Shown: positions 1-64,000 of the stretch, piece after piece | Numbering within the stretch: position 1 is the stretch's first letter | Layout: each line of letters begins with the position of its first letter | Source: Alphaproteobacteria bacterium | Lineage (GTDB): Bacteria > Pseudomonadota > Alphaproteobacteria > Rhizobiales > Aestuariivirgaceae | Length of the DNA stretch: 64,000 bases | Assembly (NCBI GenBank): GCA_028868695.1 | Contig: JAGWTZ010000003.1 | Coordinates: forward strand, 1 to 64,000 | Direction: 5' to 3' | Position numbers and translations under genes: made by a program | The notes under the pieces: model-generated | Seen by the model: the letters and a program-made list of their open reading frames with translations, nothing else | Told to the model about the DNA's origin: nothing | The model's database searches: none

Positions 1-1
1 C

Positions 2-781
2 CTCAACGTGCCGCCGCAGGAGCGCCAGCGCCAGATCATGCTCAACATGGAACGCTGGCGCTGGATGCCGGAAAACCTCGGCAACGAGCATTTCCTCATC
101 AACATCGCCGGCTTTGAGCTGGAGCATGTGCTGGCCGGAACGACGGTGGACCGGATGAATGTGGTGGTGGGCGCAGTGGCCACCCAGACGCCGGAGTTTT
201 CCGGCGCCATGCAATATATCGAGCTGAACCCGTATTGGACCGTGCCTTACGACATCGCCATCAAGGAGATGCTGCCCAAGCTCAAGGCCAACCCGCTGGC
301 CTATGCCGATGATTTTGAGCTTTATGCCGGTGGCCAATTGGCCGATTGGCGCTCAGTCAACTGGCAGCAATATGGCGCCGGTTCATTCCCCTTCACCTTC
401 CGCCAGAAGCCGGGGCCGAAGAATGCGCTGGGCAAGGTGAAATTCATGCTGCCCAACCGCTTCAACATCTACCTGCATGACACGCCTGCCAAGGACAAGT
501 TCTTCAACACCACCCGCGCTTTCAGCCATGGCTGCATCCGCCTCTCGCAGCCGGACCAGCTGGCTTATTCCATGCTGCAGCGGGTGGGCATGGACAAGGC
601 GGCAGTGGATGCGATCTGGGCGGGCGGCCAGAACCAGCGCGTGAACCTGCCGCAGGCGGTGCCGGTGCACCTTGTCTATGCCACAGCATTTTCCAGCGAG
701 AACGGCATCGAGTTCCGCTCTGACGTCTATGGCCGGGACCGCAAGCTCTATGCCGTGCTATTCGGCAAGCCGGCAAGCTAA
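2..781 (+). CDS. L,D-transpeptidase, YcbB/LdtD type (5' end outside window)
   Basis: This is the C-terminal part of a periplasmic L,D-transpeptidase that forms 3-3 cross-links in peptidoglycan. The frame is open from the left edge (reading L-N-V-P-P-Q-E-R), so the true start and the N-terminal domains lie outside. The visible part begins with the family's 'NMERWRWMPENLG' block, typical of the linker just before the catalytic domain in YcbB proteins. The catalytic YkuD motif 'SHGCIRL' (bases 524-544) holds the nucleophilic cysteine, with an upstream 'IYLHDTP' histidine block. These large enzymes usually have a peptidoglycan-binding domain upstream, which cannot be seen here. It is followed by a convergent aminopeptidase gene. 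The family assignment is secure; the exact paralogue is not. Confidence 0.9.
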   Translation, partial: LNVPPQERQRQIMLNMERWRWMPENLGNEHFLINIAGFELEHVLAGTTVDRMNVVVGAVATQTPEFSGAMQYIELNPYWTVPYDIAIKEMLPKLKANPLAYADDFELYAGGQLADWRSVNWQQYGAGSFPFTFRQKPGPKNALGKVKFMLPNRFNIYLHDTPAKDKFFNTTRAFSHGCIRLSQPDQLAYSMLQRVGMDKAAVDAIWAGGQNQRVNLPQAVPVHLVYATAFSSENGIEFRSDVYGRDRKLYAVLFGKPAS

Positions 782-808
782 GCGCGGGCCGGAAGAAGGC
801 GCATCACC

Positions 809-2593
809 TCACCCCAGCGGCGCGCAGGCAGTCTTCAGCCAATCGAGCGCGGCTCCGCCCATCAGCGGGCCAAGCTTGGCCAGAACCTCGGCGTGATAGG
901 CGTCCAGCCAGCGCAGGTCATCGCGTGTCAAAAGCTTGGTCTCAATCAGCGCCCGGTCAATGGGCGCGAAAGTGAGCGTTTCGAAACCCAGCATCTCGCG
1001 CTCCCCGCCGGCGATGGCTGAAGGCGCCGTCACCAGCAGCAGGTTTTCAATGCGGATGCCATAGTGCCCCGGCTTGTAATAGCCCGGCTCATCGGAAAGG
1101 ATCATGCCCGGCTTCAGCACCACATGGTTGGCCTTTGAAATGCGCGCCGGCCCCTCATGCACCGAGAGATAGCTGCCAATGCCGTGGCCGGTGCCATGGT
1201 CGAAATCCAGCCCTGCTTCCCATAACCCGGCCCGCGCCAGCGCGTCGATATGCGCCCCAGTGGTGCCGGCCGGAAAGCGCACCCGCGAAATGGCGATCAT
1301 GCCTTTCAGCACGCGGGTGAAGCGGTCCCTCATTTCGGCACTGGGCGTGCCCACGATCACCGTGCGCGTCACGTCGGTTGTGCCGTCGCGGTATTGGCCG
1401 CCGGAATCGATGAGGAAAATCTCATCGCGCTTCAGCATGCGGCTTGGCCCTTCCGGCAGGTGATAGTGCGGAATGGCCGCATGCGGTCCGGAGGCCGGAA
1501 TGGTCTCGAAGGAAAGGTCCTCCAGCTTGCCGGTGGCCTTGCGGAAGTCCGCCAGCTTGGCGGCCGCCATGGCCTCGCTCACGCCGCCCTTGGGTGCCTC
1601 GACGGAAAGCCAGTGCAGGAAGTTCGAAAGGGCCGCGCCATCGCGCAGCTGTGCATCACGCGCCCCTTGCGCCTCCACCGCGTTCTTCTGCGCTTTGGGC
1701 ATGGTGCAGGGGTCGGCGCCGAGGGTGACAAGGGCCTTGGCCGCAACCAGCACCTGCCGCACTTTTTCCGGTGCTGAGCCTTCATCCAGCAGCACCTTTT
1801 TGCGGCCCAGCGCCTTCAGCCGCTGCACCAGCGTGGCAGGCGAATGGACGGTGGCTACTGCGGCCAGCGCCTTCTTCACCTCTGGCGTCACTTGCTCCGG
1901 CGCCACGAACAGCTCGGCCTTGCCGCTTTGGTGCAGGATGGCATAGGCCAGCACCACAGGCGTGAACGGCACATCGCGCCCGCGCAAATTGAACACCCAG
2001 GCCACCGATGAAGGCTCTGCCAGAACCACAGCATCGCAGCGCTGCTTTTTCAGGCCTGCGGCTATGTCCTTGAGCTTGGCCTTGGCGGATTTGCCGGCAT
2101 ATTTCTCGGGCTGCACAAACAGCGGCAGCCGTGAGCGGGCAGGCTGGCCTTCCCAAATGGCATCCACCAGGTTCTTGTCCGCCGGCACGAACTTGGCGCC
2201 AATCTCGGCACAGGCTTGCGCATAGCGCCGCGCATCCGCCACCGTCAGCAGCATCGGGTCATAGCCCAGCGCGTCGCCCTTCTTCAGGGCCGTCTTCAGC
2301 CAGGCCTGTGGCGGCTCGTCGATCAGGTGGTGGAAGGAGAAGGCCTTGGCCTCCACCTGTTCGCGCACCTGCGTGGTGTAGCGGCCATCGACAAAGACCG
2401 CCGCCTTCTTGGCCAGCACGATCGCCGTGCCCCAGGAGCCGGAAAAGCCCGAGAGCCACTTCAGCCGTTCGGCATAGGCCGCAACATATTCACCCTGAAA
2501 CTCATCCTGCCGCGGCACCACATAGCCTGCCAGCTTCTGTGCCTGCATCTGCGCGCGCAGTTTCTTGAGTTTTGCAGCCGTTGTCTCGCTCAT
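809..2593 (-). CDS. Xaa-Pro aminopeptidase, M24B family
   Basis: A cytosolic metallopeptidase that removes an N-terminal residue preceding proline. At about 594 residues it has the long three-domain layout (two creatinase-like N-terminal domains plus a pita-bread catalytic domain) rather than the short PepQ form. The metal and active-site blocks are visible: 'LIDSGGQYRDGTTDVTRT' (two Asp ligands), 'HGTGHGIGSYLSVHEGP' (His ligand), 'LSDEPGYY' and 'RIENLLLV' (Glu ligands). The ATG at 2593 is chosen. A GTG directly before it (2596) is an alternative, and AAGGA lies a few bases upstream. No partner gene is evident. Confidence 0.93.
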   Translation of the reverse strand: MSETTAAKLKKLRAQMQAQKLAGYVVPRQDEFQGEYVAAYAERLKWLSGFSGSWGTAIVLAKKAAVFVDGRYTTQVREQVEAKAFSFHHLIDEPPQAWLKTALKKGDALGYDPMLLTVADARRYAQACAEIGAKFVPADKNLVDAIWEGQPARSRLPLFVQPEKYAGKSAKAKLKDIAAGLKKQRCDAVVLAEPSSVAWVFNLRGRDVPFTPVVLAYAILHQSGKAELFVAPEQVTPEVKKALAAVATVHSPATLVQRLKALGRKKVLLDEGSAPEKVRQVLVAAKALVTLGADPCTMPKAQKNAVEAQGARDAQLRDGAALSNFLHWLSVEAPKGGVSEAMAAAKLADFRKATGKLEDLSFETIPASGPHAAIPHYHLPEGPSRMLKRDEIFLIDSGGQYRDGTTDVTRTVIVGTPSAEMRDRFTRVLKGMIAISRVRFPAGTTGAHIDALARAGLWEAGLDFDHGTGHGIGSYLSVHEGPARISKANHVVLKPGMILSDEPGYYKPGHYGIRIENLLLVTAPSAIAGGEREMLGFETLTFAPIDRALIETKLLTRDDLRWLDAYHAEVLAKLGPLMGGAALDWLKTACAPLG

Positions 2594-2746
2594 CACGGAA
2601 ATCCTTAACCTCTCGTCAATGGTATTCGCAGGTATGCCGCCTTGGCGGCAATTTGCCTATGGGCGTTTACTCAAAGACAAGTCCGCCATGAGATCAAGCC
2701 AAAAGGGAACGGAAGCTGGGGGCATTCGTTGGTTAACACTCGGGCA

Positions 2747-5011
2747 ATGGGTAAAATTCGCGATCTGTATTCGCTGCGCAAGACTGATGCTGCGCAAATC
2801 GAGGCGTTGCTCGGCAACCTGCCGCAGATCGTGTTTGGCCATGTCGCCGTGACGCTGTTCACGGTCTTGATTTGCATGAATGGTGCTGCCCGCAACTATG
2901 TTCTGGTCTGGGGCGCGGCCATGCTGCTCAGCGTGGTGCCCACTGTTCTTGGTGTCAGGCTGCTGGGCGGGGAGGCCCGCAGCGGTGTCTCGCCCGGCTC
3001 GATTGCCAGCCGCCTGGTGGTCATGGCCTCCATGCGCGCGCTGTTCTGGCTGGTGGGCCTCGCCACGCTTTTGCCAATGGTGGATCCCGGCACGGCCTAT
3101 CTTCTCGAATTCGTGATGTTCGGCATGATTGTCGGTGGCGTGTTTTCTTATTGGACGCTGCCGCCCGCCGCCCTCATTTTCTCAGGTGCCGTGGCGGTTG
3201 GCAGCCTGATCGGTGTCTGGACCAGCGCTGTGCCGAACCAGATGGCCATGACAGCGGTGATCCTTGTTTCAGCGCTGTTCTTCAACCGCGTGGCATTGAT
3301 CCACGCCCGCAATATCCGCATTCAGTCAGAGACCGCCAGGCATCTGGAGGCCGAGCGCGCCGTCGTCGGCCTGCTGCTGCGCGATTTCGAGGATGGCTCG
3401 AAGGATTGGCTGTGGGAGATCAACGACGAAGGCTTCCTCACGCGCGGCGCTGGCGGTTTTGCAACGGCATTGAATGTGCCTGAAGAACGGCTCACTGCCC
3501 GGCCTTTTGTCAGCGCTCTCGAAACACTGGCCGTTTCTGGCGAACAGATCGCCTCGGTCCGCCGCCTCGGCCAGACGCTGGCAGAAGGTCAATCCTTCAC
3601 CGATCAAGAAGTCAACCTCGGTGAGTTTGCCGAGTCTGTGTTCGTCAGCTTCACTGCCAAGGCCCAGCCTTGCCTGATCAGCGCCACCACCAAATGGCAT
3701 GGCGTTGCTTCCGACATTTCCGCCGAGCGCCGCGCCCAGGCCCATGTGCGCCGCCTCGCCTTGTTTGATCCGCTGACCAACCTGCCCAACCGCGCCCAGC
3801 TGCGCAGCGCCTTGGGCGGCATGCGCGGCAGCGCCAGCGCCCCGCTGTGGGTGGCCTATGGCGATCTTGATGGCTTCAAGCATGTCAACGACAGCCAGGG
3901 CCACGCGGCGGGTGATGCCGTGCTCTGCGAATTGAGCCAGCGTTTCCGCCAGCATATCGCGCCTGAAGAGATGGTGGCCCGGATCGGCGGCGATGAATTC
4001 GTGTTCGTCTTGCGCGGCAGCGCCGCCAGCATTGAACAGAAATGGCAGGGCCTGATCGCCCTTGCCGAACAGCCCGTGATCCTTTCCAACCACACCCAGC
4101 AAGTGGGCCTCAGCCTCGGCATCGTGCAAGCCCTGGAAGGCGAGACGGTGGACGAGATCCTGCGCCGCGCCGATTTGGCGCTCTACAATGCCAAGCAGCA
4201 GGGCCGCGGCATCGCCCGCTATCACACGATGGAGATGGAAGAGGCCGTGCAGGCCCGGCGGGAGATGGAACTGGCCTTGCGCCGCGCCCTGGCGGCGGGG
4301 GAGTTCACCATGCACTACCAGCCCATCTATGCCTGCGGCACCGGCCGCCTGGTAAGCCATGAAGCCCTGATGCGCTGGAACCACCCGGCGCAGGGGCAAA
4401 TCTCGCCAGACACCTTCATTCCGCTGGCCGAAGACAATGGCCTGATCGCCGACATCGGCGCCTGGGCCTTGCAGCGCGCCTGTGAGGACGCCCGCCATTT
4501 CCCCGCCGGCACAAGGGTCTGCGTGAACATTTCGGCGCACCAGATGCGGTCGCGCCAGCTGCTGGCTGACGTCACCAAGGCGCTGGCCGTTTCGGGCCTG
4601 CGCCCGGCCAATCTCGAGCTGGAAATGACCGAGAGCGCCCTGATTGAAAACACCGGGATGGCGGAAATGCTGATCCATGATCTCAAGGCCTTAGGCGTGA
4701 GCCTGGCGCTGGATGATTTCGGCACCGGCTATTCCTCGATGGCCTATCTGCACAAGTTCCGCTTTGACCGCATCAAGATCGACCGCGCCTTCGTTCAGGC
4801 CTATCTCGACCGGCCGGAAAGCCGCGTGGTGGTCGATGCCATGATCATGATCGGCCGCCAGCTCGGCATCAGCGTCACTGCCGAAGGCATCGAGACCGAG
4901 GCGCAATACCGCGCCATGGTGGAGCAGGGCTGCGATCTTGCCCAAGGCTTCCTGCTTGGCCGCCCCGCACCCCTGCAAATCAGGCCGAATCCTCTCGCAA
5001 ATGCGAGATAA
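2747..5011 (+). CDS. Membrane-bound GGDEF-EAL cyclic-di-GMP enzyme
   Basis: A probable bifunctional diguanylate cyclase/phosphodiesterase anchored in the inner membrane. From this start (754 residues) about six hydrophobic segments occupy roughly residues 30-190, then a PAS-like stretch containing 'DWLWEINDEGFL', then a GGDEF domain with an intact 'ARIGGDEF' motif, then an EAL domain. The EAL domain keeps 'EALMRW', 'VCVNIS', 'LEMTES', 'LDDFGTGYSS', 'KIDRAF' and 'QGFLLGRP', so both active sites look functional. The start at 2747 (MGKIRDLYS) is preferred because the upstream extension (ATG 2642) is atypical and lies in the promoter gap to the divergent aminopeptidase gene. Which activity dominates cannot be told from sequence. 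Confidence 0.92.
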   Translation: MGKIRDLYSLRKTDAAQIEALLGNLPQIVFGHVAVTLFTVLICMNGAARNYVLVWGAAMLLSVVPTVLGVRLLGGEARSGVSPGSIASRLVVMASMRALFWLVGLATLLPMVDPGTAYLLEFVMFGMIVGGVFSYWTLPPAALIFSGAVAVGSLIGVWTSAVPNQMAMTAVILVSALFFNRVALIHARNIRIQSETARHLEAERAVVGLLLRDFEDGSKDWLWEINDEGFLTRGAGGFATALNVPEERLTARPFVSALETLAVSGEQIASVRRLGQTLAEGQSFTDQEVNLGEFAESVFVSFTAKAQPCLISATTKWHGVASDISAERRAQAHVRRLALFDPLTNLPNRAQLRSALGGMRGSASAPLWVAYGDLDGFKHVNDSQGHAAGDAVLCELSQRFRQHIAPEEMVARIGGDEFVFVLRGSAASIEQKWQGLIALAEQPVILSNHTQQVGLSLGIVQALEGETVDEILRRADLALYNAKQQGRGIARYHTMEMEEAVQARREMELALRRALAAGEFTMHYQPIYACGTGRLVSHEALMRWNHPAQGQISPDTFIPLAEDNGLIADIGAWALQRACEDARHFPAGTRVCVNISAHQMRSRQLLADVTKALAVSGLRPANLELEMTESALIENTGMAEMLIHDLKALGVSLALDDFGTGYSSMAYLHKFRFDRIKIDRAFVQAYLDRPESRVVVDAMIMIGRQLGISVTAEGIETEAQYRAMVEQGCDLAQGFLLGRPAPLQIRPNPLANAR

Positions 5012-5050
5012 TGATGGAATCGGCCATGCCCGGGCATGGCAAACGCGCCG

Positions 5051-5066
5051 TTAACCCTAAATTAAC
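5051..5066 (+). promoter_or_regulatory. Perfect CtrA-type binding box
   Basis: The sequence reads TTAA, seven bases (CCCTAAA), then TTAAC, which matches the established alphaproteobacterial CtrA consensus TTAA-N7-TTAAC exactly. It lies 40 bases after the GGDEF-EAL gene and about 150 bases before the DUF1127 gene, so it most likely acts on the latter. CtrA occupancy is inferred. Confidence 0.6.
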
Positions 5067-5216
5067 GCTTTCCTATCAGGGACTTGTGTCAAGAAAACGC
5101 ACATTCTCTGACATAATCTTGCTGCATTCAGCGCCTATCTGTCCTGCATCGGACAAGCGGTTCATTTGCAGTGGTGCGTGAAAGTTTTGTGCGTTGCAAT
5201 ATATTCGGAGCGGAAA

Positions 5217-5417
5217 ATGACCTTGGTGAGTTTGGATCGTGAAACAGTGCGGAACGGGGGCTTTGGCGCCTCGCCGGGCCTCATGGTGCGCATGAAGAAC
5301 TTTGTGTCCGGCACCCGCGCCGTCCGCCAGCTGCACCAGCTGGACGACCGCCTGCTGGCCGATATCGGCCTGTCGCGCGGTGAGATTGACGCCCGCGTCT
5401 GGGGCCGCCGCGGCTAA
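5217..5417 (+). CDS. DUF1127 (YjiS-like) small protein
   Basis: A basic 66-residue protein. The C-terminal block 'VRQLHQLDDRLLADIGLSRGEI' is the DUF1127 signature; the family consists of short helical proteins common in Alphaproteobacteria. Some members have been linked to RNA turnover and to phosphate/carbon metabolism, but the role here is unknown. The ATG at 5217 is preferred over an upstream ATG at 5166 because a CGGAG sequence sits about seven bases before it and homologues start near this point. A perfect CtrA box lies upstream and a terminator hairpin downstream, so it is probably a single-gene transcript. Confidence 0.85.
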   Translation: MTLVSLDRETVRNGGFGASPGLMVRMKNFVSGTRAVRQLHQLDDRLLADIGLSRGEIDARVWGRRG

Positions 5418-5445
5418 AACCAATTCTACCCATCAGCACATACAA

Positions 5446-5482
5446 GCCGGTGCGGCCCGCAAGGCCAGCGCCGGTTTTGTTT
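5446..5482 (+). terminator. Rho-independent terminator after the DUF1127 gene
   Basis: A GC-rich imperfect stem (CCGGTGCGGCC against GGCCAGCGCCGG) is followed directly by TTTTGTTTTG. Confidence 0.7.
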
Positions 5483-5536
5483 TGCGCTATCCCGGCCAAC
5501 CGCAGGCTGAGGGTTCAAGCAGGAATGCGGCCGCGG

Positions 5537-6472
5537 CTAGACATCCTGGGCATAGCCCGGCCCGGTGATCTTGCCGCTCATCGCGCGTCCTTGCCGGCCT
5601 GAAGCTCCCGCCCGCCGCGCCAGCACCAGCGCAATCCAGTTGCCGCTGCGGATCACCTGGCGCATTTCCAGCCCCTGGTTGACATAACAGGCCTTGATCC
5701 AGCGCGTCTGGTCAACCGTCAGGCCGGAAAGCACCAGCGTGCCGCCCGGCGCCACCAGGGCCGAAAGCCCGGGCGCCAGAGTGGCCAGCGGCCGCGCCAG
5801 AATATTGGCGAAGATCAGGTCATAGGGTGCCGCGCGGCGGATGGCGATGTGATGAAGCCCCGGTGCCTTGCAGCCCTTGAACCAGGGTAGGGCGCCGTTG
5901 CGCCGCGCATTGTCCAGCGCCACGCGCACCGCCTCGCCGTCAATGTCGGTGCCCAGAACCGGGCGCTTGAGGAACTTCGCGGCGGCAAGGCCTAGAACGC
6001 CCGTGCCCGTGCCAAGATCGAGGATGCGGTGCGGCCGCGCCCGCTTCACCAGCGCCTCCAGCGCCATCAGGCAGCCCCAGGTGGTGCCGTGATGGCCGGT
6101 GCCAAAGGCCGTGCCGGCGTCAATTTCCAAAACCACGCCGCTGTGATGCACGCCCCGGTCATGCGACCCATGCAGATGAAAGCGCCCCGCCGAAACCGGC
6201 GAAAGCCCGGCCAGGCTTTCGCGCACCCAGTCGCGGTTCTCAACTTCGGCAAGCCTGGTGAGCGGGTGGGCGATCAGCGCCTGCGCGGCCAGCGCCTCGC
6301 TCTCTTCGGCAAACCAGGCCACGGTTTCCCAAAGCCTGGCGGCCTCATCGGTTTCATTGATGGATACGGCCAGCGCATCCAGCTCCAGCGCCTCTTCCAC
6401 GCGCTCCATCATGGCGAAGGCTTCTTCATGCGAAAGCCCGCCGAAAGAAACGGTGTAGCGCGCGCCGCCCAA
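5537..6472 (-). CDS. prmA: Ribosomal protein L11 methyltransferase
   Basis: Uses S-adenosylmethionine to methylate ribosomal protein L11. The 311-residue product has an N-terminal substrate-recognition part, then the Rossmann SAM motif 'DLGTGTGVLGLAA', the acidic 'GTDIDGEAV' and the family's 'FANILARPL' block that replaces NPPY. 'AFGTGHHGTT' is also diagnostic. The frame opens with TTG at 6472, two bases after the TGA of the upstream OmpA-family gene, which points to translational coupling. No better start was seen. Both genes probably form one transcript, although no functional link is known. Confidence 0.93.
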   Translation of the reverse strand: MGGARYTVSFGGLSHEEAFAMMERVEEALELDALAVSINETDEAARLWETVAWFAEESEALAAQALIAHPLTRLAEVENRDWVRESLAGLSPVSAGRFHLHGSHDRGVHHSGVVLEIDAGTAFGTGHHGTTWGCLMALEALVKRARPHRILDLGTGTGVLGLAAAKFLKRPVLGTDIDGEAVRVALDNARRNGALPWFKGCKAPGLHHIAIRRAAPYDLIFANILARPLATLAPGLSALVAPGGTLVLSGLTVDQTRWIKACYVNQGLEMRQVIRSGNWIALVLARRAGASGRQGRAMSGKITGPGYAQDV

Positions 6473-6474
6473 GA

Positions 6475-7134
6475 TCAGGTCAGCGGCAGGATGGTGATTT
6501 CCACGCGCCGGTTCTGGGCCTTGCCCGAGGCGGTGGCGTTGGAGGCAATCGGGTCGCTCGCGCCATGGCCTTCCACCGAGAAGCGGTTCGGGTCCAGCTG
6601 CTGGGCGGCAAGATATTGCGCCACGGAGGCGGCGCGGCGGCGCGAAAGGTCATAGTTGTGGTTGGCATCGCCGGAGGAATCCGTGTGGCCCACCACGTTG
6701 ATCAGCGTCTGCTTGTATTCCTTGAACACCAGCCCCACCGAATTCAGCGTGCCATAGAACTGCGGCTTGATGTCGGCCTTGTCCACATCGAAGGTGATGT
6801 TGGAGGGCATGTTGAGAACGATGGAGTCGCCCATGCGCGTCACCGAAACGCCGGTGCCCTGCAGCTGCTTGCGCAGCTTGGCTTCCTCGTTGTCCATATA
6901 GGCGCCAATGCCGCCGCCGGTCAGCAGGCCAACGCCCGCGCCGATCAGCGCCGCCTTGCGCACATCGGCGCCAACCGCGGCGCCCAGCAGCGCGCCGCCA
7001 ATTGCGCCCATCCCGGCACCGGCCCCCGCACCCACCGCGGTGTTGGCCACCTTCTGGTCACCGGTGAACGGATCAGTGGTGCAGGCGGAGACAAACAGGG
7101 TCAGGGCGCAAGCCGCGAGAATGGACTTTTTCAT
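6475..7134 (-). CDS. OmpA-family lipoprotein with glycine zipper (YiaD-like)
   Basis: A 219-residue outer-membrane lipoprotein predicted to anchor the envelope to peptidoglycan. It starts with a lipoprotein signal ending in a lipobox (Leu-Phe-Val-Ser-Ala-Cys, Cys near residue 18). A glycine-rich stretch with many GxxxG repeats (about 35-90) resembles a glycine-zipper membrane segment. The C-terminal OmpA domain contains 'FDVDKADIKP', 'VVGHTDSSGD', 'LSRRRAASVAQYL' and 'NRRVEITI'. The ATG at 7134 has GGAG five bases upstream and begins the signal peptide; the longer frame to 7209 has no signal and is rejected. Confidence 0.9.
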   Translation of the reverse strand: MKKSILAACALTLFVSACTTDPFTGDQKVANTAVGAGAGAGMGAIGGALLGAAVGADVRKAALIGAGVGLLTGGGIGAYMDNEEAKLRKQLQGTGVSVTRMGDSIVLNMPSNITFDVDKADIKPQFYGTLNSVGLVFKEYKQTLINVVGHTDSSGDANHNYDLSRRRAASVAQYLAAQQLDPNRFSVEGHGASDPIASNATASGKAQNRRVEITILPLT

Positions 7135-7227
7135 AGGAACTCCATGGGATTGCCGGTGCTTTGCGGGCCACTTGTGGCGGAATTGAGGAAGGTAGGCCTG
7201 GCCGTGCAACCTGCAATCAGTTTCGAA

Positions 7228-7752
7228 TCAGCGCGAAAGATAGCTGATCAGGGCGTTGATGTCGCCGCCATGGTCATGGATGATGCCGGTGAACTTGCTG
7301 CGCATCGCCTGGGCGATGGAAACGCCCGACACGCTCACATCCTCGATGCGGCTGTTGCCCGAAAGGCGGAATACGATGCTGCTGCCGCTGGAAAAGCGGC
7401 CGGAAATGGTGTTGCCGCTGCAAGAGGTTATGGCCAGTGCGCCGCCCGAAAGGCTGCTGGAATTCTCGGCCATGAAGCGGCCCATGAAGGATTTGGCCAG
7501 CGACACATATTTGCCTTCCATGTTGGCGGGCAGGTCGCGGCGATAGGGGCCGAGCGCAAACAGCGCCAGCCCGCGCAGGTCGGCATAGCGCCCGGCGGCA
7601 ACTGAGAAGGCCTGGGGAGAGCCGCGCCTCGCGGCCCCCATGAAGGCGGAGGCGGCGTCCTGCACAAAGCCTTCGGCGGGGCAGGTAAGGGCCATGGCCT
7701 GGCCAGACATCATCAGTGAACTGAATATCAGTGTGCCGAGCAATTTGCGCAT
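7228..7752 (-). CDS. MlaC-like periplasmic phospholipid-binding protein (copy 1)
   Basis: A 174-residue secreted protein of the MlaC/Ttg2D family (PF05494-like), which carries phospholipids between the membranes. There is an N-terminal signal peptide (MRKLLGTLIF...AMA) and the family pattern of a helical start, 'RYADLRGLALFALG' around the middle and the closing 'IIHDHGGDINALISYL'. The ATG at 7752 has GGGAGGA eight bases upstream. No MlaD, E or F homologue lies nearby. Two further copies lie at 13.5-14.7 kb. Confidence 0.8.
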   Translation of the reverse strand: MRKLLGTLIFSSLMMSGQAMALTCPAEGFVQDAASAFMGAARRGSPQAFSVAAGRYADLRGLALFALGPYRRDLPANMEGKYVSLAKSFMGRFMAENSSSLSGGALAITSCSGNTISGRFSSGSSIVFRLSGNSRIEDVSVSGVSIAQAMRSKFTGIIHDHGGDINALISYLSR

Positions 7753-7818
7753 CTGCCTAGTCCTCCCAGACCCGCCGCGCACAATGAATCGCGGCGCTGA
7801 TTCATGCAAGCGTGAACA

Positions 7819-8724
7819 TCACTCCGCGGTGCTGGGTTTCCAGCCCTTGATGCGGCCATGGCGCAAGTGCAGGTCGCGCGCCGGGCCGATCACATCCGAA
7901 GGCCGCGCCAGCGCATAGGTGCGCTTGCGCAATTCGCGGATCATGTCATCACGCTGCGTCAAATGTGCGATCTCTGAAAATGCGATGGGCTTGCCCACCC
8001 GCACTTTCAAATCCGTGCCGATGCGCCGCGCCGTTTCACGGAACACCAGCGAGAGCCGCAGCGTCAGGCTCAAATGGCTGGCGATCTGGAACAGGCGGGA
8101 ATTCTGCCCGGTGAAAAACACCGGCACCACCGTGGCCTCGCCCATGCTGATCAGCTTGGCGGTGAAGGGTGCCCAGGGCAGGTCCACGGCCATGCCCTTG
8201 TGGGCCTGCTCGGAGGTGGAAACGCCACCGCCGGGGAAAATGCCCACGGCCCCTCCGGCTTTCAAATGCGCCTGTGCGAGGCGGCGGGAATTCACGTTGG
8301 TCTCGCGGGCCTCGCGCGTGGGTGCAAAGGCCACGGGCAACAGGTTCTTGGCGGCGCCGGGGTCCTGGCACAGCACGTCATTGGCCAGAACCTTGGTGTC
8401 TGGCCGCACTTTCAGCGCCAGCCAGGTCAGCGTGATGCCATCAAGCACGCCGTAAGGATGGTTGGAGATGAACACTACGGGGCCTTGCCGCGGCACTTGC
8501 GCCAGGGCGTCGCCGTCAAACTCCACATTGATGCGCAAGAGGTTGATGGCGCTGTCGAAGAAATTCTCGCCGCGCTGCAGGTTTTCCTGGTGCCGCAGGT
8601 AAAGTTTCTTGAGCTTGCGCTGGCCGCCGATTTTCTCGATGGCTTGAATCACCGCCCGCTGCAGGAAGGGCTGGTCTGCAGTTGAATAGGAGAAACGAAG
8701 TTTCCGCGCCGCGGCCTGTTCCAT
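7819..8724 (-). CDS. Lysophospholipid acyltransferase-family protein
   Basis: A glycerolipid acyltransferase-like enzyme (LPLAT superfamily, hemolysin/OlsA-like branch) of about 301 residues. The catalytic block is 'ISNHPYGVLDG', with His and Asp separated by five residues, and the acceptor-site block is 'IFPGGGVS'. The acyl acceptor cannot be named; lyso-ornithine lipid or lysophosphatidate are possible. The ATG at 8724 is preceded by GGGAA; an upstream ATG at 8757 without a ribosome site is the alternative. It is divergent from the EamA gene. Confidence 0.82.
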   Translation of the reverse strand: MEQAAARKLRFSYSTADQPFLQRAVIQAIEKIGGQRKLKKLYLRHQENLQRGENFFDSAINLLRINVEFDGDALAQVPRQGPVVFISNHPYGVLDGITLTWLALKVRPDTKVLANDVLCQDPGAAKNLLPVAFAPTREARETNVNSRRLAQAHLKAGGAVGIFPGGGVSTSEQAHKGMAVDLPWAPFTAKLISMGEATVVPVFFTGQNSRLFQIASHLSLTLRLSLVFRETARRIGTDLKVRVGKPIAFSEIAHLTQRDDMIRELRKRTYALARPSDVIGPARDLHLRHGRIKGWKPSTAE

Positions 8725-8799
8725 GAGTTCCCGTCTGCTGGCTGAACAATGTGACATCTATAGCTGCTATTTATGACAATCCAAAGGACTGTGATTTGA

Positions 8800-9675
8800 A
8801 TGTCAAATGAGACCAAGGGCCTGTGGCTCGGCCTGCTGGGCGTGGCGATATTTGCGTTGACCCTGCCTTTCACAAGGCTGGCGGTGCGCGAGTTTGATCC
8901 GCTGTTCCTGTCCATCGGCCGCACCGTGCTGGCCGCCGCCGTGGCGGGCCCCATGCTGCTGCTCAGCCGCCAGCCCTGGCCATCGCCAGGCGATGTGAAG
9001 CGCCTGCTTTTCGTGGTGGGTGGGGTGATCTTTGGCTTTCCGGTGTTTTCGGCGCTGGCCATGCGCTCCGCCCCCGCCTCGCATGCCGCAGTGGTGCTGG
9101 CCGCCTTGCCCTTGGCCACCGCGCTGATGAGCACCATCTTCGCCCATGAGCGGCCTTCGCCCGCCTTCTGGTTCTGGAGCGTGCTCGGCTCCGGCACGGT
9201 GATCGTCTTTGCCTTGTGGGATGGCGGCGCGGAACTGCACGCCGCTGATGGCCTTTTGGTGCTGGCCGTATTCGCGGCTGCCATGGGCTATGCCGCAGGC
9301 GGGCAATTGTCGAAAACCCTGGGGGGCTGGCAGGTGATCTGCTGGGCATTGCTGCTGGCCCTGCCGCTGACACTGCCCATCACCTATTACCTCACCCGCC
9401 AGCTCACCGGCCATGAAAGCCTCAGCGGTTGGCTCTGCTATGCCTATCTCGGCCTGATGAGCCAACTCGTTGGCTTCTTTGCCTGGAACAAGGGCCTGGC
9501 CTTGGGCGGCATTGCCAAGGTGGGGCAGGTGCAGCTGCTCCAAACCTTCATGTCTCTGGCCGCCGCCGCCTTGATCCTGGGCGAGACATTGTCGCTGCGT
9601 GCCATGCTGTTTGCAGTGGCGGTGGCCATATGCGTCTGGTTCGGCCGCAAATCGGCGGTTAGGAGACGGCAATAA
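8800..9675 (+). CDS. DMT-superfamily transporter (EamA domains)
   Basis: A 291-residue inner-membrane transporter with about ten hydrophobic segments arranged as two EamA repeats, the usual drug/metabolite transporter layout. 'FTRLAVREFDPLFLSIGR' at the start and 'GYAAGGQLSK' at the beginning of the second half fit the family. The substrate is unknown; it is likely a metabolite or amino-acid exporter. AAAGGA lies about ten bases before the ATG. It stands alone and is divergent from the acyltransferase gene. Confidence 0.9.
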   Translation: MSNETKGLWLGLLGVAIFALTLPFTRLAVREFDPLFLSIGRTVLAAAVAGPMLLLSRQPWPSPGDVKRLLFVVGGVIFGFPVFSALAMRSAPASHAAVVLAALPLATALMSTIFAHERPSPAFWFWSVLGSGTVIVFALWDGGAELHAADGLLVLAVFAAAMGYAAGGQLSKTLGGWQVICWALLLALPLTLPITYYLTRQLTGHESLSGWLCYAYLGLMSQLVGFFAWNKGLALGGIAKVGQVQLLQTFMSLAAAALILGETLSLRAMLFAVAVAICVWFGRKSAVRRRQ

Positions 9676-9680
9676 TTTTC

Positions 9681-9703
9681 TCCCTCCCCGCAAGGGGGAG
9701 GGA
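9681..9703. terminator. Terminator-like hairpin between convergent genes
   Basis: TCCCTCCCC and GGGGGAGGGA form a perfect stem with loop GCAA. It lies between the 3' ends of the EamA gene and the symporter gene, so it could serve both strands. On the minus strand it is followed by GAAAATTATT. Confidence 0.5.
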
Positions 9704-9725
9704 AATGGTTTGGAGAAGCTTCAAC

Positions 9726-11303
9726 CTAAAGCACCGGCTCTGGCTGATGCACATGCGGCGGCATGGTTGCGCCGTCTTCGAAGTCAGTAGGCTTGGTCTG
9801 GTCCGCGCCGGTGTTGGGCATGATGAAGGAGAGAACCACAGCCACCAGCGCATTCACCGCCACTGACAAAAGGCCGATATAAACCGAGAAGCCCGCTGGC
9901 GTGGCCCAGGTGGGCGTCCACTTCGGGCCCCAGGCGAGATAGATGCCCAGCACCAGCCCCACGATCCAGCCGATGAGCAGCGGCGTGCCGTGAATGCGGC
10001 GCGTGTAAAGCCCGAACACCATGGCCGGGAAGATCTGGATCATCACCACGCCGCCAAGCAGCTGGAAGTCGATGGCAAACTGCGTCGGGATGAACAGGAT
10101 GAAGGCCAGCGCACCCAGCTTGACGATCAGTGACATCAGCTTGGCAAGCGATGCCTCTTGTGCCCCGCTCATGTCCGGGTTCACGAAGGGCCGCCAGATG
10201 TTGCGCGTGAAGGTGTTGGCCGCACCGATCGACATCACGGCCGCCGGCACCAACGCGCCAATGGCGATGGCCGCGAAGGCGAAGCCCACAAACCAGTCCG
10301 GGAACATTTTCAGGAACAGCTGCGGCACCACATCCTGCGGGTTCTTGAGGTCCAGCCCCGCCGCGCGGCCCATCAGGCCGAGCAGGGCGATGAGCCCCAG
10401 CACCAGCGAATAGGCCGGCAGAGTCATGGCATTGAAGCGGATGGCCCGCGGGCTGGAGGCGGAAAGAACGCCCGTCAGCGAATGCGGATACATGAACAGC
10501 GCAAGGGCGGAACCCAGCGCCAGCGTCATGAACGGCATCACCTGTGCGGGCGCCAGCGTCAGGCCCATGGCGGCCTTGATCGGCGGCGTGGCTGCGGCAT
10601 TGGCCGCCATCTTGGCTTCAAAGGCCTTGGAGGCAAGATCAAACACCGCGCCAAAGCCGCCAAGCTGATAGGGAATCATGATCACGGCGGCGATCACGAA
10701 CACATAGATCATCGCATCCTTCACAAAGGCGATCAGGGCAGGGGCGCGAAGCCCGGAGGAATAGGTGTAGAGCGCCAGGATGATGAAGGCCACAGTGAGT
10801 GGCAGATGCGCCATGATGCCATCACCGGTGAGGCCCAGCGCCTGGATCACTTTCTCCATGCCCACCAGCTGCAGGGCGATATAGGGCATGGTGGCGATGA
10901 TGCCGGTGATGGCCACCGCGAATTCCAGCCCCTTGCTGCCGAAGCGGCCATAGGTGAAATCCCCCGCCGTGATGTAGCCATGCCGCGCCGAAACATTCCA
11001 CAGCCGCGGCATGATCAGGAAGATTAGCGGATAGATGATAACGGTGTAGGGCACGGCAAAGAAGCCGTAGGCGCCGATGGCATAAACCAGCGCCGGAACG
11101 GCAATCACCGTATAGGCCGTATAGAGGTCGCCGCCCAAAAGGAACCAGGTGATCCAGGGGCCGAACTGCCGCCCGCCCAGGCCCCATTCGTCAAGCTTGC
11201 CCAAGTCTCCCGCCTTCCAGCGCGAGGCCCAGAAACCCATCGCGGTCACCAGCGCGAAGAACAGGATGAAGATGGTGGTCGCAACAACATTCACGCCGCT
11301 CAT
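9726..11303 (-). CDS. Sodium:solute symporter, monocarboxylate (MctP-like) type
   Basis: A 525-residue inner-membrane transporter of the SSS family with about 13 hydrophobic segments. Visible blocks include 'DEWGLGGRQFGPWITWFLLGGD' split around residues 35-55, 'YITAGDFTYGRFGS' and 'AIGALVPAAVMSIGAANTF'. The family resemblance, plus the preceding DUF3311 gene, points to a MctP-type importer of lactate, pyruvate, propionate and similar acids. The ATG at 11303 overlaps the stop of the DUF3311 gene and follows an AAGG ribosome site; the longer open frame (to 11504) overlaps that gene in another frame and is not used. The exact substrate is inferred. Confidence 0.88.
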   Translation of the reverse strand: MSGVNVVATTIFILFFALVTAMGFWASRWKAGDLGKLDEWGLGGRQFGPWITWFLLGGDLYTAYTVIAVPALVYAIGAYGFFAVPYTVIIYPLIFLIMPRLWNVSARHGYITAGDFTYGRFGSKGLEFAVAITGIIATMPYIALQLVGMEKVIQALGLTGDGIMAHLPLTVAFIILALYTYSSGLRAPALIAFVKDAMIYVFVIAAVIMIPYQLGGFGAVFDLASKAFEAKMAANAAATPPIKAAMGLTLAPAQVMPFMTLALGSALALFMYPHSLTGVLSASSPRAIRFNAMTLPAYSLVLGLIALLGLMGRAAGLDLKNPQDVVPQLFLKMFPDWFVGFAFAAIAIGALVPAAVMSIGAANTFTRNIWRPFVNPDMSGAQEASLAKLMSLIVKLGALAFILFIPTQFAIDFQLLGGVVMIQIFPAMVFGLYTRRIHGTPLLIGWIVGLVLGIYLAWGPKWTPTWATPAGFSVYIGLLSVAVNALVAVVLSFIMPNTGADQTKPTDFEDGATMPPHVHQPEPVL

Positions 11304-11473
11304 TTGCCTTGCTCCAGCTTGTCGGCCGCATAGATGAACAGCACCGAAACCGGCACCAGCAGCAAGTTGAACCAATAGAAGAACGGAAAGCCGAACAGCT
11401 GCGGCTCCATCACGTTGTAGAACGGAACCGCCAGTGCCGCGAGGCATGGGATCAGCAGCAGAATGTATTTCAA
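11300..11473 (-). CDS. DUF3311 small membrane protein
   Basis: A 57-residue protein (MKYILLLIPCLAALAVPFYN and on) starting with TTG at 11473 behind a strong GGGAGGG ribosome site. Two hydrophobic helices flank 'LFGFPFFYWFNLLLVP', the DUF3311 hallmark. Its TGA overlaps the symporter's ATG, so the two are translationally coupled. DUF3311 proteins regularly precede MctP/YhjB-type symporters and are thought to be small accessory subunits. Confidence 0.85.
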   Translation of the reverse strand: MKYILLLIPCLAALAVPFYNVMEPQLFGFPFFYWFNLLLVPVSVLFIYAADKLEQGK

Positions 11474-11645
11474 GTTTCCCTCCCTGCTTTGCCCGGCCTG
11501 TCATCGGCCAGTTTCAAAACCGGGTTGATTTATGCAGGGATTCGCAACGTTGGCAAGCAGGAGATCCTCTGCCGGCTTTACAATTGGAAGTTTATCGCTA
11601 TGGTGAATCAGCCCGGGGGCCTGCTGTTAGTAGTTGGAACATCAG

Positions 11646-12182
11646 ATGGGCAAGCGCTTCAACAAGTTGCTGGTGACAGGTTTTGTTCTTGCGGCATTCG
11701 CGTTGCCTGCGGGAGCCGGGAGCTTGTTTGTTGACTTGAACGGAAACGTTTTCGCAAGGCTCGGCGGAATTGAACAAGTGGTGCCAGAGCTCAAGCCTGA
11801 CCAGCTGGTATTGCCCTCCCAAGAACTGCCCGCTTGGTTGTTCCAAGGTTCAAACCGATCGCCCATCCACAGAAACGGCACGATTGAGAGTGTGGTTCCG
11901 GGAGATCCGCTTGTTGATCCGAATTCAACGCTGAACGGAATCGGGCTTCCGCTTCCTGCTCCTGTGCAAGCTGGCCGGAATGCACAGCCAACTTGGGTCC
12001 CGGGAAATGTCTCGTTCAGTCTTGCGCCCGGTCTCTATTGCTTGACCCAGGGCTGGGACTACTGCCGCATTGATTCTGCTCAAATTGGTGATGTGCCAAA
12101 CGGGACTGTCTGTCATTGCGAAAGGAACGGAGTCCAAGTCGGTGGCACAACTCTCACAATCAAGCAGGAGGCGAAGCAGTGA
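11646..12182 (+). CDS. Exported protein of unknown function
   Basis: I do not recognise this 178-residue protein. It has a Sec signal peptide (MGKRFNKLLVTGFVLAAFALPAGA). The mature part is rich in Pro, Gly and Asn with no clear domain, and four cysteines sit in its C-terminal third (YCLTQGWDYC ... CHC), which suggests disulfides. The ATG at 11646 has GGAAC upstream; a TTG at 11634 is possible. It overlaps the next gene by the stop/start GTGA, so the two form an operon. Base composition is visibly less GC-rich than in the flanking genes, and codon choice is more mixed, as in acquired genes. Confidence 0.65.
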   Translation: MGKRFNKLLVTGFVLAAFALPAGAGSLFVDLNGNVFARLGGIEQVVPELKPDQLVLPSQELPAWLFQGSNRSPIHRNGTIESVVPGDPLVDPNSTLNGIGLPLPAPVQAGRNAQPTWVPGNVSFSLAPGLYCLTQGWDYCRIDSAQIGDVPNGTVCHCERNGVQVGGTTLTIKQEAKQ

Positions 12183-12850
12183 AGCAGTTTTCCCCTTGGT
12201 GGGCGTTCTTCGGCGTGCTCGTCGCCGCTGGGTTTTGCCTGTTTATGTTCCTGTCTGTGGATATGGTGCGTATCCGCAATGAGCATCAAAGTTTCAAGGA
12301 CGCACTGGATACTCGTTACGACATCCAAACCTGCATCAAGACTTATCGCAAAGATGCAATAGCAACCGCTGATGATATTGATCTCTGCGCAAGAAAATCC
12401 GCAGAGCAGGCGTTGATTGACGATTTCCGCATCCGGCAAAACATCTTCTTTCAACATCGCGTTGCCGAGGAGGTCAGTCTCTGGCTGGTTGTGTCAATAA
12501 CATTGGGCGGTGTTCTGCTTGCTGCGTTGCAGCTGCTGCTGTCATTTTCCCTTGTGAGGGGCAGGCTCGGCGCCGGGCTGCCCGCAGACGGTGAACTGTC
12601 CATTGAAGCCGGCAGGATTTCAATCCGATCTGCATATGTCGGAGCAATTATCCTTGGCATCTCATTTGCGTTCTTTCTTGCTTACATGTTTTATGTTTTT
12701 ACATTGACCGGCGTATCCGGCGAAAGGTCCCAAAAGCCGGATACATTGGTAGTCACACCGTTGCAGGTGCCCGCACTGGGCAAGGACCTTGGTTCAAAAG
12801 GCGGATTGGGACCGCCTTCCACGCCCGACCCGGCCGGAAAGTCGCAGTAG
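12179..12850 (+). CDS. Three-helix membrane protein of unknown function
   Basis: An unrecognised 223-residue protein starting with GTG inside the previous gene's stop region, preceded by a near-ideal AGGAGG. Hydrophobic segments are seen at about residues 6-27, 95-120 and 155-180. Between the first two lies a charged loop with two cysteines (IQTCIKTY ... IDLCARKS), and the C-terminal tail is Pro/Gly-rich and soluble. Its lower GC matches its partner. It may anchor or export the product of the gene before it, but that is inference from linkage only. Confidence 0.65.
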   Translation: MKQFSPWWAFFGVLVAAGFCLFMFLSVDMVRIRNEHQSFKDALDTRYDIQTCIKTYRKDAIATADDIDLCARKSAEQALIDDFRIRQNIFFQHRVAEEVSLWLVVSITLGGVLLAALQLLLSFSLVRGRLGAGLPADGELSIEAGRISIRSAYVGAIILGISFAFFLAYMFYVFTLTGVSGERSQKPDTLVVTPLQVPALGKDLGSKGGLGPPSTPDPAGKSQ

Positions 12851-12868
12851 CCTGGCGCGCATTGGTAT

Positions 12869-13519
12869 TCAGTGACAATAGGCCCCGCCGCCGCGGCGTT
12901 CGCGCTGGCGGTCAAGGTGGATGTGGTTGCGGTGATAGGGGTCTGATCCCGGCCCCAATACGGTGTGGAAAACGCCGCAGCCTTGCGCCCGCACCGTGCG
13001 CAGGAAGCGCTGGTCCGCCGCGCTGCCATAATAGTCGCGCAGCACATTCACCTCGCGGCCGTCGGCCAGCGTGAAGCCGGAGATGTCGATGGCATCGCCC
13101 TGGCCATGTTCGGAAAGCTTGGAACCGCTCACATTGTTGCGCGGCCGGCAGGCATAGGAGGCGGCCACCGTCAGGCCCACAATGCGCTGGCCGTAAACCG
13201 CCTGTGCCGTGGGCTGCACGGAGCTTGCGATCCAGCTGTTCAGGGCATTGGCAAGATCGCAGGTGATCAGCGCCGGCTGGCTGAATCCCACCTCGCTGAT
13301 CGCATACACGCGGTATCCCTGGCTCACGCCGCAGCCATTGCCCTCGTGGAAATCCGGTACGGGTGTGGCCTGCCCGAATTGGCTGGGGGGAACCGGGCAG
13401 TTGAGGGCAGGCGGCTGCACGCCATCCAGCGTGAATTCCGCGCTGCGCCGCCCCGAAGAGCATGCGGCCAGCCCCACGCTGAGAGCCAGCGCGGCAAGCC
13501 ATGGCGCTGCGTGGCGCAT
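12869..13519 (-). CDS. Extensin-like family lipoprotein
   Basis: A 216-residue envelope protein. A lipoprotein signal ends in 'VGLAAC'. The body matches the extensin-like C-terminal family (PF06904), with 'SEHGQGDAIDISGF' and 'GCGVFHTVLGPGSDPYHRNHIHLD'. These His/Asp-containing blocks resemble the metal sites of D-Ala-D-Ala/L,D-carboxypeptidase-like folds, so a peptidoglycan hydrolase role is plausible but unproven. The ATG at 13519 overlaps the TAA of the upstream MlaC-like gene (TAATG), indicating co-translation. The C-terminus ends in an Arg-rich tail. Confidence 0.85.
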   Translation of the reverse strand: MRHAAPWLAALALSVGLAACSSGRRSAEFTLDGVQPPALNCPVPPSQFGQATPVPDFHEGNGCGVSQGYRVYAISEVGFSQPALITCDLANALNSWIASSVQPTAQAVYGQRIVGLTVAASYACRPRNNVSGSKLSEHGQGDAIDISGFTLADGREVNVLRDYYGSAADQRFLRTVRAQGCGVFHTVLGPGSDPYHRNHIHLDRQRERRGGGAYCH

Positions 13520-14088
13520 TATCTGTTGAGCGCGACGATCAGCGCATTCACATCGCCGTCATGCTTGGCGATGTAGGAGGTGAACAGGCTCTTTTCCTGG
13601 CCCGTCATCGAGAAGCCAAGGAAGCGCGCGTCGGCAATCTTGTATGTGCCGCCCGCCCAGTTCAGCTTCCAGCTCACACTGTAGACCTGGCCTGCCATCA
13701 TGTAGACCTTGGATTCAACAACGACATTCTTGTCCTTGTCCACGGTCGCCTCGCCGATCTCGAACTTGGCGATGGGATAGCTGTGGCTCTGGTCGGCCAT
13801 GTAGCGGGCAATGAAGGCGGCAACGCCGTGGCGGTAGCGCGAGTCCTGGCCGTCTGGAACTTCATAGCTGCCGATTGATTCCGTGGCGATCGAGTCAAGG
13901 TCGGCATAGCGCTGGATGACGCGCAGGAAGGCCGATGTGGTGCCCTGCCTGTGGGCGTGCAGCAGCTCTTCGCCCACCTTGTTCATGAACACCACGGAGG
14001 GGTGGTCTTCGGCCAGGGAGGGGGTGGCCAGCGCGGCGGGGGCCAGGGCGGCAGGAATCAGCGCAAGGAAAAGGCGGCGTGAAATCAT
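13519..14088 (-). CDS. MlaC-like periplasmic protein (copy 2)
   Basis: A 189-residue secreted protein with a twin-arginine-like signal (MISRRLFLALIPAALAP) and the MlaC/Ttg2D fold: 'VGEELLHAHRQG', 'IQRYADLDSIATESIG', then 'DARFLGFSMTGQEKSLF' and the closing 'IAKHDGDVNALIVAL'. It presumably binds phospholipid or another lipid in the periplasm. The ATG at 14088 follows GAGAGAG. It lies 52 bases after the third copy and overlaps the extensin-like gene, so the three probably form one operon. No membrane ABC partners are nearby. Confidence 0.8.
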   Translation of the reverse strand: MISRRLFLALIPAALAPAALATPSLAEDHPSVVFMNKVGEELLHAHRQGTTSAFLRVIQRYADLDSIATESIGSYEVPDGQDSRYRHGVAAFIARYMADQSHSYPIAKFEIGEATVDKDKNVVVESKVYMMAGQVYSVSWKLNWAGGTYKIADARFLGFSMTGQEKSLFTSYIAKHDGDVNALIVALNR

Positions 14089-14140
14089 GATGTGAGCTCT
14101 CTCCCCTTGTCTTGGCCTGTTATGGTTAAGGCCCGGTAAA

Positions 14141-14734
14141 TTACCACGTCTCGGCTTCGCGCAGCTTGGCATAGAGCGGCTTGAAATCGCCTTTCGAGGC
14201 ATTCAGCGTGTCTTCGAACATCTTCTTCATGGCAATCGTCAGCCACACGCCCTTGACGTTGATGTCAGCAATGCGCAGCGCGCCTGGGTTGCCGTAAACG
14301 CGCCAGCGCAGCTGTTCGCCGCTGCCCACAATGGCGCTGTCCACCACGGTGAACTTGCCCTGGTCATTGGAGGTGGTGATCTTCAGGTCGCTGCCCTGGA
14401 AATCCTGCACATACCAGACAAAAAGCGCCGCGGCATAATTGGCCACCAGGTCATAGAACATGCCCTTGTCGCCAGCCGGCAAGTCCTGCCTGGCGGTCCC
14501 CAGCGCGAAATTGGCGACGGAGGGAATGTTGATATAGCGGTTGAGCAGGTTGGCGAAACGGCGTTGCAACGCCTTGTCGCCGCGGTGTCCGCCTTGCGCG
14601 AGCTTCAGCACTTCAACGCCAAGCTGGTGCACATAATCCTCGGCCGGTGCCGTGGCCAGCGCTGGTGCGGCAAGGCCAAGGCCCAAGGGCAGGCCCGCTA
14701 CAGCAAGCAGGAAATGGCGGCGGTTCAATGTCAT
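14141..14734 (-). CDS. MlaC-like periplasmic protein (copy 3)
   Basis: A 197-residue secreted protein. It has a twin-arginine-type leader (NRRHFLLAVAGLPLGLGLA) and the family blocks 'VEVLKLAQGGHRGDKALQRRF', 'YINIPSVANFALGTARQDL', 'NPGALRIADINVKGVWL'. GTGAGGA lies ten bases before the ATG. It is the first gene of a probable operon with copy 2 and the extensin-like lipoprotein. It differs clearly from copies 1 and 2, so these are old paralogues and not a recent duplication. Confidence 0.8.
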   Translation of the reverse strand: MTLNRRHFLLAVAGLPLGLGLAAPALATAPAEDYVHQLGVEVLKLAQGGHRGDKALQRRFANLLNRYINIPSVANFALGTARQDLPAGDKGMFYDLVANYAAALFVWYVQDFQGSDLKITTSNDQGKFTVVDSAIVGSGEQLRWRVYGNPGALRIADINVKGVWLTIAMKKMFEDTLNASKGDFKPLYAKLREAETW

Positions 14735-14901
14735 TTCAGCGCGTCCTCACAAAGTTGCCGGGGCAGGGCACAAGCCAATGCGCCGGCGATTCTCCCCCGT
14801 TTCCTTCCACACTATGGCAATGTGAAGGTCTTTTGAAAAAAATCAAGTTTGCGTGCCACCGGTGAATATTTGCGACAGTTCATGGCGAAAAAACGAATTT
14901 G

Positions 14902-14930
14902 TTGCAAGCTATATAAAGATATGTTTATAT
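14902..14930 (+). promoter_or_regulatory. Candidate promoter of the ArsR-metF operon
   Basis: TTGCAA and TTATAT are separated by 17 bases, a good -35/-10 pair. The -10 lies inside the palindrome annotated next. Transcription would start about 10 bases before the ribosome site of the ArsR-type gene. Confidence 0.5.
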
Positions 14931-14932
14931 AG
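14909..14932. promoter_or_regulatory. Palindromic operator for the ArsR-type regulator
   Basis: Perfect 9-base arms CTATATAAA and TTTATATAG flank the centre GATATG. The site overlaps the -10 element and lies 16 bases before the regulator's start codon, a typical position for autorepression by ArsR/SmtB proteins, whose operators are AT-rich inverted repeats. Binding is inferred. Confidence 0.55.
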
Positions 14933-14947
14933 TTCAAGGAGACGCTG

Positions 14948-15934
14948 ATGGAAGAACTGCTGGCAGGTTTGCGCGCTGTGGCCGAAATAACCCGGCTGCG
15001 CATTCTCTTTGCCCTGTCACATGGCGAGATGAATGTGACCGAGCTGACCCATGTGCTCGGCCAAAGCCAGCCGCGTGTCTCGCGCCACCTGAAGCTGATG
15101 ACGGAAGCGGGCCTGATTGCCAAGCACAAAGAGGGCAACTGGGTGCTGTTCCGCCAGCGCGAGGAGGGCCGCGGCGGCGCGCTCGCCCGCGCCCTGGTGG
15201 ACATGCTGCCCGCCCATGATGCCATCCTGGCCGAGGATTTGCAGCGCCTCGAAGAAATCCGCCGCCAGCGCCAGGCGCTTGCCGCATCCTATTTTGCCGC
15301 CAACGCCGCCGAATGGCAGAAGCTCCGCTCGCTGCATGTGCAAGAGGATGAGGTGGAGGCCGCCATCCTCTCCATGCTGGACGGTGCGAAGTTTTCCTCC
15401 ATCGTTGATCTCGGCACCGGCACAGGCCGCATGCTGGAACTGCTCGCCCCGCGCGGCGCCCAGCTTTGGGGCATTGACCAAAGCCGCGACATGCTGGCCA
15501 TCGCCCGCGCCAATATCGAGCGGGCAGGCCTGAAGAACGCGCAGATACGCCAGGCCGACATTTATGCCCTGCCCATGGCCGACGCCAGCGCCGACCTGAT
15601 CACCATCCATCAGGTGCTGCACTTCCTGGATGATCCCCAGCGCGCCCTGCTGGAGGCGCGCCGCATCCTCAAGCCCGGCGGTCAGATCCTGATGGTGGAT
15701 TTTGCCCCGCATGAATTGGAAGAGCTGCGCACCGCCCACGCCCACCGCCGCCTTGGCATTTCCGCCGAACAGATGTCGGGCTTCCTTGCCCGCGCCGGGC
15801 TGGTGCAGCGCGAACACAAGGTTCTGCCGCCACCCTGGCTGAAGTCTGGTGCCGGCCTCACCGTTTCGCTGTGGCTGGCCGCCTTGCCCACGCCACAGCT
15901 TTCCACGCCCCGCCTTTCGAAAGCCCCTGCCTGA
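14948..15934 (+). CDS. ArsR-type regulator fused to SAM-dependent methyltransferase domain
   Basis: A 328-residue two-domain protein. Residues 1-90 form a winged helix ('ITRLRILFALSHGEMNVTEL', recognition helix 'QSQPRVSRHLKLM'); no CxC metal site typical of arsenic sensors is present. Residues about 145-260 form a class I methyltransferase fold with 'VDLGTGTGRMLELL', 'LWGIDQSRDML' and 'LKPGGQILMVDF'. Such fusions next to metF are common in Alphaproteobacteria and are thought to sense SAM or SAH and repress methionine-cycle genes. Here metF overlaps its stop codon (TGATG). AAGGAGA gives a strong ribosome site. Confidence 0.88.
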   Translation: MEELLAGLRAVAEITRLRILFALSHGEMNVTELTHVLGQSQPRVSRHLKLMTEAGLIAKHKEGNWVLFRQREEGRGGALARALVDMLPAHDAILAEDLQRLEEIRRQRQALAASYFAANAAEWQKLRSLHVQEDEVEAAILSMLDGAKFSSIVDLGTGTGRMLELLAPRGAQLWGIDQSRDMLAIARANIERAGLKNAQIRQADIYALPMADASADLITIHQVLHFLDDPQRALLEARRILKPGGQILMVDFAPHELEELRTAHAHRRLGISAEQMSGFLARAGLVQREHKVLPPPWLKSGAGLTVSLWLAALPTPQLSTPRLSKAPA

Positions 15935-16803
15935 TGACCAAGCTTGCCGTGTCCTTTGAGTTTTTTCCGCCCAAGAATGAAGAGGCGGAAGCCGGCCTCT
16001 GGCGCACCCTGCGCAAGCTGGAAACCGTGCAGCCGCGCTTTGTCTCTGTCACCTATGGCGCTGGCGGCACAACACGGGACCGGACGTTGAACACCGTGCG
16101 CCGCATCGTCAATGAAACCAGCCTGAAGCCTGCCGCCCATCTCACTTGCGTGGGCGCCTCGAAGGCGGAGGTGAATGAGGTGGTGCGCGAATTCTGGGCG
16201 GCCGGTGTCCGCCACATCGTGGCCCTGCGCGGAGACCCGCCGCAAGGCGTGGGCACGCGCTTCACGCCGCACCCGCAAGGCTATCGCAACGCCGCAGACC
16301 TGGTGCGCGGCATCCGCGAGATCGCCGATTTCGAGGTGAGTGTCTCGGCCTATCCCGAAAAGCACCCCGAGTCCGTTTCGATCGAGGAAGACTTGGCCTT
16401 CCTCGCCGACAAGGCCGAGCATGGCGCCACCCAGGCGCTCACCCAGTTCTTCTTCCACAACGCCTTCTATCTGCGCCTGCGCGACCGCATCGCCGCGCGC
16501 GGCATCAACATCAAGCTGATCCCCGGCATCCTGCCCATCACCAACTTCGCCCGCGCCCAGGAATTCGCCGCCAAGTGCGGCGCGCATGTCGAGCCGGAAA
16601 TGATCCGCCGTTTTTCGGGCCTGGATGCAGAGCCCGAAACCCGCAACCTCGTGGCCGCCATGGTGGCGGCCGAGCAGGTGCAGGCCCTGCAGCGCGAAGG
16701 CGTGACGGATTTCCATTTCTACACGCTGAACCGCGCCGACCTCGTCTATGCCATTTGCCGCATGCTGGGCCTCGGCGCGGATGGCCACACCGCCGCGGCG
16801 TGA
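15934..16803 (+). CDS. metF: 5,10-methylenetetrahydrofolate reductase
   Basis: Reduces methylene-THF to methyl-THF, the methyl donor for methionine synthase. The 289-residue product starts with the family block 'SFEFFPPKNEE' (catalytic Glu), followed by 'VTYGAGGTTRDRTL', 'HLTCVGASK' and 'HIVALRGDPP'. The start ATG overlaps the TGA of the regulator gene and no separate ribosome site is visible, so translation is coupled. A longer in-frame start upstream would lie inside the regulator gene and is rejected. Expression should follow the palindromic operator at 14909. Confidence 0.94.
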   Translation: MTKLAVSFEFFPPKNEEAEAGLWRTLRKLETVQPRFVSVTYGAGGTTRDRTLNTVRRIVNETSLKPAAHLTCVGASKAEVNEVVREFWAAGVRHIVALRGDPPQGVGTRFTPHPQGYRNAADLVRGIREIADFEVSVSAYPEKHPESVSIEEDLAFLADKAEHGATQALTQFFFHNAFYLRLRDRIAARGINIKLIPGILPITNFARAQEFAAKCGAHVEPEMIRRFSGLDAEPETRNLVAAMVAAEQVQALQREGVTDFHFYTLNRADLVYAICRMLGLGADGHTAAA

Positions 16804-16864
16804 GGCGCTTCACAATCACGTCAAATTCTGGTCAGATGCTGGCCAGTCAGATGTGGAGGCCGTG

Positions 16865-17143
16865 ATGAGGAAGATTCTCGCAACAGTTGCCGTGGCCGCG
16901 GGTTTGGCGATGCTGGGGGCAGGGGCCGCCGAGGCGCGCACCCACCACAAGCATCACCACCATCACCATTGGCGCCACCACCACCACGCCTGCCACCACC
17001 GCAACACCACCAGCGATGATGCGCAGGACCAGGTGTTCTACACCGATCTCGCACCTTACTATGGGCTTGAACACCGTGTGGACACTGGCCCCACCTTCTG
17101 GCGCGATGAGCCGTTCTTCTTCTGGGGCTGGCACCACGATTGA
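16865..17143 (+). CDS. Small exported histidine-rich protein
   Basis: A 92-residue protein with a signal peptide (MRKILATVAVAAGLAMLGAGAAEA). The mature N-terminus is extremely histidine-rich: about sixteen His within roughly 25 residues, with one Cys, suggesting binding of nickel, zinc or copper in the periplasm. The C-terminal half carries aromatic residues (FWRDEPFFFWGWHHD). GGAGG sits five bases before the ATG. I know of no named family. It is likely a metal buffer, or possibly a structural His-rich protein. Confidence 0.7.
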   Translation: MRKILATVAVAAGLAMLGAGAAEARTHHKHHHHHHWRHHHHACHHRNTTSDDAQDQVFYTDLAPYYGLEHRVDTGPTFWRDEPFFFWGWHHD

Positions 17144-17197
17144 TCGGTTTCGCCCATCAGCCTTGATTCCGCGCCTGCAAGCGGGCATATGGGGCGC

Positions 17198-17533
17198 ATG
17201 GACCAGGAAGTGATCAAGCCCGACAAACAACCCAAAGGCAGCGTGCAGGCCTTCAGCCAGTTTGGCTGTTTCCTCGCCGCCGCTGGCGCCACGCTGCTAA
17301 CCTTCTGTCTGGTGGGCGTGGCTACCGTGGCTTCCGTCTGGGCCTTCTCGAAAATGCTGGGCCTGCCGGACGTGATCATTGAGGGCCTGCTGGCCGCCGC
17401 CGCCATTCCGGTGCTGATGGCCACCGTCTGGGTGGCCGGCCGCTCCTGGCATGTGGAGCAGCGCCTCGCCCAGGGCTTTGACATCGACACGCCGGTGTTC
17501 AAGACGGCCTATTATTGGCGCAAGCAGGCCTGA
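17198..17533 (+). CDS. Small two-helix membrane protein
   Basis: An unrecognised 111-residue protein with two hydrophobic segments (about residues 24-50 and 60-82) and a charged C-terminal tail. The ATG at 17198 follows GGGGCGC; an ATG at 17189 is also possible. It lies between the His-rich protein and the TerB-DnaJ gene on the same strand, with no visible link to either. Confidence 0.6.
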   Translation: MDQEVIKPDKQPKGSVQAFSQFGCFLAAAGATLLTFCLVGVATVASVWAFSKMLGLPDVIIEGLLAAAAIPVLMATVWVAGRSWHVEQRLAQGFDIDTPVFKTAYYWRKQA

Positions 17534-17570
17534 GCCTTTCCCTCCGCAAGGAATCCGCTAGAGTAGGCGC

Positions 17571-18254
17571 ATGACGGTCTGGTCCCGCATCACTGATTTT
17601 GCCCAAGGGGTGAGTGAAAGCCTCACCCATGCGCTGGGCGGCATCACGGGGGGCGACAAGCCGCCGGAAAAATCCGTGGCCTTCACCATCGGCATGATCG
17701 CCCTGGGCGCCAAGATGGCCAAGGCCGATGGCGTGGTGACGGATGAGGAGGTGCAGGCCTTCTCCGAGGTGTTCCACGTGCCGGAGCATGACCGCGCCGC
17801 CGTCACCCGCGTTTTCAACATGGCCAAACAGGACGTGGCGGGTTACGAAACCTATGCCGCGCAAGTGGCCAAGCTGTTCGGCCAGAAATCCCATGTGCTG
17901 GAAAGCGTGCTGGACGGGTTGTTCCACATCGCCAAGGCCGATGGCGTGGTTCACCCCGGCGAATTGGCCTATCTCGAAAAGGTGGCGGAGATTTTCGGCT
18001 TCACCGGCGCTGATTGGCTGCGCTTGCGCGCCCGCCATGTCGCCCTGAAGGATGATCCCTATGAGGTGCTGGGCGTTTCGCCCGGCGCGCGTCTCTCCGA
18101 GGTCAAGAAGCATTACAAGGCTTTGGTCAAAGAGCTGCACCCCGACAAGCAGATCGCCGCCGGCGTGCCCGAGGAAATGGTGCGCCTGGCCACCGAGCGG
18201 CTGTCGCGCATCAATGCCGCCTTCGCCGAAATTGAAAAGGCCCATGAGCTGTGA
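17571..18254 (+). CDS. TerB-DnaJ protein (DjlA-like co-chaperone)
   Basis: A 227-residue protein with an N-terminal TerB domain (two similar halves, each with 'MAKADGVV'/'IAKADGVV') at about residues 35-150 and a C-terminal J domain at about 165-227. The J domain holds 'DPYEVLGVSPGARLSEVKKHYKALVKELHPDKQ', written here in pieces around the essential His-Pro-Asp. Unlike classical DjlA no N-terminal transmembrane helix is evident. J domains stimulate DnaK. The next gene, a cell-wall amidase, overlaps by GTGA, a pairing I recall as common in Hyphomicrobiales. Confidence 0.88.
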   Translation: MTVWSRITDFAQGVSESLTHALGGITGGDKPPEKSVAFTIGMIALGAKMAKADGVVTDEEVQAFSEVFHVPEHDRAAVTRVFNMAKQDVAGYETYAAQVAKLFGQKSHVLESVLDGLFHIAKADGVVHPGELAYLEKVAEIFGFTGADWLRLRARHVALKDDPYEVLGVSPGARLSEVKKHYKALVKELHPDKQIAAGVPEEMVRLATERLSRINAAFAEIEKAHEL

Positions 18255-18991
18255 CCGGCACAAGCCTGCCGCACCGCTTCATCCCTTCCCCCAATATCAA
18301 TGACCGCCGCGGCGGAGAGCCCATCTCCATCCTGCTCTTGCACTACACCGGCATGAGTGATGCCGCCCGCGCCTGTGACTGGCTGTGCAATCCGCAATCG
18401 GAAGTCTCCTGCCATTATTTGGTGGATGAGCACGGCGCCATCACCCAGATGGTTGCTGAGGAACAGCGCGCCTGGCATGCGGGCCTGTCTTCCTGGCATG
18501 GCCGCGAGGACATCAACTCCATCTCCATCGGCATTGAAATCCACAACCCCGGCCACACCCTGGGCTATCCGGATTTTCCGCGCCACCAGCTGGAGCATGT
18601 CGCCGCCCTGTGCTGCGATATCACCCGGCGCCACGCCATCGCGCCGCGCCATGTGCTGGCCCATTCCGATGTGGCCCCCGGCCGCAAGATTGACCCGGGC
18701 GAGAAATTCGATTGGGCGCTGCTGCACAAGCTGGGTGTGGGCCACCACGTTGCGCCGGAGCCTGTGGGCGGCGGCACCTTCCTGCAATTGGGCGATGCCG
18801 GAGACCCGGTCACGGCCTTGCAGGGAATGTTGAAGTTATACGGCTATGGTATTGAAGCCACTGGCCAATATGACCAGCGCACCAAGCTGGTGGTCGAAGC
18901 CTTCCAGCGCCACTTCCGCCCCGCGCGCGTTGATGGCGTGGCCGATGTTTCAACCGTGGCCACCCTGCACAAGCTGCTGCGCGCGCTTTAA
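18251..18991 (+). CDS. N-acetylmuramoyl-L-alanine amidase, AmpD/AmiD type with peptidoglycan-binding domain
   Basis: A zinc amidase that cleaves the bond between MurNAc and the stem peptide. The Amidase_2 domain covers about residues 20-165, with zinc ligand His in 'LLLHYTG' and the pair His/Asp in 'LAHSDVAPGRKIDPGEKF'. A PG_binding_1 domain follows (about 175-245: 'LQLGDAGDPVTALQGMLKLYG' region). There is no signal peptide, so it may act in the cytosol in muropeptide recycling. The GTG start overlaps the stop of the DjlA-like gene. Confidence 0.9.
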   Translation: MTGTSLPHRFIPSPNINDRRGGEPISILLLHYTGMSDAARACDWLCNPQSEVSCHYLVDEHGAITQMVAEEQRAWHAGLSSWHGREDINSISIGIEIHNPGHTLGYPDFPRHQLEHVAALCCDITRRHAIAPRHVLAHSDVAPGRKIDPGEKFDWALLHKLGVGHHVAPEPVGGGTFLQLGDAGDPVTALQGMLKLYGYGIEATGQYDQRTKLVVEAFQRHFRPARVDGVADVSTVATLHKLLRAL

Positions 18992-18997
18992 GCTGGC

Positions 18998-19468
18998 CTA
19001 CTGCCCGCTGTCCGCGCCGCTGCAGGCATTCAGCAATCCCTCAAAATCGGCATCGGTCAGCGGATAGGTGGCGCTGTGGCCCTTGATGGCCACGCCCACT
19101 GTCTCGCCATTTTGCAGAGCCTTGGTGAGGGCATCGCTGACCTTGAACTTGCCTTCCACGGTCATGCGGTTGGCGGTCTGGTCCTTTGCTGCCGTGGCCG
19201 TCAGCGTGAACTTCGCGCCATCCACGCTTAGCACCATCTTGGTGCGCTCGCCTGATTTCAGCTTGGCGAAGCTGTCGGGCATATAGGCTGAAAGCGTGCT
19301 GCCGCCCACATCGCACCAGAAGGAAAGGCCCACGTCATCGGTGTCCGGCACGCCGAAAACCAGAAAGGCCTGATGGTCGGTGGCATCCAGGGTCCATTGC
19401 CGCTCCTGGGCCAGGGCAGGGCCTGCCAGCACCAGGGCAAGGCCCGCAAGAAAGAAAGCTTTTGTCAT
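18998..19468 (-). CDS. Exported protein of unknown function
   Basis: A 156-residue protein with a signal peptide (MTKAFFLAGLALVLAGPALA). The mature part is acidic and beta-rich ('WTLDATDHQAFLVFGVPDTDD', 'GLSFWCDVGGSTL'), with two well-separated cysteines. No named domain is recognised. The long open frame upstream of the ATG at 19468 overlaps the DUF4112 gene in another frame and is not coding. It may be co-transcribed with the DUF4112 gene, 55 bases upstream on the same strand. Confidence 0.7.
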   Translation of the reverse strand: MTKAFFLAGLALVLAGPALAQERQWTLDATDHQAFLVFGVPDTDDVGLSFWCDVGGSTLSAYMPDSFAKLKSGERTKMVLSVDGAKFTLTATAAKDQTANRMTVEGKFKVSDALTKALQNGETVGVAIKGHSATYPLTDADFEGLLNACSGADSGQ

Positions 19469-19523
19469 GGCTGGCCAGCATAGTGAATGCCAAGCCCTTG
19501 TCCACCGATTGACTGGGAAATCT

Positions 19524-19886
19524 TCACGCGGCAGCCATGCCGCGCTGGCGCAGGAACTCTTCCAGCATGTCCATGTTTTTGACATTGGCCATGTACAGCA
19601 CATCAAGAATGCCGCCCACCACTGGCACCGCGCCAATCCCCGCTTCGATGGCCACATTGGCCACCATTCGCGCCAGAAGGGCGCGCGGCGCGCCAAGCTG
19701 CCAGGCCTTGGTCACAAGATAGAGCGAGGCCAGCGTCATCACCACATCGCCGCCGATGGGGATGAGGCTGCTGAAGGCATCCGCGCCGAAGCGGAACCGC
19801 GTGAACGGCACGCCCCAGCCATTATCCATGAAGCGGGCGATCCACTTCAGGTTTTTCAAGGTCTTCAGCATTTCGGCTTCGGTCAT
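19524..19886 (-). CDS. DUF4112 membrane protein
   Basis: A 120-residue protein matching the DUF4112 family: 'RFRFGADAFSSLIPIGGDVVMTLASLYLV' region around residues 30-58, then 'VANVAIEAGIGAVPVVGGILDV' forming a second hydrophobic part, ending in a charged helix. The ATG at 19886 has GGGGGA eight bases upstream. Family function is unknown. It is divergent from rnpB, and no operon link to the cell-division genes is evident. Confidence 0.82.
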   Translation of the reverse strand: MTEAEMLKTLKNLKWIARFMDNGWGVPFTRFRFGADAFSSLIPIGGDVVMTLASLYLVTKAWQLGAPRALLARMVANVAIEAGIGAVPVVGGILDVLYMANVKNMDMLEEFLRQRGMAAA

Positions 19887-19983
19887 GGCGGCATCCCCCA
19901 AAATCCGCCAACACATCGGGAACCAATTGCGGCTTTTCAAGTGAGAGTTGACCGGCGGCACCATTTGCGCCTAACGCCTTCTG

Positions 19984-20373
19984 GCCAGTCGGCCGGATGG
20001 CCGCCCCCGCAAGGCCCGAAAGAGCAGCGGGGGAGGAAAGTCCGGGCTCCACGGGATCAGGGTGCCGGGTAACGCCCGGCGGGGGCAACCCCAGGGAAAG
20101 TGCCACAGAAACAAACCGCCGGCCCTTCGGGGCAGGCAAGGGTGAAAAGGTGCGGCAAGAGCGCACCGCGGCCTTGGCAACAAGGCTTGGCCAGGCAAAC
20201 CCCACCCGGAGCAAAACCGAATAGGGGTGGCGCGAAGCGCAAGCTTCAGGGCTGTTTCCGGCCTGCCGCCCGGGTTGGTTGCACGAAGCCTGTGGCGACA
20301 CAGGCTCCAGATGAATGGCCATCCAGCAGGGGGCAACCCCTGTGGACAGAACCCGGCTTACAGGCCGGCTGGC
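19984..20373 (+). ncRNA. rnpB: RNase P RNA (class A)
   Basis: The catalytic RNA that removes 5' leaders from pre-tRNAs. The universal cores are present: the 'GAGGAAAGTCCGGGCTCC' block near 20032 and 'ACAGAACCCGGCTTACAGG' near 20347-20365. The first 11 bases (GCCAGTCGGCC) pair with the last 11 (GGCCGGCTGGC, one G-U), defining helix P1 and both ends to within a few bases. ATTTTTC follows the 3' end as a likely terminator. It lies about 135 bases before the dcw operon. Confidence 0.95.
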
Positions 20374-20509
20374 ATTTTTCCGCCATTCATGGTTGCGCCG
20401 CCCAAAACCGCGCCCAAAGCCTTGAAATGAATCGCATTTGAAACGATTTGTTAAGAATGCGCGGGGCATGTTGCGCTTGGTTAACAAGTTCTCAATCCAG
20501 CCCCTGTCC

Positions 20510-21529
20510 ATGCCTGAAGCCCAAGCCCCAACCCCGCGCGATGCGCAGCGCCACGTGCCCGTGATGCTGCCTGAAGTGCTGCGCGCGTTGCAGCCCGAAA
20601 CGGGCGGCATTTTCGTGGATGGCACTTTCGGCGCCGGCGGCTACACCCGCGGCATCCTGCAATCTGCCAACGCGCAGGTGATCGCCATTGACCGTGACCC
20701 TTCGGCCATCGCCGCGGGGCAGGCGCTGGTCAAGGAATTTGCGCCCCGCCTGCGCCTCGTTCATGGCGCCTTTTCCAGCCTCAAGGAATTGCTGGCGGAG
20801 CTGGGCGTGGCCAAGGTGCAAGGCGTGGTGCTCGATATCGGCGTTTCCTCGATGCAGCTGGATGAGGCAGGGCGCGGCTTCTCCTTCATGAAGGATGGCC
20901 CGCTGGACATGCGCATGGCCCAGGCAGGCAAGTCGGCGCGCGATTATGTCAACGCCCTTTCTGCCGAAGACCTTGCCAATATCGTTTTCATTTTCGGAGA
21001 AGAGCCACGCTCGCGCGCCATTGCCCGCGCCATTGTGAAGGCCCGCAGCGAAGCCCCGCTGATGACCACGCTCGATCTGGTGCGCGCCGTTGAGCGCGCC
21101 ACCGGCCCGCAGCGCGCCACTGACCGGACCCACCCCGCCACCCGCACCTTTCAGGCCTTGCGCATTTTCGTGAATGCCGAGCTCGATGAACTGGCGGCAG
21201 CGTTGCTGGCGGCGGAGGAGGTGCTCGAAGAGGGCGGCCGCCTCGTCATCGTCACCTTCCATTCACTGGAAGACCGCATCGTGAAGCGCTTCTTCACCGC
21301 CCGCGCCGGGCGGGAGCCACAAGGCTCGCGCCACCAGCTTGTGGCCGCCGCGCCGCCGCCCGCCACTTTCACACAGACTGAAAAGGGCGCGGTTGCCGCC
21401 AGCGAGGCCGAGGCCCGCGCCAATGCCCGCGCCCGCTCGGCCAAGCTGCGCTTTGGCATCCGCACCGCCGCCCCGCCAACCCCGCTTGCGCCCGAGGCCT
21501 TTGGCCTGCCGCGGCTGGAGAAACACTGA
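20510..21529 (+). CDS. rsmH: 16S rRNA m4C1402 methyltransferase
   Basis: Methylates N4 of C1402 in 16S rRNA; it is the usual early gene of the division/cell-wall cluster (mraW). From this start it has 339 residues, with '[11 protein letters not shown]', the SAM site '[15 protein letters not shown]', '[21 protein letters not shown]' and '[12 protein letters not shown]'. The ATG at 20510 places 17 residues before the conserved start, as in homologues; ATG 20468 and TTG 20438 are alternatives, and no start has a strong ribosome site. The stop overlaps ftsL (TGATG). mraZ, usually just upstream, is absent. Confidence 0.94.
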
Positions 21530-21879
21530 TGATCAAGCTCGCCAATGCCTTCCTCGTGGTCAATGTGCTGATTGCCGCCTTCTTCCTCTATTCGCTGGAG
21601 CACGCCACCCGCGCGCTGGAGCGCAATATCGCCAAAACAGAGAAATCCATCACCGATGAGCGTGAGCGCATCAAGCTGCTCAACGCCGAATGGGCCAGCC
21701 TCACCCGGCCGGACCGCATCCAGAAAATGGCTGAGGAACAGCTGGGCCTGAAAACGATTCAGGCACAGCAATTCGTGCCGCTCGCCGACATCGGCGCCAA
21801 GGTGCCGCAAACCCCACCGGTGAAGCTGGAAGCCCAGAACGCCGACGCCATTGGCAAAATGCTGGAGACATTGCAGTGA
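21529..21879 (+). CDS. ftsL: Cell division protein FtsL
   Basis: A 116-residue bitopic membrane protein with one N-terminal helix (about residues 5-22) followed by a coiled coil ('RALERNIAKTEKSITDERERI') and a short conserved 'RPDRIQKMAEEQLGL'. In the divisome it joins FtsB and FtsQ and activates FtsW-FtsI. The start overlaps rsmH by one base, and the stop overlaps ftsI by four bases (GTGA). Sequence conservation in this family is low; position and architecture support the call. Confidence 0.9.
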   Translation: MIKLANAFLVVNVLIAAFFLYSLEHATRALERNIAKTEKSITDERERIKLLNAEWASLTRPDRIQKMAEEQLGLKTIQAQQFVPLADIGAKVPQTPPVKLEAQNADAIGKMLETLQ

Positions 21880-23582
21880 ACGACACCAGCCAGGAATTTG
21901 CCTCCCCCGCCAATCGCGGCAAGCTGAAGGGGCAGAACCGCATCCGCCTTCTGGGCATTGCCTTCACCGCCTTCTTTGCCGCCATCGCCGTGCAATTGGG
22001 CCAGCTTACGCTGCTGCATCATGCTGCCGCGGTGAACCCCGAACTCGCCGCCCATGAGCCGCGCCAGCCGCGCCCCGATATCGTGGACCGCAACGGCGTG
22101 GTCATGGCCACCGACATTTCCGTTTCATCGCTCTATGCCGATCCGCGCAAGATCCTCGATGTCGATGAGGCGGTGGAAAGCCTCACTGCCAACATTCCTG
22201 ATCTGGACGCAAAGTCCCTGCGCGAAAAGTTGAAGCAGCCGGGCCGCGCCTTCGTCTGGCTCAAGCGCCAGGTGGGGCCTGAGCAGCGCGATGCCATCTA
22301 CAATCTCGGCATTCCCGGGGTGGGCTTCGTGGAAGAGCGCAAGCGCGTTTATCCTGAAGGCCGCCTCGGCGCCCATACCGTTGGCTATGTGGACGTGGAT
22401 ACCAAGGGCATCGCCGGTGTCGAGAAATTCCTTGATGACCAAGGTGCCCTCTACACCGCCTCCCTGAACGAGCCGGGAACCCACACCAGTGCTCCCGCCG
22501 AACTCGCCATGGACACGCGCGTGCAGCAGGCGGTGACCGATGAGGTCTCCAAGGCCATCATCAAGTTCAAGGCCAAATCCGGCGGCGGCATCATCCTGAA
22601 TGTCGAAACCGGTGAGATCATCGCGCTCGCCTCGCTGCCTGACTACAACCCAAATGCCGAAGACAAGCACCTCACCTCAGACCAGCAGAACAAGATGACT
22701 AGCGGCGTCTATGAGCTGGGCTCGGTGATCAAGGCCGTCACCTTTGCCATGGCGCTGGATTCCGGCACCGCCAGCCTTGCCTCGCATTTTGCCACCGGCG
22801 CGCCGCTGCAAATCGGCAAGTTCCGCATCCATGACCTTCACCCCCATGCCTCGCAATCGCTGGAAGAGGTGTTCACCAACTCATCGAACATCGGCACGGC
22901 CAAGATGGCCCTGGCCGTGGGCCTTGATAATCACATGGAATTCCTGCAGCGCGTCGGCCTGCTGGAAAAGCTGGTCACCGAAGTGCCGGAAAGTGCCCGC
23001 CCGCTTTTGCCCCGCCATTGGAGCAAGCTCGCCTCCGCCACTGCCGCTTTCGGCCATGGTTTTGCCGTACAACCCCTGCAAGGCTTGTCCGTGATTGCTG
23101 ATTTGATCAATGGCGGCATGGCCGTGCCCCCCACTTTCCTCAAGCGCTCCAAGGAAGAGGCGCAGGCCCTGGCGCACCGCATCATCAAGCCCGAAACCTC
23201 AGACACCATGCGCTATCTCTTCCGCGCCAATGTCGAGAAAGGCACCGGCGAAAAGGCCGACGTTTTGGGCTACCGCGTGGGTGGAAAGACAGGCACCGCC
23301 GAAAAGGTGGTGCATGGCCATTACTCGAAAGACAAGAGCCTCGCCTCCTTCATCGGCGCCTTCCCGATGGATCATCCGAAATATGCCATTCTGGTGATGC
23401 TGGATGAGCCGCAGGCCATTCCCGGCACCTATGGCTTCTCGACTGCGGGCTGGAACGCCGTGCCCACCGCATCCAACATCATCGCCCGCGTGGCCCCCAT
23501 CCTCGGCATTGAGCCGCAGTTCTCGCCGGAGGATCTGGACAAGCTTGCCAAGCAGGCCAAGGCCCAGAAGAAAGAGGGCTGA
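21876..23582 (+). CDS. ftsI: Division-specific transpeptidase FtsI (PBP3)
   Basis: A class B penicillin-binding protein that cross-links septal peptidoglycan with FtsW. It has 568 residues: one N-terminal membrane helix (about 24-46), the dimerisation region with 'RPDIVDRNGVVMATD', and the transpeptidase domain. The active-site motifs are intact: SxxK as 'YELGSVIK', SxN as 'TNSSN' and KTG as 'GGKTGTAEK'. It starts with GTG inside the ftsL stop region. murE follows three bases after its stop. Confidence 0.95.
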   Translation: MNDTSQEFASPANRGKLKGQNRIRLLGIAFTAFFAAIAVQLGQLTLLHHAAAVNPELAAHEPRQPRPDIVDRNGVVMATDISVSSLYADPRKILDVDEAVESLTANIPDLDAKSLREKLKQPGRAFVWLKRQVGPEQRDAIYNLGIPGVGFVEERKRVYPEGRLGAHTVGYVDVDTKGIAGVEKFLDDQGALYTASLNEPGTHTSAPAELAMDTRVQQAVTDEVSKAIIKFKAKSGGGIILNVETGEIIALASLPDYNPNAEDKHLTSDQQNKMTSGVYELGSVIKAVTFAMALDSGTASLASHFATGAPLQIGKFRIHDLHPHASQSLEEVFTNSSNIGTAKMALAVGLDNHMEFLQRVGLLEKLVTEVPESARPLLPRHWSKLASATAAFGHGFAVQPLQGLSVIADLINGGMAVPPTFLKRSKEEAQALAHRIIKPETSDTMRYLFRANVEKGTGEKADVLGYRVGGKTGTAEKVVHGHYSKDKSLASFIGAFPMDHPKYAILVMLDEPQAIPGTYGFSTAGWNAVPTASNIIARVAPILGIEPQFSPEDLDKLAKQAKAQKKEG

Positions 23583-23585
23583 CGC

Positions 23586-25043
23586 ATGACCACGCTGCTC
23601 AGCCACCTGCTCGGCGCCGACGCCGCGCTGCCAAATGGCAAGGATGCCGTCATCACCGGCCTGACGGCAGACAGCCGCGAAGTGAAGCCTGGCTTCCTCT
23701 TTGCCGCGCTGCCGGGCACCAAGGTGGATGGTGCGCAATTCATCGCCAAGGCCTTTGAGGCACGGGCCGCCGCCGTGATCTGCGCCAAGGGCGCCTATGC
23801 CGGCCCGCATCCGGTGATCGCCGTTGACAATCCGCGCCGCCTGCTGGCGCTGGCCGCCGCGCGCTTTCATGATGCACAGCCCGAAACCATCGTGGCGGTC
23901 ACGGGCACCAACGGCAAGACATCGGTTTCGGTTTTCGTCCGCCAGATTTGGGCCGCCATGGGCTTCCGCGCCGCCAGCCTGGGCACCATTGGCGTGGTTG
24001 GCCCAGATGGCGCGGAATATCTCGCCCACACCACGCCAGACCCCGTGCAGCTTGCGGCCCTTGCCGCCAAGCTGCGGCAGGATGGAGTGAAGCATCTGGC
24101 CATTGAAGCCTCCAGCCATGGGCTGGAGCAGAACCGCCTTGATGGCCTGCGCCTTTCGGCCGGGGCCTTCACCAACATCACGCGTGATCATCTCGATTAT
24201 CACAAGACGTTTGAGAATTATTTTGCCGCCAAGCTGCGCCTTTTTGATGCGCTGCTGCCGCAAGGCGCACCCGCCGTCATCAACATGGATGTGCCGGAGT
24301 CAGCGCAAGTGGTGGCCCATGTTCTCAAGGCGGGCCTGCGCCCATTTAGGGTTGGCCGGAATGGCGTTGAGTTGAAATTGCTCGACGTGAAGCAGGCCGG
24401 GCTGGAGCAGCTTCTCACCGTTGAAACAGCCGCCGGCCGCTATGAAGTCGCGCTGCCGCTGGTGGGGGATTTCCAGGTCTCCAACGCGCTGGTGGCCGCA
24501 GGCCTGGTTATTGCCGTGGGCGGCGAGCCGGTGCAAACCCTGCACGCGCTTGAAAGCCTGAAGGGCGCCAAGGGCCGGCTCGATTGGGTGGGCAATGCGG
24601 CTTCCGGCGGCGGCGTGTTTGTCGATTATGCCCACACGCCGGATGCCTTGGAAAATGTCTTGCGCGCCTTGCGCCCGGCCACAACGGGTCGCCTGATCGT
24701 GGCCTTCGGCTGCGGTGGCGACAGGGACAAGGGCAAGCGCCCGCAAATGGGCGAAATCGCCACGCGCCTGGCCGATCATGTGATCGTGACTGATGACAAC
24801 CCGCGCAGCGAGGAGGCGGCGCAAATCCGCCGCGAGATTCTGGCCGGCGCCAAGGGTGCAATTGAAATAGGAGACCGCGCCAAGGCCATCCGCGCAGGCG
24901 TGGAGATGATGCAGCCGGGAGATGTTTTCCTGGTGGCGGGCAAGGGCCATGAGGAAGGCCAGATCGTGGGCGGCAAGGTTCTGCCCTTCAGTGATCATGA
25001 GGCAGTGCGCGCAGCGCTGCGGGGGGAAGACTATCATGGCTGA
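23586..25043 (+). CDS. murE: UDP-MurNAc-L-Ala-D-Glu:meso-DAP ligase
   Basis: Adds the third stem-peptide residue in the cytosol. The 485-residue Mur ligase has the ATP loop 'VTGTNGKTSVSV', the carbamoyl-lysine region and the central block 'VDYAHTPDALENVL'. The specificity motif is Asp-Asn-Pro-Arg ('VTDDNPRSEE'), diagnostic of meso-diaminopimelate rather than lysine. GAGGG eight bases before the ATG is a good ribosome site. The last eight bases overlap murF. Confidence 0.96.
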   Translation: MTTLLSHLLGADAALPNGKDAVITGLTADSREVKPGFLFAALPGTKVDGAQFIAKAFEARAAAVICAKGAYAGPHPVIAVDNPRRLLALAAARFHDAQPETIVAVTGTNGKTSVSVFVRQIWAAMGFRAASLGTIGVVGPDGAEYLAHTTPDPVQLAALAAKLRQDGVKHLAIEASSHGLEQNRLDGLRLSAGAFTNITRDHLDYHKTFENYFAAKLRLFDALLPQGAPAVINMDVPESAQVVAHVLKAGLRPFRVGRNGVELKLLDVKQAGLEQLLTVETAAGRYEVALPLVGDFQVSNALVAAGLVIAVGGEPVQTLHALESLKGAKGRLDWVGNAASGGGVFVDYAHTPDALENVLRALRPATTGRLIVAFGCGGDRDKGKRPQMGEIATRLADHVIVTDDNPRSEEAAQIRREILAGAKGAIEIGDRAKAIRAGVEMMQPGDVFLVAGKGHEEGQIVGGKVLPFSDHEAVRAALRGEDYHG

Positions 25044-26463
25044 ACGGCCGCTCTGGACAGTGCAGGAACTTCTGGCCGCCACCGGCGGCAAGCTGCTGGG
25101 CGAGGTGAAGGCCCCGCTGAACGGCGTTTCCATCGACACCCGAACCATCGCCGCGGGAGATATTTTCATCGCGCTCAAGGGCGAAAGCCGTGATGGCCAT
25201 GATTTCGTGGCCCAGGCCCTGCAGGCTGGTGCTGGCCTTGCGGTGGTCGCCCAGGTGAATGATGCCATGCAGGCGGCGGGCGCGCTGCTGCAGGTGCAGG
25301 ATGATCCCTTGCGCGGCCTTGAAGCCATGGGCCGCGCCTCGCGCAACTGGAACAAGGGCAAGGCCATCGCCGTCACCGGCAGTGTCGGCAAGACTTCGAC
25401 CAAGGAGATGCTGCGTGTCGCCTTCGCCGCTTCGGGCAAGACCCATGCCTCCGCCGCCTCCTACAACAATCATTGGGGTGTGCCACTCACCCTGGCGCGC
25501 ATGCCTCGTGATGCGGCCTATGGCATTTTTGAAATCGGCATGAACCACGCGGGCGAGATCACCCCGCTGGTGGCCATGGCGCGGCCGCATGTGGCGATCA
25601 TCACCACCATCGCGGCAAGCCATCTGGGCCATTTCCATTCGCTGGATGACATCGCCGAAGCCAAATCCGAAATCCTCAGCGGCGTTGAGCCGGGCGGCGC
25701 CGCCGTGCTGAACCGGGATTCGCCTTATTTCGATTTCCTGAAATCCCGCGCTGCCATCAACAAGATTTCCCATGTCATCGGCTTTGGCGAGCATGAGGCG
25801 GCGGATGTGCGCCTGAAACAGCTGGCCCTGCACGCCACCTGTTCCTGCATCACCGCCGATGTGATGGGCGATCTCGTCACCTTTAAGCTCGGTGTGCCGG
25901 GCAAGCACATGGCGCTGAATTGCCTGTCTGTCCTTGCCGCCGTGAAGCTGGCAGGGGCCGATCTCGCCCGCGCCACGCTGGCGCTGGCCGAAGCCAGGCC
26001 CGCCAAGGGCCGCGGCGGCCAGGAGCTGCTGTCCACCCCGCGTGGAGACATCCTGCTGCTTGATGAAAGTTACAACGCCAACCCGGAATCCATGGCCGCC
26101 GCACTGGCCCTTCTGGCCACGGCCGCCAAGGGCCGCAAGGGCCGCAAGATCGCCGTTCTGGGCGACATGCTGGAGCTGGGGGAGTTCAGCGCCGCGCTGC
26201 ACAAGGGCCTGGCAAAAACATTGGACGAGGCAGGGATCGACCGCCTATACGCCGCGGGTCCCATGATGCGCCATTTGTGGGAGGCCGTGCCGCCCGCGCG
26301 CCGCGCTGCCTATGCCGAAACCTCGGCGGAATTGGCCGGCCTTCTGGCTGGCGATCTCGCTGCCGGGGACAGCCTGGTGGTCAAGGGTTCGCTGGGCAGC
26401 AAGATGGGCCCCGTTGTCGAGGCGCTGCGCAAGCAGTTTCCGCCCGTGAAGAAAGAGAATTGA
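25036..26463 (+). CDS. murF: UDP-MurNAc-tripeptide:D-Ala-D-Ala ligase
   Basis: Adds D-Ala-D-Ala to complete the UDP-MurNAc-pentapeptide. It has 475 residues with the P-loop '[14 protein letters not shown]', '[20 protein letters not shown]', 'GMNHAGEI' and '[17 protein letters not shown]'. The ATG at 25036 lies within the end of murE; an open frame continues upstream into murE but is not coding. mraY starts one base after its stop. Confidence 0.96.
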
Positions 26464-26464
26464 G

Positions 26465-27553
26465 ATGCTGTATTTTCTGCTGCTGCGTTTGACCAGTGAA
26501 GTCTCGGCCTTCAATGTGTTCCGCTATCTCACCACCCGCACCGGCATGGCCGTGCTCACCGCGCTGTTCGTGATCTTCGTGGCCGGCCCGCGCATCATCT
26601 CGCTGCTCAAGATCAAGCAGGGCAAGGGCCAGCCCATCCGCACCGATGGCCCGCAGCGCCACATCGTTGAAAAGCAGGGCACGCCCACCATGGGCGGGCT
26701 GATGATCCTGTTCGGCGTGTTTGTCTCCACGCTGCTCTGGGCCGATCTGTCCAACCTTTATGTCTGGGCCGTGCTCTTCGTCACGCTGGGCTATGGCGCC
26801 ATAGGCTTCTATGATGATTATCTGAAAGTCACCCGCGCCTCAGTGCGCGGTTTCTCCGGCCGTGCCCGTTTGGCGGTAGAGTTTCTGATCGCCGGCCTTG
26901 CCGTCTTCATCTTCATGCAGATCGGTGCCAAGCCTTTGTCGTCGTCTCTGGCCGTGCCCTTCACCAAGGAATTCCTGATCTATTTCGGCCCCTTCTTCGT
27001 GCTGGTGGGCATGCTGGTGATCGTTGCCGCCGGAAATGCCGTCAACATCACCGATGGGCTCGATGGCCTCGCCATCATGCCGGTGATGATCGCCGCCGCC
27101 AGCTACGCGCTCATCGCCTATCTCGTCGGCAACTTTGAATTCGCGCGCTATCTGCAATTGCCCTTCGTCAAGGGCACGGGTGAGCTCGCCGTGGTCTGTG
27201 GCGCACTGGTGGGGGCAGGGCTGGGCTTCCTGTGGTTCAACGCCCCGCCCGCCATGATTTTCATGGGTGACACCGGCTCGCTTTCCCTGGGTGGCCTGCT
27301 CGGCGCAGTTGCTGTTGCCGTGAAGCATGAGATCGTGCTTGTCGTCATCGGCGGCCTCTTCGTGCTCGAAACTGTTTCAGTCATCGTGCAGGTGGCGTCA
27401 TTCAAGCTCACCGGCAAGCGCGTCTTCGCCATGGCGCCGCTGCATCACCATTTTGAACAAAAAGGCTGGAAGGAACCCACCATCGTCATCCGCTTCTGGA
27501 TCATATCGCTGGTGCTGGCCCTGATCGGCCTTTCAACCTTGAAGTTGCGCTGA
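26465..27553 (+). CDS. mraY: Phospho-MurNAc-pentapeptide transferase
   Basis: Transfers phospho-MurNAc-pentapeptide to undecaprenyl phosphate, making lipid I at the inner membrane. It has 362 residues with about ten membrane segments and the family signatures 'TPTMGGLMI', 'FYDDYLKV', '[13 protein letters not shown]', '[12 protein letters not shown]' and '[12 protein letters not shown]'. The catalytic Asp residues are all in place. Its stop overlaps murD by one base. Confidence 0.97.
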
Positions 27554-28956
27554 TGTTCCCTGCCAAGTCCTTCGCCAGCAGGAAAGTTGCGGTTTTCGGC
27601 CTTGCGCGGTCGGGCATTTCCTGTGCGCGCGCGCTGGAGCTGGGCGGTGCGCAAGTCTTCGCATGGGACGACAGCGACCCGGCGGTGGAAAAGGCCCGCG
27701 CCGAAGGCCTCGCCATCACCAATCTCCATGGCGTGGATTTCAAGACGCTCGACGCACTTGTTCTTTCCCCCGGCGTGCCGCTCACCCACCCGGAGCCGCA
27801 TTGGACAGTGGTGAAAGCCCGGCAGGCCGGCATTGAAATCATCGGAGACACTGAAATCTTCGCGCGCGAGCTGGCACCCGCTGGTGCGAAACTCGTGGCC
27901 ATCACCGGCACCAATGGCAAATCCACCACCACCGCCTTGATCGGCCATGTGCTGAAGGCGGGCGGGCTGGATGTCGACGTGGGCGGCAACATCGGCCTTG
28001 CCGTGTTCAACCTGCGCCAGCCCGCCAAGGGCCGTGTCTATGTGCTGGAGCTTTCGTCTTTCCAGATTGACCTGATGCCCAGCCTGAAGCCGGATGTGGG
28101 CATCCTCACCAACGTGACACCCGACCATCTGGACAGGCATGGCACGCTGGAAAACTACGCCGCCGTGAAGGCACGCATGTTCGCCAGGATGGGCGGCAAT
28201 GACCTCCCGCTCATCGGTGTCGACGATGCGCCTTCCGCCGCCATCGCCGCGCAGGTGGCAAGCCACGCCCATGTGCTGCCCGTTTCGGTGCTGCGTGAGC
28301 TGGATCACGGCATCAGCGCGCCGCAGGGCATTCTTCGCCACCATGAGCATGGCACGCTGCGCGGGGAGATTGACCTGCGCGCCATGCCCGCCCTCAAGGG
28401 CCGCCACAACTGGCAGAACGCCTGCATGGCCTATGGCGCGGGCATCGCCATGGGCGTGCCGGTGGCCAGCATAGCGGCGGCCATGCAAAGTTTCCCCGGC
28501 CTGGCCCACCGCATGCAGCAGATCGGCACGCAGGCCCATGTGGCCTTCGTCAATGACTCGAAGGCCACCAATGCCGATGCGGCGGAGAAAGCCCTCTCGT
28601 CCTTCGACAACATCTATTGGATCGCCGGCGGCATCGCCAAAGCCGGGGGCATTGAGCCGCTGGCCCCTTACTTTCCCAGGATCGCCCGCGCCTATCTGAT
28701 CGGCGTGGCGGCCGAAGCCTTTGCGCAAACCTTGCAAGGCAAGGTGGATGTGGTGATGGCCGGAACGCTGGAGCGCGCCGTGGCCGAAGCCGCCGCCGAT
28801 GCAGCAACCAGCAAAAAGCCCAATCCCGTGGTGCTGCTTTCGCCGGCCTGCGCCTCGTTCGATCAATACAAGAATTTTGAACTGCGCGGCGATGCCTTCG
28901 CCGCCCATGTTTCGAAACTGCCTAATGTCCACATGACCAGCGGAGGCCAAGCATGA
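27553..28956 (+). CDS. murD: UDP-MurNAc-L-alanine:D-glutamate ligase
   Basis: Adds D-glutamate to UDP-MurNAc-L-Ala. The 467-residue Mur ligase has an N-terminal Rossmann part ('VAVFGLARSGISCARAL'), the P-loop 'ITGTNGKSTTTALI', 'LELSSFQID', 'NVTPDHLDRH' and 'VAFVNDSKATNADAAEKAL'. It overlaps mraY by one base and ftsW by four (ATGA). Confidence 0.96.
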   Translation: MFPAKSFASRKVAVFGLARSGISCARALELGGAQVFAWDDSDPAVEKARAEGLAITNLHGVDFKTLDALVLSPGVPLTHPEPHWTVVKARQAGIEIIGDTEIFARELAPAGAKLVAITGTNGKSTTTALIGHVLKAGGLDVDVGGNIGLAVFNLRQPAKGRVYVLELSSFQIDLMPSLKPDVGILTNVTPDHLDRHGTLENYAAVKARMFARMGGNDLPLIGVDDAPSAAIAAQVASHAHVLPVSVLRELDHGISAPQGILRHHEHGTLRGEIDLRAMPALKGRHNWQNACMAYGAGIAMGVPVASIAAAMQSFPGLAHRMQQIGTQAHVAFVNDSKATNADAAEKALSSFDNIYWIAGGIAKAGGIEPLAPYFPRIARAYLIGVAAEAFAQTLQGKVDVVMAGTLERAVAEAAADAATSKKPNPVVLLSPACASFDQYKNFELRGDAFAAHVSKLPNVHMTSGGQA

Positions 28957-30095
28957 GCCTGATTTCAAGAAGTGACCGCGGCTCCCTCGCGCAATGGTGG
29001 TTCACCATCGACCGCGCGCTGATGTCCTCGGTGATGCTGCTGATGGCGATTGGCGTGTTGATCTCCATGGCGGCAAGCCCGCCGGTGGCCGAGCGCATCG
29101 GCCTCGACAGTTTCCACTTCTTCCGCAGCCAGCTGGTGTTCCTGTTCATGGGGCTGATCGGCCTGCTCACTGTTTCATTCTTCAACCCGGATAATGTCCG
29201 CCGCGCCGGCTTCCTCGCCTTTGCGGGCGGCCTGGTGCTGATGTTGCTGGCCTTGCGCTTCGGCCCCGAAATCAAGGGCGCGCACCGCTGGATTTTCCTC
29301 GGCCCCCTGAACCTGCAGCCTTCTGAATTGGCCAAGCCCGGCTTCGTCATCGTCGCGGCCTGGTTCCTGGCCGAGCAGACCAAGCGGCCGGACATGCCTG
29401 GCCCCTTCCTCGCCTTCGCCGCTGCGGGCACTTTCATTCTCGCCCTCGTGCTGCAGCCGGATTTCGGCCAGACCGCATTGGTCACCCTCACCTTCGGCGC
29501 CATGCTGCTGGTGTTCGGCATTTCATGGTTTGTGGTATTTGGCCTGGCGGGCGCTGGCGTTGTTGGGGCAGGGCTGTCTTATCTGCTGGTGCCGCATGTG
29601 GCCTCGCGCATTGACCGCTTCCTCCACCCCGACAAGGGCGACACGTTCCAGACTGACACGGCGATTTCCGCCTTCAACAATGGCGGCTTGATGGGGGCAG
29701 GGCCGGGCGGCGGCACAGCCAAGATGGTGCTGCCCGATGCCCACACCGATTTCGCCTATGCCGTGGTGGGCGAGGAATTTGGTTTCATCGCTTGCATCGG
29801 CCTCATGCTGCTGTTCTTCTTCATCATCATGCGTGTGCTGCGCCGCGCAAGGAATGAGGAAGACGCCTTCGCCGCCCTCGCCATGACAGGCCTCGTCGCC
29901 ATGTTCGGCTTTCAGGCCTGCATCAACATGGGCGTGAATGTCGGCCTCTTGCCCGCCAAGGGCATGACGCTGCCCTTCATCTCTTACGGCGGCTCGTCGC
30001 TGCTTGGCACCGCACTGGCCATGGGCTTCGTGCTCGCGCTGGCCCGCCGCCGTGTCAGCTCGGTTTACAACGCGCCGCGCGTGGCCTTGGCGTGA
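28953..30095 (+). CDS. ftsW: Lipid II polymerase FtsW (SEDS family)
   Basis: A SEDS glycosyltransferase that polymerises septal glycan strands with FtsI. It has 380 residues and about ten membrane helices; the conserved C-terminal block 'GMTLPFISYGGSSLLGTALAMG' is given here as positions about 340-362, and 'FGQTALVTLTFG' precedes the catalytic loop. It starts within the murD stop codon. murG follows nine bases downstream with a GAGGGCAGGG ribosome site. Confidence 0.95.
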   Translation: MSLISRSDRGSLAQWWFTIDRALMSSVMLLMAIGVLISMAASPPVAERIGLDSFHFFRSQLVFLFMGLIGLLTVSFFNPDNVRRAGFLAFAGGLVLMLLALRFGPEIKGAHRWIFLGPLNLQPSELAKPGFVIVAAWFLAEQTKRPDMPGPFLAFAAAGTFILALVLQPDFGQTALVTLTFGAMLLVFGISWFVVFGLAGAGVVGAGLSYLLVPHVASRIDRFLHPDKGDTFQTDTAISAFNNGGLMGAGPGGGTAKMVLPDAHTDFAYAVVGEEFGFIACIGLMLLFFFIIMRVLRRARNEEDAFAALAMTGLVAMFGFQACINMGVNVGLLPAKGMTLPFISYGGSSLLGTALAMGFVLALARRRVSSVYNAPRVALA

Positions 30096-30104
30096 GGGCA
30101 GGGC

Positions 30105-31211
30105 ATGTCTGACCAAGGCCTGATCATCCTTGCCGCAGGCGGCACCGGCGGCCACCTGTTTCCGGCCCAGGCCTTGGCGGAAGTGCTGGTGGCGCGCGGT
30201 TTTCGCGTGCAGCTGATGACTGATGAACGCGTGCGTGATTACGGCAAGAGTTTCCCGGCCGAAGACGTGCACATCATCCCCTCGGCCAGCCCTTCGCTCT
30301 CCAAGCCTTGGCTGCTTCCGGCGCGCGCGCTGAAGCTGTATGGCGGATACCGCAAGGCCAGGCGCCTCATGCGCCGCCTGAAGCCCTTGGCCGTGGTGGG
30401 CTTTGGCGGCTACCCGTCCTTCCCGCCGCTGTTTGCCGCCCGCAGCCTCAAAATCCCCACACTGGTGCATGAGCAGAACGCCGTGCTCGGCCGCGCCAAC
30501 AAGCTGCTCGCCACCCGCGTTGATGCCATCGCCACATCCTTCCATGAGGTGCGTGGCCTGCCGCCCGCGGCCGAAGCCAAATGCGTCTTCACCGGCAACC
30601 CGGTGCGCGCCATTGCTCTGGCGCAGAAGGCGGCGTCCTACCGCGACGTGCTGCCCAATGGCCCCTTCAACTTGCTGGTCTTCGGCGGCAGCCAGGGCGC
30701 CAAGTTCTTTTCCGATTTCATGCCCGGTGTGTTCGCCGCCATGCCGGAGGCAGCCCGCGCCCGCATCCGCCTTGTGCAGCAATGCCGCAATGAAGATCTC
30801 GCCCGCGTGCAGGAAGCCTATGCCCGGCTTGGCATCAGCGCCGAACTCAACGCCTTTTTCGGCGACATGCCCAAGCGCCTGGCCGAGGCGCAGCTTGTGG
30901 TCTGCCGGTCTGGCGCGTCCTCGATTGCCGAGCTTGGCGTCATCGGCCGCCCGGCCGCCCTGGTGCCGCTTCCGCACGCCATTGACAATGACCAGCTGCG
31001 CAATGCCCAGAGCTTTGCCAGCGCCGGTGCTGGCTGGGTATTCCCGCAAAACGAGCTGAAACCGCAGGAGTTTGCAGGCTTTCTCACCCGGTTGATGGGC
31101 GAGGGCACAACCCTTATGAAGGCCGCCGGAAATGCCCTGAATCAGGGCGCGCCAGACGCGGCACAGCGGCTGGCGGATGTGACGCTGAAACACGCGCTGG
31201 CAAGGCGCTGA
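30105..31211 (+). CDS. murG: Lipid II-forming GlcNAc transferase
   Basis: A membrane-associated GT-B enzyme that adds GlcNAc to lipid I. It has 368 residues; the N-terminal glycine-rich loop is '[16 protein letters not shown]', the second is '[16 protein letters not shown]', and the UDP-GlcNAc site contains '[26 protein letters not shown]' in the region of residues 265-290. '[15 protein letters not shown]' is also typical. It lies between ftsW and murC with short gaps. Confidence 0.96.
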
Positions 31212-31227
31212 CTGGAGAACGACACCG

Positions 31228-32637
31228 ATGAAACTTCCGCGCGATGTGGGGCCCATCCACTTCATAGGCATTGGCGGCATTGGCATGAGCGGCATCGCCG
31301 AAGTGATGATGACGCTGGGCTACAAGGTGCAAGGCACCGACATCTCCGACAACTACAACGTCGCCCGCCTGCGCAAGCACGGCATCGATGTGATGATCGG
31401 CCATGACGCCAAGCACCTGCGTGATGCCGCCGTTGTCGTCGTTTCCTCTGCCGTGAAGCCGGACAACCCCGAACTGGTGGAGGCCCGCGCCCGCTTCCTG
31501 CCCATCGTGCGCCGCGCCGAAATGCTGGCCGAGCTGATGCGCTTCAAGTCTTGCGTCGCCGTGGGCGGCACCCATGGCAAGACCACCACAACCTCGATCG
31601 TTGCGGCATTGCTGGATGCCGGCGGCTTTGACCCCACCGTCATCAATGGCGGCATCATCAACGCCTATGGCACCAATGCGCGCCTCGGCAAGGGCGATTG
31701 GATGGTGGTGGAAAGCGATGAGTCCGATGGCACCTTCGTCAAGCTGCCCGCCGATGTGGTGATCGTCACCAACATCGACCCCGAGCACCTTGACCACTAC
31801 GGCACCTTCGACAAGGCCAAGGAAGCCTTCCTCGCCTTCGTCGAAAACATCCCCTTCTATGGCTTTGCCGTGCTGTGCATTGATCACCCCATGGTGCAGG
31901 AACTGATCGGCAAGGTGAAGGACCGCCGCGTCGTCACCTATGGCCGCAGCCCGCAGGCCGATTATTGCCTGGTGGATGGCGAGTTCAAGAACGGCGCCAC
32001 CCATTTCAAGGTCCGCGTCAAGGACCGCCGCTCCGGCGCCGTGCATGAGATCACCGATCTGGCGCTGGCCATGCCGGGCGATCACAATGCCCTCAACTCC
32101 ACCGCCGCCCTCGCCGTGGCGCGCGAGCTGGCCATTGGCGATGAGGCAATCCGCAAGGGCCTCGCCTCCTTCGAGGGTGTGAAACGCCGCTTCACCCGCA
32201 CGGGCGAGCATAATGGCGTCACCGTCTATGATGACTATGGCCATCACCCAGTGGAAATCGCCGCCGTGCTTTCTGCCGCCCGCCGCGTCACCAAAGGCAA
32301 GGTCGTGGCCGTCATGCAGCCGCACCGCTACACGCGTTTGCATAGCCTGTTCAATGAGTTCTGCACCTGCTTTAACAATGCGGATCAGGTGATTATCGCC
32401 CCCGTCTATGCCGCTGGCGAAGCGCCCATCGAGGGCGCCACCCATGATCATCTGGTGCAGGGCCTGAAAGACCGCGGCCACCGCGCCGTGAACAAGATCG
32501 ACACGCCAGAGCAGCTCGCCCCCATGGTGCGCGGCATGGTGCAGCCGGGCGACATTGTCGTTTGCCTCGGCGCCGGCACCATCACCCAATGGGCCTATGC
32601 GCTGCCCGCCCAGCTTGCGGCCATTGATAAGGCTTGA
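31228..32637 (+). CDS. murC: UDP-MurNAc:L-alanine ligase
   Basis: The first Mur ligase, adding L-alanine to UDP-MurNAc. The 469-residue product has an N-terminal '[17 protein letters not shown]', the P-loop '[13 protein letters not shown]', '[11 protein letters not shown]', '[10 protein letters not shown]' and '[16 protein letters not shown]'. GGAGA precedes the ATG. murB begins one base after its stop. Confidence 0.97.
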
Positions 32638-32638
32638 A

Positions 32639-33571
32639 ATGATGACGAAGATTGATGGTGAAGCCCTCCTGAAAAAGCTGCCCGCCTTGCGTGGGCGGCT
32701 GGAGCCCAATGCCCCGCTGGCGGATTTCACATGGTTCCGCGTCGGCGGCCCGGCCGAGGTGCTGTTTTCCCCCGCCGATGAGGATGATCTGGGCACCTTC
32801 CTGAGGGGCACGCCCGCCGATGTGCCGGTCTATGTGATTGGCGTGGGTTCAAACCTTCTGGTGCGCGATGGCGGCGTTCCCGGCGTGGTCATCCGCCTGG
32901 GCCGCCCCTTCATGGATGTGGCGCTGGAAGGCGAGAACCGCATCCGCGCCGGAACGGCCGCGCTCGATGTGCGCGTGGCGCGCTTTGCCGCCGACAATAG
33001 TATCGATGCATTAACCTTTCTGAGAGGTATCCCCGGCACCATAGGCGGCGCGCTGCGCATGAATGGCGGCGCCTATGGTGGTGAAACCAAGGACGTGCTG
33101 ATCGAGGCCCGCGGTTTCAACCGGAAAGGGGAACTGAAGGTGCTGTCCAACGCCGATATGAATTATACCTATCGTCATTGCGGCGCGCCGGAAGACATGA
33201 TCTTCACCTCCGCCCTGCTGCAGGGCAGGCCCGGCAACCGCGATGAAATCGCCGCGGCCATGGACAAGATCACCGCCAGCCGCGAAGCCACCCAGCCGAT
33301 CAAGAGCAAGACCGGCGGCAGCACCTTCAAGAACCCGCCCGGCAACAAGAGCTGGCAATTGATCGACAAGGCCGGCATGCGCGGCTTCGCCGTGGGCCCG
33401 GCCAAGGTCAGCGAGCAGCACTGCAATTTCCTCATCAATGAGGGCGGCGCCACCGCGGCGCAAATCGAAGAACTTGGCGAAACCGTGCGCGCCCGCGTCA
33501 AGGCCACCTCCGGCATTGAGCTGGATTGGGAAATCAAGCGCATCGGCATTCCGGCGACGGGTGCGGCATGA
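32639..33571 (+). CDS. murB: UDP-N-acetylenolpyruvoylglucosamine reductase
   Basis: A flavoprotein that reduces enolpyruvyl-UDP-GlcNAc to UDP-MurNAc. Its 310 residues contain FAD-binding blocks '[13 protein letters not shown]' and '[12 protein letters not shown]', then '[21 protein letters not shown]' around residues 120-140, and the catalytic serine in '[10 protein letters not shown]'. Tandem ATG codons at 32639 and 32642 are both possible. It overlaps ddl by ATGA. Confidence 0.95.
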
Positions 33572-34515
33572 ACAGCAAGCGCCGGCCTGATGAAACCACC
33601 GTCGCCGTCCTGATGGGCGGCTGGTCGGCCGAGCGCAAGGTCTCGCTCGCCTCGGGTGAGGCCTGCTACAAGGCGCTGCGAAATGCCGGCTTCAACGCCA
33701 TCATGGTGGATGTGAAGCGCGAAACCATTTTCCAGGTTCTTGCCGACATGAAGCCGGATGTGATCTTCAACGCCCTGCACGGCAAGTGGGGCGAGGATGG
33801 CACCGCCTCGGCGCTGTTTGAAACGCTGGGCATCCCCTACACGCATTCGGGCGTTCTGGCCTCCGCCGTCGCCATGGACAAGCAGAAATCCAAGGCCCTG
33901 TTCAAGGAAGCCGGCGTGCCTGTGGCTGAAAGCCTGGTGGTGCCGCTGGAAGTGGCCGCCAGCCGCCACCCCATGCCCCTGCCTTATGTGCTGAAGCCGG
34001 TGGCCGAAGGCTCCAGTGTCGGCGTCCACATCATCGACCGCAACGCCAATGGCCCGCTGATGACCATCATGGATGAGCGCGCCATATTCGGGGACTCGGT
34101 GATGGTCGAGCGTTTCATCGCGGGGCGTGAGCTCACCTGCGCGGTCATGGGCGATGTGGCGCTGGGCGTCATCGACATCGTCTCGCATCACGGCACCTTC
34201 TACGATTACGAATCCAAATATGCCCATGGCGGCTCCGAGCACATTCTCCCCGCCAACATCCCCAATGATGTGTACCGCAGGTGCCAGAAATATGCCCTCA
34301 TGGCCCATCAGGCGCTGGGCTGCCGCGGCGTGTCACGCAGCGATTTCCGCTATGACGACACCAATTCCGAAAAGGGCGAATTGATCCTTCTCGAAGTGAA
34401 CACCCAGCCGGGCATGACCGGCACATCCCTGGTGCCTGAGCTTGCCAAGCACGCCGGCCACTCATTCGAGGAACTGGTGACCTGGATGGTCAATGACGCA
34501 TCGGTGGACAGATGA
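33568..34515 (+). CDS. ddl: D-alanine:D-alanine ligase
   Basis: An ATP-grasp enzyme producing the D-Ala-D-Ala dipeptide used by MurF. It has 315 residues, with '[19 protein letters not shown]' at the N-terminus, '[11 protein letters not shown]', the ATP loop 'EGSSVGV' and the magnesium-site '[17 protein letters not shown]'. The start at 33568 lies in the murB stop; a longer frame upstream would lie inside murB. It overlaps ftsQ by four bases. Confidence 0.96.
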
Positions 34516-35348
34516 TCAAGCTGCGCAAATGGCTGCACCTTTCGGACCGGTTTTTTGCCTCGCGCAAAACCCGCTTTGCCGCCAATCTCGGCGTGCTGGC
34601 CTTGCTTGGCGCCACCATGCTGCATGGCGCCTCGCGCAGCGGCGCCTTTGCCGATGAGGAAAGCCCATGGAGCAGGCTGCCCGGCCGCCTCGCCAGCCTG
34701 GTTGGCCTCGCCGCCGATCACATCCAGCTCACCGGCCTTGCCCAGCATGAGCCGGATGAAGTGCTGGCCGCCCTGGCGCTGAAGCCCGGCAAACCCATCA
34801 TCGGCTTTGACGCCAACGTGGCCCGCCAGACGTTGCAGGCCCTGCCTTGGGTGAAGAGTGCGAGTGTGGAGCGTGAATATCCCAACATGCTAAAGATCAG
34901 GGTGGTGGAGCGTGTCGCCGTCGCCCTGTGGCAGCATGATCATGTGCTGGAGCTGGTGGATGATGCGGGCGTTGCCATGGGCCAGCCGCGCTTCCTGCTG
35001 GCCAACCACCTGCCTTTGGTCACAGGCCTTGGCGCGAACACCGAAGCCGCCGCCCTGATTAACGACTTATCAGCCATTCCGGGTTTATCTGAGAAGGTCA
35101 GCGCCGCAGCCCGCGTGGGCAACCGGCGCTGGACATTGTATTTCGCCGATGGCGTCAAGGTTGCCTTGCCGGAAGAAGGGGTCCGTCAAGCGCTGCAAAC
35201 CGTTTGGAACCTTGACCAGCAGCAGGCCATTCTGTCCAAGGGCATCAGCATGATCGACATGCGCCTGCCGGGGCAGATGACGGTGCAGGTCGCCGAGGCC
35301 GAAGTGCAGCAAGATCCGTCTGCCAAGCCGGCAGGCGCAAAGAACTGA
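34512..35348 (+). CDS. ftsQ: Cell division protein FtsQ
   Basis: A bitopic divisome protein of 278 residues with a short cytoplasmic basic segment, one membrane helix (about residues 22-40) and a POTRA domain ('IQLTGLAQHEPDEVLAAL', 'ALPWVKSASVEREYPNMLKI'). A FtsQ/DivIB domain follows to about residue 260. It scaffolds FtsL-FtsB. Its position between ddl and ftsA is the standard one. Confidence 0.93.
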   Translation: MIKLRKWLHLSDRFFASRKTRFAANLGVLALLGATMLHGASRSGAFADEESPWSRLPGRLASLVGLAADHIQLTGLAQHEPDEVLAALALKPGKPIIGFDANVARQTLQALPWVKSASVEREYPNMLKIRVVERVAVALWQHDHVLELVDDAGVAMGQPRFLLANHLPLVTGLGANTEAAALINDLSAIPGLSEKVSAAARVGNRRWTLYFADGVKVALPEEGVRQALQTVWNLDQQQAILSKGISMIDMRLPGQMTVQVAEAEVQQDPSAKPAGAKN

Positions 35349-35391
35349 ACCGCCGCAAGGCGGAAACGGGTGTGTGTGGGGTTGCGTTAGG

Positions 35392-36708
35392 ATGAATGTT
35401 GTGCAGTTTGCTGGCCGTCAGGGCAGGGGCCCGCTTCCAAAGTCTTCGATCATTGCCGCGCTGGACATCGGCTCCACCAAGATTTCCTGTCTGATTGGCG
35501 AAAGCCATCCCGTGCGTGGCCGCGTGAACGCCGACGCCACGCAGGGCCTGCGTGTGCTGGGCCTTGGGCAAACCGCGGCGCGGGGCATCCGCTCTGGCGC
35601 GGTGGTTGACGTGAATGAGGCCGAATGCGCCATCCGCATCGCTGTCGATGCCGCCGAGCGCATGGCCCAAACCTCAATCTCCGAAGTCTACATCTCGATC
35701 TCCGGCGGCCGCCCGCAAACCTTGTGCCTCTCCGGCCGGGCCCGCACTGAAACCGGCGTTGTCGGCCCGCGCGATATTGATTTCGCTATCCAGCAGGCGC
35801 TGGCCGGCTTTGATGTGGGCCGCCGCAGCATCTTGCATCTGCATCCCGTCAATCATGTGCTCGATGGTGTGGGCGACATTGCCCAGCCTCTGGGCCTGCA
35901 TGGCGAACAGCTTCAGGTCGATATTGGAATCACCACGGTCGAGCCCGCCTTCCTGCGCAATCTGTCGCAGGCGGTCGAGCGCGCCCATCTCACACCGGCT
36001 GGCTTTGTGCTGTCGTCGCATGCCGCCGCCCGCGCCGCCCTCACCGCCGATGAGGCGGAGCTGGGGGCCGTGGTCATCGACATGGGCGGTGCCGTTACCT
36101 CACTGGCCTTCCTGCGCCATGGCAAGCTGGCGGCGGCCGATAGCCTCGCCTTGGGCGGCCTGCATCTCACAAATGATGTGGCCCAGGGCCTTTCCACCTC
36201 CATCGCCCATGCCGAGCGCATGAAGACGCTGTGGGGCAATGTCTTGGGTGGCGGCCATGGCGAGCGTGAAATGGTGGCCGTTCCGCTGCTGGGTGAACGT
36301 GGCGCAGACTCTGTTCACAAGGTGCCAAAAGCCTATCTGAACAATATCTTGCGCGCCCGCGTTGAAGAAATCTTTGAACTTGTTTCGGGCCGTTTGGGCC
36401 AGGGCGCCTTTGCCGCCAGCGCTGGCGCCAAGGTGGTGCTCACGGGTGGCGCCAGCCAGCTTTCTGGCCTGCGCGAAACGGCGGCCATGCTGCTGCAGCG
36501 CCCGGTGCGCCTCGGTGGGGCGGCGGCCCTCAACGGCCTGTCGGAGCATCTGCGCCATGGCGGCTTTGCCGCGGCCAGCGGCGCGCTGGTTTATGCCGCA
36601 AGCCCCGAGTTGCACTATGCCGTGCCTGCCGCAACCCAGGCGGAGTTGCAGCGCGCCCGCATGGGCTATGCCCGCCGCGTTGGTCAGTGGCTGGCCGAGG
36701 CTTTCTGA
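35392..36708 (+). CDS. ftsA: Cell division ATPase FtsA
   Basis: An actin-like protein that tethers FtsZ to the inner membrane. From the ATG at 35392 it has 438 residues. Actin-fold phosphate blocks are seen as 'IAALDIGSTKISCLIG' and 'AVVIDMGGAVTSLAFL', the SHS2 domain as 'EVYISISGG', and 'VVLTGGASQLSGL' near the C-terminus. The end 'RRVGQWLAEAF' fits the amphipathic membrane-targeting helix. A GTG at 35374 could add six residues. About 150 bases separate it from ftsZ, suggesting an extra promoter there. Confidence 0.95.
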   Translation: MNVVQFAGRQGRGPLPKSSIIAALDIGSTKISCLIGESHPVRGRVNADATQGLRVLGLGQTAARGIRSGAVVDVNEAECAIRIAVDAAERMAQTSISEVYISISGGRPQTLCLSGRARTETGVVGPRDIDFAIQQALAGFDVGRRSILHLHPVNHVLDGVGDIAQPLGLHGEQLQVDIGITTVEPAFLRNLSQAVERAHLTPAGFVLSSHAAARAALTADEAELGAVVIDMGGAVTSLAFLRHGKLAAADSLALGGLHLTNDVAQGLSTSIAHAERMKTLWGNVLGGGHGEREMVAVPLLGERGADSVHKVPKAYLNNILRARVEEIFELVSGRLGQGAFAASAGAKVVLTGGASQLSGLRETAAMLLQRPVRLGGAAALNGLSEHLRHGGFAAASGALVYAASPELHYAVPAATQAELQRARMGYARRVGQWLAEAF

Positions 36709-36786
36709 TAGGCGGCAAAGTCTTTGCCTAACAAAACCTTCCGCAATGACTCGTTCTGATTCAATTTTCTGACAATTGCGGCATCG

Positions 36787-36806
36787 TGGTTAGCGCAAAT
36801 TAACCA
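36787..36806. promoter_or_regulatory. Inverted repeat in the ftsA-ftsZ gap (possible CtrA-like site)
   Basis: TGGTTA and TAACCA are perfect 6-base arms around GCGCAAAT, 52 bases before the ftsZ start. The core reads TTAG, six bases, TTAA, so it resembles a CtrA box but with the wrong spacing and one mismatch. Cell-cycle control of ftsZ by CtrA is known in Caulobacter; here it is only a suggestion. Confidence 0.35.
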
Positions 36807-36857
36807 ATTCTAAAGGTTTGGGTAAGAAAGTCGGCACCATCAACCACGTTTCGCGGA

Positions 36858-38390
36858 ATGGCCATGACAATCAAGCTCACAGTCCCCAATCTCTCTGAAC
36901 TGAAGCCCAGGATCACGGTTTTTGGCGTCGGTGGCGCTGGCGGCAACGCCGTCAACAACATGATTGAAAGCCGCCTCGAAGGCGTGGAATTCGTCGTCGC
37001 CAACACCGACGCGCAGGCCCTGCTGCAAAACGCCGCCACCCGCCGCGTGCAGATGGGCACGGCCCTGACGCAAGGCCTGGGCGCAGGCTCGCAGCCGCAA
37101 ATCGGCGCGGCCGCCGCCGAAGAGGCGCTGCAGGAAATAGTCGATCATCTGGCCGGCTCGCACATGGCCTTCATCACCGCTGGCATGGGCGGCGGCACCG
37201 GTTCGGGCGCTGCCCCGGTCATCGCCCGCGCCGCGAAGGAGCAGGGCATCCTCACCGTCGGCGTGGTCACCAAGCCGTTCCACTTCGAAGGCGTGCGCCG
37301 CATGCAAACCGCCGAGGCCGCCATTGAAGAGCTGGCCCGCTATGTCGACACGCTGATCGTCATCCCCAACCAGAACCTGTTCCGCGTCGCCAACGAGAAA
37401 ACCACCTTCGCCGCCGCCTTCGCGATGGCCGACCAGGTGCTCTATTCCGGCGTGGCCTCCATCACTGAATTGATGACCAAGGAAGGCCTGATCAATTTGG
37501 ACTTTGCCGACGTCCGCGCCATCATGAGCGAGATGGGCAAGGCCATGATGGGCACTGGCGAAGCTTCTGGCGAAAAGCGCGCCATTGAAGCCGCCGAAGC
37601 CGCCATCTCCAACCCGCTGCTCGATGATGTGTCGATGCGCGGCGCCCGCGGCCTGCTGATTTCGATCTGCGGCGGCCCGGATCTCACCCTCTATGAAGTT
37701 GATGAAGCCGCCACCCGCATCCGCGAGGAGGTGGACCCCAACGCCAACATCATTCTCGGCGCCACCTTTGATGACGCGCTGGAAGGCACCATGCGCGTGT
37801 CGGTCGTGGCCACCGGCCTCTCGCCCGAACATGCCGCCCAGGCCCCGGAACACCACGAGGAAGTGGCCCCGGTGCAGGCCGAGCGCAAGCATTACCCGAT
37901 CCCGCAGCCGTCGCCGCATGCGCAAATGCGCGTGAAGACGGTGGCCCCCGCCGCCGCTGGCCATCCGATGATGCAGCCCTTGGCCGCCGAGGCCGAGGAA
38001 GCCCCCATGGCCGAGCTGCCGCATGAAGAGCACATGCCCGTGGCCGAGGCCCCGGTTGCCCCGCCCCGGCCGATTGGCCGCATTCCCTCGATTGATCAGT
38101 TCCCGCGCATCGCGCAGGAGCAGGTGGCCGCCCAGCAATCGCGCATCGAATCGATCGCCGAACACGCCAAGAAGCGCAAAGGCATCTTTGAGCGCCTCGC
38201 CGATGTTGGCCTTGGCCGCAAGAGTGACCATCACGCCGCACCGGTGGCCCAGCCGGCCCCGCGCCGCGCCGAGCCCAAGATGCAGCCGCAAGCAGCGCCC
38301 GTGCCGCATGAGGCCCAGGCCCCGGAAGCCTCTTATGATGATGACCAGCTGGCCATTCCCGCCTTCCTGCGCCGCCAGGCCTCCTCGTAA
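36858..38390 (+). CDS. ftsZ: Cell division GTPase FtsZ
   Basis: The tubulin homologue that forms the Z ring. Its 510 residues comprise the GTPase core (about 18-325) with '[13 protein letters not shown]', the tubulin signature '[10 protein letters not shown]' and the T7-loop region '[13 protein letters not shown]'. A long Ala/Pro/His-rich linker (about 330-490) follows, then the conserved C-terminal peptide '[13 protein letters not shown]', which binds FtsA. The extended linker is normal for Alphaproteobacteria. A strong terminator follows, closing the cluster. Confidence 0.97.
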
Positions 38391-38411
38391 ATTTCATTGC
38401 ATTCCAGCGGG

Positions 38412-38443
38412 AACCCGGCAGCCACAGTTCTGCCGGGTTTTTG
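38412..38443 (+). terminator. Rho-independent terminator after ftsZ
   Basis: Ten-base arms AACCCGGCAG and CTGCCGGGTT enclose an eight-base loop and run into TTTTTGTTTG. It separates the dcw transcript from bamD. Confidence 0.85.
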
Positions 38444-38507
38444 TTTGAAGCGGGCTTTTGGCGGCTGATGCGTGGTGCTATGAGGGCCGCTCAATCCGGG
38501 TGATGAT

Positions 38508-39383
38508 TTGGCTTACGCTTTGAAACGAATTGCGCGTGTGGGTGTGCTGGCTGCGGGCCTTGCCGTGGTGTTTTCGGCAGCCCCGGCCCAGGCCAACTTC
38601 ATCACTGACCTGTTCGGCGGCAAATCCAAGAACCCGGCGCTGGCGCCCGACATGGGCCCCGCCGATGACCAGCAGATCGCCGGGCTGTACAATGACGGCC
38701 TCGCCCAGATGAGCAAGGGCAACTATTCCACCGCTGCCAAGAAGTTCTCGGAGGTGGAGCGCCTTTACCCCTATTCCAAATGGGCCACCAAGGCGCTGCT
38801 GATGCAGGGCTTCTCCTTCTATCAGGCCAACAAGTATTCCGACGCGATCAACGCCTGCCAGCGCTTCATCAGCCTGCATCCCGGCCACCAGAACATCGAC
38901 TATGCCTATTACCTGGTGGCGATCTCGCAATATGAACAGATCAACGACATCACGCGAGACCAATCGCAAACCCAGGCCGCGCTGGATGCGCTGGAGGAAG
39001 TGTCCCGCCGCTTCCCCGATTCCAAATATGCCGCCGACGCCAAGCAGAAGGCGCTGCTGGCGCGTGATCACCTTGCCGGCAAGGAAATGGAGATCGGCCG
39101 CTACTACATGAAGCACGGCGACTACATGGCCGGCATCAACCGCTTCAAGACGGTGGTGACTGTCTATCAGACCACCTCACAAACGCCGGAAGCGCTCTAC
39201 CGCCTCACTGAAGGTTACACCGCGCTGGGCATCAAGGCCGAGGCGCAAACCGCCGCCGCCGTGCTGGGCCGCAACTTCCCCAACTCGTCCTGGTATCACG
39301 ACGCCTACACTCTGGTCGTCACCGATGGCCACCCGCCCGTGGCCAGCAGCACAAGCTGGATCACCAAGGCCTTCGGCCTCTAA
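38508..39383 (+). CDS. bamD: Outer membrane assembly factor BamD
   Basis: A TPR-like periplasmic protein that works with BamA to insert outer-membrane beta-barrels. The 291-residue product has the family blocks 'LYNDGLAQMSKGNYSTAAKKF', 'VERLYPYSKWATKALLM' and 'FISLHPGHQNIDYAYYL'. The TTG at 38508 (GGTGA upstream) gives a signal sequence ending 'SAAPAQA'. Oddly, this leader has no lipobox cysteine, whereas BamD is usually a lipoprotein. It follows ftsZ as in many alphas, but without lpxC in between. Confidence 0.9.
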   Translation: MAYALKRIARVGVLAAGLAVVFSAAPAQANFITDLFGGKSKNPALAPDMGPADDQQIAGLYNDGLAQMSKGNYSTAAKKFSEVERLYPYSKWATKALLMQGFSFYQANKYSDAINACQRFISLHPGHQNIDYAYYLVAISQYEQINDITRDQSQTQAALDALEEVSRRFPDSKYAADAKQKALLARDHLAGKEMEIGRYYMKHGDYMAGINRFKTVVTVYQTTSQTPEALYRLTEGYTALGIKAEAQTAAAVLGRNFPNSSWYHDAYTLVVTDGHPPVASSTSWITKAFGL

Positions 39384-39420
39384 ATCACGATCTGCCTCGA
39401 TGGAGGCATCCCCAACAAGC

Positions 39421-39513
39421 CGTCATTCCCGCGAAAGCGGGAATCTGCGTTTACAGGCCAGGGCGCGCTGGGCGTCAGGCGCAACAGGGATTCCTGCTTT
39501 CACGGGAATGACG
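39421..39513. repeat. REP-like inverted pair
   Basis: CGTCATTCCCGCGAAAGCGG (continuing GAATC to 39445) is repeated in inverted, slightly diverged form at 39489-39513 (GATTCCTGCTTTCACGGG and GAATGACG). Each copy is itself a short palindrome. The layout matches bacterial interspersed mosaic elements. Nothing else is seen in the 39384-39624 gap. Confidence 0.7.
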
Positions 39514-39626
39514 GTTGCGGGGTTGGTTCAACATCAGCGGATCAGAGTCTAGCGCGTCCCGCCGGACCGCGCGCAGCGCTGCAGGCGTGGAGGAGCACGC
39601 CTCATTGCCACAGGCCTTTCCCAAAA

Positions 39627-39661
39627 CAACAAAAACCCCGCCCGGATTGCTCCGGGCGGGG
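39627..39661 (-). terminator. Terminator of the livK transcript
   Basis: On the minus strand CCCCGCCCGGA/TCCGGGCGGGG arms with a four-base loop are followed by TTTTTGTTGTTTTGG. It sits about 25 bases after the livK stop. Confidence 0.85.
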
Positions 39662-39685
39662 CGCATTCAGCCGAAGCTGAAAATC

Positions 39686-40801
39686 TTATTGGATCGAGTC
39701 GTCTTCGGCATAGTTGCCGTTGTCGAACTTGTACCAGACATACTTGGCGCCTACGAGGTCGCCCTTCTTGTCCAGCTTCAGGTCGCCGAGAACGGTGTGC
39801 ACGACGTTTCCGCCACGCAGCCATTCAGCGATCTTCTTGTTGTCGGTGGACTTCAGCGCGTCAGCGGCCTGCTTGTACATCTGGAAAGCGGCATAGGTGT
39901 ACAGCGTGTAGCCTTCCGGATCATAGCCAGCAGCCTTGAACTTGGCCACGATGTCCTTGGCGGCCGGGTTGGCGCGCGGCTCGGGGGCAAACGTGAAGAT
40001 CATGCCCTTGGCGGCTTCGCCGGCGATCGTCCAGAACTCAACGTTGTTCATCGAGTCGCCAGACAGCATCTGGGCTTGGCTGCCCTGTTCGCGCATCTGC
40101 TTCAGGATGAGGGCGCCTTCCGGATGGTAGCCGCCGAAGTAAATGGCGTCCACGCCAGCTTCCTTGAGCTTGGAGACGAGGGCCGAGTAGTCCTTTTCAC
40201 CGGGGTTGATCGATTCAACAACGGCGGGCTTCAGGCCAGCGGCGGTCATGGCAGCGTTGGTCGCGTCAGCCAGGCCCTTGCCATAGGCCGACTTGTCGTC
40301 AACCACGGCAACCTTCTTGCCGGCATAGTGCTTGGCGAGATAGGCGCCAGCCACCAGGCCCTGGGCGTCGTCACGGCCGCACACGCGGGCAACGTTCCAG
40401 CCGCCTTCATCCGTGAACTTGGGGTTCGTGGAGGCAGGCGAGATCTGCAGGATGTTTTCTTCTTCATAGACCTTGGAGGCGGGGATCGACGAGCCCGAGC
40501 ACAGGTGGCCGGCAACGAAGGTCACCTTCTTCGAGGCCATCTGGTTGGCAACGGCCACGGCCTGCTTCGGATCGCAAGCGTCGTCGCCGATTTCCAGCTT
40601 CAGCTTTTCGCCATTCACGCCGCCGGCGGCGTTGATGTCCTGCACGGCCATTTCAGCGCCGCGCTTGTATTGTTCACCCAAGGCAGCCAGCTGGCCGGTG
40701 ATCGGGCCAACGGTGGCAACGGTCAGGTCGGCCAGGGCCGAGGAAGCCGAAAGAGCGGCAGCAAAGCTGATCGCAATCCCGGACAGCACGAGTTTCTTCA
40801 T
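39686..40801 (-). CDS. livK: Branched-chain amino-acid ABC transporter, substrate-binding protein
   Basis: A periplasmic binding protein of the Leu/Ile/Val family, 371 residues, with a signal peptide (MKKLVLSGIAISFAAALSASSALA). Mature blocks include 'VATVGPITGQLAALGEQYKRG', 'INAAGGVNGEKLKLEIGDDACDPKQAVAVANQM' (split across residues 57-90) and 'VDAIYFGGYHPEGALIL', typical of PF13458. A strong AGGGAGA lies before the ATG. It follows the livHMGF operon on the same strand after a 126-base gap that includes a hairpin, so it may have its own expression level. True ligands could be other amino acids. Confidence 0.93.
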   Translation of the reverse strand: MKKLVLSGIAISFAAALSASSALADLTVATVGPITGQLAALGEQYKRGAEMAVQDINAAGGVNGEKLKLEIGDDACDPKQAVAVANQMASKKVTFVAGHLCSGSSIPASKVYEEENILQISPASTNPKFTDEGGWNVARVCGRDDAQGLVAGAYLAKHYAGKKVAVVDDKSAYGKGLADATNAAMTAAGLKPAVVESINPGEKDYSALVSKLKEAGVDAIYFGGYHPEGALILKQMREQGSQAQMLSGDSMNNVEFWTIAGEAAKGMIFTFAPEPRANPAAKDIVAKFKAAGYDPEGYTLYTYAAFQMYKQAADALKSTDNKKIAEWLRGGNVVHTVLGDLKLDKKGDLVGAKYVWYKFDNGNYAEDDSIQ

Positions 40802-40927
40802 TGATGTCTCCCTAAGAGTAAATTGACCAGTTCATGGTCGGGGGTTCACTACCCCTTGGGGCAGATACTGCCCAAAGCAGGTAGGATTGGAAAGGGAAAA
40901 AGTTCATTCCCTAGGCCAATTTCGTGA

Positions 40928-41269
40928 TTATGCTTTCTGCCGCCAGCTCAGTGGGCTGGTCCGTTCATAGAGCCATGGGTATTTTTCAGTCATCTGCTTG
41001 GCCAGGGTCATGCGGTATCCGGCAAAGGCAAAAGCCATCACCACCAGCCCGGTGCTGATGTAATATTCAACAGAGGTCAGCTGCGCCTGGAACAGGGCAA
41101 AGTGCAGGAAACGCACACCTGCCGTAAAAACCAGCATGAACAGGAACAGCGTCCAGGGCGATTTCCAGCCCCGCGCCAGGTTGCGCCCCGCCATGAAGGC
41201 GGCCCCGCCGCCCAGAAGCACGGTCAGAACGAGGAAAACGCCCCAGTTTTGCTCAATGAAGAAGTCCAT
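40928..41269 (-). CDS. DUF6867-like small membrane protein of the liv operon
   Basis: A 113-residue protein with three hydrophobic segments (about 9-28, 38-58 and 68-88) and the conserved-looking C-terminus 'EKYPWLYERTSPLSWR'. Its start overlaps the livF stop by one base, so it is co-translated. Small proteins of this kind follow livF in many Hyphomicrobiales; I recall them as DUF6867. The role is unknown, possibly an accessory of the ABC transporter. Confidence 0.72.
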   Translation of the reverse strand: MDFFIEQNWGVFLVLTVLLGGGAAFMAGRNLARGWKSPWTLFLFMLVFTAGVRFLHFALFQAQLTSVEYYISTGLVVMAFAFAGYRMTLAKQMTEKYPWLYERTSPLSWRQKA

Positions 41270-41991
41270 CAGTGGCTCCCTTCGAGATAGGCGGCCCGCA
41301 CTTCCGGCCGTTTCAGCAGCTCAGCGCCCGTGCCGGTCATGGTGATCTTGCCGTTCACCATCACATAGGCGCGGTGTGCAAGGCGCAGGGCGTGGAAGGC
41401 GTTCTGCTCGACGAGCAGCACCGTCAGCCCCTGTTCCTCATTCAGCGCCTTGATGGCGGCAAAAATCTGTTTGACGATGATGGGCGCAAGCCCCAGCGAA
41501 GGCTCGTCCAGCAGCAAAAGCCGCGGCCTCGCCATCAGCGCGCGGCCAATGGCCAGCATCTGCTGCTCGCCGCCCGAAAGCGTGCCCGCCCGCTGGTTGC
41601 GCCGCTCTTCAAGGCGCGGGAACAGCTTGAACACCTTGGGCAGGTCTTCATCGAGGTTCTTGAGCGCGTTGACGGTGGCGCCCATCTGCAGGTTTTCATA
41701 CACGCTCATGCGCGGGAAAATGCGCCGCCCCTCGGGCGATTGGGCAATGCCCAGATGCACGATTTCATGGGTGGGCATCTGGGTGATGTCCTGGCCATCA
41801 AAGGTGATGCGCCCGGCCCGCGCCCGCGGCGTGCCGCAGATCGTCATCATCAAGGTGGATTTGCCGGCACCGTTGGAGCCGATCACCGTGGCGATCTCGC
41901 CCTTGCGCACCTCGAAGTCGATGCCTTTCAGCGCCTGGATCTTGCCATAGAAGGTTTCAACGCCCGTGCCTTGCAGGAGAACGTCGCTCAT
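41269..41991 (-). CDS. livF: Branched-chain amino-acid ABC transporter, ATPase LivF
   Basis: One of the two ATPases powering LivHM. It has 240 residues with Walker A 'IGSNGAGKSTLMM', the LivF-type block 'PEGRRIFPRMSVYENLQMG', signature 'LSGGEQQMLAIGRALM' and Walker B 'LLLLDEPSLGLAP'. It overlaps livG by four bases and the small membrane gene by one. Confidence 0.95.
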   Translation of the reverse strand: MSDVLLQGTGVETFYGKIQALKGIDFEVRKGEIATVIGSNGAGKSTLMMTICGTPRARAGRITFDGQDITQMPTHEIVHLGIAQSPEGRRIFPRMSVYENLQMGATVNALKNLDEDLPKVFKLFPRLEERRNQRAGTLSGGEQQMLAIGRALMARPRLLLLDEPSLGLAPIIVKQIFAAIKALNEEQGLTVLLVEQNAFHALRLAHRAYVMVNGKITMTGTGAELLKRPEVRAAYLEGSH

Positions 41992-43256
41992 TTGCGGCCG
42001 CCTTTCTTGGCGGCTTTGGGCGCGGGTTTCTTCACCGTTGCGGGCCTTTCGCCTATGTCATTGTCGGGGCGCCAGCCGCTGGCCAGCTTCTTGGCCTGGT
42101 TCACCCAGTCGTCGCGGCGGATGCGGCCATGGAAGCCCTTGAGCAGGGCGTCCACATGGTCGATGTCGGCCGAGGTCCAGGAAGCAACCTGGTCAAAGTG
42201 CCAGACACCCACCTTGTTGAGCAGCTTCTCAAAGGCCGGGCCCACGCCCCAGATCAGCTTGAGGTCATCGGCCTTGCCGCGCGGCTTCTTCAGCAGCTCC
42301 GGCCCGGCAGCTTTGCGGGCAGGGGCCTTCTCCGCCACACGCGGCGTTTCCAGCGAGGCTTCCAGCACGGCGGCGGCAACCGGCGTGTGGTCCACCGCCT
42401 CATGCACCACGGCGGCGGCGGCCTTGCCCTCGGCGTCATCCTCTTCGTCTTCAACGCCCAGATAGGCGCGGATCACGTCAGGGTTGGCCTTCACTTCGCC
42501 GGGCGTGCCGTCGGCAATCTTGCGCCCATAGTCCAGCACCACCACATGGTCGGAAATGCCCATCACCACGCTCATGTCATGCTCGATGAGCAGGATTGCG
42601 GTCTTGTGGTCATCACGGATCGACAGCAGCAGCTTGTTCAGCTCATCCGATTCACGCGGGTTGAGGCCCGCCGCCGGCTCGTCAAGGCACAGCAGCCGCG
42701 GCTCGGTGCACATGGCGCGGGCAATTTCCAGCCGGCGCTGCGCGCCATAGGGCAGGTCGCCCGCCGGGTCGTCGGCGCGGTCGGTGAGGCCAACCTTTTC
42801 CAGCCAGTATTTGGATTTCTCCATGGCATCGGCTTCCACGCGCTTGTAGTGGCGGCTGCCCAGAAGCGCGCCAATGGTCATGGTGGAGGCGCGCATCAGT
42901 GTGTTGTGCTGCGCCACCATCAGGTTTTCGACCACCGTCATGCCGGTGAACAGGCGGATGTTCTGGAAGGTGCGCGCCACGCGGGCTTCGCGGTTGACGC
43001 GGAAGTCATCCATCCGCTCAAGCAGGAAGGATTTGCCGTCCTCATGGTTGAGCTTCAACATGCCCTCGGTCGGCTTGTAGAAGCCGGTGATGCAGTTGAA
43101 CACCGTGGTCTTGCCGGCGCCGTTGGGGCCGATAAGCGCGGTGATCTGCTGGCGCGCCGCGTTGAAGGAAAGGTCGCCAATGGCGGTGAGGCCGCCAAAG
43201 CGCATCGTCAGATGCTGCACTTCCAATTCCGGGTTGATTTCCCAAGCTCTCGTCAT
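41988..43256 (-). CDS. livG: ABC ATPase LivG with fused C-terminal helix-hairpin-helix domain
   Basis: The second liv ATPase, unusually long at 422 residues (LivG is normally about 250-290). Residues about 10-270 are the ATPase: Walker A 'IGPNGAGKTTVFNCITGFY', 'ARTFQNIRLFTGMTVVENLMV', 'LPYGAQRRLEIARAM', Walker B 'LLCLDEPAAGLNP'. An acidic/Ala-rich linker follows, then at about 330-400 a domain containing 'DDLKLIWGVGPAFEKLLNKV' and 'WTSADIDHVDALLKGFHGRI'. This resembles the COG3743-type helix-hairpin-helix domain also found at the end of rhizobial NuoE. A Lys-rich tail ends the protein. It overlaps livM by one base. Confidence 0.92.
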   Translation of the reverse strand: MTRAWEINPELEVQHLTMRFGGLTAIGDLSFNAARQQITALIGPNGAGKTTVFNCITGFYKPTEGMLKLNHEDGKSFLLERMDDFRVNREARVARTFQNIRLFTGMTVVENLMVAQHNTLMRASTMTIGALLGSRHYKRVEADAMEKSKYWLEKVGLTDRADDPAGDLPYGAQRRLEIARAMCTEPRLLCLDEPAAGLNPRESDELNKLLLSIRDDHKTAILLIEHDMSVVMGISDHVVVLDYGRKIADGTPGEVKANPDVIRAYLGVEDEEDDAEGKAAAAVVHEAVDHTPVAAAVLEASLETPRVAEKAPARKAAGPELLKKPRGKADDLKLIWGVGPAFEKLLNKVGVWHFDQVASWTSADIDHVDALLKGFHGRIRRDDWVNQAKKLASGWRPDNDIGERPATVKKPAPKAAKKGGRK

Positions 43257-44704
43257 CAGCCATGCCCCTCGGCAACCAGATCGCCGGAAACGGCTTTCTT
43301 TTCTTTGAGATAAACAGTCGGTTCACGCTTGGTGACAAAGCCGCGCGGCCTGAAGCGCATCATCAGCACCAGCGCCACACCCACCGCCAGCATGCGGAAC
43401 TGCACCGGCTCGGTGCCTTCCGGCAGCACATATTTCAGGAACTCCATTTCACGGAACGCCTCGGTCGCGCCGATGATGGCGATGGCCGAGAACACGATGC
43501 CGATCTGCGAGCCAAGCCCACCCAGCACCACGATGGCCAGAATGAAGGCCGATTCGATGTACTTGAAGGATTCCGGCGAGATGAATTCCTGGCGCACCGC
43601 AAAGAACGCCCCGGCCATGCCGCCGAAGGCCGCGCCAATGGCAAAGGCCGTCAGCTTGGTCGAGGTGGTGTTGATGCCAAGGGAGCGGCAGGCAATCTCG
43701 TCCTCGCGCAGCGCTTCCCAGGCCCGCCCGATGGGCAGGCGGCGCAGCTTCTTGGTCACGAAATAGGTCAGAAGCGCCAGCGCCAGGATCACGAAATACA
43801 GGAAGGCGAAATAGACGATGCGGTTATAGCCCACATGGAATGTGGCCGCGAAGCCGCCGTCGGATTTGTCGAAGGGAATGCCAAAGAAGGTGAGCTTCGG
43901 CACGCTGATGCCGCGCGGCCCCTCGGTGAACACCGACCAGTTCTGCAGCACCTGATAAATGATTTCGCCGAAGGCCAGCGTCACGATGGCGAGATAGTCG
44001 CCCTTGAGCCGCAGCACCGGGAAGCCCAGGATCATGCCCCACAGCGAAGCAAGAATGGCCGCAATCGGCAGGCTGATGAAGAAGGCATAAGGCTTGATTT
44101 CCGGGCCGAACCAGGCCGGAAGATATTTGGTGGCCATCAGCGCGTAGGTGTAGGCGCCAACCGCGTAGAAGGCCACATAGCCAAGGTCCAGAAGGCCAGC
44201 GAGGCCCACCACCACATTGAGGCCCCAGCCCAGCATCACATAAAGCATCACCGTGATGGCAAAGTCGATGCCGCGGCGGTCCCAGCCCGGGAACATGCCA
44301 TCGGCATTGCCGATGATGATGAAAAAGAACGGCAGGGCAATGGCCAGGATAAGCAGCGTGGGCGCAACCTTTGGCCCCAGCCTGTCGCCCAGCGAAGGGC
44401 CCTTCACAGCCTTGAGCGGGGCGCTGGCATCAGCCGGCGCCAAGGCCGCCTTGGCCTTGGGGTTCCACACGAAGAGATAAAGGGCAAGCCGCCCCACCAC
44501 CACCAGCCCGCACAGCGCGGCCGCAAGGCCAAAGCGCGGATGCCAGGTCAGCGTGCCCTGGTCCAGCGGCGTGCGGATGGCAACGATCGGCACCAGGATG
44601 AAGAAGGTGATGATCGCCGTGATCACAAGGTCCTTGGCGATCTCGGCGGGGGACAGAACTTTGGCTTCGCCCCCGGCAGAGGAGGCTTTGACAGGCGCAG
44701 ACAT
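43256..44704 (-). CDS. livM: Branched-chain amino-acid ABC transporter, permease LivM
   Basis: An inner-membrane permease of 482 residues, longer than the common 300-430. An N-terminal extension with two to three extra hydrophobic segments (DUF3382-like, residues about 25-135) precedes the BPD_transp_2 core. The core has 'LNVVVGLAGLLDLGYVAFYAVGAYTYAL' around 160-188, 'GDYLAIVTLAFGEI' and 'GRAWEALREDEIACRSLGIN', the ATPase-contacting loop. It overlaps livG by one base and sits three bases after livH. Confidence 0.94.
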   Translation of the reverse strand: MSAPVKASSAGGEAKVLSPAEIAKDLVITAIITFFILVPIVAIRTPLDQGTLTWHPRFGLAAALCGLVVVGRLALYLFVWNPKAKAALAPADASAPLKAVKGPSLGDRLGPKVAPTLLILAIALPFFFIIIGNADGMFPGWDRRGIDFAITVMLYVMLGWGLNVVVGLAGLLDLGYVAFYAVGAYTYALMATKYLPAWFGPEIKPYAFFISLPIAAILASLWGMILGFPVLRLKGDYLAIVTLAFGEIIYQVLQNWSVFTEGPRGISVPKLTFFGIPFDKSDGGFAATFHVGYNRIVYFAFLYFVILALALLTYFVTKKLRRLPIGRAWEALREDEIACRSLGINTTSTKLTAFAIGAAFGGMAGAFFAVRQEFISPESFKYIESAFILAIVVLGGLGSQIGIVFSAIAIIGATEAFREMEFLKYVLPEGTEPVQFRMLAVGVALVLMMRFRPRGFVTKREPTVYLKEKKAVSGDLVAEGHG

Positions 44705-44707
44705 GAT

Positions 44708-45655
44708 TTAGACTTTCTCCACTTCCGGTTTGCCAAGCAAACCCTGCGGCATGAAAATGAGAACCAGCACGAGAACGGTGAAGGCGGCCACATCCTTGTA
44801 CTCAACCGAGAAATAGGCCGACCACATCACCTCGATGATGCCAATGAGCAGGCCGCCCATCATGGCGCCGGGAATGGAGCCGATGCCGCCCAGAACCGCG
44901 GCCGTGAAGGCCTTGATGCCGGCCGCGAAGCCCACGAAGAAATCGGTCTCGGTGTAGTGCAGGAAGAACAGCATGCCCGCAAAGGCCGCCAGCATGGCGC
45001 CCATGATGAAGGTGATGGAGATCGTCCGGTCCACATTGATGCCGAGCAGCGAGGCCATCTTGGTGTCCTGCTCGCAGGCGCGCTGGGCGCGGCCAAGCGA
45101 GGTGCGCTGGATGATGAAGGTGAAGGCCGTCATCAGCACCAGCGTGGAGATGATGATGAAGATCTGCATGTTGGTGATGGTCACCGCGAAGGTCTGCTCA
45201 CCCACCTGCTTGCTCATCAGCTCATAGCCGCCAGTCACAAGCTTCTGGATCGGCTTGGGCCGCGCTTCCTGCGCGATGCGCACGAATTCCTGCAGCACGA
45301 TTGACATGCCGATGGCTGAAATCAGCGGCGCCAGGCGGAAGGAGCCGCGCAAGGGCCGGTAGGCCACGCGCTCAATCGTCCAGTTATAGACCGATGAAAC
45401 CAGCATGGCATAGGCCACCACCAGCACCAGCGCGAGAAGGATGATAATGCCGGCGCTGTTGCCGGAAAGCCCAAAGCTCACCCCGCCGATCAGCACCAGG
45501 ATGAAGGACGTGACACTGCCCACCATGAACACGTCACCATGGGCGAAGTTGATCATGCCGATGATGCCATACACCATGGTATAGCCGATGGCGATCAACC
45601 CATAAATCGAACCGAGCGTCAGCCCGTTAATCAGCTGCTGGAGGAAATACTCCAA
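44708..45655 (-). CDS. livH: Branched-chain amino-acid ABC transporter, permease LivH
   Basis: First gene of the liv operon, a 315-residue inner-membrane permease with about eight helices. Family blocks are 'LINGLTLGSIYGLIAIGYTMVYGI', 'INFAHGDVFMVG' and 'QRACEQDTKMASLLGIN' (ATPase-contact loop), then 'AFTAAVLGGIGSIPGAM'. It starts with TTG at 45655 behind a GGGGG ribosome site. It is divergent from the padR gene across a 237-base gap. Confidence 0.94.
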   Translation of the reverse strand: MEYFLQQLINGLTLGSIYGLIAIGYTMVYGIIGMINFAHGDVFMVGSVTSFILVLIGGVSFGLSGNSAGIIILLALVLVVAYAMLVSSVYNWTIERVAYRPLRGSFRLAPLISAIGMSIVLQEFVRIAQEARPKPIQKLVTGGYELMSKQVGEQTFAVTITNMQIFIIISTLVLMTAFTFIIQRTSLGRAQRACEQDTKMASLLGINVDRTISITFIMGAMLAAFAGMLFFLHYTETDFFVGFAAGIKAFTAAVLGGIGSIPGAMMGGLLIGIIEVMWSAYFSVEYKDVAAFTVLVLVLIFMPQGLLGKPEVEKV

Positions 45656-45840
45656 GACGGCCCCCTTTTGATTGTTTCAACGCCCCCGTTATAGCCGGGG
45701 TTATGCGCATGGCTTATCCAAGGCGGGCCATGATGACAAGTGTAACAATGAGGCTTTGGATAACATCATCGCCATGATCGCCCGGTGTTAACCTTTGACC
45801 GGAAGCCTCCCAATGTCCGGCTTGACTTGCCGGGAGGTGA

Positions 45841-45878
45841 CCTATATCAAACCAGCATATATCGATTTGCAATATAGG
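45841..45878. promoter_or_regulatory. Candidate PadR operator
   Basis: CCTATAT and ATATAGG arms, extended by CAAA and TTTG towards the centre, flank an AT-rich middle (CATATATCGA). The site ends 14 bases before the padR start and overlaps any likely promoter. PadR proteins bind such AT-rich inverted repeats and usually repress their own operon. Confidence 0.45.
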
Positions 45879-45892
45879 CGCGCCTTTCCCCC

Positions 45893-46441
45893 ATGGCCAT
45901 GAACACCCGCACCCTTTGCCTTGGCATCCTCTCTTTGAAGGAAGCCTCCGGCTATGAACTGAAGAAGGAGATCGAGGAGGGCATGTTCCGCCACTTCATC
46001 GATGCCAGCTTCGGCTCGATCTATCCGGCCCTTACGCAAATGAGCGCCGAAGGCCTGCTCACGGTGCGCGCCGAAGAGCAATCCGGCCGCCCGGACAAGA
46101 AGGTCTATGCCATCACAGAAGCCGGCCGCGCCGCTTTGGCCAAGGGCCTCGCCGTCATCCCGGCCCGCGACAAATATAAGAGTGAGTTTCTTTTTGAGAT
46201 GCTGCTGCAACATTTGCTCAACAAGGAGCAGGTGGACCTTGCAATCTCCAAGCAGCATGCCGACCTGACCGAAGACCTTGGCGCCATCATGGAGGCCAGG
46301 GCCCACAAGGGCGGTGAATGCAATGATCCGGGCTCGCGCTTTGTGATGGGCTATGGGGAATGCGTGGTGCGCGCGGCGCTTGGCTTCCTTGAGGCCCAAT
46401 GCCCGTGGTTGCGGAAAAACAAGATCAAGGCAGCGGAATAG
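45893..46441 (+). CDS. PadR-family transcriptional regulator
   Basis: A 182-residue winged-helix repressor. The N-terminal domain carries 'CLGILSLKEASGYELKKEI', 'SFGSIYPALTQMSAEGLL' and 'GRPDKKVYAITEAGRAAL', all typical of PadR; a helical C-terminal dimerisation domain follows. It is the first gene of an operon with an RND efflux pair (12 bases to the adaptor gene), so it probably represses the pump until an inducer binds. No ribosome site is seen before the ATG, so a leaderless or near-leaderless mRNA is possible. Confidence 0.88.
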   Translation: MAMNTRTLCLGILSLKEASGYELKKEIEEGMFRHFIDASFGSIYPALTQMSAEGLLTVRAEEQSGRPDKKVYAITEAGRAALAKGLAVIPARDKYKSEFLFEMLLQHLLNKEQVDLAISKQHADLTEDLGAIMEARAHKGGECNDPGSRFVMGYGECVVRAALGFLEAQCPWLRKNKIKAAE

Positions 46442-46453
46442 GGAAGAAACACG

Positions 46454-47602
46454 ATGAAGAAGTTTATGTTGGTCAACGCGCTGGCGCTTTCTCTGCTTTC
46501 CGGCACCATGCTGGCCCATGCCGATACCGCCGCCCCGCCCACCATTTCGGTGCTCAAGGCTGAAAAGAAGCCGATTGCGGAAGAATTGAATGTCACTGGC
46601 TCTTTCGCGGCTGGTGAGCTGGTGCTGGTCACGCCTGAAATCGAAGGCCTCGCCGTCACCGAATTCCTGGCGGAGGAGGGGGACATGGTCAAGAAGGGCC
46701 AGGTTCTCGCCCGCCTCAACTCCAACACCATTGATATCCAGATCCAGCAGGCCAAGGCCAGCCTCGCCCGCAATGATCTTTCCATCCAGCAGGCCCAGAA
46801 CCAGATCGACCAGGCCCAGATCAGCCGCGACAAGGCCGACGCCGATCTCGAGCGCACCAAGACGCTGCGCGCCAGCGGTGTCGCCACCCAGCAGACCCTG
46901 GACCAGATGAAGGCCACCTACGACCTCGCCGCCGCTCAGCTGGCCGCCGCCCAGCTTTCCCTGCTTGGTGCCAAGACCGACAGGCTCGGCCTTGAGGCCA
47001 ACATGGCCAGCCTGCAGCTCAACAAGTCGCGCACTGAAATCAAGGCGCCGGTGGATGGCTATATCTCCAGCCGCAATGTCCAGATCGGCGGCATCGCCTC
47101 GGGCCAGAAGGCCTCGATGTATGAAATCGTCGCCAACGCCACGGTGAAGCTGCTGGCCGAAGTGCCGGAGTCGGATTTGCCGCGCGTCAAGATCGGCCAG
47201 AAGGCGGCCATCACCGTCAATGGCTTCGACAAGCCGATTGAAGGCGAGGTCAAGCTCATCTCCCCCACCGTCAACCAGCAGACGCGCATCGGCATCGCCC
47301 ATATTGCAGTGACAAGTGACAAGCGCATCGCGCTTGGCGCCTTTGGCCGCGCCCGCATCGCGCTGGCCGATGCCCAGGGTGTTGCCCTGCCGCTCACCGC
47401 CGTCACCTTTGGTGACAATGGCCCGACGGTGCAGATCGTCAAGGACGGCAAGGTGCAGGTCCGCAAGGTCATCACCGGCCTGGTGGGCACCGATGATATC
47501 GAAATCACCGATGGCGTGGAGCCCGGCGAAACCTTCGTCGCCCGCGCCGGTTCCTTTGTCCGGGATGGCGATGCCGTCACCCCCGTTTTGATGGCGCAGT
47601 GA
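46454..47602 (+). CDS. RND efflux periplasmic adaptor (HlyD/MFP family)
   Basis: A membrane-fusion protein of 382 residues that bridges the RND pump and the outer-membrane channel. A Sec signal (MKKFMLVNALALSLLSGTMLAHA) is followed by a lipoyl-type half 'TPEIEGLAVTEFLAEEGDMVKKGQVLARL' (split near residues 57-85), a long helical hairpin (about 90-185), the second lipoyl half 'IKAPVDGYISSRNVQIGGI' and a beta-barrel. It sits nine bases before the pump gene. No outer-membrane channel gene is linked, so a shared TolC-like protein is expected. Confidence 0.92.
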   Translation: MKKFMLVNALALSLLSGTMLAHADTAAPPTISVLKAEKKPIAEELNVTGSFAAGELVLVTPEIEGLAVTEFLAEEGDMVKKGQVLARLNSNTIDIQIQQAKASLARNDLSIQQAQNQIDQAQISRDKADADLERTKTLRASGVATQQTLDQMKATYDLAAAQLAAAQLSLLGAKTDRLGLEANMASLQLNKSRTEIKAPVDGYISSRNVQIGGIASGQKASMYEIVANATVKLLAEVPESDLPRVKIGQKAAITVNGFDKPIEGEVKLISPTVNQQTRIGIAHIAVTSDKRIALGAFGRARIALADAQGVALPLTAVTFGDNGPTVQIVKDGKVQVRKVITGLVGTDDIEITDGVEPGETFVARAGSFVRDGDAVTPVLMAQ

Positions 47603-47611
47603 GGCCAACGC

Positions 47612-50600
47612 ATGAATCTCAATTTCTCCGCCTTCTCCATCCGCAACCCCGTTCCGGCGGTTCTGGGCTTTTTGGTGCTGTTCATTGTGGGCGTGGTGTC
47701 TTTCCGCGCCATGCCGATCGAGCAGTTCCCCAACATCGACGTGCCGGTGATTGCCGTCACGGTGACGGAGGCTGGCGCCACGCCGGCCGAGCTTGAAACC
47801 CAGGTCACCAAGCTGGTGGAAGATTCCATCGCCGGCATCTCGGGCGTCAAGCACATCACCTCCACCATGTCGGATGGCCAGTCGGTCACCGCGGTGGAGT
47901 TCCGCCTTGAGGTGCCCACCGCCAAGGCGCTGCAGGACACCAAGGACGCTGTCGCCAAGATCCGCAGCACTTTGCCCGCCGGTGTTGATGAACCCATCGT
48001 GCAGAGCATCGACGTTGAAGGCCAGGCCATCCAGACTTTTGCCGTCAAGGCCCCGGGCATGACGCTGGAACAGCTGTCCTGGTATGTCGACGACACCGTG
48101 AAGCGCCAGTTGCAGGGCCTCGCCGGCGTTGGCCGCGTCGAGCGTTACGGCGGCGTGGACCGTGAAATCCGCGTCAACCTTGATCCGCTGAAGCTGCAAT
48201 CCTTCGGCATCACCGCCGCGCAGGTCAATGCCCAGATCGCCGCCACCAACGCCGACACAGGCGCCGGCCGCGGCAATGTCGGCGGCATGGAGCAGGCGAT
48301 CCGCACGCTGGGCAGCGCCCGCTCGATTGATGACCTGAAGTCCACCAAGATCATTCTCGCCAATGGCAGCTCGGTGAAGCTGGGCGATTTGGGCGACATC
48401 TTTGATAGCAACGCCGAGCAGCGCACCTTCGCGCGCTACAACGGCGAAAACGTCGTGTCCTTCTCGGTGTTCCGCGCCAAGGGCGCAAGCTCGACCGACA
48501 CCGCCGCCCGTGTTGCCGCCAAGATCGATGAAATGACCAAGGCCTCCAACGGCGCGGCGTCGTTCAGCATGGTGGATGACACGGTCTATTTCATCTTCGG
48601 CAACTACAAGGCCGCCATGGAGGGCCTGATTGAAGGCGCCATCCTCGCCGTGGTCGTTGTGCTGCTGTTCCTGCGCAACATCCGTGCCACCTTGATCTCC
48701 GCGGTCTCGCTGCCGCTCTCGGCCTTCCCGGCCTTCTGGATCATGCATTGGATGGGCTTCTCGCTCAACCTTGTGTCCTTCCTCGCCATCACCCTGGCAA
48801 CAGGCATCCTGGTCGATGACGCCATTGTGGAAATCGAGAACATCGCCCGCCACATGCGCATGGGCAAAACGCCTTACCGCGCCGCCATGGAAGCGGCGGA
48901 TGAAATCGGCCTCGCGGTCATCGCCATCAGCCTGTCGATCATCGCCATCTTCACGCCGGTCTCCTTCATGGGCGGCATCCCTGGGCAATATTTCAAGCAG
49001 TTCGGCCTCACGGTTGCCGTTGCGGTGGCCTTCTCGCTGCTGGTCGCCCGCCTCATCACGCCGATGATGGCGGCTTACCTCATGAAACCCATCCCGCATC
49101 ATGATCACCAGCCCGGCTGGCTGATGCGCGGCTACATTTGGCTGCTGCACCTCCTCAACCATGAGGTGGACCCCGCCCACCTGCGCATGCTGGCCTTGAT
49201 CTCCTGGCCCATGTCGCTGCCCTTCCTCGGCTGGCTCGCATCCTACAAGTTCTCGCTCGGTGGCTTCATCGGGGCCATGGGCCAAAGCTCGGGCTTCACC
49301 TATGCCGCCATGCTGGCCACGCTGATGATTGGCCTGCCGGCCATTCCGGTGGCCATCGGCAGCTCGTTCCAGTTTGTCGGCGCGTTGCTGCAGAAGCTGT
49401 TTCCAAGGCGCTACCGCTTCCATGAGGCGGGCAACAGCCACTATGCCAACCTGTTGAGCTACGGCACTGTTGGCCTCAGCATCGCCATCCTGATTTTCGC
49501 CACCCAGGGCTTCGCGCTCTTGCCGTCGGGCTTCATCCCGAAGGATGACTCATCGCGCTTCGTGCTGTCGGTGGAGCTGCCCCCCGGCGCCACGCTGCAG
49601 CAGACGCGCGACGCCACAGACAAGATGGTGGCCATCATCCGCGAGCATCCTGAAGTCTCGCAGGTCTCGGTTCTGGGCGGCGCCTCGCCCACCGGAACGG
49701 TGGAACCGCGCCGCGCCTCCATCGCCGTGAACTTGCGCCACAGGGACGTGGAACTGCTGCACAACCTGTGGAACAACCGCATCACCCAGGCGCTGCACCT
49801 GCCGCAATTCGAATGGAATGGCCGCACGGTCACGCAAGCCCAGGTCGAAGGAGAGGTTCTGCCCAAGCTCAACGGCATCCCCGATGTGCAATGGGCCAAG
49901 ATCAACCCGCGCGGCGCGCGCGAGGTTGAGTTCAACATGCTTTCCAACGATGGCCAGGCCCTGTCGGAAGCCGCTGCAAAGCTGGCTGCCACCCTGCGCC
50001 AGAACCCCAAGCTGCGCGCCCCTGAGGCGCAAGGCGCGCTGCAACGCCCGGAAATCCAGATCACCCCGAAAACCGAGCAGGCCGCCCAGCTTGGCATCAC
50101 CGCTTCGCAGATTTCGCAAGCCGTGCGTGTCGCCACCATTGGTGATTTTGGCCCGCTTCTGGCCAAGTTCTCGATTGATGGCCGTCAGGTGCCCATCCGC
50201 GTCCAGGTGCCGGAGAAGGCCCGTGCCTCCTTCGCCCAGCTTTCCAACCTGCGCATTCCCGTGCAGGCCGGCCTCACCGCTGCCCCCACCACCGTGCCCT
50301 TGAGCTCGGTGGCCGAGGTGAAGCTCTCCGAAGGCCCGGCCTCCATCAAGCGTTATGACCGCATGCGCCAGGCCACCATCGGCGCCGACCTGCCGGAAGG
50401 CGTAGAACTGGGCGATGGCACCAAGATCATTGAAGACACCGCCGCGTCCCTGAACTTCCCGCCTTCGGTGAAGGTGCAGGTGGGCGCGGATGCCGAAATC
50501 CAGGGCGAGATTTTCTCCTCCTTCGCCCAGGCCGCCATCTTCGGCGTGATCCTGATGATCGTCATCCTGGTCCTGCTGATGCACAATTTCTTCGTGCCCT

Positions 50601-51214
50601 TCGCCATCATCTTCTCGCTGCCCCTGTCTCTGGGCGGCGTGGTGCTGGCATTGCTCTTGCGCCATCAATCCTTCTCCATGCCGGTGGTCATCGGCATGCT
50701 GATGCTGATCGGCATTGTCGCCAAGAACGCCATCATGCTGGTGGATTTCGCGGTGGAGCGAAAAAAGCACGGCATGGAACGTGTGGAAGCGGTGATCGAC
50801 GCCGGCCTCAAGCGCGCCCGCCCCATTGTGATGACAACCATCGCCATGGGTGCCGGCATGCTGCCCACGGCGCTGGGCATCGGCGAGGGCGGCTCCTTCC
50901 GCGCCCCCATGGCCACTGCGGTGATCGGCGGGTTGATCCTCTCAACCTTCCTCAGCCTCACCTTCGTGCCGTCCTATTATATCGTGATGGACGACATCAA
51001 CCGCCTGTTCTCCTGGATCTTCGCGCGCTTTGTCGGCAGCACCGATGAGCCCAAGATCATGGATCCGGATGTGGCGGCGGTGGATGCCAAGGTCACCCAT
51101 GTCGGTGATGAGGTGGATGAACTGGCCGCCAAGGTGGAAGCGCTCGAACAGCGCATCGAAAGCACCGCCAAGCCCGGCGCCAAGCTGGCCAATTTCAAGG
51201 CCGCCGCGGAGTAG
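47612..51214 (+). CDS. RND efflux pump inner-membrane subunit
   Basis: A 1200-residue proton-driven pump of the AcrB/MexB superfamily. N-terminal 'FSIRNPVPAVLGFLVLF' opens TM1, 'LATGILVDDAIVEIENIARHM' carries the TM4 Asp pair and 'LIGIVAKNAIMLVDFAVE' the TM10 Lys, so proton relay residues are intact. It is longer than usual (about 1040): an extra stretch at about residues 490-605, between TM6 and TM7, contains two additional hydrophobic segments, and a C-terminal tail (about 1145-1200) is predicted to be coiled coil. The substrate is unknown. It is regulated with the PadR gene. Confidence 0.94.
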   Translation: MNLNFSAFSIRNPVPAVLGFLVLFIVGVVSFRAMPIEQFPNIDVPVIAVTVTEAGATPAELETQVTKLVEDSIAGISGVKHITSTMSDGQSVTAVEFRLEVPTAKALQDTKDAVAKIRSTLPAGVDEPIVQSIDVEGQAIQTFAVKAPGMTLEQLSWYVDDTVKRQLQGLAGVGRVERYGGVDREIRVNLDPLKLQSFGITAAQVNAQIAATNADTGAGRGNVGGMEQAIRTLGSARSIDDLKSTKIILANGSSVKLGDLGDIFDSNAEQRTFARYNGENVVSFSVFRAKGASSTDTAARVAAKIDEMTKASNGAASFSMVDDTVYFIFGNYKAAMEGLIEGAILAVVVVLLFLRNIRATLISAVSLPLSAFPAFWIMHWMGFSLNLVSFLAITLATGILVDDAIVEIENIARHMRMGKTPYRAAMEAADEIGLAVIAISLSIIAIFTPVSFMGGIPGQYFKQFGLTVAVAVAFSLLVARLITPMMAAYLMKPIPHHDHQPGWLMRGYIWLLHLLNHEVDPAHLRMLALISWPMSLPFLGWLASYKFSLGGFIGAMGQSSGFTYAAMLATLMIGLPAIPVAIGSSFQFVGALLQKLFPRRYRFHEAGNSHYANLLSYGTVGLSIAILIFATQGFALLPSGFIPKDDSSRFVLSVELPPGATLQQTRDATDKMVAIIREHPEVSQVSVLGGASPTGTVEPRRASIAVNLRHRDVELLHNLWNNRITQALHLPQFEWNGRTVTQAQVEGEVLPKLNGIPDVQWAKINPRGAREVEFNMLSNDGQALSEAAAKLAATLRQNPKLRAPEAQGALQRPEIQITPKTEQAAQLGITASQISQAVRVATIGDFGPLLAKFSIDGRQVPIRVQVPEKARASFAQLSNLRIPVQAGLTAAPTTVPLSSVAEVKLSEGPASIKRYDRMRQATIGADLPEGVELGDGTKIIEDTAASLNFPPSVKVQVGADAEIQGEIFSSFAQAAIFGVILMIVILVLLMHNFFVPFAIIFSLPLSLGGVVLALLLRHQSFSMPVVIGMLMLIGIVAKNAIMLVDFAVERKKHGMERVEAVIDAGLKRARPIVMTTIAMGAGMLPTALGIGEGGSFRAPMATAVIGGLILSTFLSLTFVPSYYIVMDDINRLFSWIFARFVGSTDEPKIMDPDVAAVDAKVTHVGDEVDELAAKVEALEQRIESTAKPGAKLANFKAAAE

Positions 51215-51241
51215 GGGCGCTTAAAATTCGAAACCAGTGAC

Positions 51242-51325
51242 ATGCCCGCGCAAGCGGGCATTTCTTTTGGGCCGCGCTGCCAGGATCAGGGGCCATGAAA
51301 CAGAAATGCCCGCTTGCGCGGGCAT
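51242..51325. repeat. Inverted pair of terminator-like palindromes
   Basis: ATGCCCGCGCAAGCGGGCAT (51242-51261) followed by TTCTTTT ends the RND transcript. A near-exact inverted copy (AAATGCCCGCTTGCGCGGGC, AT) at 51304-51325 gives the same hairpin plus T-rich run on the minus strand, after the converging L,D-transpeptidase gene. Each copy thus acts as a terminator for one strand. Confidence 0.75.
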
Positions 51326-51358
51326 CACCGGATATTGGTTCTGGCCTTGGCTCAGGCT

Positions 51359-52030
51359 TCAGCCTTCCTGGCCGCCAAACAGGAAGAGGCCCTTTTTCTT
51401 CTTCTTGCCCTTCACGGCCGGCTTGGAGTTGTCGGCCACCTTCTTCGCCGCAGCCTGCTGCGCGGCGGGCTTCTTGTCCCACCAGAACAGGCCATGCGGC
51501 TGCTGTGTCTGGGAAAGGGCCAGCGCGTGGTCCTTGGGCTTCATGTGGAAGGTGGCTTCCGTCGTCAGCTTTTCGGAATTGTCGAAGAATCCGCCCTTGA
51601 TCACCACTGAATTGTTCTTGAACCCGGCCTTGGTGATCAGGTCCCACAGAATGGCGGCATTTTCAGGCGAAAGCCGCACGCAGCCATGCGAGGCCCGCGT
51701 GCCCAGCGCCTTCACATGGAAAGAGCCATGGATGGCATGGCCAATGCCGGTGAAGAACATCGAATGCGGCATGGGCGCATTGTCCCATTCCTGGCTGAAA
51801 TGTTCAGCTTCCATCCGGAAAATGTGGAAGGTGCCCGAAGGCGTGTCAAAGCCCTGGCCGCCGGTCGAAACCAGCCAGTCATATTTCTGCACGCCGTCGA
51901 CAGACACATGCATGTGCTGCGAAACCTTGTCGACGAGAATGTCCACTTGCATGGCAAGGGCGTGGCTGGCCGAAAGCGCCATGAAAGCCGCTGCTGCCGC
52001 GCCTTGCGCCAAAATCATTTTCAATTTCAC
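51359..52030 (-). CDS. L,D-transpeptidase (YkuD) with Lys-rich tail
   Basis: A periplasmic peptidoglycan cross-linking or attachment enzyme of 223 residues. It begins with GTG at 52030 (GGAG seven bases upstream) and a signal peptide ending 'ALSASHALA'. The YkuD domain holds 'MPHSMFFTGIGHAIHGS' and the catalytic 'ASHGCVRLSPENA' (His, Cys, Arg). A C-terminal tail rich in Ala/Lys ('KPAVKGKKKKKGLF') is unusual and could bind anionic wall polymers. It is convergent with the RND gene and divergent from the oxidoreductase gene. Confidence 0.9.
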   Translation of the reverse strand: MKLKMILAQGAAAAAFMALSASHALAMQVDILVDKVSQHMHVSVDGVQKYDWLVSTGGQGFDTPSGTFHIFRMEAEHFSQEWDNAPMPHSMFFTGIGHAIHGSFHVKALGTRASHGCVRLSPENAAILWDLITKAGFKNNSVVIKGGFFDNSEKLTTEATFHMKPKDHALALSQTQQPHGLFWWDKKPAAQQAAAKKVADNSKPAVKGKKKKKGLFLFGGQEG

Positions 52031-52130
52031 AGGGAATCTCCGCACATGTCTGCCCGCCCGTTTTCTCCTTAGTCCCTGCGCCTGTTTGTGGCAAGCTGCC
52101 ATCCGGAAAACCAGCTATCGGACCCGCGCA

Positions 52131-53435
52131 ATGGATATTTTTCACAAGGATTTCAAGCTCAAGCCCTTCTGGTGGGAGGATTACACGCCCCAGCCCATGC
52201 CCGAGTTGGCCTTGCCCAGGGATGTGCCGGTGGCCGTTGTCGGGGCAGGCTATGCCGGCCTTTCAGCCGCGCTGGAGCTGGCCCGCGCCGGAACCGAGGT
52301 TCTGGTGCTCGATGCCGCAGAGCCGGGCTTTGGCGCTTCCACCCGTTCGGGCGGCATGGTCTCGGGCGGTGTCAATGTCGGCAAGCGCTATTTCACCAGG
52401 GCGATGAGCGATGCCGAAGCCGCGCCTTTCCTCAATGATGCCGCCGATGCCTTCGGCCATGTCGAAAGCCTGATTGCGCGCGAGAAGATTGACTGCGGCT
52501 GGCACAAGAAGGGCTATTTCCTCGGCGCCTGGTCCAAAAGCCATTATGACGCCATGGCCAAGAAGGTGGCCCTGCTCAATGATCAGGCGCAGTCCGGCTC
52601 CTATCTGGTGCCGCAGGCGGCCCAGCGCGCCGAAATCGGCTCGGATTACTACCGCGGCGGCATGGTGGTGGAGCGTGCAGCCCACTTGCAGCCCGCCCTC
52701 TATTTCAAGGGCCTGCTGGATTTGGCGCTGAAGGCCGGCGTCAAGATCGCCTCGAAGACGGAGCTCACCTCCCTCAGCCAGAATGCCGATCAAAGCTGGG
52801 CCGTCAAAACCTCGCGCGGTGAGCTGCGCACCCGTGATGTGATCATCGCCACCAATGGATACACCGGCAATGCCACGCCGGGCTTCAAGCGCCGGCTTGT
52901 GCCCATCGGCTCCTACATCATCGCCACGGAGGAACTGCCGCCTGATCTCGCGGCGTCATTGTCGCCAAAGAACCGCTCCTTCGCCGACACGCGCCGCGTG
53001 CTCACCTATTACCGCCTCTCGCCCGATGGCCGCCGCATGATCTTTGGCGGCCGCGCCAAGTTCGGCTTCACTGACCCGAAGGAAACCGCCCCGCTGCTCT
53101 ACCAGTTCATGCTCGACCGCTACCCCCAGCTCAAGGGCGTGAAGATCACCCATTCATGGACAGGCAATGTCGCCTTCGCGCTCGATGAGATGCCCCACAT
53201 GGGCAAGCTTGACGGCCTGCATTACGCGCTGGCCTGCAACGGCTCCGGCGTGGCGATGATGAGCTATCTGGGCCACCAGACGGCGCGCAAGATCCTCGGC
53301 CGCAGCAATTCCATTTGCGCCTTTGACAGGCCGGAGTTCCCCACCAATCCGCTTTATTCCGGCAGCACCTGGTTCCTGCCGCTGCTTGGCGCCTATTTCC
53401 GCAGCCGCGATTGGCTGGACCGGCGCTTGGGCTGA
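52131..53435 (+). CDS. FAD-dependent oxidoreductase (DAO/PuuB-like)
   Basis: A 434-residue flavoenzyme of the D-amino-acid oxidase fold, closest in layout to gamma-glutamylputrescine oxidase-type proteins. N-terminal 'PFWWEDYTP' is common in that subgroup; the dinucleotide site is 'VAVVGAGYAGLSAALELARAG'-like around residues 33-53, followed by 'GFGASTRSGGMVSGG'. C-terminal 'YALACNGSGVAMMSYLG' binds FAD. The ATG at 52131 is used; the open frame extends upstream to 51237 but crosses the converging gene. The substrate, an amine or N-methyl amino acid, is not determined. The 3' end overlaps cfa by 43 bases. Confidence 0.88.
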   Translation: MDIFHKDFKLKPFWWEDYTPQPMPELALPRDVPVAVVGAGYAGLSAALELARAGTEVLVLDAAEPGFGASTRSGGMVSGGVNVGKRYFTRAMSDAEAAPFLNDAADAFGHVESLIAREKIDCGWHKKGYFLGAWSKSHYDAMAKKVALLNDQAQSGSYLVPQAAQRAEIGSDYYRGGMVVERAAHLQPALYFKGLLDLALKAGVKIASKTELTSLSQNADQSWAVKTSRGELRTRDVIIATNGYTGNATPGFKRRLVPIGSYIIATEELPPDLAASLSPKNRSFADTRRVLTYYRLSPDGRRMIFGGRAKFGFTDPKETAPLLYQFMLDRYPQLKGVKITHSWTGNVAFALDEMPHMGKLDGLHYALACNGSGVAMMSYLGHQTARKILGRSNSICAFDRPEFPTNPLYSGSTWFLPLLGAYFRSRDWLDRRLG

Positions 53436-54739
53436 GCCTTGCGGGCCGCCCTTGCCGGAGCGGCTCCTGCCGCCGGTGCCGCGCCATAATGCTTTGATCC
53501 TGCTTCCAGCGCCTTCAGCCGCGCCTCTTCGGTGATCATGTAGTCACGCGTGAACGGCAGGTGCATCTGGTCATGCGCAAACTGGATCTGGAAATTGTTC
53601 ATGCCGATCAGCCGGAACGAAAGCTCCGAACCCGCCAGATAGAACTCCCACATCCGGCAGAAGCGCTCGTCATAAAGCGCCTTGGCCTTGTCCCAGTTGG
53701 CCATGAAGCGGTCCAGCCAGTGGCGGATGGTCTTGGCATAATGCAGGCGCAGGATTTCGATGTCGGTCACATAAAGCCCATGCCGCTCCAGATGCGGCAT
53801 CACTTCTGAAAGGGCTGGGATATAGCCGCCCGGGAAGATGTAGCGCTTGATCCACGCACTGGTCGCACCCGGCCCGTCCGAGCGGTTGATCGAATGCAGC
53901 AGCGCCGTGCCGTCGGGCTTCAGCAGCGCCGAACACTTCTTGAAGAATTCTGCGTAATGCCCAACGCCGACATGCTCGAACATGCCGACAGAAACAATGC
54001 GGTCGAACTTTTCGTCAAGCTTGCGGTAGTCCTGCAGCAGGAAGCGCACCTGGCCCTCAAGCCCGCGTTCCTTGGCGCGTGCGTTGGCCACGGCATGCTG
54101 CTCTTCCGAAAGGGTCACCCCCGTCACGTCCGCGCCACAGATCTCGGCGAGGTAAAGCCCCATGCCGCCCCAGCCGCAGCCGATGTCCAGAACCTTCATG
54201 CCCGGCTTGATGTTCAGCTTGGCGGCGATGTGCCGTTTCTTGGCCAGCTGCGCCTCTTCGAGGCTGGCGCCGTCATGCTCGAAATAGGCGCAGGAATATT
54301 GCCGGTCCTTGTCGAGGAACAGGTCATACAGCGCGCCCGAAAGGTCATAATGGCTGTGCACGTTCTTGCGCGCGCGCTTTTGCGTGTTGTGCTGGTCAAA
54401 ATGCCGGATGCCGATGCGCGCCCGGTAGATAAGCCGGTGCATCAGCGTCGTGCTGTTCATGTTGCTGGACGTGTTGCCCGAGGCGTTGGTGTTCTTCAGC
54501 GCCAGTTCAAGGAAATCATAAAGGCTTCCCTCCAGCACGCCGAAATCGCCCGACATATAGGCCTCGCCCAGATAGAGGTCAGGGTCGAGGGCGATCTTGC
54601 GCGCCGTGGCCGCCGTGGCGAATTTGATGTGCACCTTGCGGCCAGTGCCATCGCCAAAATGGCTTACCCGGCCTTTCCAGTCGGTAACGGTGAGGTCGCC
54701 GGTCTTGACCAGCTTCTTGAGAACGGATTGGAATAGCAT
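53393..54739 (-). CDS. cfa: Cyclopropane-fatty-acyl-phospholipid synthase
   Basis: Transfers a methylene group from SAM to unsaturated acyl chains of membrane phospholipids, usually on entry into stationary phase or under acid stress. It has 448 residues: an N-terminal lipid-binding part, then 'HYDLSGALYDLFLDKDRQYSCAYF' around 130-155, SAM motif 'VLDIGCGWGGMGLYLAEICG' and 'VSVGMFEHVGVGHYAEFF', and 'YIFPGGYIPALSE'. A basic Ala/Arg tail is encoded in the overlap with the oxidoreductase gene on the other strand. Confidence 0.95.
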   Translation of the reverse strand: MLFQSVLKKLVKTGDLTVTDWKGRVSHFGDGTGRKVHIKFATAATARKIALDPDLYLGEAYMSGDFGVLEGSLYDFLELALKNTNASGNTSSNMNSTTLMHRLIYRARIGIRHFDQHNTQKRARKNVHSHYDLSGALYDLFLDKDRQYSCAYFEHDGASLEEAQLAKKRHIAAKLNIKPGMKVLDIGCGWGGMGLYLAEICGADVTGVTLSEEQHAVANARAKERGLEGQVRFLLQDYRKLDEKFDRIVSVGMFEHVGVGHYAEFFKKCSALLKPDGTALLHSINRSDGPGATSAWIKRYIFPGGYIPALSEVMPHLERHGLYVTDIEILRLHYAKTIRHWLDRFMANWDKAKALYDERFCRMWEFYLAGSELSFRLIGMNNFQIQFAHDQMHLPFTRDYMITEEARLKALEAGSKHYGAAPAAGAAPARAARKAQPKRRSSQSRLRK

Positions 54740-54802
54740 CGCGCCAATCTAGTGGGAGTTTTCCCGCGAAACAACCGCTACCGCAGTCAACCCTGCGTGG
54801 TC

Positions 54803-55168
54803 TCAGGCGCAATGCCCGCTGGCCTTCCAGCTGCCACCTTCAAATGCAGGAGCAGCCTGCAACACCGCCTTCTGGCTGTCCTTGCAGGCAAAATGGTGCA
54901 GGGTGGAAGAAGCCAGCGCCGCCGCGTCCTTGCCCTGGCCAGCGCCCATGCCGGCAATGGCAAGGCTGAACATGCCGCCGCCTTGCGGGTTGAAGGCCAC
55001 CTGATAGGTGTGGCCGTTGTAGAACACGGGCTCGGTCTTGGCTGCCACGGCTGGCGTGGTGGCTGGGGCTGCCGTTGCGGCCTCATGGGTCAGGCGCACG
55101 CCGGCCGGGTCCTGCGAACAGGCGGCGAGCAGCAGGGCGGCGGGCAGGGCCAGGTGATTCAGTTTCAT
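54803..55168 (-). CDS. Small lipoprotein of unknown function
   Basis: A 121-residue predicted lipoprotein (MKLNHLALPAALLLAAC, lipobox Leu-Leu-Ala-Ala-Cys). The mature part begins with an Ala/Thr/Pro linker, then a compact domain 'FYNGHTYQVAFNPQGGGMFSLAI' near residues 49-71 and two further cysteines (HFACKDS, SGHCA), probably a disulfide. No family recognised. It is divergent from the aminotransferase gene. Confidence 0.7.
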   Translation of the reverse strand: MKLNHLALPAALLLAACSQDPAGVRLTHEAATAAPATTPAVAAKTEPVFYNGHTYQVAFNPQGGGMFSLAIAGMGAGQGKDAAALASSTLHHFACKDSQKAVLQAAPAFEGGSWKASGHCA

Positions 55169-55230
55169 GCGCCGGGGTTTAGACGGCGCACCCTTGGCGG
55201 CGCAAGTGAAAGTGCTATACGCATCGCATC

Positions 55231-56439
55231 ATGACCTTCGACACATCCAAGCTTCTTTCCCCCCGCGCCAACGCCGCCGATGAAGGCGCCATCATCCGCA
55301 TGTCGCAAAAAACCCGCGACCTGCGCGCCAAGGGCCATGATGTGGTGGCCCTGACGATCGGTGAGCCGGATTTCGACACGCCCGAAAACATCCGCACCGC
55401 GGCCAAGGAGGCGATGGACAAGGGCTTCACCCACTATGCCCCCACCGCCGGCATGGCCGATTTGCGCGAGGCGGTGGCCGAAAAGCTGCGCGTGGAAAAC
55501 AAGCTGAATTATGAAGCCGCCAACATCGTGCTCGCCAATGGCGCCAAGCAGGCGGTGAACAATGCCGTCCTCTCGCTCATCGGCCCCGGCGATGAGGCGA
55601 TCATGATGGCGCCCTACTGGGTGTCCTATGAGGGCTCGGTCAAATTCGCCGGCGGCAAGGCAGTGATTGTCGAGAGCACAGTGGCCGAAAACTACAAGCC
55701 GCCCATCGCCCGCATCGCCGCAGCGATCACGCCCGCCACCAAGCTCATCTTCCTCAACTCACCGTCAAACCCCACTGGTGCGGTGTGGAGCAGGGCAGAG
55801 CTGGAGGCGCTGGCCGCCGAAGTGCGCAAGCACCCCAATCTCATGGTGCTGTCCGATGAGATCTATGAATACATCCTGTTCGAGGGCGAGATGGTGTCCT
55901 TCGGTTCATTGCCCGGCATGCTGGACCGCACCATCACGCTGAACGGCTTCTCCAAGGGCTTCGCCATGACGGGCTGGCGCCTTGGCTATGCGGCAGCGCC
56001 GCTGCCGGTTGCGGTCGCCATGGCCCGCATGCAAAGCATCATCTCGGCCGGCGCCAACCAGTTCGTGCAGAAGGCCGCGGTGGCCGCGCTCAAGGGCCCG
56101 CGCGATGAAGTGGAGCGGATGCGCAAGATCTACCAGCAGCGCCGCGACATGGTGCTCAGCGGCCTGCGCGCCATTCCCGGCGTGAAGATCGGCCCCATCC
56201 CCGGCACATTCTATGCCTTCCCTGATGTGTCCGCCTTCCTCGGCAAGCGCGTCGGCAACCATGTGATCGACACCTCGGACCAGCTCTGTGATTGGCTCCT
56301 GGAGCAGCACGGCGTCACCACTGTTCCGGGCTCTGCCTTCGGCGCGCCCAGTTCCATCCGCCTGTCCTTTGCCGCCAGCGAGGCGGACATTGAAAAAGCG
56401 CTGGCGAGGCTGAAGAAGGGCCTGGGCGAACTCGCCTGA
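55231..56439 (+). CDS. Class I aminotransferase (aspartate aminotransferase-like)
   Basis: A PLP-dependent aminotransferase of 402 residues, fold type I, subgroup I-gamma by appearance. Visible blocks: 'LTIGEPDFDTPENI', 'YAPTAGMADLREAV', 'LNSPSNPTGAVWS', 'LSDEIYEYILF', and the PLP-lysine block 'NGFSKGFAMTGWRLGY'. 'SIRLSFAASEADIEKAL' closes the C-terminal domain and holds the substrate-binding Arg. It is probably the aspartate/prephenate aminotransferase of this organism; substrate range cannot be read from the sequence. Confidence 0.92.
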   Translation: MTFDTSKLLSPRANAADEGAIIRMSQKTRDLRAKGHDVVALTIGEPDFDTPENIRTAAKEAMDKGFTHYAPTAGMADLREAVAEKLRVENKLNYEAANIVLANGAKQAVNNAVLSLIGPGDEAIMMAPYWVSYEGSVKFAGGKAVIVESTVAENYKPPIARIAAAITPATKLIFLNSPSNPTGAVWSRAELEALAAEVRKHPNLMVLSDEIYEYILFEGEMVSFGSLPGMLDRTITLNGFSKGFAMTGWRLGYAAAPLPVAVAMARMQSIISAGANQFVQKAAVAALKGPRDEVERMRKIYQQRRDMVLSGLRAIPGVKIGPIPGTFYAFPDVSAFLGKRVGNHVIDTSDQLCDWLLEQHGVTTVPGSAFGAPSSIRLSFAASEADIEKALARLKKGLGELA

Positions 56440-56582
56440 GGCGAATGCGGCGCGCCCCGCCGCGCCAAATCTGAATTCATTTGTTGTCGCCTGTTCCCGC
56501 GGGAACAGCGCAGCCGCCTGCGCTGCTTCATTCTCCAACACAGCCCGGGCAATCACGCACCGGACCAAGATTGGAGAACATC

Positions 56583-57020
56583 ATGCCGAAAGCCTTAACC
56601 GCCGCCACCCTTGCTGCCATCACGTTCAGCGCCATTGCGCTGCAGGCGGGCAGCGCGTCCGCCGCTCACCGCCTGTTGCTGGGGCCAATGAAGCAAGTCC
56701 CCATTGTGGGCCAGCAAGCCGCCAATAGCCAATCCAGCGTCTCCAAGGGAACGTCCTATCCCGTGGGCGGCATTCTGGGCGGTGATTCCAATATCGGCCA
56801 CTTGCCGCATGATCCCATTCCCCCCGCACCGGGGCAGGGCGGCTCTACAGGCGGCGGCCATCCGCATGGCCCTGGCCTTGGCGTCTCGCTTAGCGTCTAT
56901 GGCCCGTTTGATCCCAACCATTTCTGCCGCATCATCATCCACAAGCACAAGCCAGTGCGCGTTTGCTATCCGGTGCCCACAGATCAAGGCCCCTCCATGT
57001 CCTTCGGCCTGGGCTTCTAG
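56583..57020 (+). CDS. Exported glycine/proline-rich protein of unknown function
   Basis: A 145-residue secreted protein with a signal peptide ending 'GSASA'. The middle is Gly/Pro/His-rich ('PPAPGQGGSTGGGHPHGPG'), and the end carries two cysteines ('NHFCRIIIHKHKPVRVCYPVP'). GGAG precedes the ATG at 56583 by eight bases. I do not recognise a family. It stands alone and is followed by the palindromic repeat region. Confidence 0.62.
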   Translation: MPKALTAATLAAITFSAIALQAGSASAAHRLLLGPMKQVPIVGQQAANSQSSVSKGTSYPVGGILGGDSNIGHLPHDPIPPAPGQGGSTGGGHPHGPGLGVSLSVYGPFDPNHFCRIIIHKHKPVRVCYPVPTDQGPSMSFGLGF

Positions 57021-57047
57021 CCAGCCCATCCCCACTTTCCACTTCCC

Positions 57048-57432
57048 GCCCTTCTCCCAAGGGGAGAAGGGCAGGGGGTTTGGTTCCCGTCATTCCCTTC
57101 TGCTCCCCGGAGGGGGAGCTGCCGCGCAAGCGGCTGAGGGGCGATGGGTTCCGCACCTCAACTGCCACCCTCATCTCCCCTCCGGCGCGTGCCGCGCCAC
57201 CTCCCCCTCAGGGGAGGATGGGGGAGCCACTCCCCACTCCCGTCATTCCGTGCAAGCGCCGGGCGAAGCCCGCCTATCATTGCAGGGCAATGATAGGTCT
57301 GCGCGCGACACGGAATCCCGCTTGGCCACCGGCTCTGCCTCTCCCTCTCCATGGGCGGGCTTGACCCGCCCATCCAGCGGGAGCCGGACATTCAGGCTGG
57401 ACCGGCGGGTCAGGCCCGCCGATGGAGAGGGG
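57048..57432. repeat. Mosaic of palindromic repeats
   Basis: At least five hairpins lie side by side with no coding frame: GCCCTTCTCCC/GGGAGAAGGGC (57048-57072), CCTATCATTGC/GCAATGATAGG (57273-57297, perfect), ATGGGCGGG/CCCGCCCAT (57351-57373), GGCGGG/CCCGCC near 57404-57420, and an outer pair CTCTCCAT/ATGGAGAG enclosing the last two. CGTCATTCCGTG at 57241 is related to the repeat at 39421. This fits a cluster of REP/BIME-type elements. Confidence 0.65.
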
Positions 57433-57484
57433 AAAGAGGAGGGTTGGAGCAGAATTAACTTGCTTTTATTCCTAGTCCGTGCTA

Positions 57485-57745
57485 GCTGCCTTCCGCTCCC
57501 TTGCACTGGGGTCCGGTTCATGACGGTGAACCCGGATGCAAGGGAGTGGCAGGCCTGCTGGAAGGGATAACGTATCCCAACTCCACCGGGAGCCAGGTTG
57601 AACTTCCTCGGGCACTAAGACCCGGGCTGCTATGGCAAGGCCTCTGGTGTCCCCCATCAGGCTTCCTCCGAGTAGGAAGTGAGATGGATCACCTCGGGTG
57701 GAGGGAATCTCCCATCAAGATGGGAGAGGCCCGATGAAACCACAG
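57485..57745 (+). ncRNA. Candidate structured non-coding RNA, unassigned
   Basis: A protein-free segment with dense, nested base pairing on the + strand. Stems seen: 57493-57505 with 57537-57549 (13 pairs, one G-U), continued inside by TCCGGTTCA with TGAACC-CGGA; GGGATA/TATCCC at 57564-57578; CGGG/CCCG at 57609-57624; CTTCCT/AGGAAG at 57662-57679; TCGGG/CCCGA (57694-57698 with 57730-57734) enclosing CTCCCAT/ATGGGAG (57709-57726, loop CAAG). A further hairpin near 57795-57813 followed by ACTTTTC could end the transcript. I cannot match it to tmRNA, 6S, SRP RNA or a known riboswitch. An orphan OMEGA/HEARO-type RNA or an intron remnant are possibilities. Strand is inferred. Confidence 0.5.
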
Positions 57746-57973
57746 ACCCATAGTGGCGGACTGACAGTTCACCTGATGCTCAATTCCTGCCGGCGCGTGG
57801 GGCAACCCAACGCACTTTTCAGGCCACTTAAAACACAGTGGCACCCGCGTCGGATTATCCCACGCGTCTCCCTTCTACTCTCTGCCCCGCACGCCACGGG
57901 GCAACCAAGGGAAAAGCCGCGCCCGGTTCCCAGGCGCAACCCTTCATTCACCATCCCCGCGCCCGCTCAAAAC

Positions 57974-58003
57974 TTGACAAATCGCCCCTCGCATGCGTTT
58001 TAG
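57974..58003 (+). promoter_or_regulatory. Candidate promoter of aspS
   Basis: A consensus TTGACA at 57974 is followed after 18 bases by TTTTAG, about 25 bases before the aspS start codon. The ribosome site AAGGA lies between. Confidence 0.55.
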
Positions 58004-58026
58004 CCGCCAAATTCGAAGGATTTCAG

Positions 58027-59808
58027 ATGACCCACGCCTATCGCACCCACACCTGCGGCCAATTGCGCGACAGCGACGCAAACGGCACCACCCGGCTCTC
58101 CGGCTGGGTGCACCGCGTGCGCGACCATGGCGGATTGCTGTTCATCGACCTGCGTGACCATTATGGCATGACCCAGGTGGTGGCAGACCCCGACAGCCCC
58201 TGCTTCAAGGTGGCCGAGAAAGTCCGTTCCGAATGGGTGATCCGCATTGACGGCAAGGTGCGCCTGCGCCCCGCCGGCACCGAGAACAAGGACATGCCCA
58301 CCGGCCTCGTCGAAATCTATGCCACTGAGATCGAAGTGCTCGGCCAGGCAGCGGAACTGCCGCTGCCGGTGTTCGGTGAGCCGGATTACCCCGAGGACAC
58401 GCGCCTCAAATACCGCTTCCTCGACCTGCGCCGCGAAACCCTGCACAAGAACATCATGACGCGCACCAAGGTGGTCAGCCACCTGCGCCGCAAGATGAAC
58501 GACATTGGCTTCAACGAGTTCTCGACGCCCATCCTCACGGCCTCCTCGCCTGAAGGTGCCCGCGACTTCCTCGTGCCCTCGCGCATCCACCCCGGCAAGT
58601 TCTTCGCCCTGCCGCAGGCGCCGCAGCAATACAAGCAGCTCCTGATGGTGGCGGGCTTCGACCGCTATTTCCAGATCGCCCCTTGCTTCCGCGATGAAGA
58701 CCCGCGCGCCGACCGCCTGCCGGGCGAGTTCTACCAGCTCGATCTTGAAATGAGTTTTGTGACCCAGGACGACTTGCTCTCCACCATGCAGCCTGTGGTG
58801 CTGGAGCTGTTCAACAGCTTCAAGGGCGCCAAGACCGTGCGCGCCGATGTGCCGCGCATTCCCTATGATGTCGCCGTGCGCAAATATGGCAGCGACAAGC
58901 CCGACCTGCGCAACCCCATCGAGATGCAGGCCGTCACCGAACATTTTGCGGGCTCCGGCTTCAAGGTGTTTGCCGGCATGATCGCCAATGACCCGAAGGT
59001 TGAGGTCTGGGCCATTCCAGCCCCCAAGGGCGGCAGCCGCGCTTTCTGCGACCGCATGAACGGTTGGGCGCAGAAGGAAGGCCAGCCGGGCCTCGGCTAT
59101 GTCTTCTGGCGTGAAGGTGAAGAGGGCGGGGCAGGGCCGATTGCCAAGAACATCGGGCCAGAGCGCACCGAAGCCATCCGCAAGCAGATGGGCCTTGGCG
59201 TGGGCGATGCCTGCTTCTTCGTCGCCGGCCGGCCGGAGAAGTTCTACAAATTCGCCGGCGATGCCCGCACCATCGTGGGCAAGGAGCTGAACCTCACAAA
59301 CGAAAACGAATTCGCCTTCTGCTGGATCGTCGATTTCCCCTTCTATGAGTGGAGCGAGGAAGACAAGAAGGTGGACTTCGGCCACAACCCCTTCTCCATG
59401 CCGCAAGGCGGCTTGAAGGCTCTGGAAAGCCAGGACCCGCTCACCATCAAGGCCTTCCAGTATGATATGGTCTGCAACGGCTATGAAATCGCCTCCGGCT
59501 CCATCCGCAACCATTCGCCCGAAACCATGGTGAAGGCCTTTGAGATCACTGGCGTCACCAAGGCTGAGGTGGAGGAACGTTTTGGCGGCATGTACCGCGC
59601 CTTCCAGTTCGGTGCACCACCCCATGGCGGCATGGCCTTTGGCGTGGACCGGCTGGTGATGCTCATCTGCGGCGTCACCAACCTGCGTGAAATCACGCTG
59701 TTCCCCATGAACCAGCAGGCGCAGGATCTGCTCATGGGCGCGCCCTCGGATGCAACGCCCAAGCAGTTGCGCGAATTGCACATCCGCCTCAATCTTCCGG
59801 AGAAGTGA
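58027..59808 (+). CDS. aspS: Aspartyl-tRNA synthetase
   Basis: Charges tRNA-Asp (and in many Alphaproteobacteria also tRNA-Asn). The 593-residue bacterial-type enzyme has an N-terminal OB anticodon domain ('[21 protein letters not shown]'-like, residues 24-43), class II motif 2 '[21 protein letters not shown]'-like around 225-245, a bacterial GAD insertion, and motif 3 '[15 protein letters not shown]'. The ATG at 58027 has AAGGA six bases upstream; the open frame continues upstream to 57838 but carries no conserved sequence. A terminator hairpin follows. Confidence 0.97.
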
Positions 59809-59865
59809 GGCGCAGCCGCCTCATGCGCAAACAGCGGGTTGCGGCGCAGCCCGTGCCTGATTTAG

Positions 59866-59896
59866 AAAAGGGGCCTCCCAAACAGAGGCCCCTTTT
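59866..59896 (+). terminator. Terminator after aspS, touching the next start codon
   Basis: Perfect 12-base arms AAAAGGGGCCTC and GAGGCCCCTTTT with a seven-base loop. The run of T ends two bases before the start codon of the following L,D-transpeptidase, so the stem includes that gene's likely ribosome site. Confidence 0.75.
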
Positions 59897-59897
59897 C

Positions 59898-60560
59898 ATG
59901 ATGCGCAAGATCCTCGCCGCCGCTGCGGCGTCCTTCTCCCTTTTGCTTCTCTCTCCGGCTGAGGCTGCGGCCCCCAAGTGCAACAACTTTTTCGCCTGCC
60001 TCTTTGGCGCGCCGCGCCATCATGGCGCCGCCACGCTGCAGGACCCGGCGTTGAAGGTGAATGGCGCGCGCGACCAGTATGGCCACCCCATCACCCTGAC
60101 CGGCGGCTCGCGCCGCGAAACCGTGGCCTGGCATGAGACCAAATATCCGGTGGGCTCGATCATCGTGCGGACGCCGGAGCGGGCGCTTTATTATGTTTCC
60201 GGTGAAGGTGAAGCCATCAAATACGCTGTCGGCGTCGGCCGCGAAGGTTTCCAATGGGCGGGCACGTCGCGCGTTGCTGCCAAGACTGAATGGCCGGGCT
60301 GGACGCCGCCCAAGCAGATGATCGAGCGTGAAGCCAAGAAGGGCCATCACTTGCCCGCCCATATGGAAGGCGGCCCCGGCAATCCGCTGGGCGCGCGCGC
60401 CATGTATTTGGGCGGGCGCATGTACCGCATTCACGGCACCAACAATGAGGCTTCGATTGGCGGCGCGGTTTCCTCGGGCTGCATCCGCATGATGAATGCC
60501 GATGTGATTGATCTTTATAACCGCGTGAAGATTGGTGCACGGGTCTGGGTTTACCAGTGA
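59898..60560 (+). CDS. L,D-transpeptidase (YkuD), ErfK/YbiS-like
   Basis: A secreted enzyme of 220 residues that cross-links peptidoglycan or attaches proteins to it. Signal peptide 'MMRKILAAAAASFSLLLLSPAEA' is split by two tandem ATGs (59898, 59901). The catalytic domain covers about residues 85-218 with 'YRIHGTNNEASIGGAVSSGC' running into 'IRMMNADV', giving the His, Cys and Arg of the active site. 'PLGARAMYLGG' is also typical. An AGAGG lies inside the preceding terminator stem. It is the third such enzyme in the window. Confidence 0.9.
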   Translation: MMRKILAAAAASFSLLLLSPAEAAAPKCNNFFACLFGAPRHHGAATLQDPALKVNGARDQYGHPITLTGGSRRETVAWHETKYPVGSIIVRTPERALYYVSGEGEAIKYAVGVGREGFQWAGTSRVAAKTEWPGWTPPKQMIEREAKKGHHLPAHMEGGPGNPLGARAMYLGGRMYRIHGTNNEASIGGAVSSGCIRMMNADVIDLYNRVKIGARVWVYQ

Positions 60561-60589
60561 GGCGGTTTTTCCCGCTTTTGCCTCTTTCG

Positions 60590-60619
60590 CCGGCGGGTTC
60601 TCCCCGCCGGTTTTCTTTC
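60590..60619 (+). terminator. Terminator after the L,D-transpeptidase gene
   Basis: CCGGCGGG and CCCGCCGG arms with a five-base loop run into TTTTCTTTC. Confidence 0.75.
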
Positions 60620-60631
60620 GCGCCCCGCAAC

Positions 60632-60666
60632 GAAAAACCCCGGTGGCGAGGGGCCAACCGGGGTTT
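60632..60666 (-). terminator. Terminator of the Lys/Ala micro-protein gene
   Basis: On the minus strand AAACCCCGGT and ACCGGGGTTT pair around a 12-base loop and continue into TTCG; it begins about 30 bases after the stop codon at 60695. Confidence 0.7.
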
Positions 60667-60694
60667 GATTCAGTTTTACCTGAATGGAAGAAGG

Positions 60695-60775
60695 TTACTT
60701 CTTCTTAGCAGCCTTCTTGGCGGTCTTCTTAGCGGCCTTCTTGGCGGTCTTCTTCGCAGCTTTCTTAGCAGCCAT
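60695..60775 (-). CDS. 26-residue Lys/Ala repeat micro-protein (histone H1-like)
   Basis: A tiny gene with an excellent ribosome site (GGAGAG six bases before the ATG) and its own terminator. The product is almost only Lys, Ala and Thr in repeats of the type AAKK and TAKK (MAAKKAAKKTAKKAAKK...), ending KKK. Such sequences resemble the C-terminal tails of histone H1/HU-like proteins and could bind DNA or RNA, or neutralise acidic partners. It is reported because of the translation signals; repeats alone would not be enough. Not linked to nrdJ by a short gap. Confidence 0.65.
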   Translation of the reverse strand: MAAKKAAKKTAKKAAKKTAKKAAKKK

Positions 60776-61242
60776 AGTTCTCTCCATAAGAGTAAGATTG
60801 TTGTTTGCCCCACAACGCGGGCCCGACTGACATGAAACGGGTTTCAACAAAAAAATATTTTTTATTTCCGCCCGTAACTGAGACGTCTTGTGAACCTCAT
60901 TGTGTGATTCGGCAATATGCCGACTACATCTTGTGCATACGCTCCATTTGGTTAAGAAAATGCAAACCTCGCGCGGCTTGAAATGATTATCCGTGTACTG
61001 ATTAAAATGAAAATTGGAAAAAGCCTTTCAATCCGGCCATGAATTCATTTCAATCAGTGTACTGACTAAACAATTTTGGAAGCGGTTTGCGCCTATTTGC
61101 GTCCCGTCATTCCTTCCGGCGAAGAAAAATTATGCACAAAAAGTTTTGCCGCAGGCGGATTCAAGGCCTTCAACGCCGCATCAGCCGCCATTTTCAGGGA
61201 GGCTGAAGCCGGAATTTGGCGAGGCTCTTCGCTCGAAAAGCA
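60776..61242. other. AT-rich intergenic region with short repeats
   Basis: Between the micro-protein and the nrdJ 3' end. It is clearly richer in A+T than its surroundings (for example 60845-60868). GTGTACTGATTAAA at 60993 recurs as GTGTACTGACTAAA at 61057; the second lies in TCAGT-GT-ACTGA. A GAAACCCGTTTC-type palindrome near 60835 sits in the micro-protein promoter region. No coding frame is credible here; 61071-61240 shows nothing further. Confidence 0.5.
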
Positions 61243-61268
61243 GAAGGCCGGGATCACTCCCGGCCTTC
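61243..61268 (-). terminator. Terminator of nrdJ
   Basis: Perfect 11-base arms GAAGGCCGGGA and TCCCGGCCTTC with loop TCAC lie 22 bases after the nrdJ stop. On the minus strand they are followed by TGCTTTTC. Confidence 0.8.
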
Positions 61269-61289
61269 AATCACGTCAACGTCCGGCGA

Positions 61290-64000
61290 TTACGAGCAAC
61301 CGCTCGTCGAGCCGCAGGTGTCGCACTTCAGGCAAGTGCCGTTGCGCACCATCGTGAAGTTTCCGCATTCGCTGCAGCTCTCGCCTTCATAACCCTTGAG
61401 GCGCGCCTCAGTGCGCTTGTCCATGGCCTTCACCGCCGTATCTGGCTGGTAAGTCATTGGCGACGGCGCATCCGCTGGCAGCAATGGGCTTGCAGTTTGA
61501 GATGTAGAAATGAGTGCCTGTGACAATCCGTCAGCGGCGCGCATCTGCAGCGCATGGGCGGGCGAAGCCCCCTGGGCGCTGGCCTGCTGCGGCATCACCA
61601 CAACATTGGCGAGGTTCTGCTTGCGCACGAAGCCGGTGGAAACAAAGCGTTGCGCCGGGGCCGTGGGCTTGGGCGCTTCCACGCCTTCGCCGCGGCCCAG
61701 CGAGTCAAAGCGCAGCTCCGAAGGTTCCACATGCGCCAGGTCATGGCGGCCGAGATAGGAGACGGCAAGTTCACGGAACACATAGTCGAGGATCGACGTC
61801 GCGTTCTTGATCGAGTCATTGCCCTGCACCATGCCCGCCGGCTCAAACTTCGTGAAGGTGAATGCATCCACGAATTCTTCAAGCGGCACGCCATATTGCA
61901 GGCCAACCGACACGGCGATGGCGAAGTTGTTCATCATTGCGCGAAGGGCAGCGCCCTCCTTGTGCATGTCGATGAAGATTTCGCCAAGCTTGCCATCCTC
62001 GTATTCACCAGTGCGTAGGTAAACCTTGTGGCCGCCAACGGTGGCCTTCTGGGTGTAACCCTTGCGGCGGGCCGGCAGTTTCTCGCGCTCATGCACACGC
62101 TCAACCACCCGTTCGACGATCTTCTCGACGATGGTTTCAACGCGGGCGGGCATCGTCTTGGCCACCAGCGTTTCGGCAACGTCTTCGGCTTCGTCGTCAT
62201 TGTCGGCGATGAGCTGGGCCGAGAGCGGCTGCGAAAGCTTCGAGCCATCGCGGTAAAGCGCATTGGCCTTGATCGCCAGCTTCCACGACAGCATGTAGGC
62301 CTGTTCGCAATCCTCAACCGTGGCGTCATTCGGCATGTTGATGGTCTTGGAGATCGCACCCGAGATGAAGGGCTGCGAAGCAGCCATCATGCGGATGTGG
62401 CTTTCCACCGAGAGATAACGCTTGCCAATGCGGCCGCAGGGATTGGCGCAATCAAACACCGGCAGGTGCTCATCCTTCAAGCCGGGCGCCCCTTCCAGGG
62501 TCATCGCGCCGCAGACATGGATGTTGGCGCGGTCGATGTCAGCCCTCGAGAAGCCCAGCGAGCCCAAGAGGTCAAAGCCGAAATCATTGAGCTGCGCATC
62601 AGTGAGCTTCAACACATTCTTGCAGAACTCTTCGCCCAGCGTGAACTTGTTGAACACGAACTTGATGTCAAAGGCTGAAGCAAGGCCTGCTTCGATCTTG
62701 CTGATTTGCTCTTCACCAAAGCCCTTGGCGCGCAGCTGCGCGTGGTTCAGGGCGGGGCTGTCAGCCAGCGTGCCATGGCCCACGGCATAGCCGATGATCT
62801 CTTCGATCTGATCCGCATTGTAGCCCAGCGTGCGCAGCGCTTCCGGAACAGCCTGGTTGATGATCTTGAAATAGCCGCCGCCAGCCAGTTTCTTGAACTT
62901 CACCAGCGCAAAATCCGGCTCGATGCCCGTGGTGTCGCAATCCATCACCAGGCCGATCGTGCCCGTGGGGGCAACAACGGTGGATTGGGCGTTGCGATAG
63001 CCATGGGCTTCGCCCAGTTCAACTGCGCGGTCCCACGCCTTGCGGGCAGCCAGCGCCAGCGCCTTGTCCGAGAGGTCGTTCTCATCGAGGGGCACCGGGT
63101 TCACATGCAGGTTTTCATAGCCCACGGCAGCACCATAGGCGGCGCGGCGGTGGTTGCGCATCACGCGCAGCATGTGTTCGCGGTTCTTGGCAAAGCCGGG
63201 GAAGGGGCCAAGCTCCTTGGCCATTTCAGCCGAGGTGGCATAGGCAACACCGGTCATGATGGCCGAGATGGCGGCACAAATGGCGCGGCCTTCATGGCTG
63301 TCATAGGGGATGCCCGCCGTCATCAAGAGGCCGCCGATATTGGCAAAGCCCAAGCCCAGCGTACGATATTCGTAAGACAGCTTGGCAATTTCCTTGGACG
63401 GGAACTGTGCCATCAACACCGAGATTTCGAGCACGACAGTCCACAACCGGGTGGCATGCTCATAGGCCGCAATGTTGAATTTGCCGGTGGCGGCATCGCG
63501 GAACTGCAACAGGTTCAGCGAGGCCAGGTTGCAGGCCGTGTCATCAAGGAACATGTATTCCGAGCAAGGGTTCGAGGCGCGGATTTCGCCAGAGCCGATG
63601 CAGGTGTGCCAGTCATTGATGGTGGTGTGGAACTGGATGCCCGGATCAGCCGAGGCCCAGGCCGCATGGCCGATCTTTTCCCAAAGCTCGCGCGCCTTCA
63701 GCGTCTTGGTCACCTTTCCGGTGATGCGGCCCGTGAGATTCCAGTCGCCGTCTTTTTCGACAGCCTTGAGGAAGTCGTCGGTTACGCGCACGGAATTGTT
63801 CGAGTTTTGGCCCGAAACAGTGCGGTAAGCCTCACCGTCCCAATCGGAGTCATAGGTGTCGAACTCGATATCGGTATAGCCTTGCTTGGCGAACTGGATG
63901 ACGCGCTTGATGTAATTGTCGGAAACCTGCGCACGGCGGGCTTCTTTCACGGCGCGCTTGAGGGCCGGGTTCTTCTCAATCTCAAAGCAATCGGAGCCGG
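61290..64000 (-). CDS. nrdJ: Vitamin B12-dependent (class II) ribonucleotide reductase, 5' end outside window
   Basis: Makes deoxyribonucleotides using adenosylcobalamin, with or without oxygen. About 903 residues are visible, and the frame stays open to the right edge (before the residue at 63950 it reads '[17 protein letters not shown]'), so the start is missing. The radical-site block '[21 protein letters not shown]' lies around the first fifth, '[22 protein letters not shown]' mid-way. The C-terminus has a zinc-ribbon-like '[18 protein letters not shown]' followed by 'CGSTSGCS', the redox cysteines. A long charged linker (about residues 570-610) with '[16 protein letters not shown]' separates core and tail. 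No intein is visible. Confidence 0.96.

Follow-up and report, generated by a model that had tools for sequence, protein, structure and literature searches.

The gene-free DNA in front of aspS on contig JAGWTZ010000003.1 (assembly GCA_028868695.1, Aestuariivirgaceae) holds one of a set of related elements that are scattered through genomes, conserved in structure and ~430 nt long (more in some genomes), each with a promoter-like sequence at a fixed upstream distance. The window analysed here is the whole stretch of 64,000 nucleotides (positions 1 to 64,000 of the contig). Judged from sequence comparisons, each element is very probably the gene for a large noncoding RNA that is independent of aspS, and as an overall explanation we cautiously favour a family of trans-acting structural or regulatory RNA genes. 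At up to 25 copies per genome, a structured RNA of this size is among the more conspicuous bacterial RNA genes, yet it lies outside Rfam 15. The family is informative on the multiplication of large RNA genes in bacterial chromosomes, and its paralogues, a natural series that exchanges helices around a nearly fixed core, are useful for RNA structure work. One named carrier, Aestuariivirga litoralis KCTC 52945, has two copies, making expression, fold and removal testable.

Extent and fold of the element

The whole unit in the window comprises the promoter and the structured RNA (57459–57917). A sequence-only reading of this DNA had proposed a structured RNA at 57485–57820; the element is larger than that interval, beginning with the promoter at ~57459 and ending at ~57917, some 100 nt further on. 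The parts of the unit are as follows.

57459–57487, + strand: predicted promoter, recognised by its motifs, with a predicted start site
57459–57464, 57469–57474 and 57481–57487, + strand: promoter motifs, −35-like CTTGCT, spacer box TTCCTA and −10-like GCTAGCT
57488–57917, + strand: structured RNA, ~430 nt, both ends approximate
57495–57547, + strand: 5′ hairpin domain, stem 57495–57504/57538–57547 and hairpin 57511–57521/57526–57537 with a GACG loop
57548–57791, + strand: central multibranch domain, closing helix GGCAGG 57548–57553/CCTGCC 57786–57791
57554–57589, + strand: hairpin with an ACG loop, GGGATA-ACG-TATCCC (57564–57578) inside
57607–57626, + strand: hairpin with an ACTAA loop, invariant in the window genome, ACnTAnGA-like in relatives
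57703–57732, + strand: variable arm, a CTCCCAT/ATGGGAG hairpin (57709–57726) in the window copy, different hairpins in other copies
57792–57868, + strand: 3′ domain, long helix 57792–57813/57847–57868 around hairpin 57823–57828/57837–57842
57870–57911, + strand: terminal element, CCCTT/AAGGG around hairpin 57883–57889/57897–57903

The + strand of 57470–57825 folds to −166.5 kcal/mol, compared with −138.4 ± 5.0 for 100 shuffles (z = −5.6; none as good), whereas the − strand stands out less from its shuffles (z = −2.9; 1 of 100 as good). Among the stems picked out beforehand, the long stem with its hairpin, GGGATA-ACG-TATCCC and CTCCCAT/ATGGGAG are all in the fold, but the outer TCGGG/CCCGA pairing is absent: positions 57694–57698 and 57730–57734 have other partners or are unpaired in the minimum-energy fold. 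This pairing is also missing from the consensus of eight copies, and the arm is replaced by other hairpins elsewhere. Across the copies of one genome the variable arm (57703–57732) takes the form of hairpins that differ in sequence and length, as if modules had been swapped.

No intrinsic terminator, a hairpin followed by a T run, was seen by eye at the RNA 3′ end. We dropped a possible terminal pseudoknot, in which the last loop would pair with the tail, because by eye it suits some copies and fails in others. We also rejected an anti-Shine–Dalgarno action of the C-rich tract, since the tract pairs with the tail, and a start codon in the 3′ tail, since the ATG is not kept among copies. A 78-aa ORF (57501–57737) could be dismissed as a conserved small gene because the aligned copies differ by single-base gaps; given these gaps, the element appears to be noncoding.

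Compensatory changes among copies

The window genome provides eight whole copies, in which a core of ~120 nt is nearly fixed and the helices vary pairwise. Their RNAalifold consensus has 135 pairs in 18 helices, and 98.6% of the 1080 pair cells are standard. Changes on both sides affect 17 of the 135 pairs and 41 cells, as counted, here and in the second subgroup below, on the same alignments from which the structures were derived. When the pairing is slid by 1–3 columns, only 38–45% of cells remain paired and 0–5 pairs and 0–11 cells are changed on both sides; shuffled controls average 9.2 pairs and 12.8 cells, and none of 500 reaches the observed values. The number of further pair types in the eight copies is not above that in the shuffles. 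A second subgroup from other species (15 of the 20 copies of at least 430 nt, with five divergent or degenerate ones omitted) is 93.6% paired; both sides have changed in 29 pairs and 96 cells, compared with 6–11 pairs and 11–25 cells in its slid controls. Homologues with compensatory changes, named at the outset as the test of a structured RNA, are thus present in both alignments above the slid controls.

The changes are spread along the element. Among the eight whole copies they affect 6 of 10 pairs of helix 2 and 2 of 11 of helix 3 in the 5′ domain, and 3 of 6 pairs of helix 6, the ACG-loop hairpin, which occurs within one genome as GGGATA/TATCCC, GGTGTA/TGCACC and GCGCA-type versions. The GGCAGG/CCTGCC closing helix is invariant within the window genome and has one of six pairs changed on both sides in the second subgroup. 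For the inner hairpin of the 3′ domain the count is 1 of 6 pairs in the window genome; its counterpart in the second subgroup has 5 of 8. In the terminal element the inner hairpin shows such changes at 3 of 7 pairs, and 2 of the 5 outer pairs include unpaired cells.

Consensus energies also lie far below those of tree-simulated alignments. The 5′ domain reaches −42.1 against −7.7 ± 3.3 (lowest −14.2; 30 of 60 simulations folded) in an alignment of 90 of the 96 copies, from which five cut or degenerate copies and one duplicate or short copy were excluded. The 15 full copies of the second subgroup reach −208.7 against −119.3 ± 11.1 (lowest −140.4; 30 of 100 simulations folded). Tested singly over all 8175 column pairs of the 90-copy alignment, none of the 33 structure pairs shows significant covariation; when the correction covers the pairs of the structure alone, 4 of 33 in the 5′ domain (worked by hand) and 5 of 91 for the second subgroup fall below 0.05. 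In the G033 genome, one RNA copy (L185, oriented, from 2241 onward) passes from the first hairpin directly to the 3′ tail, an apparent internal deletion.

A conserved fold could in principle belong to single-stranded DNA, as in integron attC sites or IS200/IS605 ends, with no RNA made. We consider this improbable. The dispersal of the element and the palindromes beside it fit such a reading, as does the consensus of the eight copies from the window genome, which is slightly more stable on the − strand than on the + strand (−309.4 versus −304.0). Against it stand the conserved promoter at fixed spacing and a length of ~430 nt with long-range helices, which would go far beyond the needs of a recombination site. 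The wobble pairs argue the same way: on the + strand G–U cells outnumber A–C cells by 41 to 5 in eight copies and by 103 to 28 in 15, and in folds of the − strand the figures are 48 to 32 and 54 to 51, a tally limited to pairs that also occur in Watson–Crick versions and biased in that each structure is fitted to its own strand.

Relation to known RNA families

No family of Rfam 15 reaches its gathering score in 57485–57820 or at 20 member loci, and at loose E-values all that appears is chance matches below threshold, microRNA-like and others. The absence of a gathering match, together with the compensatory changes in homologues, bears out the proposal of an undescribed structured RNA, and the family appears to be new; the open-licence full-text literature yielded no recognised description of it. 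The sole gathering match in the window is the class A RNase P RNA (RF00010, 19985–20376, 295.4 bits), in agreement with the earlier remark that RNase P lies elsewhere. The window has no tRNA or tmRNA genes.

HEARO/OMEGA RNAs are structured and occur in many dispersed copies, some of them without a nearby protein gene. An orphan RNA of this type or a degenerate group II intron had been suggested for the element, which is alike in size, structure and dispersal, but a known mobile-element RNA of either kind is now very hard to sustain. Neither the HEARO model RF02033 nor the group II intron models match at gathering or loose E-values, and no IscB, reverse transcriptase or transposase is found among 30 neighbouring proteins (Pfam, E ≤ 0.001; 13 of the 30 without any family), a scan that covered the neighbours of a minority of the copies.

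GOLLD, ROOL and OLE, which we take to be included among the 4227 models of Rfam 15, likewise gave no covariance-model match when Rfam 15 was searched as a whole, and differ from this RNA in sequence and fold. In the relevant passages of PMC12286853 they appear as similarly large, elaborate noncoding RNAs of poorly understood role that were found by covariation, with GOLLD and ROOL placed in phages or prophages, often near tRNA genes. Unlike these two, the present RNA is chromosomal and interspersed, reaches 25 copies and has no viral match. It resembles all three as a large folded RNA and is unlike them in being interspersed and chromosomal.

Smaller elements offer partial parallels. Rhizobial RIME elements are palindromic intergenic repeats of the same order. 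So are Br-REP1 and Br-REP2 of Bradyrhizobium, described in passages of PMC5082802 as short palindromic repeats in 3′ UTRs, and the blocks beside the RNA look like them. The element itself differs from Br-REP in being a ~430-nt RNA with its own promoter-like sequence. The CcsR RNAs of Rhodobacter are encoded by several similar genes in one genome; they and LhrC of Listeria are short sRNAs. LhrC, according to the portion of PMC4132741 that concerns it, likewise has several similar RNA genes per genome. Compared with LhrC and CcsR, the present RNA is several times longer, has long-range helices and occurs in many more dispersed copies.

Copies and distribution

BLASTN places 57470–57825 at 11 positions in its own genome (82–100% identity); of 60 other genomes, 11 gave short matches. 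R1, a covariance model built from 32 sequences of the 5′ domain with the promoter, adds copies on contigs C3 and C96; C5 and the right end of C43 carry two cut copies. The whole copies lie on C7 (the window), C13, C88, C74, C49, C43, C26 and C96, and contig ends hold 5′ parts (C84, C10, C3) and 3′ parts (C34, C75). Counting the eight whole copies and the separate 5′ parts on C84, C10, C3 and C5, the draft genome has at least 12 loci. Weak matches in G051 (family f16) and, in the window genome, at C65 and C43:11129 were left aside. The sequence-only reading had set this region apart from simple repeat DNA like that before it; the element is itself an interspersed multicopy repeat.

Within the genus, R1 and an extended model, R2, match 27 of 37 genomes; in the other ten the RNA is either dispensable or too divergent. 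R1 has no match in 83 other genomes searched alongside the genus. R2 and R3, both extended with newly found copies, match 20 and 32, respectively, of 397 genomes sampled from the order (for R3, E ≤ 1e-4 and 9 of 141 genera), and of 385 genomes sampled from the class only G000 and G182 match; the counts from both large runs are lower bounds set by stricter filters. Both class-sample matches belong to the same order, so that this sample doubles as a specificity control. A more sensitive search of 19 genomes counted 25 copies in G295, 10 in G296, 8 in G342 and 7 in G176. The G295 genome is complete, with a single contig of 4.45 Mb, and five RNA subgroups can be distinguished in it by eye.

A pattern scan of named genome contigs returned 64 stretches, 26 of which are family members by eye, with promoter and downstream motifs; the remaining 38 were treated as chance. 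The 26 belong to Hyphomicrobiales, to unclassified alphaproteobacterial or pseudomonadotal assemblies and to A. litoralis KCTC 52945. Phage and plasmid records gave no BLASTN match and viral contigs nothing in three exact-pattern scans, and an origin from phages or plasmids was dismissed on these grounds.

Genomic setting

The window copy lies upstream of aspS in the same orientation, and a cis-regulatory leader or riboswitch of that gene has to be considered on account of this position.

57973–57978, + strand: CTTGAC of a likely separate aspS promoter, aspS starting at 58027

A leader function is extremely doubtful. The CTTGAC ascribed to aspS is downstream of the RNA, and a similar element is found upstream of aspS in relatives that have no RNA. 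The aspS loci of 29 relatives have no R1 match (E ≤ 1). In G027, G033 and G013 the aminotransferase gene, at 55231–56439 in the window, abuts aspS by eye, and the ~1.5 kb that separates the two genes in the window is absent. These observations indicate that the RNA arrived within added sequence and is not an aspS leader. Neighbouring genes also differ from copy to copy, many of them unrelated, with copies on either side and in either orientation. Some places are nevertheless common to several species: the position upstream of lepA in G011, G001, G018 and G029 (Pfam LepA for G029) and one locus in G206, G233 and G311.

A common neighbouring gene was sought and rejected, one AbiU, one HD-CE and one DUF3800 being judged no pattern. 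The first is an AbiU-like defence protein beside the copy in L249 (1232–2962; PADLOC E = 5.5e-125; Pfam AIPR); the copy in L254 has an HD-CE ATPase beside it, and that in L187 a weak DUF3800 match. The ORFs to the left of the RNA copies in L149 and L175 resemble, by eye, IS1595-type transposases. Between the aminotransferase and the repeat cluster of the window lies a 148-aa predicted secreted protein (56574–57020) without a Pfam family, which outside the window genome has weak matches in G033 only.

Promoter-like sequence

A CTTGAC sequence just upstream of the RNA is matched at five or more of six positions by 138 of 151 copies, and exactly by 120. TTCCTA follows within 18 nt of the −35 in 74 of the 138, compared with a mean of 1.7 and a maximum of 5 in 200 shuffles; the 151 rows are related by descent and so are not independent cases, and 2 of the 96 copies, cut at the promoter, were left out of the tally. 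In most or many of the same-genome copy pairs compared, similarity starts at the −35 or close to it, which is what selection on a unit that includes the promoter would predict.

Some promoters carry a further motif. GTTC-N7-GTTC, given in the pertinent part of PMC12700426 as the Caulobacter LexA box, occurs in 15 of the 151 promoter stretches, where shuffles average 0.145 and never exceed 2; in 12 of the 15 it sits at the spacer position between −35 and −10. The genomes concerned are G001, G009, G022, G024 and G295; the promoter of the window copy lacks the motif, whose sole occurrence in the window is elsewhere and at chance level. With 12 of 151 copies, a LexA box was discarded as a general feature of the family and kept for a subset. 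It is conceivable, though on present evidence unlikely, that this box makes the RNA damage-inducible in some species.

Composite units and the spread of copies

Directly before the RNA in the window is a cluster of palindromic repeats.

57094–57225, no strand assigned: palindromic block A, 33-nt arms
57227–57326, no strand assigned: palindromic block B
57343–57431 (searched as 57320–57440), no strand assigned: palindromic block C, 36-nt arms

The cluster, which the sequence-only reading had set aside, forms composite units with the RNA. Besides matching its own inverted arms, block C has four occurrences in the genome, all immediately ahead of an RNA copy (C7, C26, C84 and C96). Block B has 17 matches. 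Fifteen are no more than 800 bp from an RNA copy, two of these copies being cut by contig ends, and the remaining two begin within 40 bp of where a contig stops; block B also stands, inverted, to the right of the RNA in C13 and C96. Block A is less specific, with 8 of 16 matches within 800 bp of a copy. Between the window and C96, similarity extends over 57095–57917. The distant genome G295 is similar: ~500 bp of large palindromes, common to many copies, precede the RNA in the largest subfamily (15 of 25 copies), and the shared unit frequently stops near the RNA 3′ domain.

Patchiness and copy number make a selfish element the main rival to a trans-acting RNA: a non-autonomous mobile element of MITE or REP type, its structured RNA or DNA recognised by an enzyme encoded elsewhere, with no host function. 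The multicopy, patchy distribution fits this equally well, and so do the composite units with palindromes, the position of the window copy within ~1.5 kb missing from three relatives, and near-identical copies at different places (L304 and L305, 97.4% from −12 to +597; L142 and L143 of G029, 96.9%). We nevertheless regard it as rather unlikely. By eye, the RNA unit has no recognisable target duplication or terminal inverted repeat; the 30 neighbours include no transposase; the phage, plasmid and viral-contig searches gave no match; some places are shared between species; and a promoter with compensatory changes over the full length exceeds what a MITE needs. A trans-acting RNA is favoured because selection keeps the fold over its whole length and keeps the promoter. 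The two readings are not mutually exclusive.

If the RNA acts in trans, a rigid body would present conserved hairpin loops (GACG, ACG, ACnTAnGA-like and AATGNCA-like) that may bind a protein or another RNA molecule; recombination between copies would keep them alike within a genome, and new places would be gained by duplication of copies, often together with palindromic DNA. This scheme seems to us evenly poised. A more speculative and doubtful variant is a new class of chromosomal RNA-bearing element, controlled by a repressor of LexA type or another, perhaps self-pairing, which would spread with palindromic cassettes in Hyphomicrobiales and need its fold for persistence or dispersal. In its self-pairing form the loops would switch between ACGU and CCGG. 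At the ACG/CCGG hairpin, a self-complementary NCGN tetramer is present in 70 of 107 distinct hairpins, a count from a crude automatic pick with some hairpins mis-picked and no control.

The palindromic units of a few loci have unusual sequence of their own. Upstream of the RNA copies in L275 and L276, a long C run is followed by a long G run, which could be an assembly artefact, and the unit upstream of the copy in L277 contains about ten tandem AAGGGT-type hexamers.
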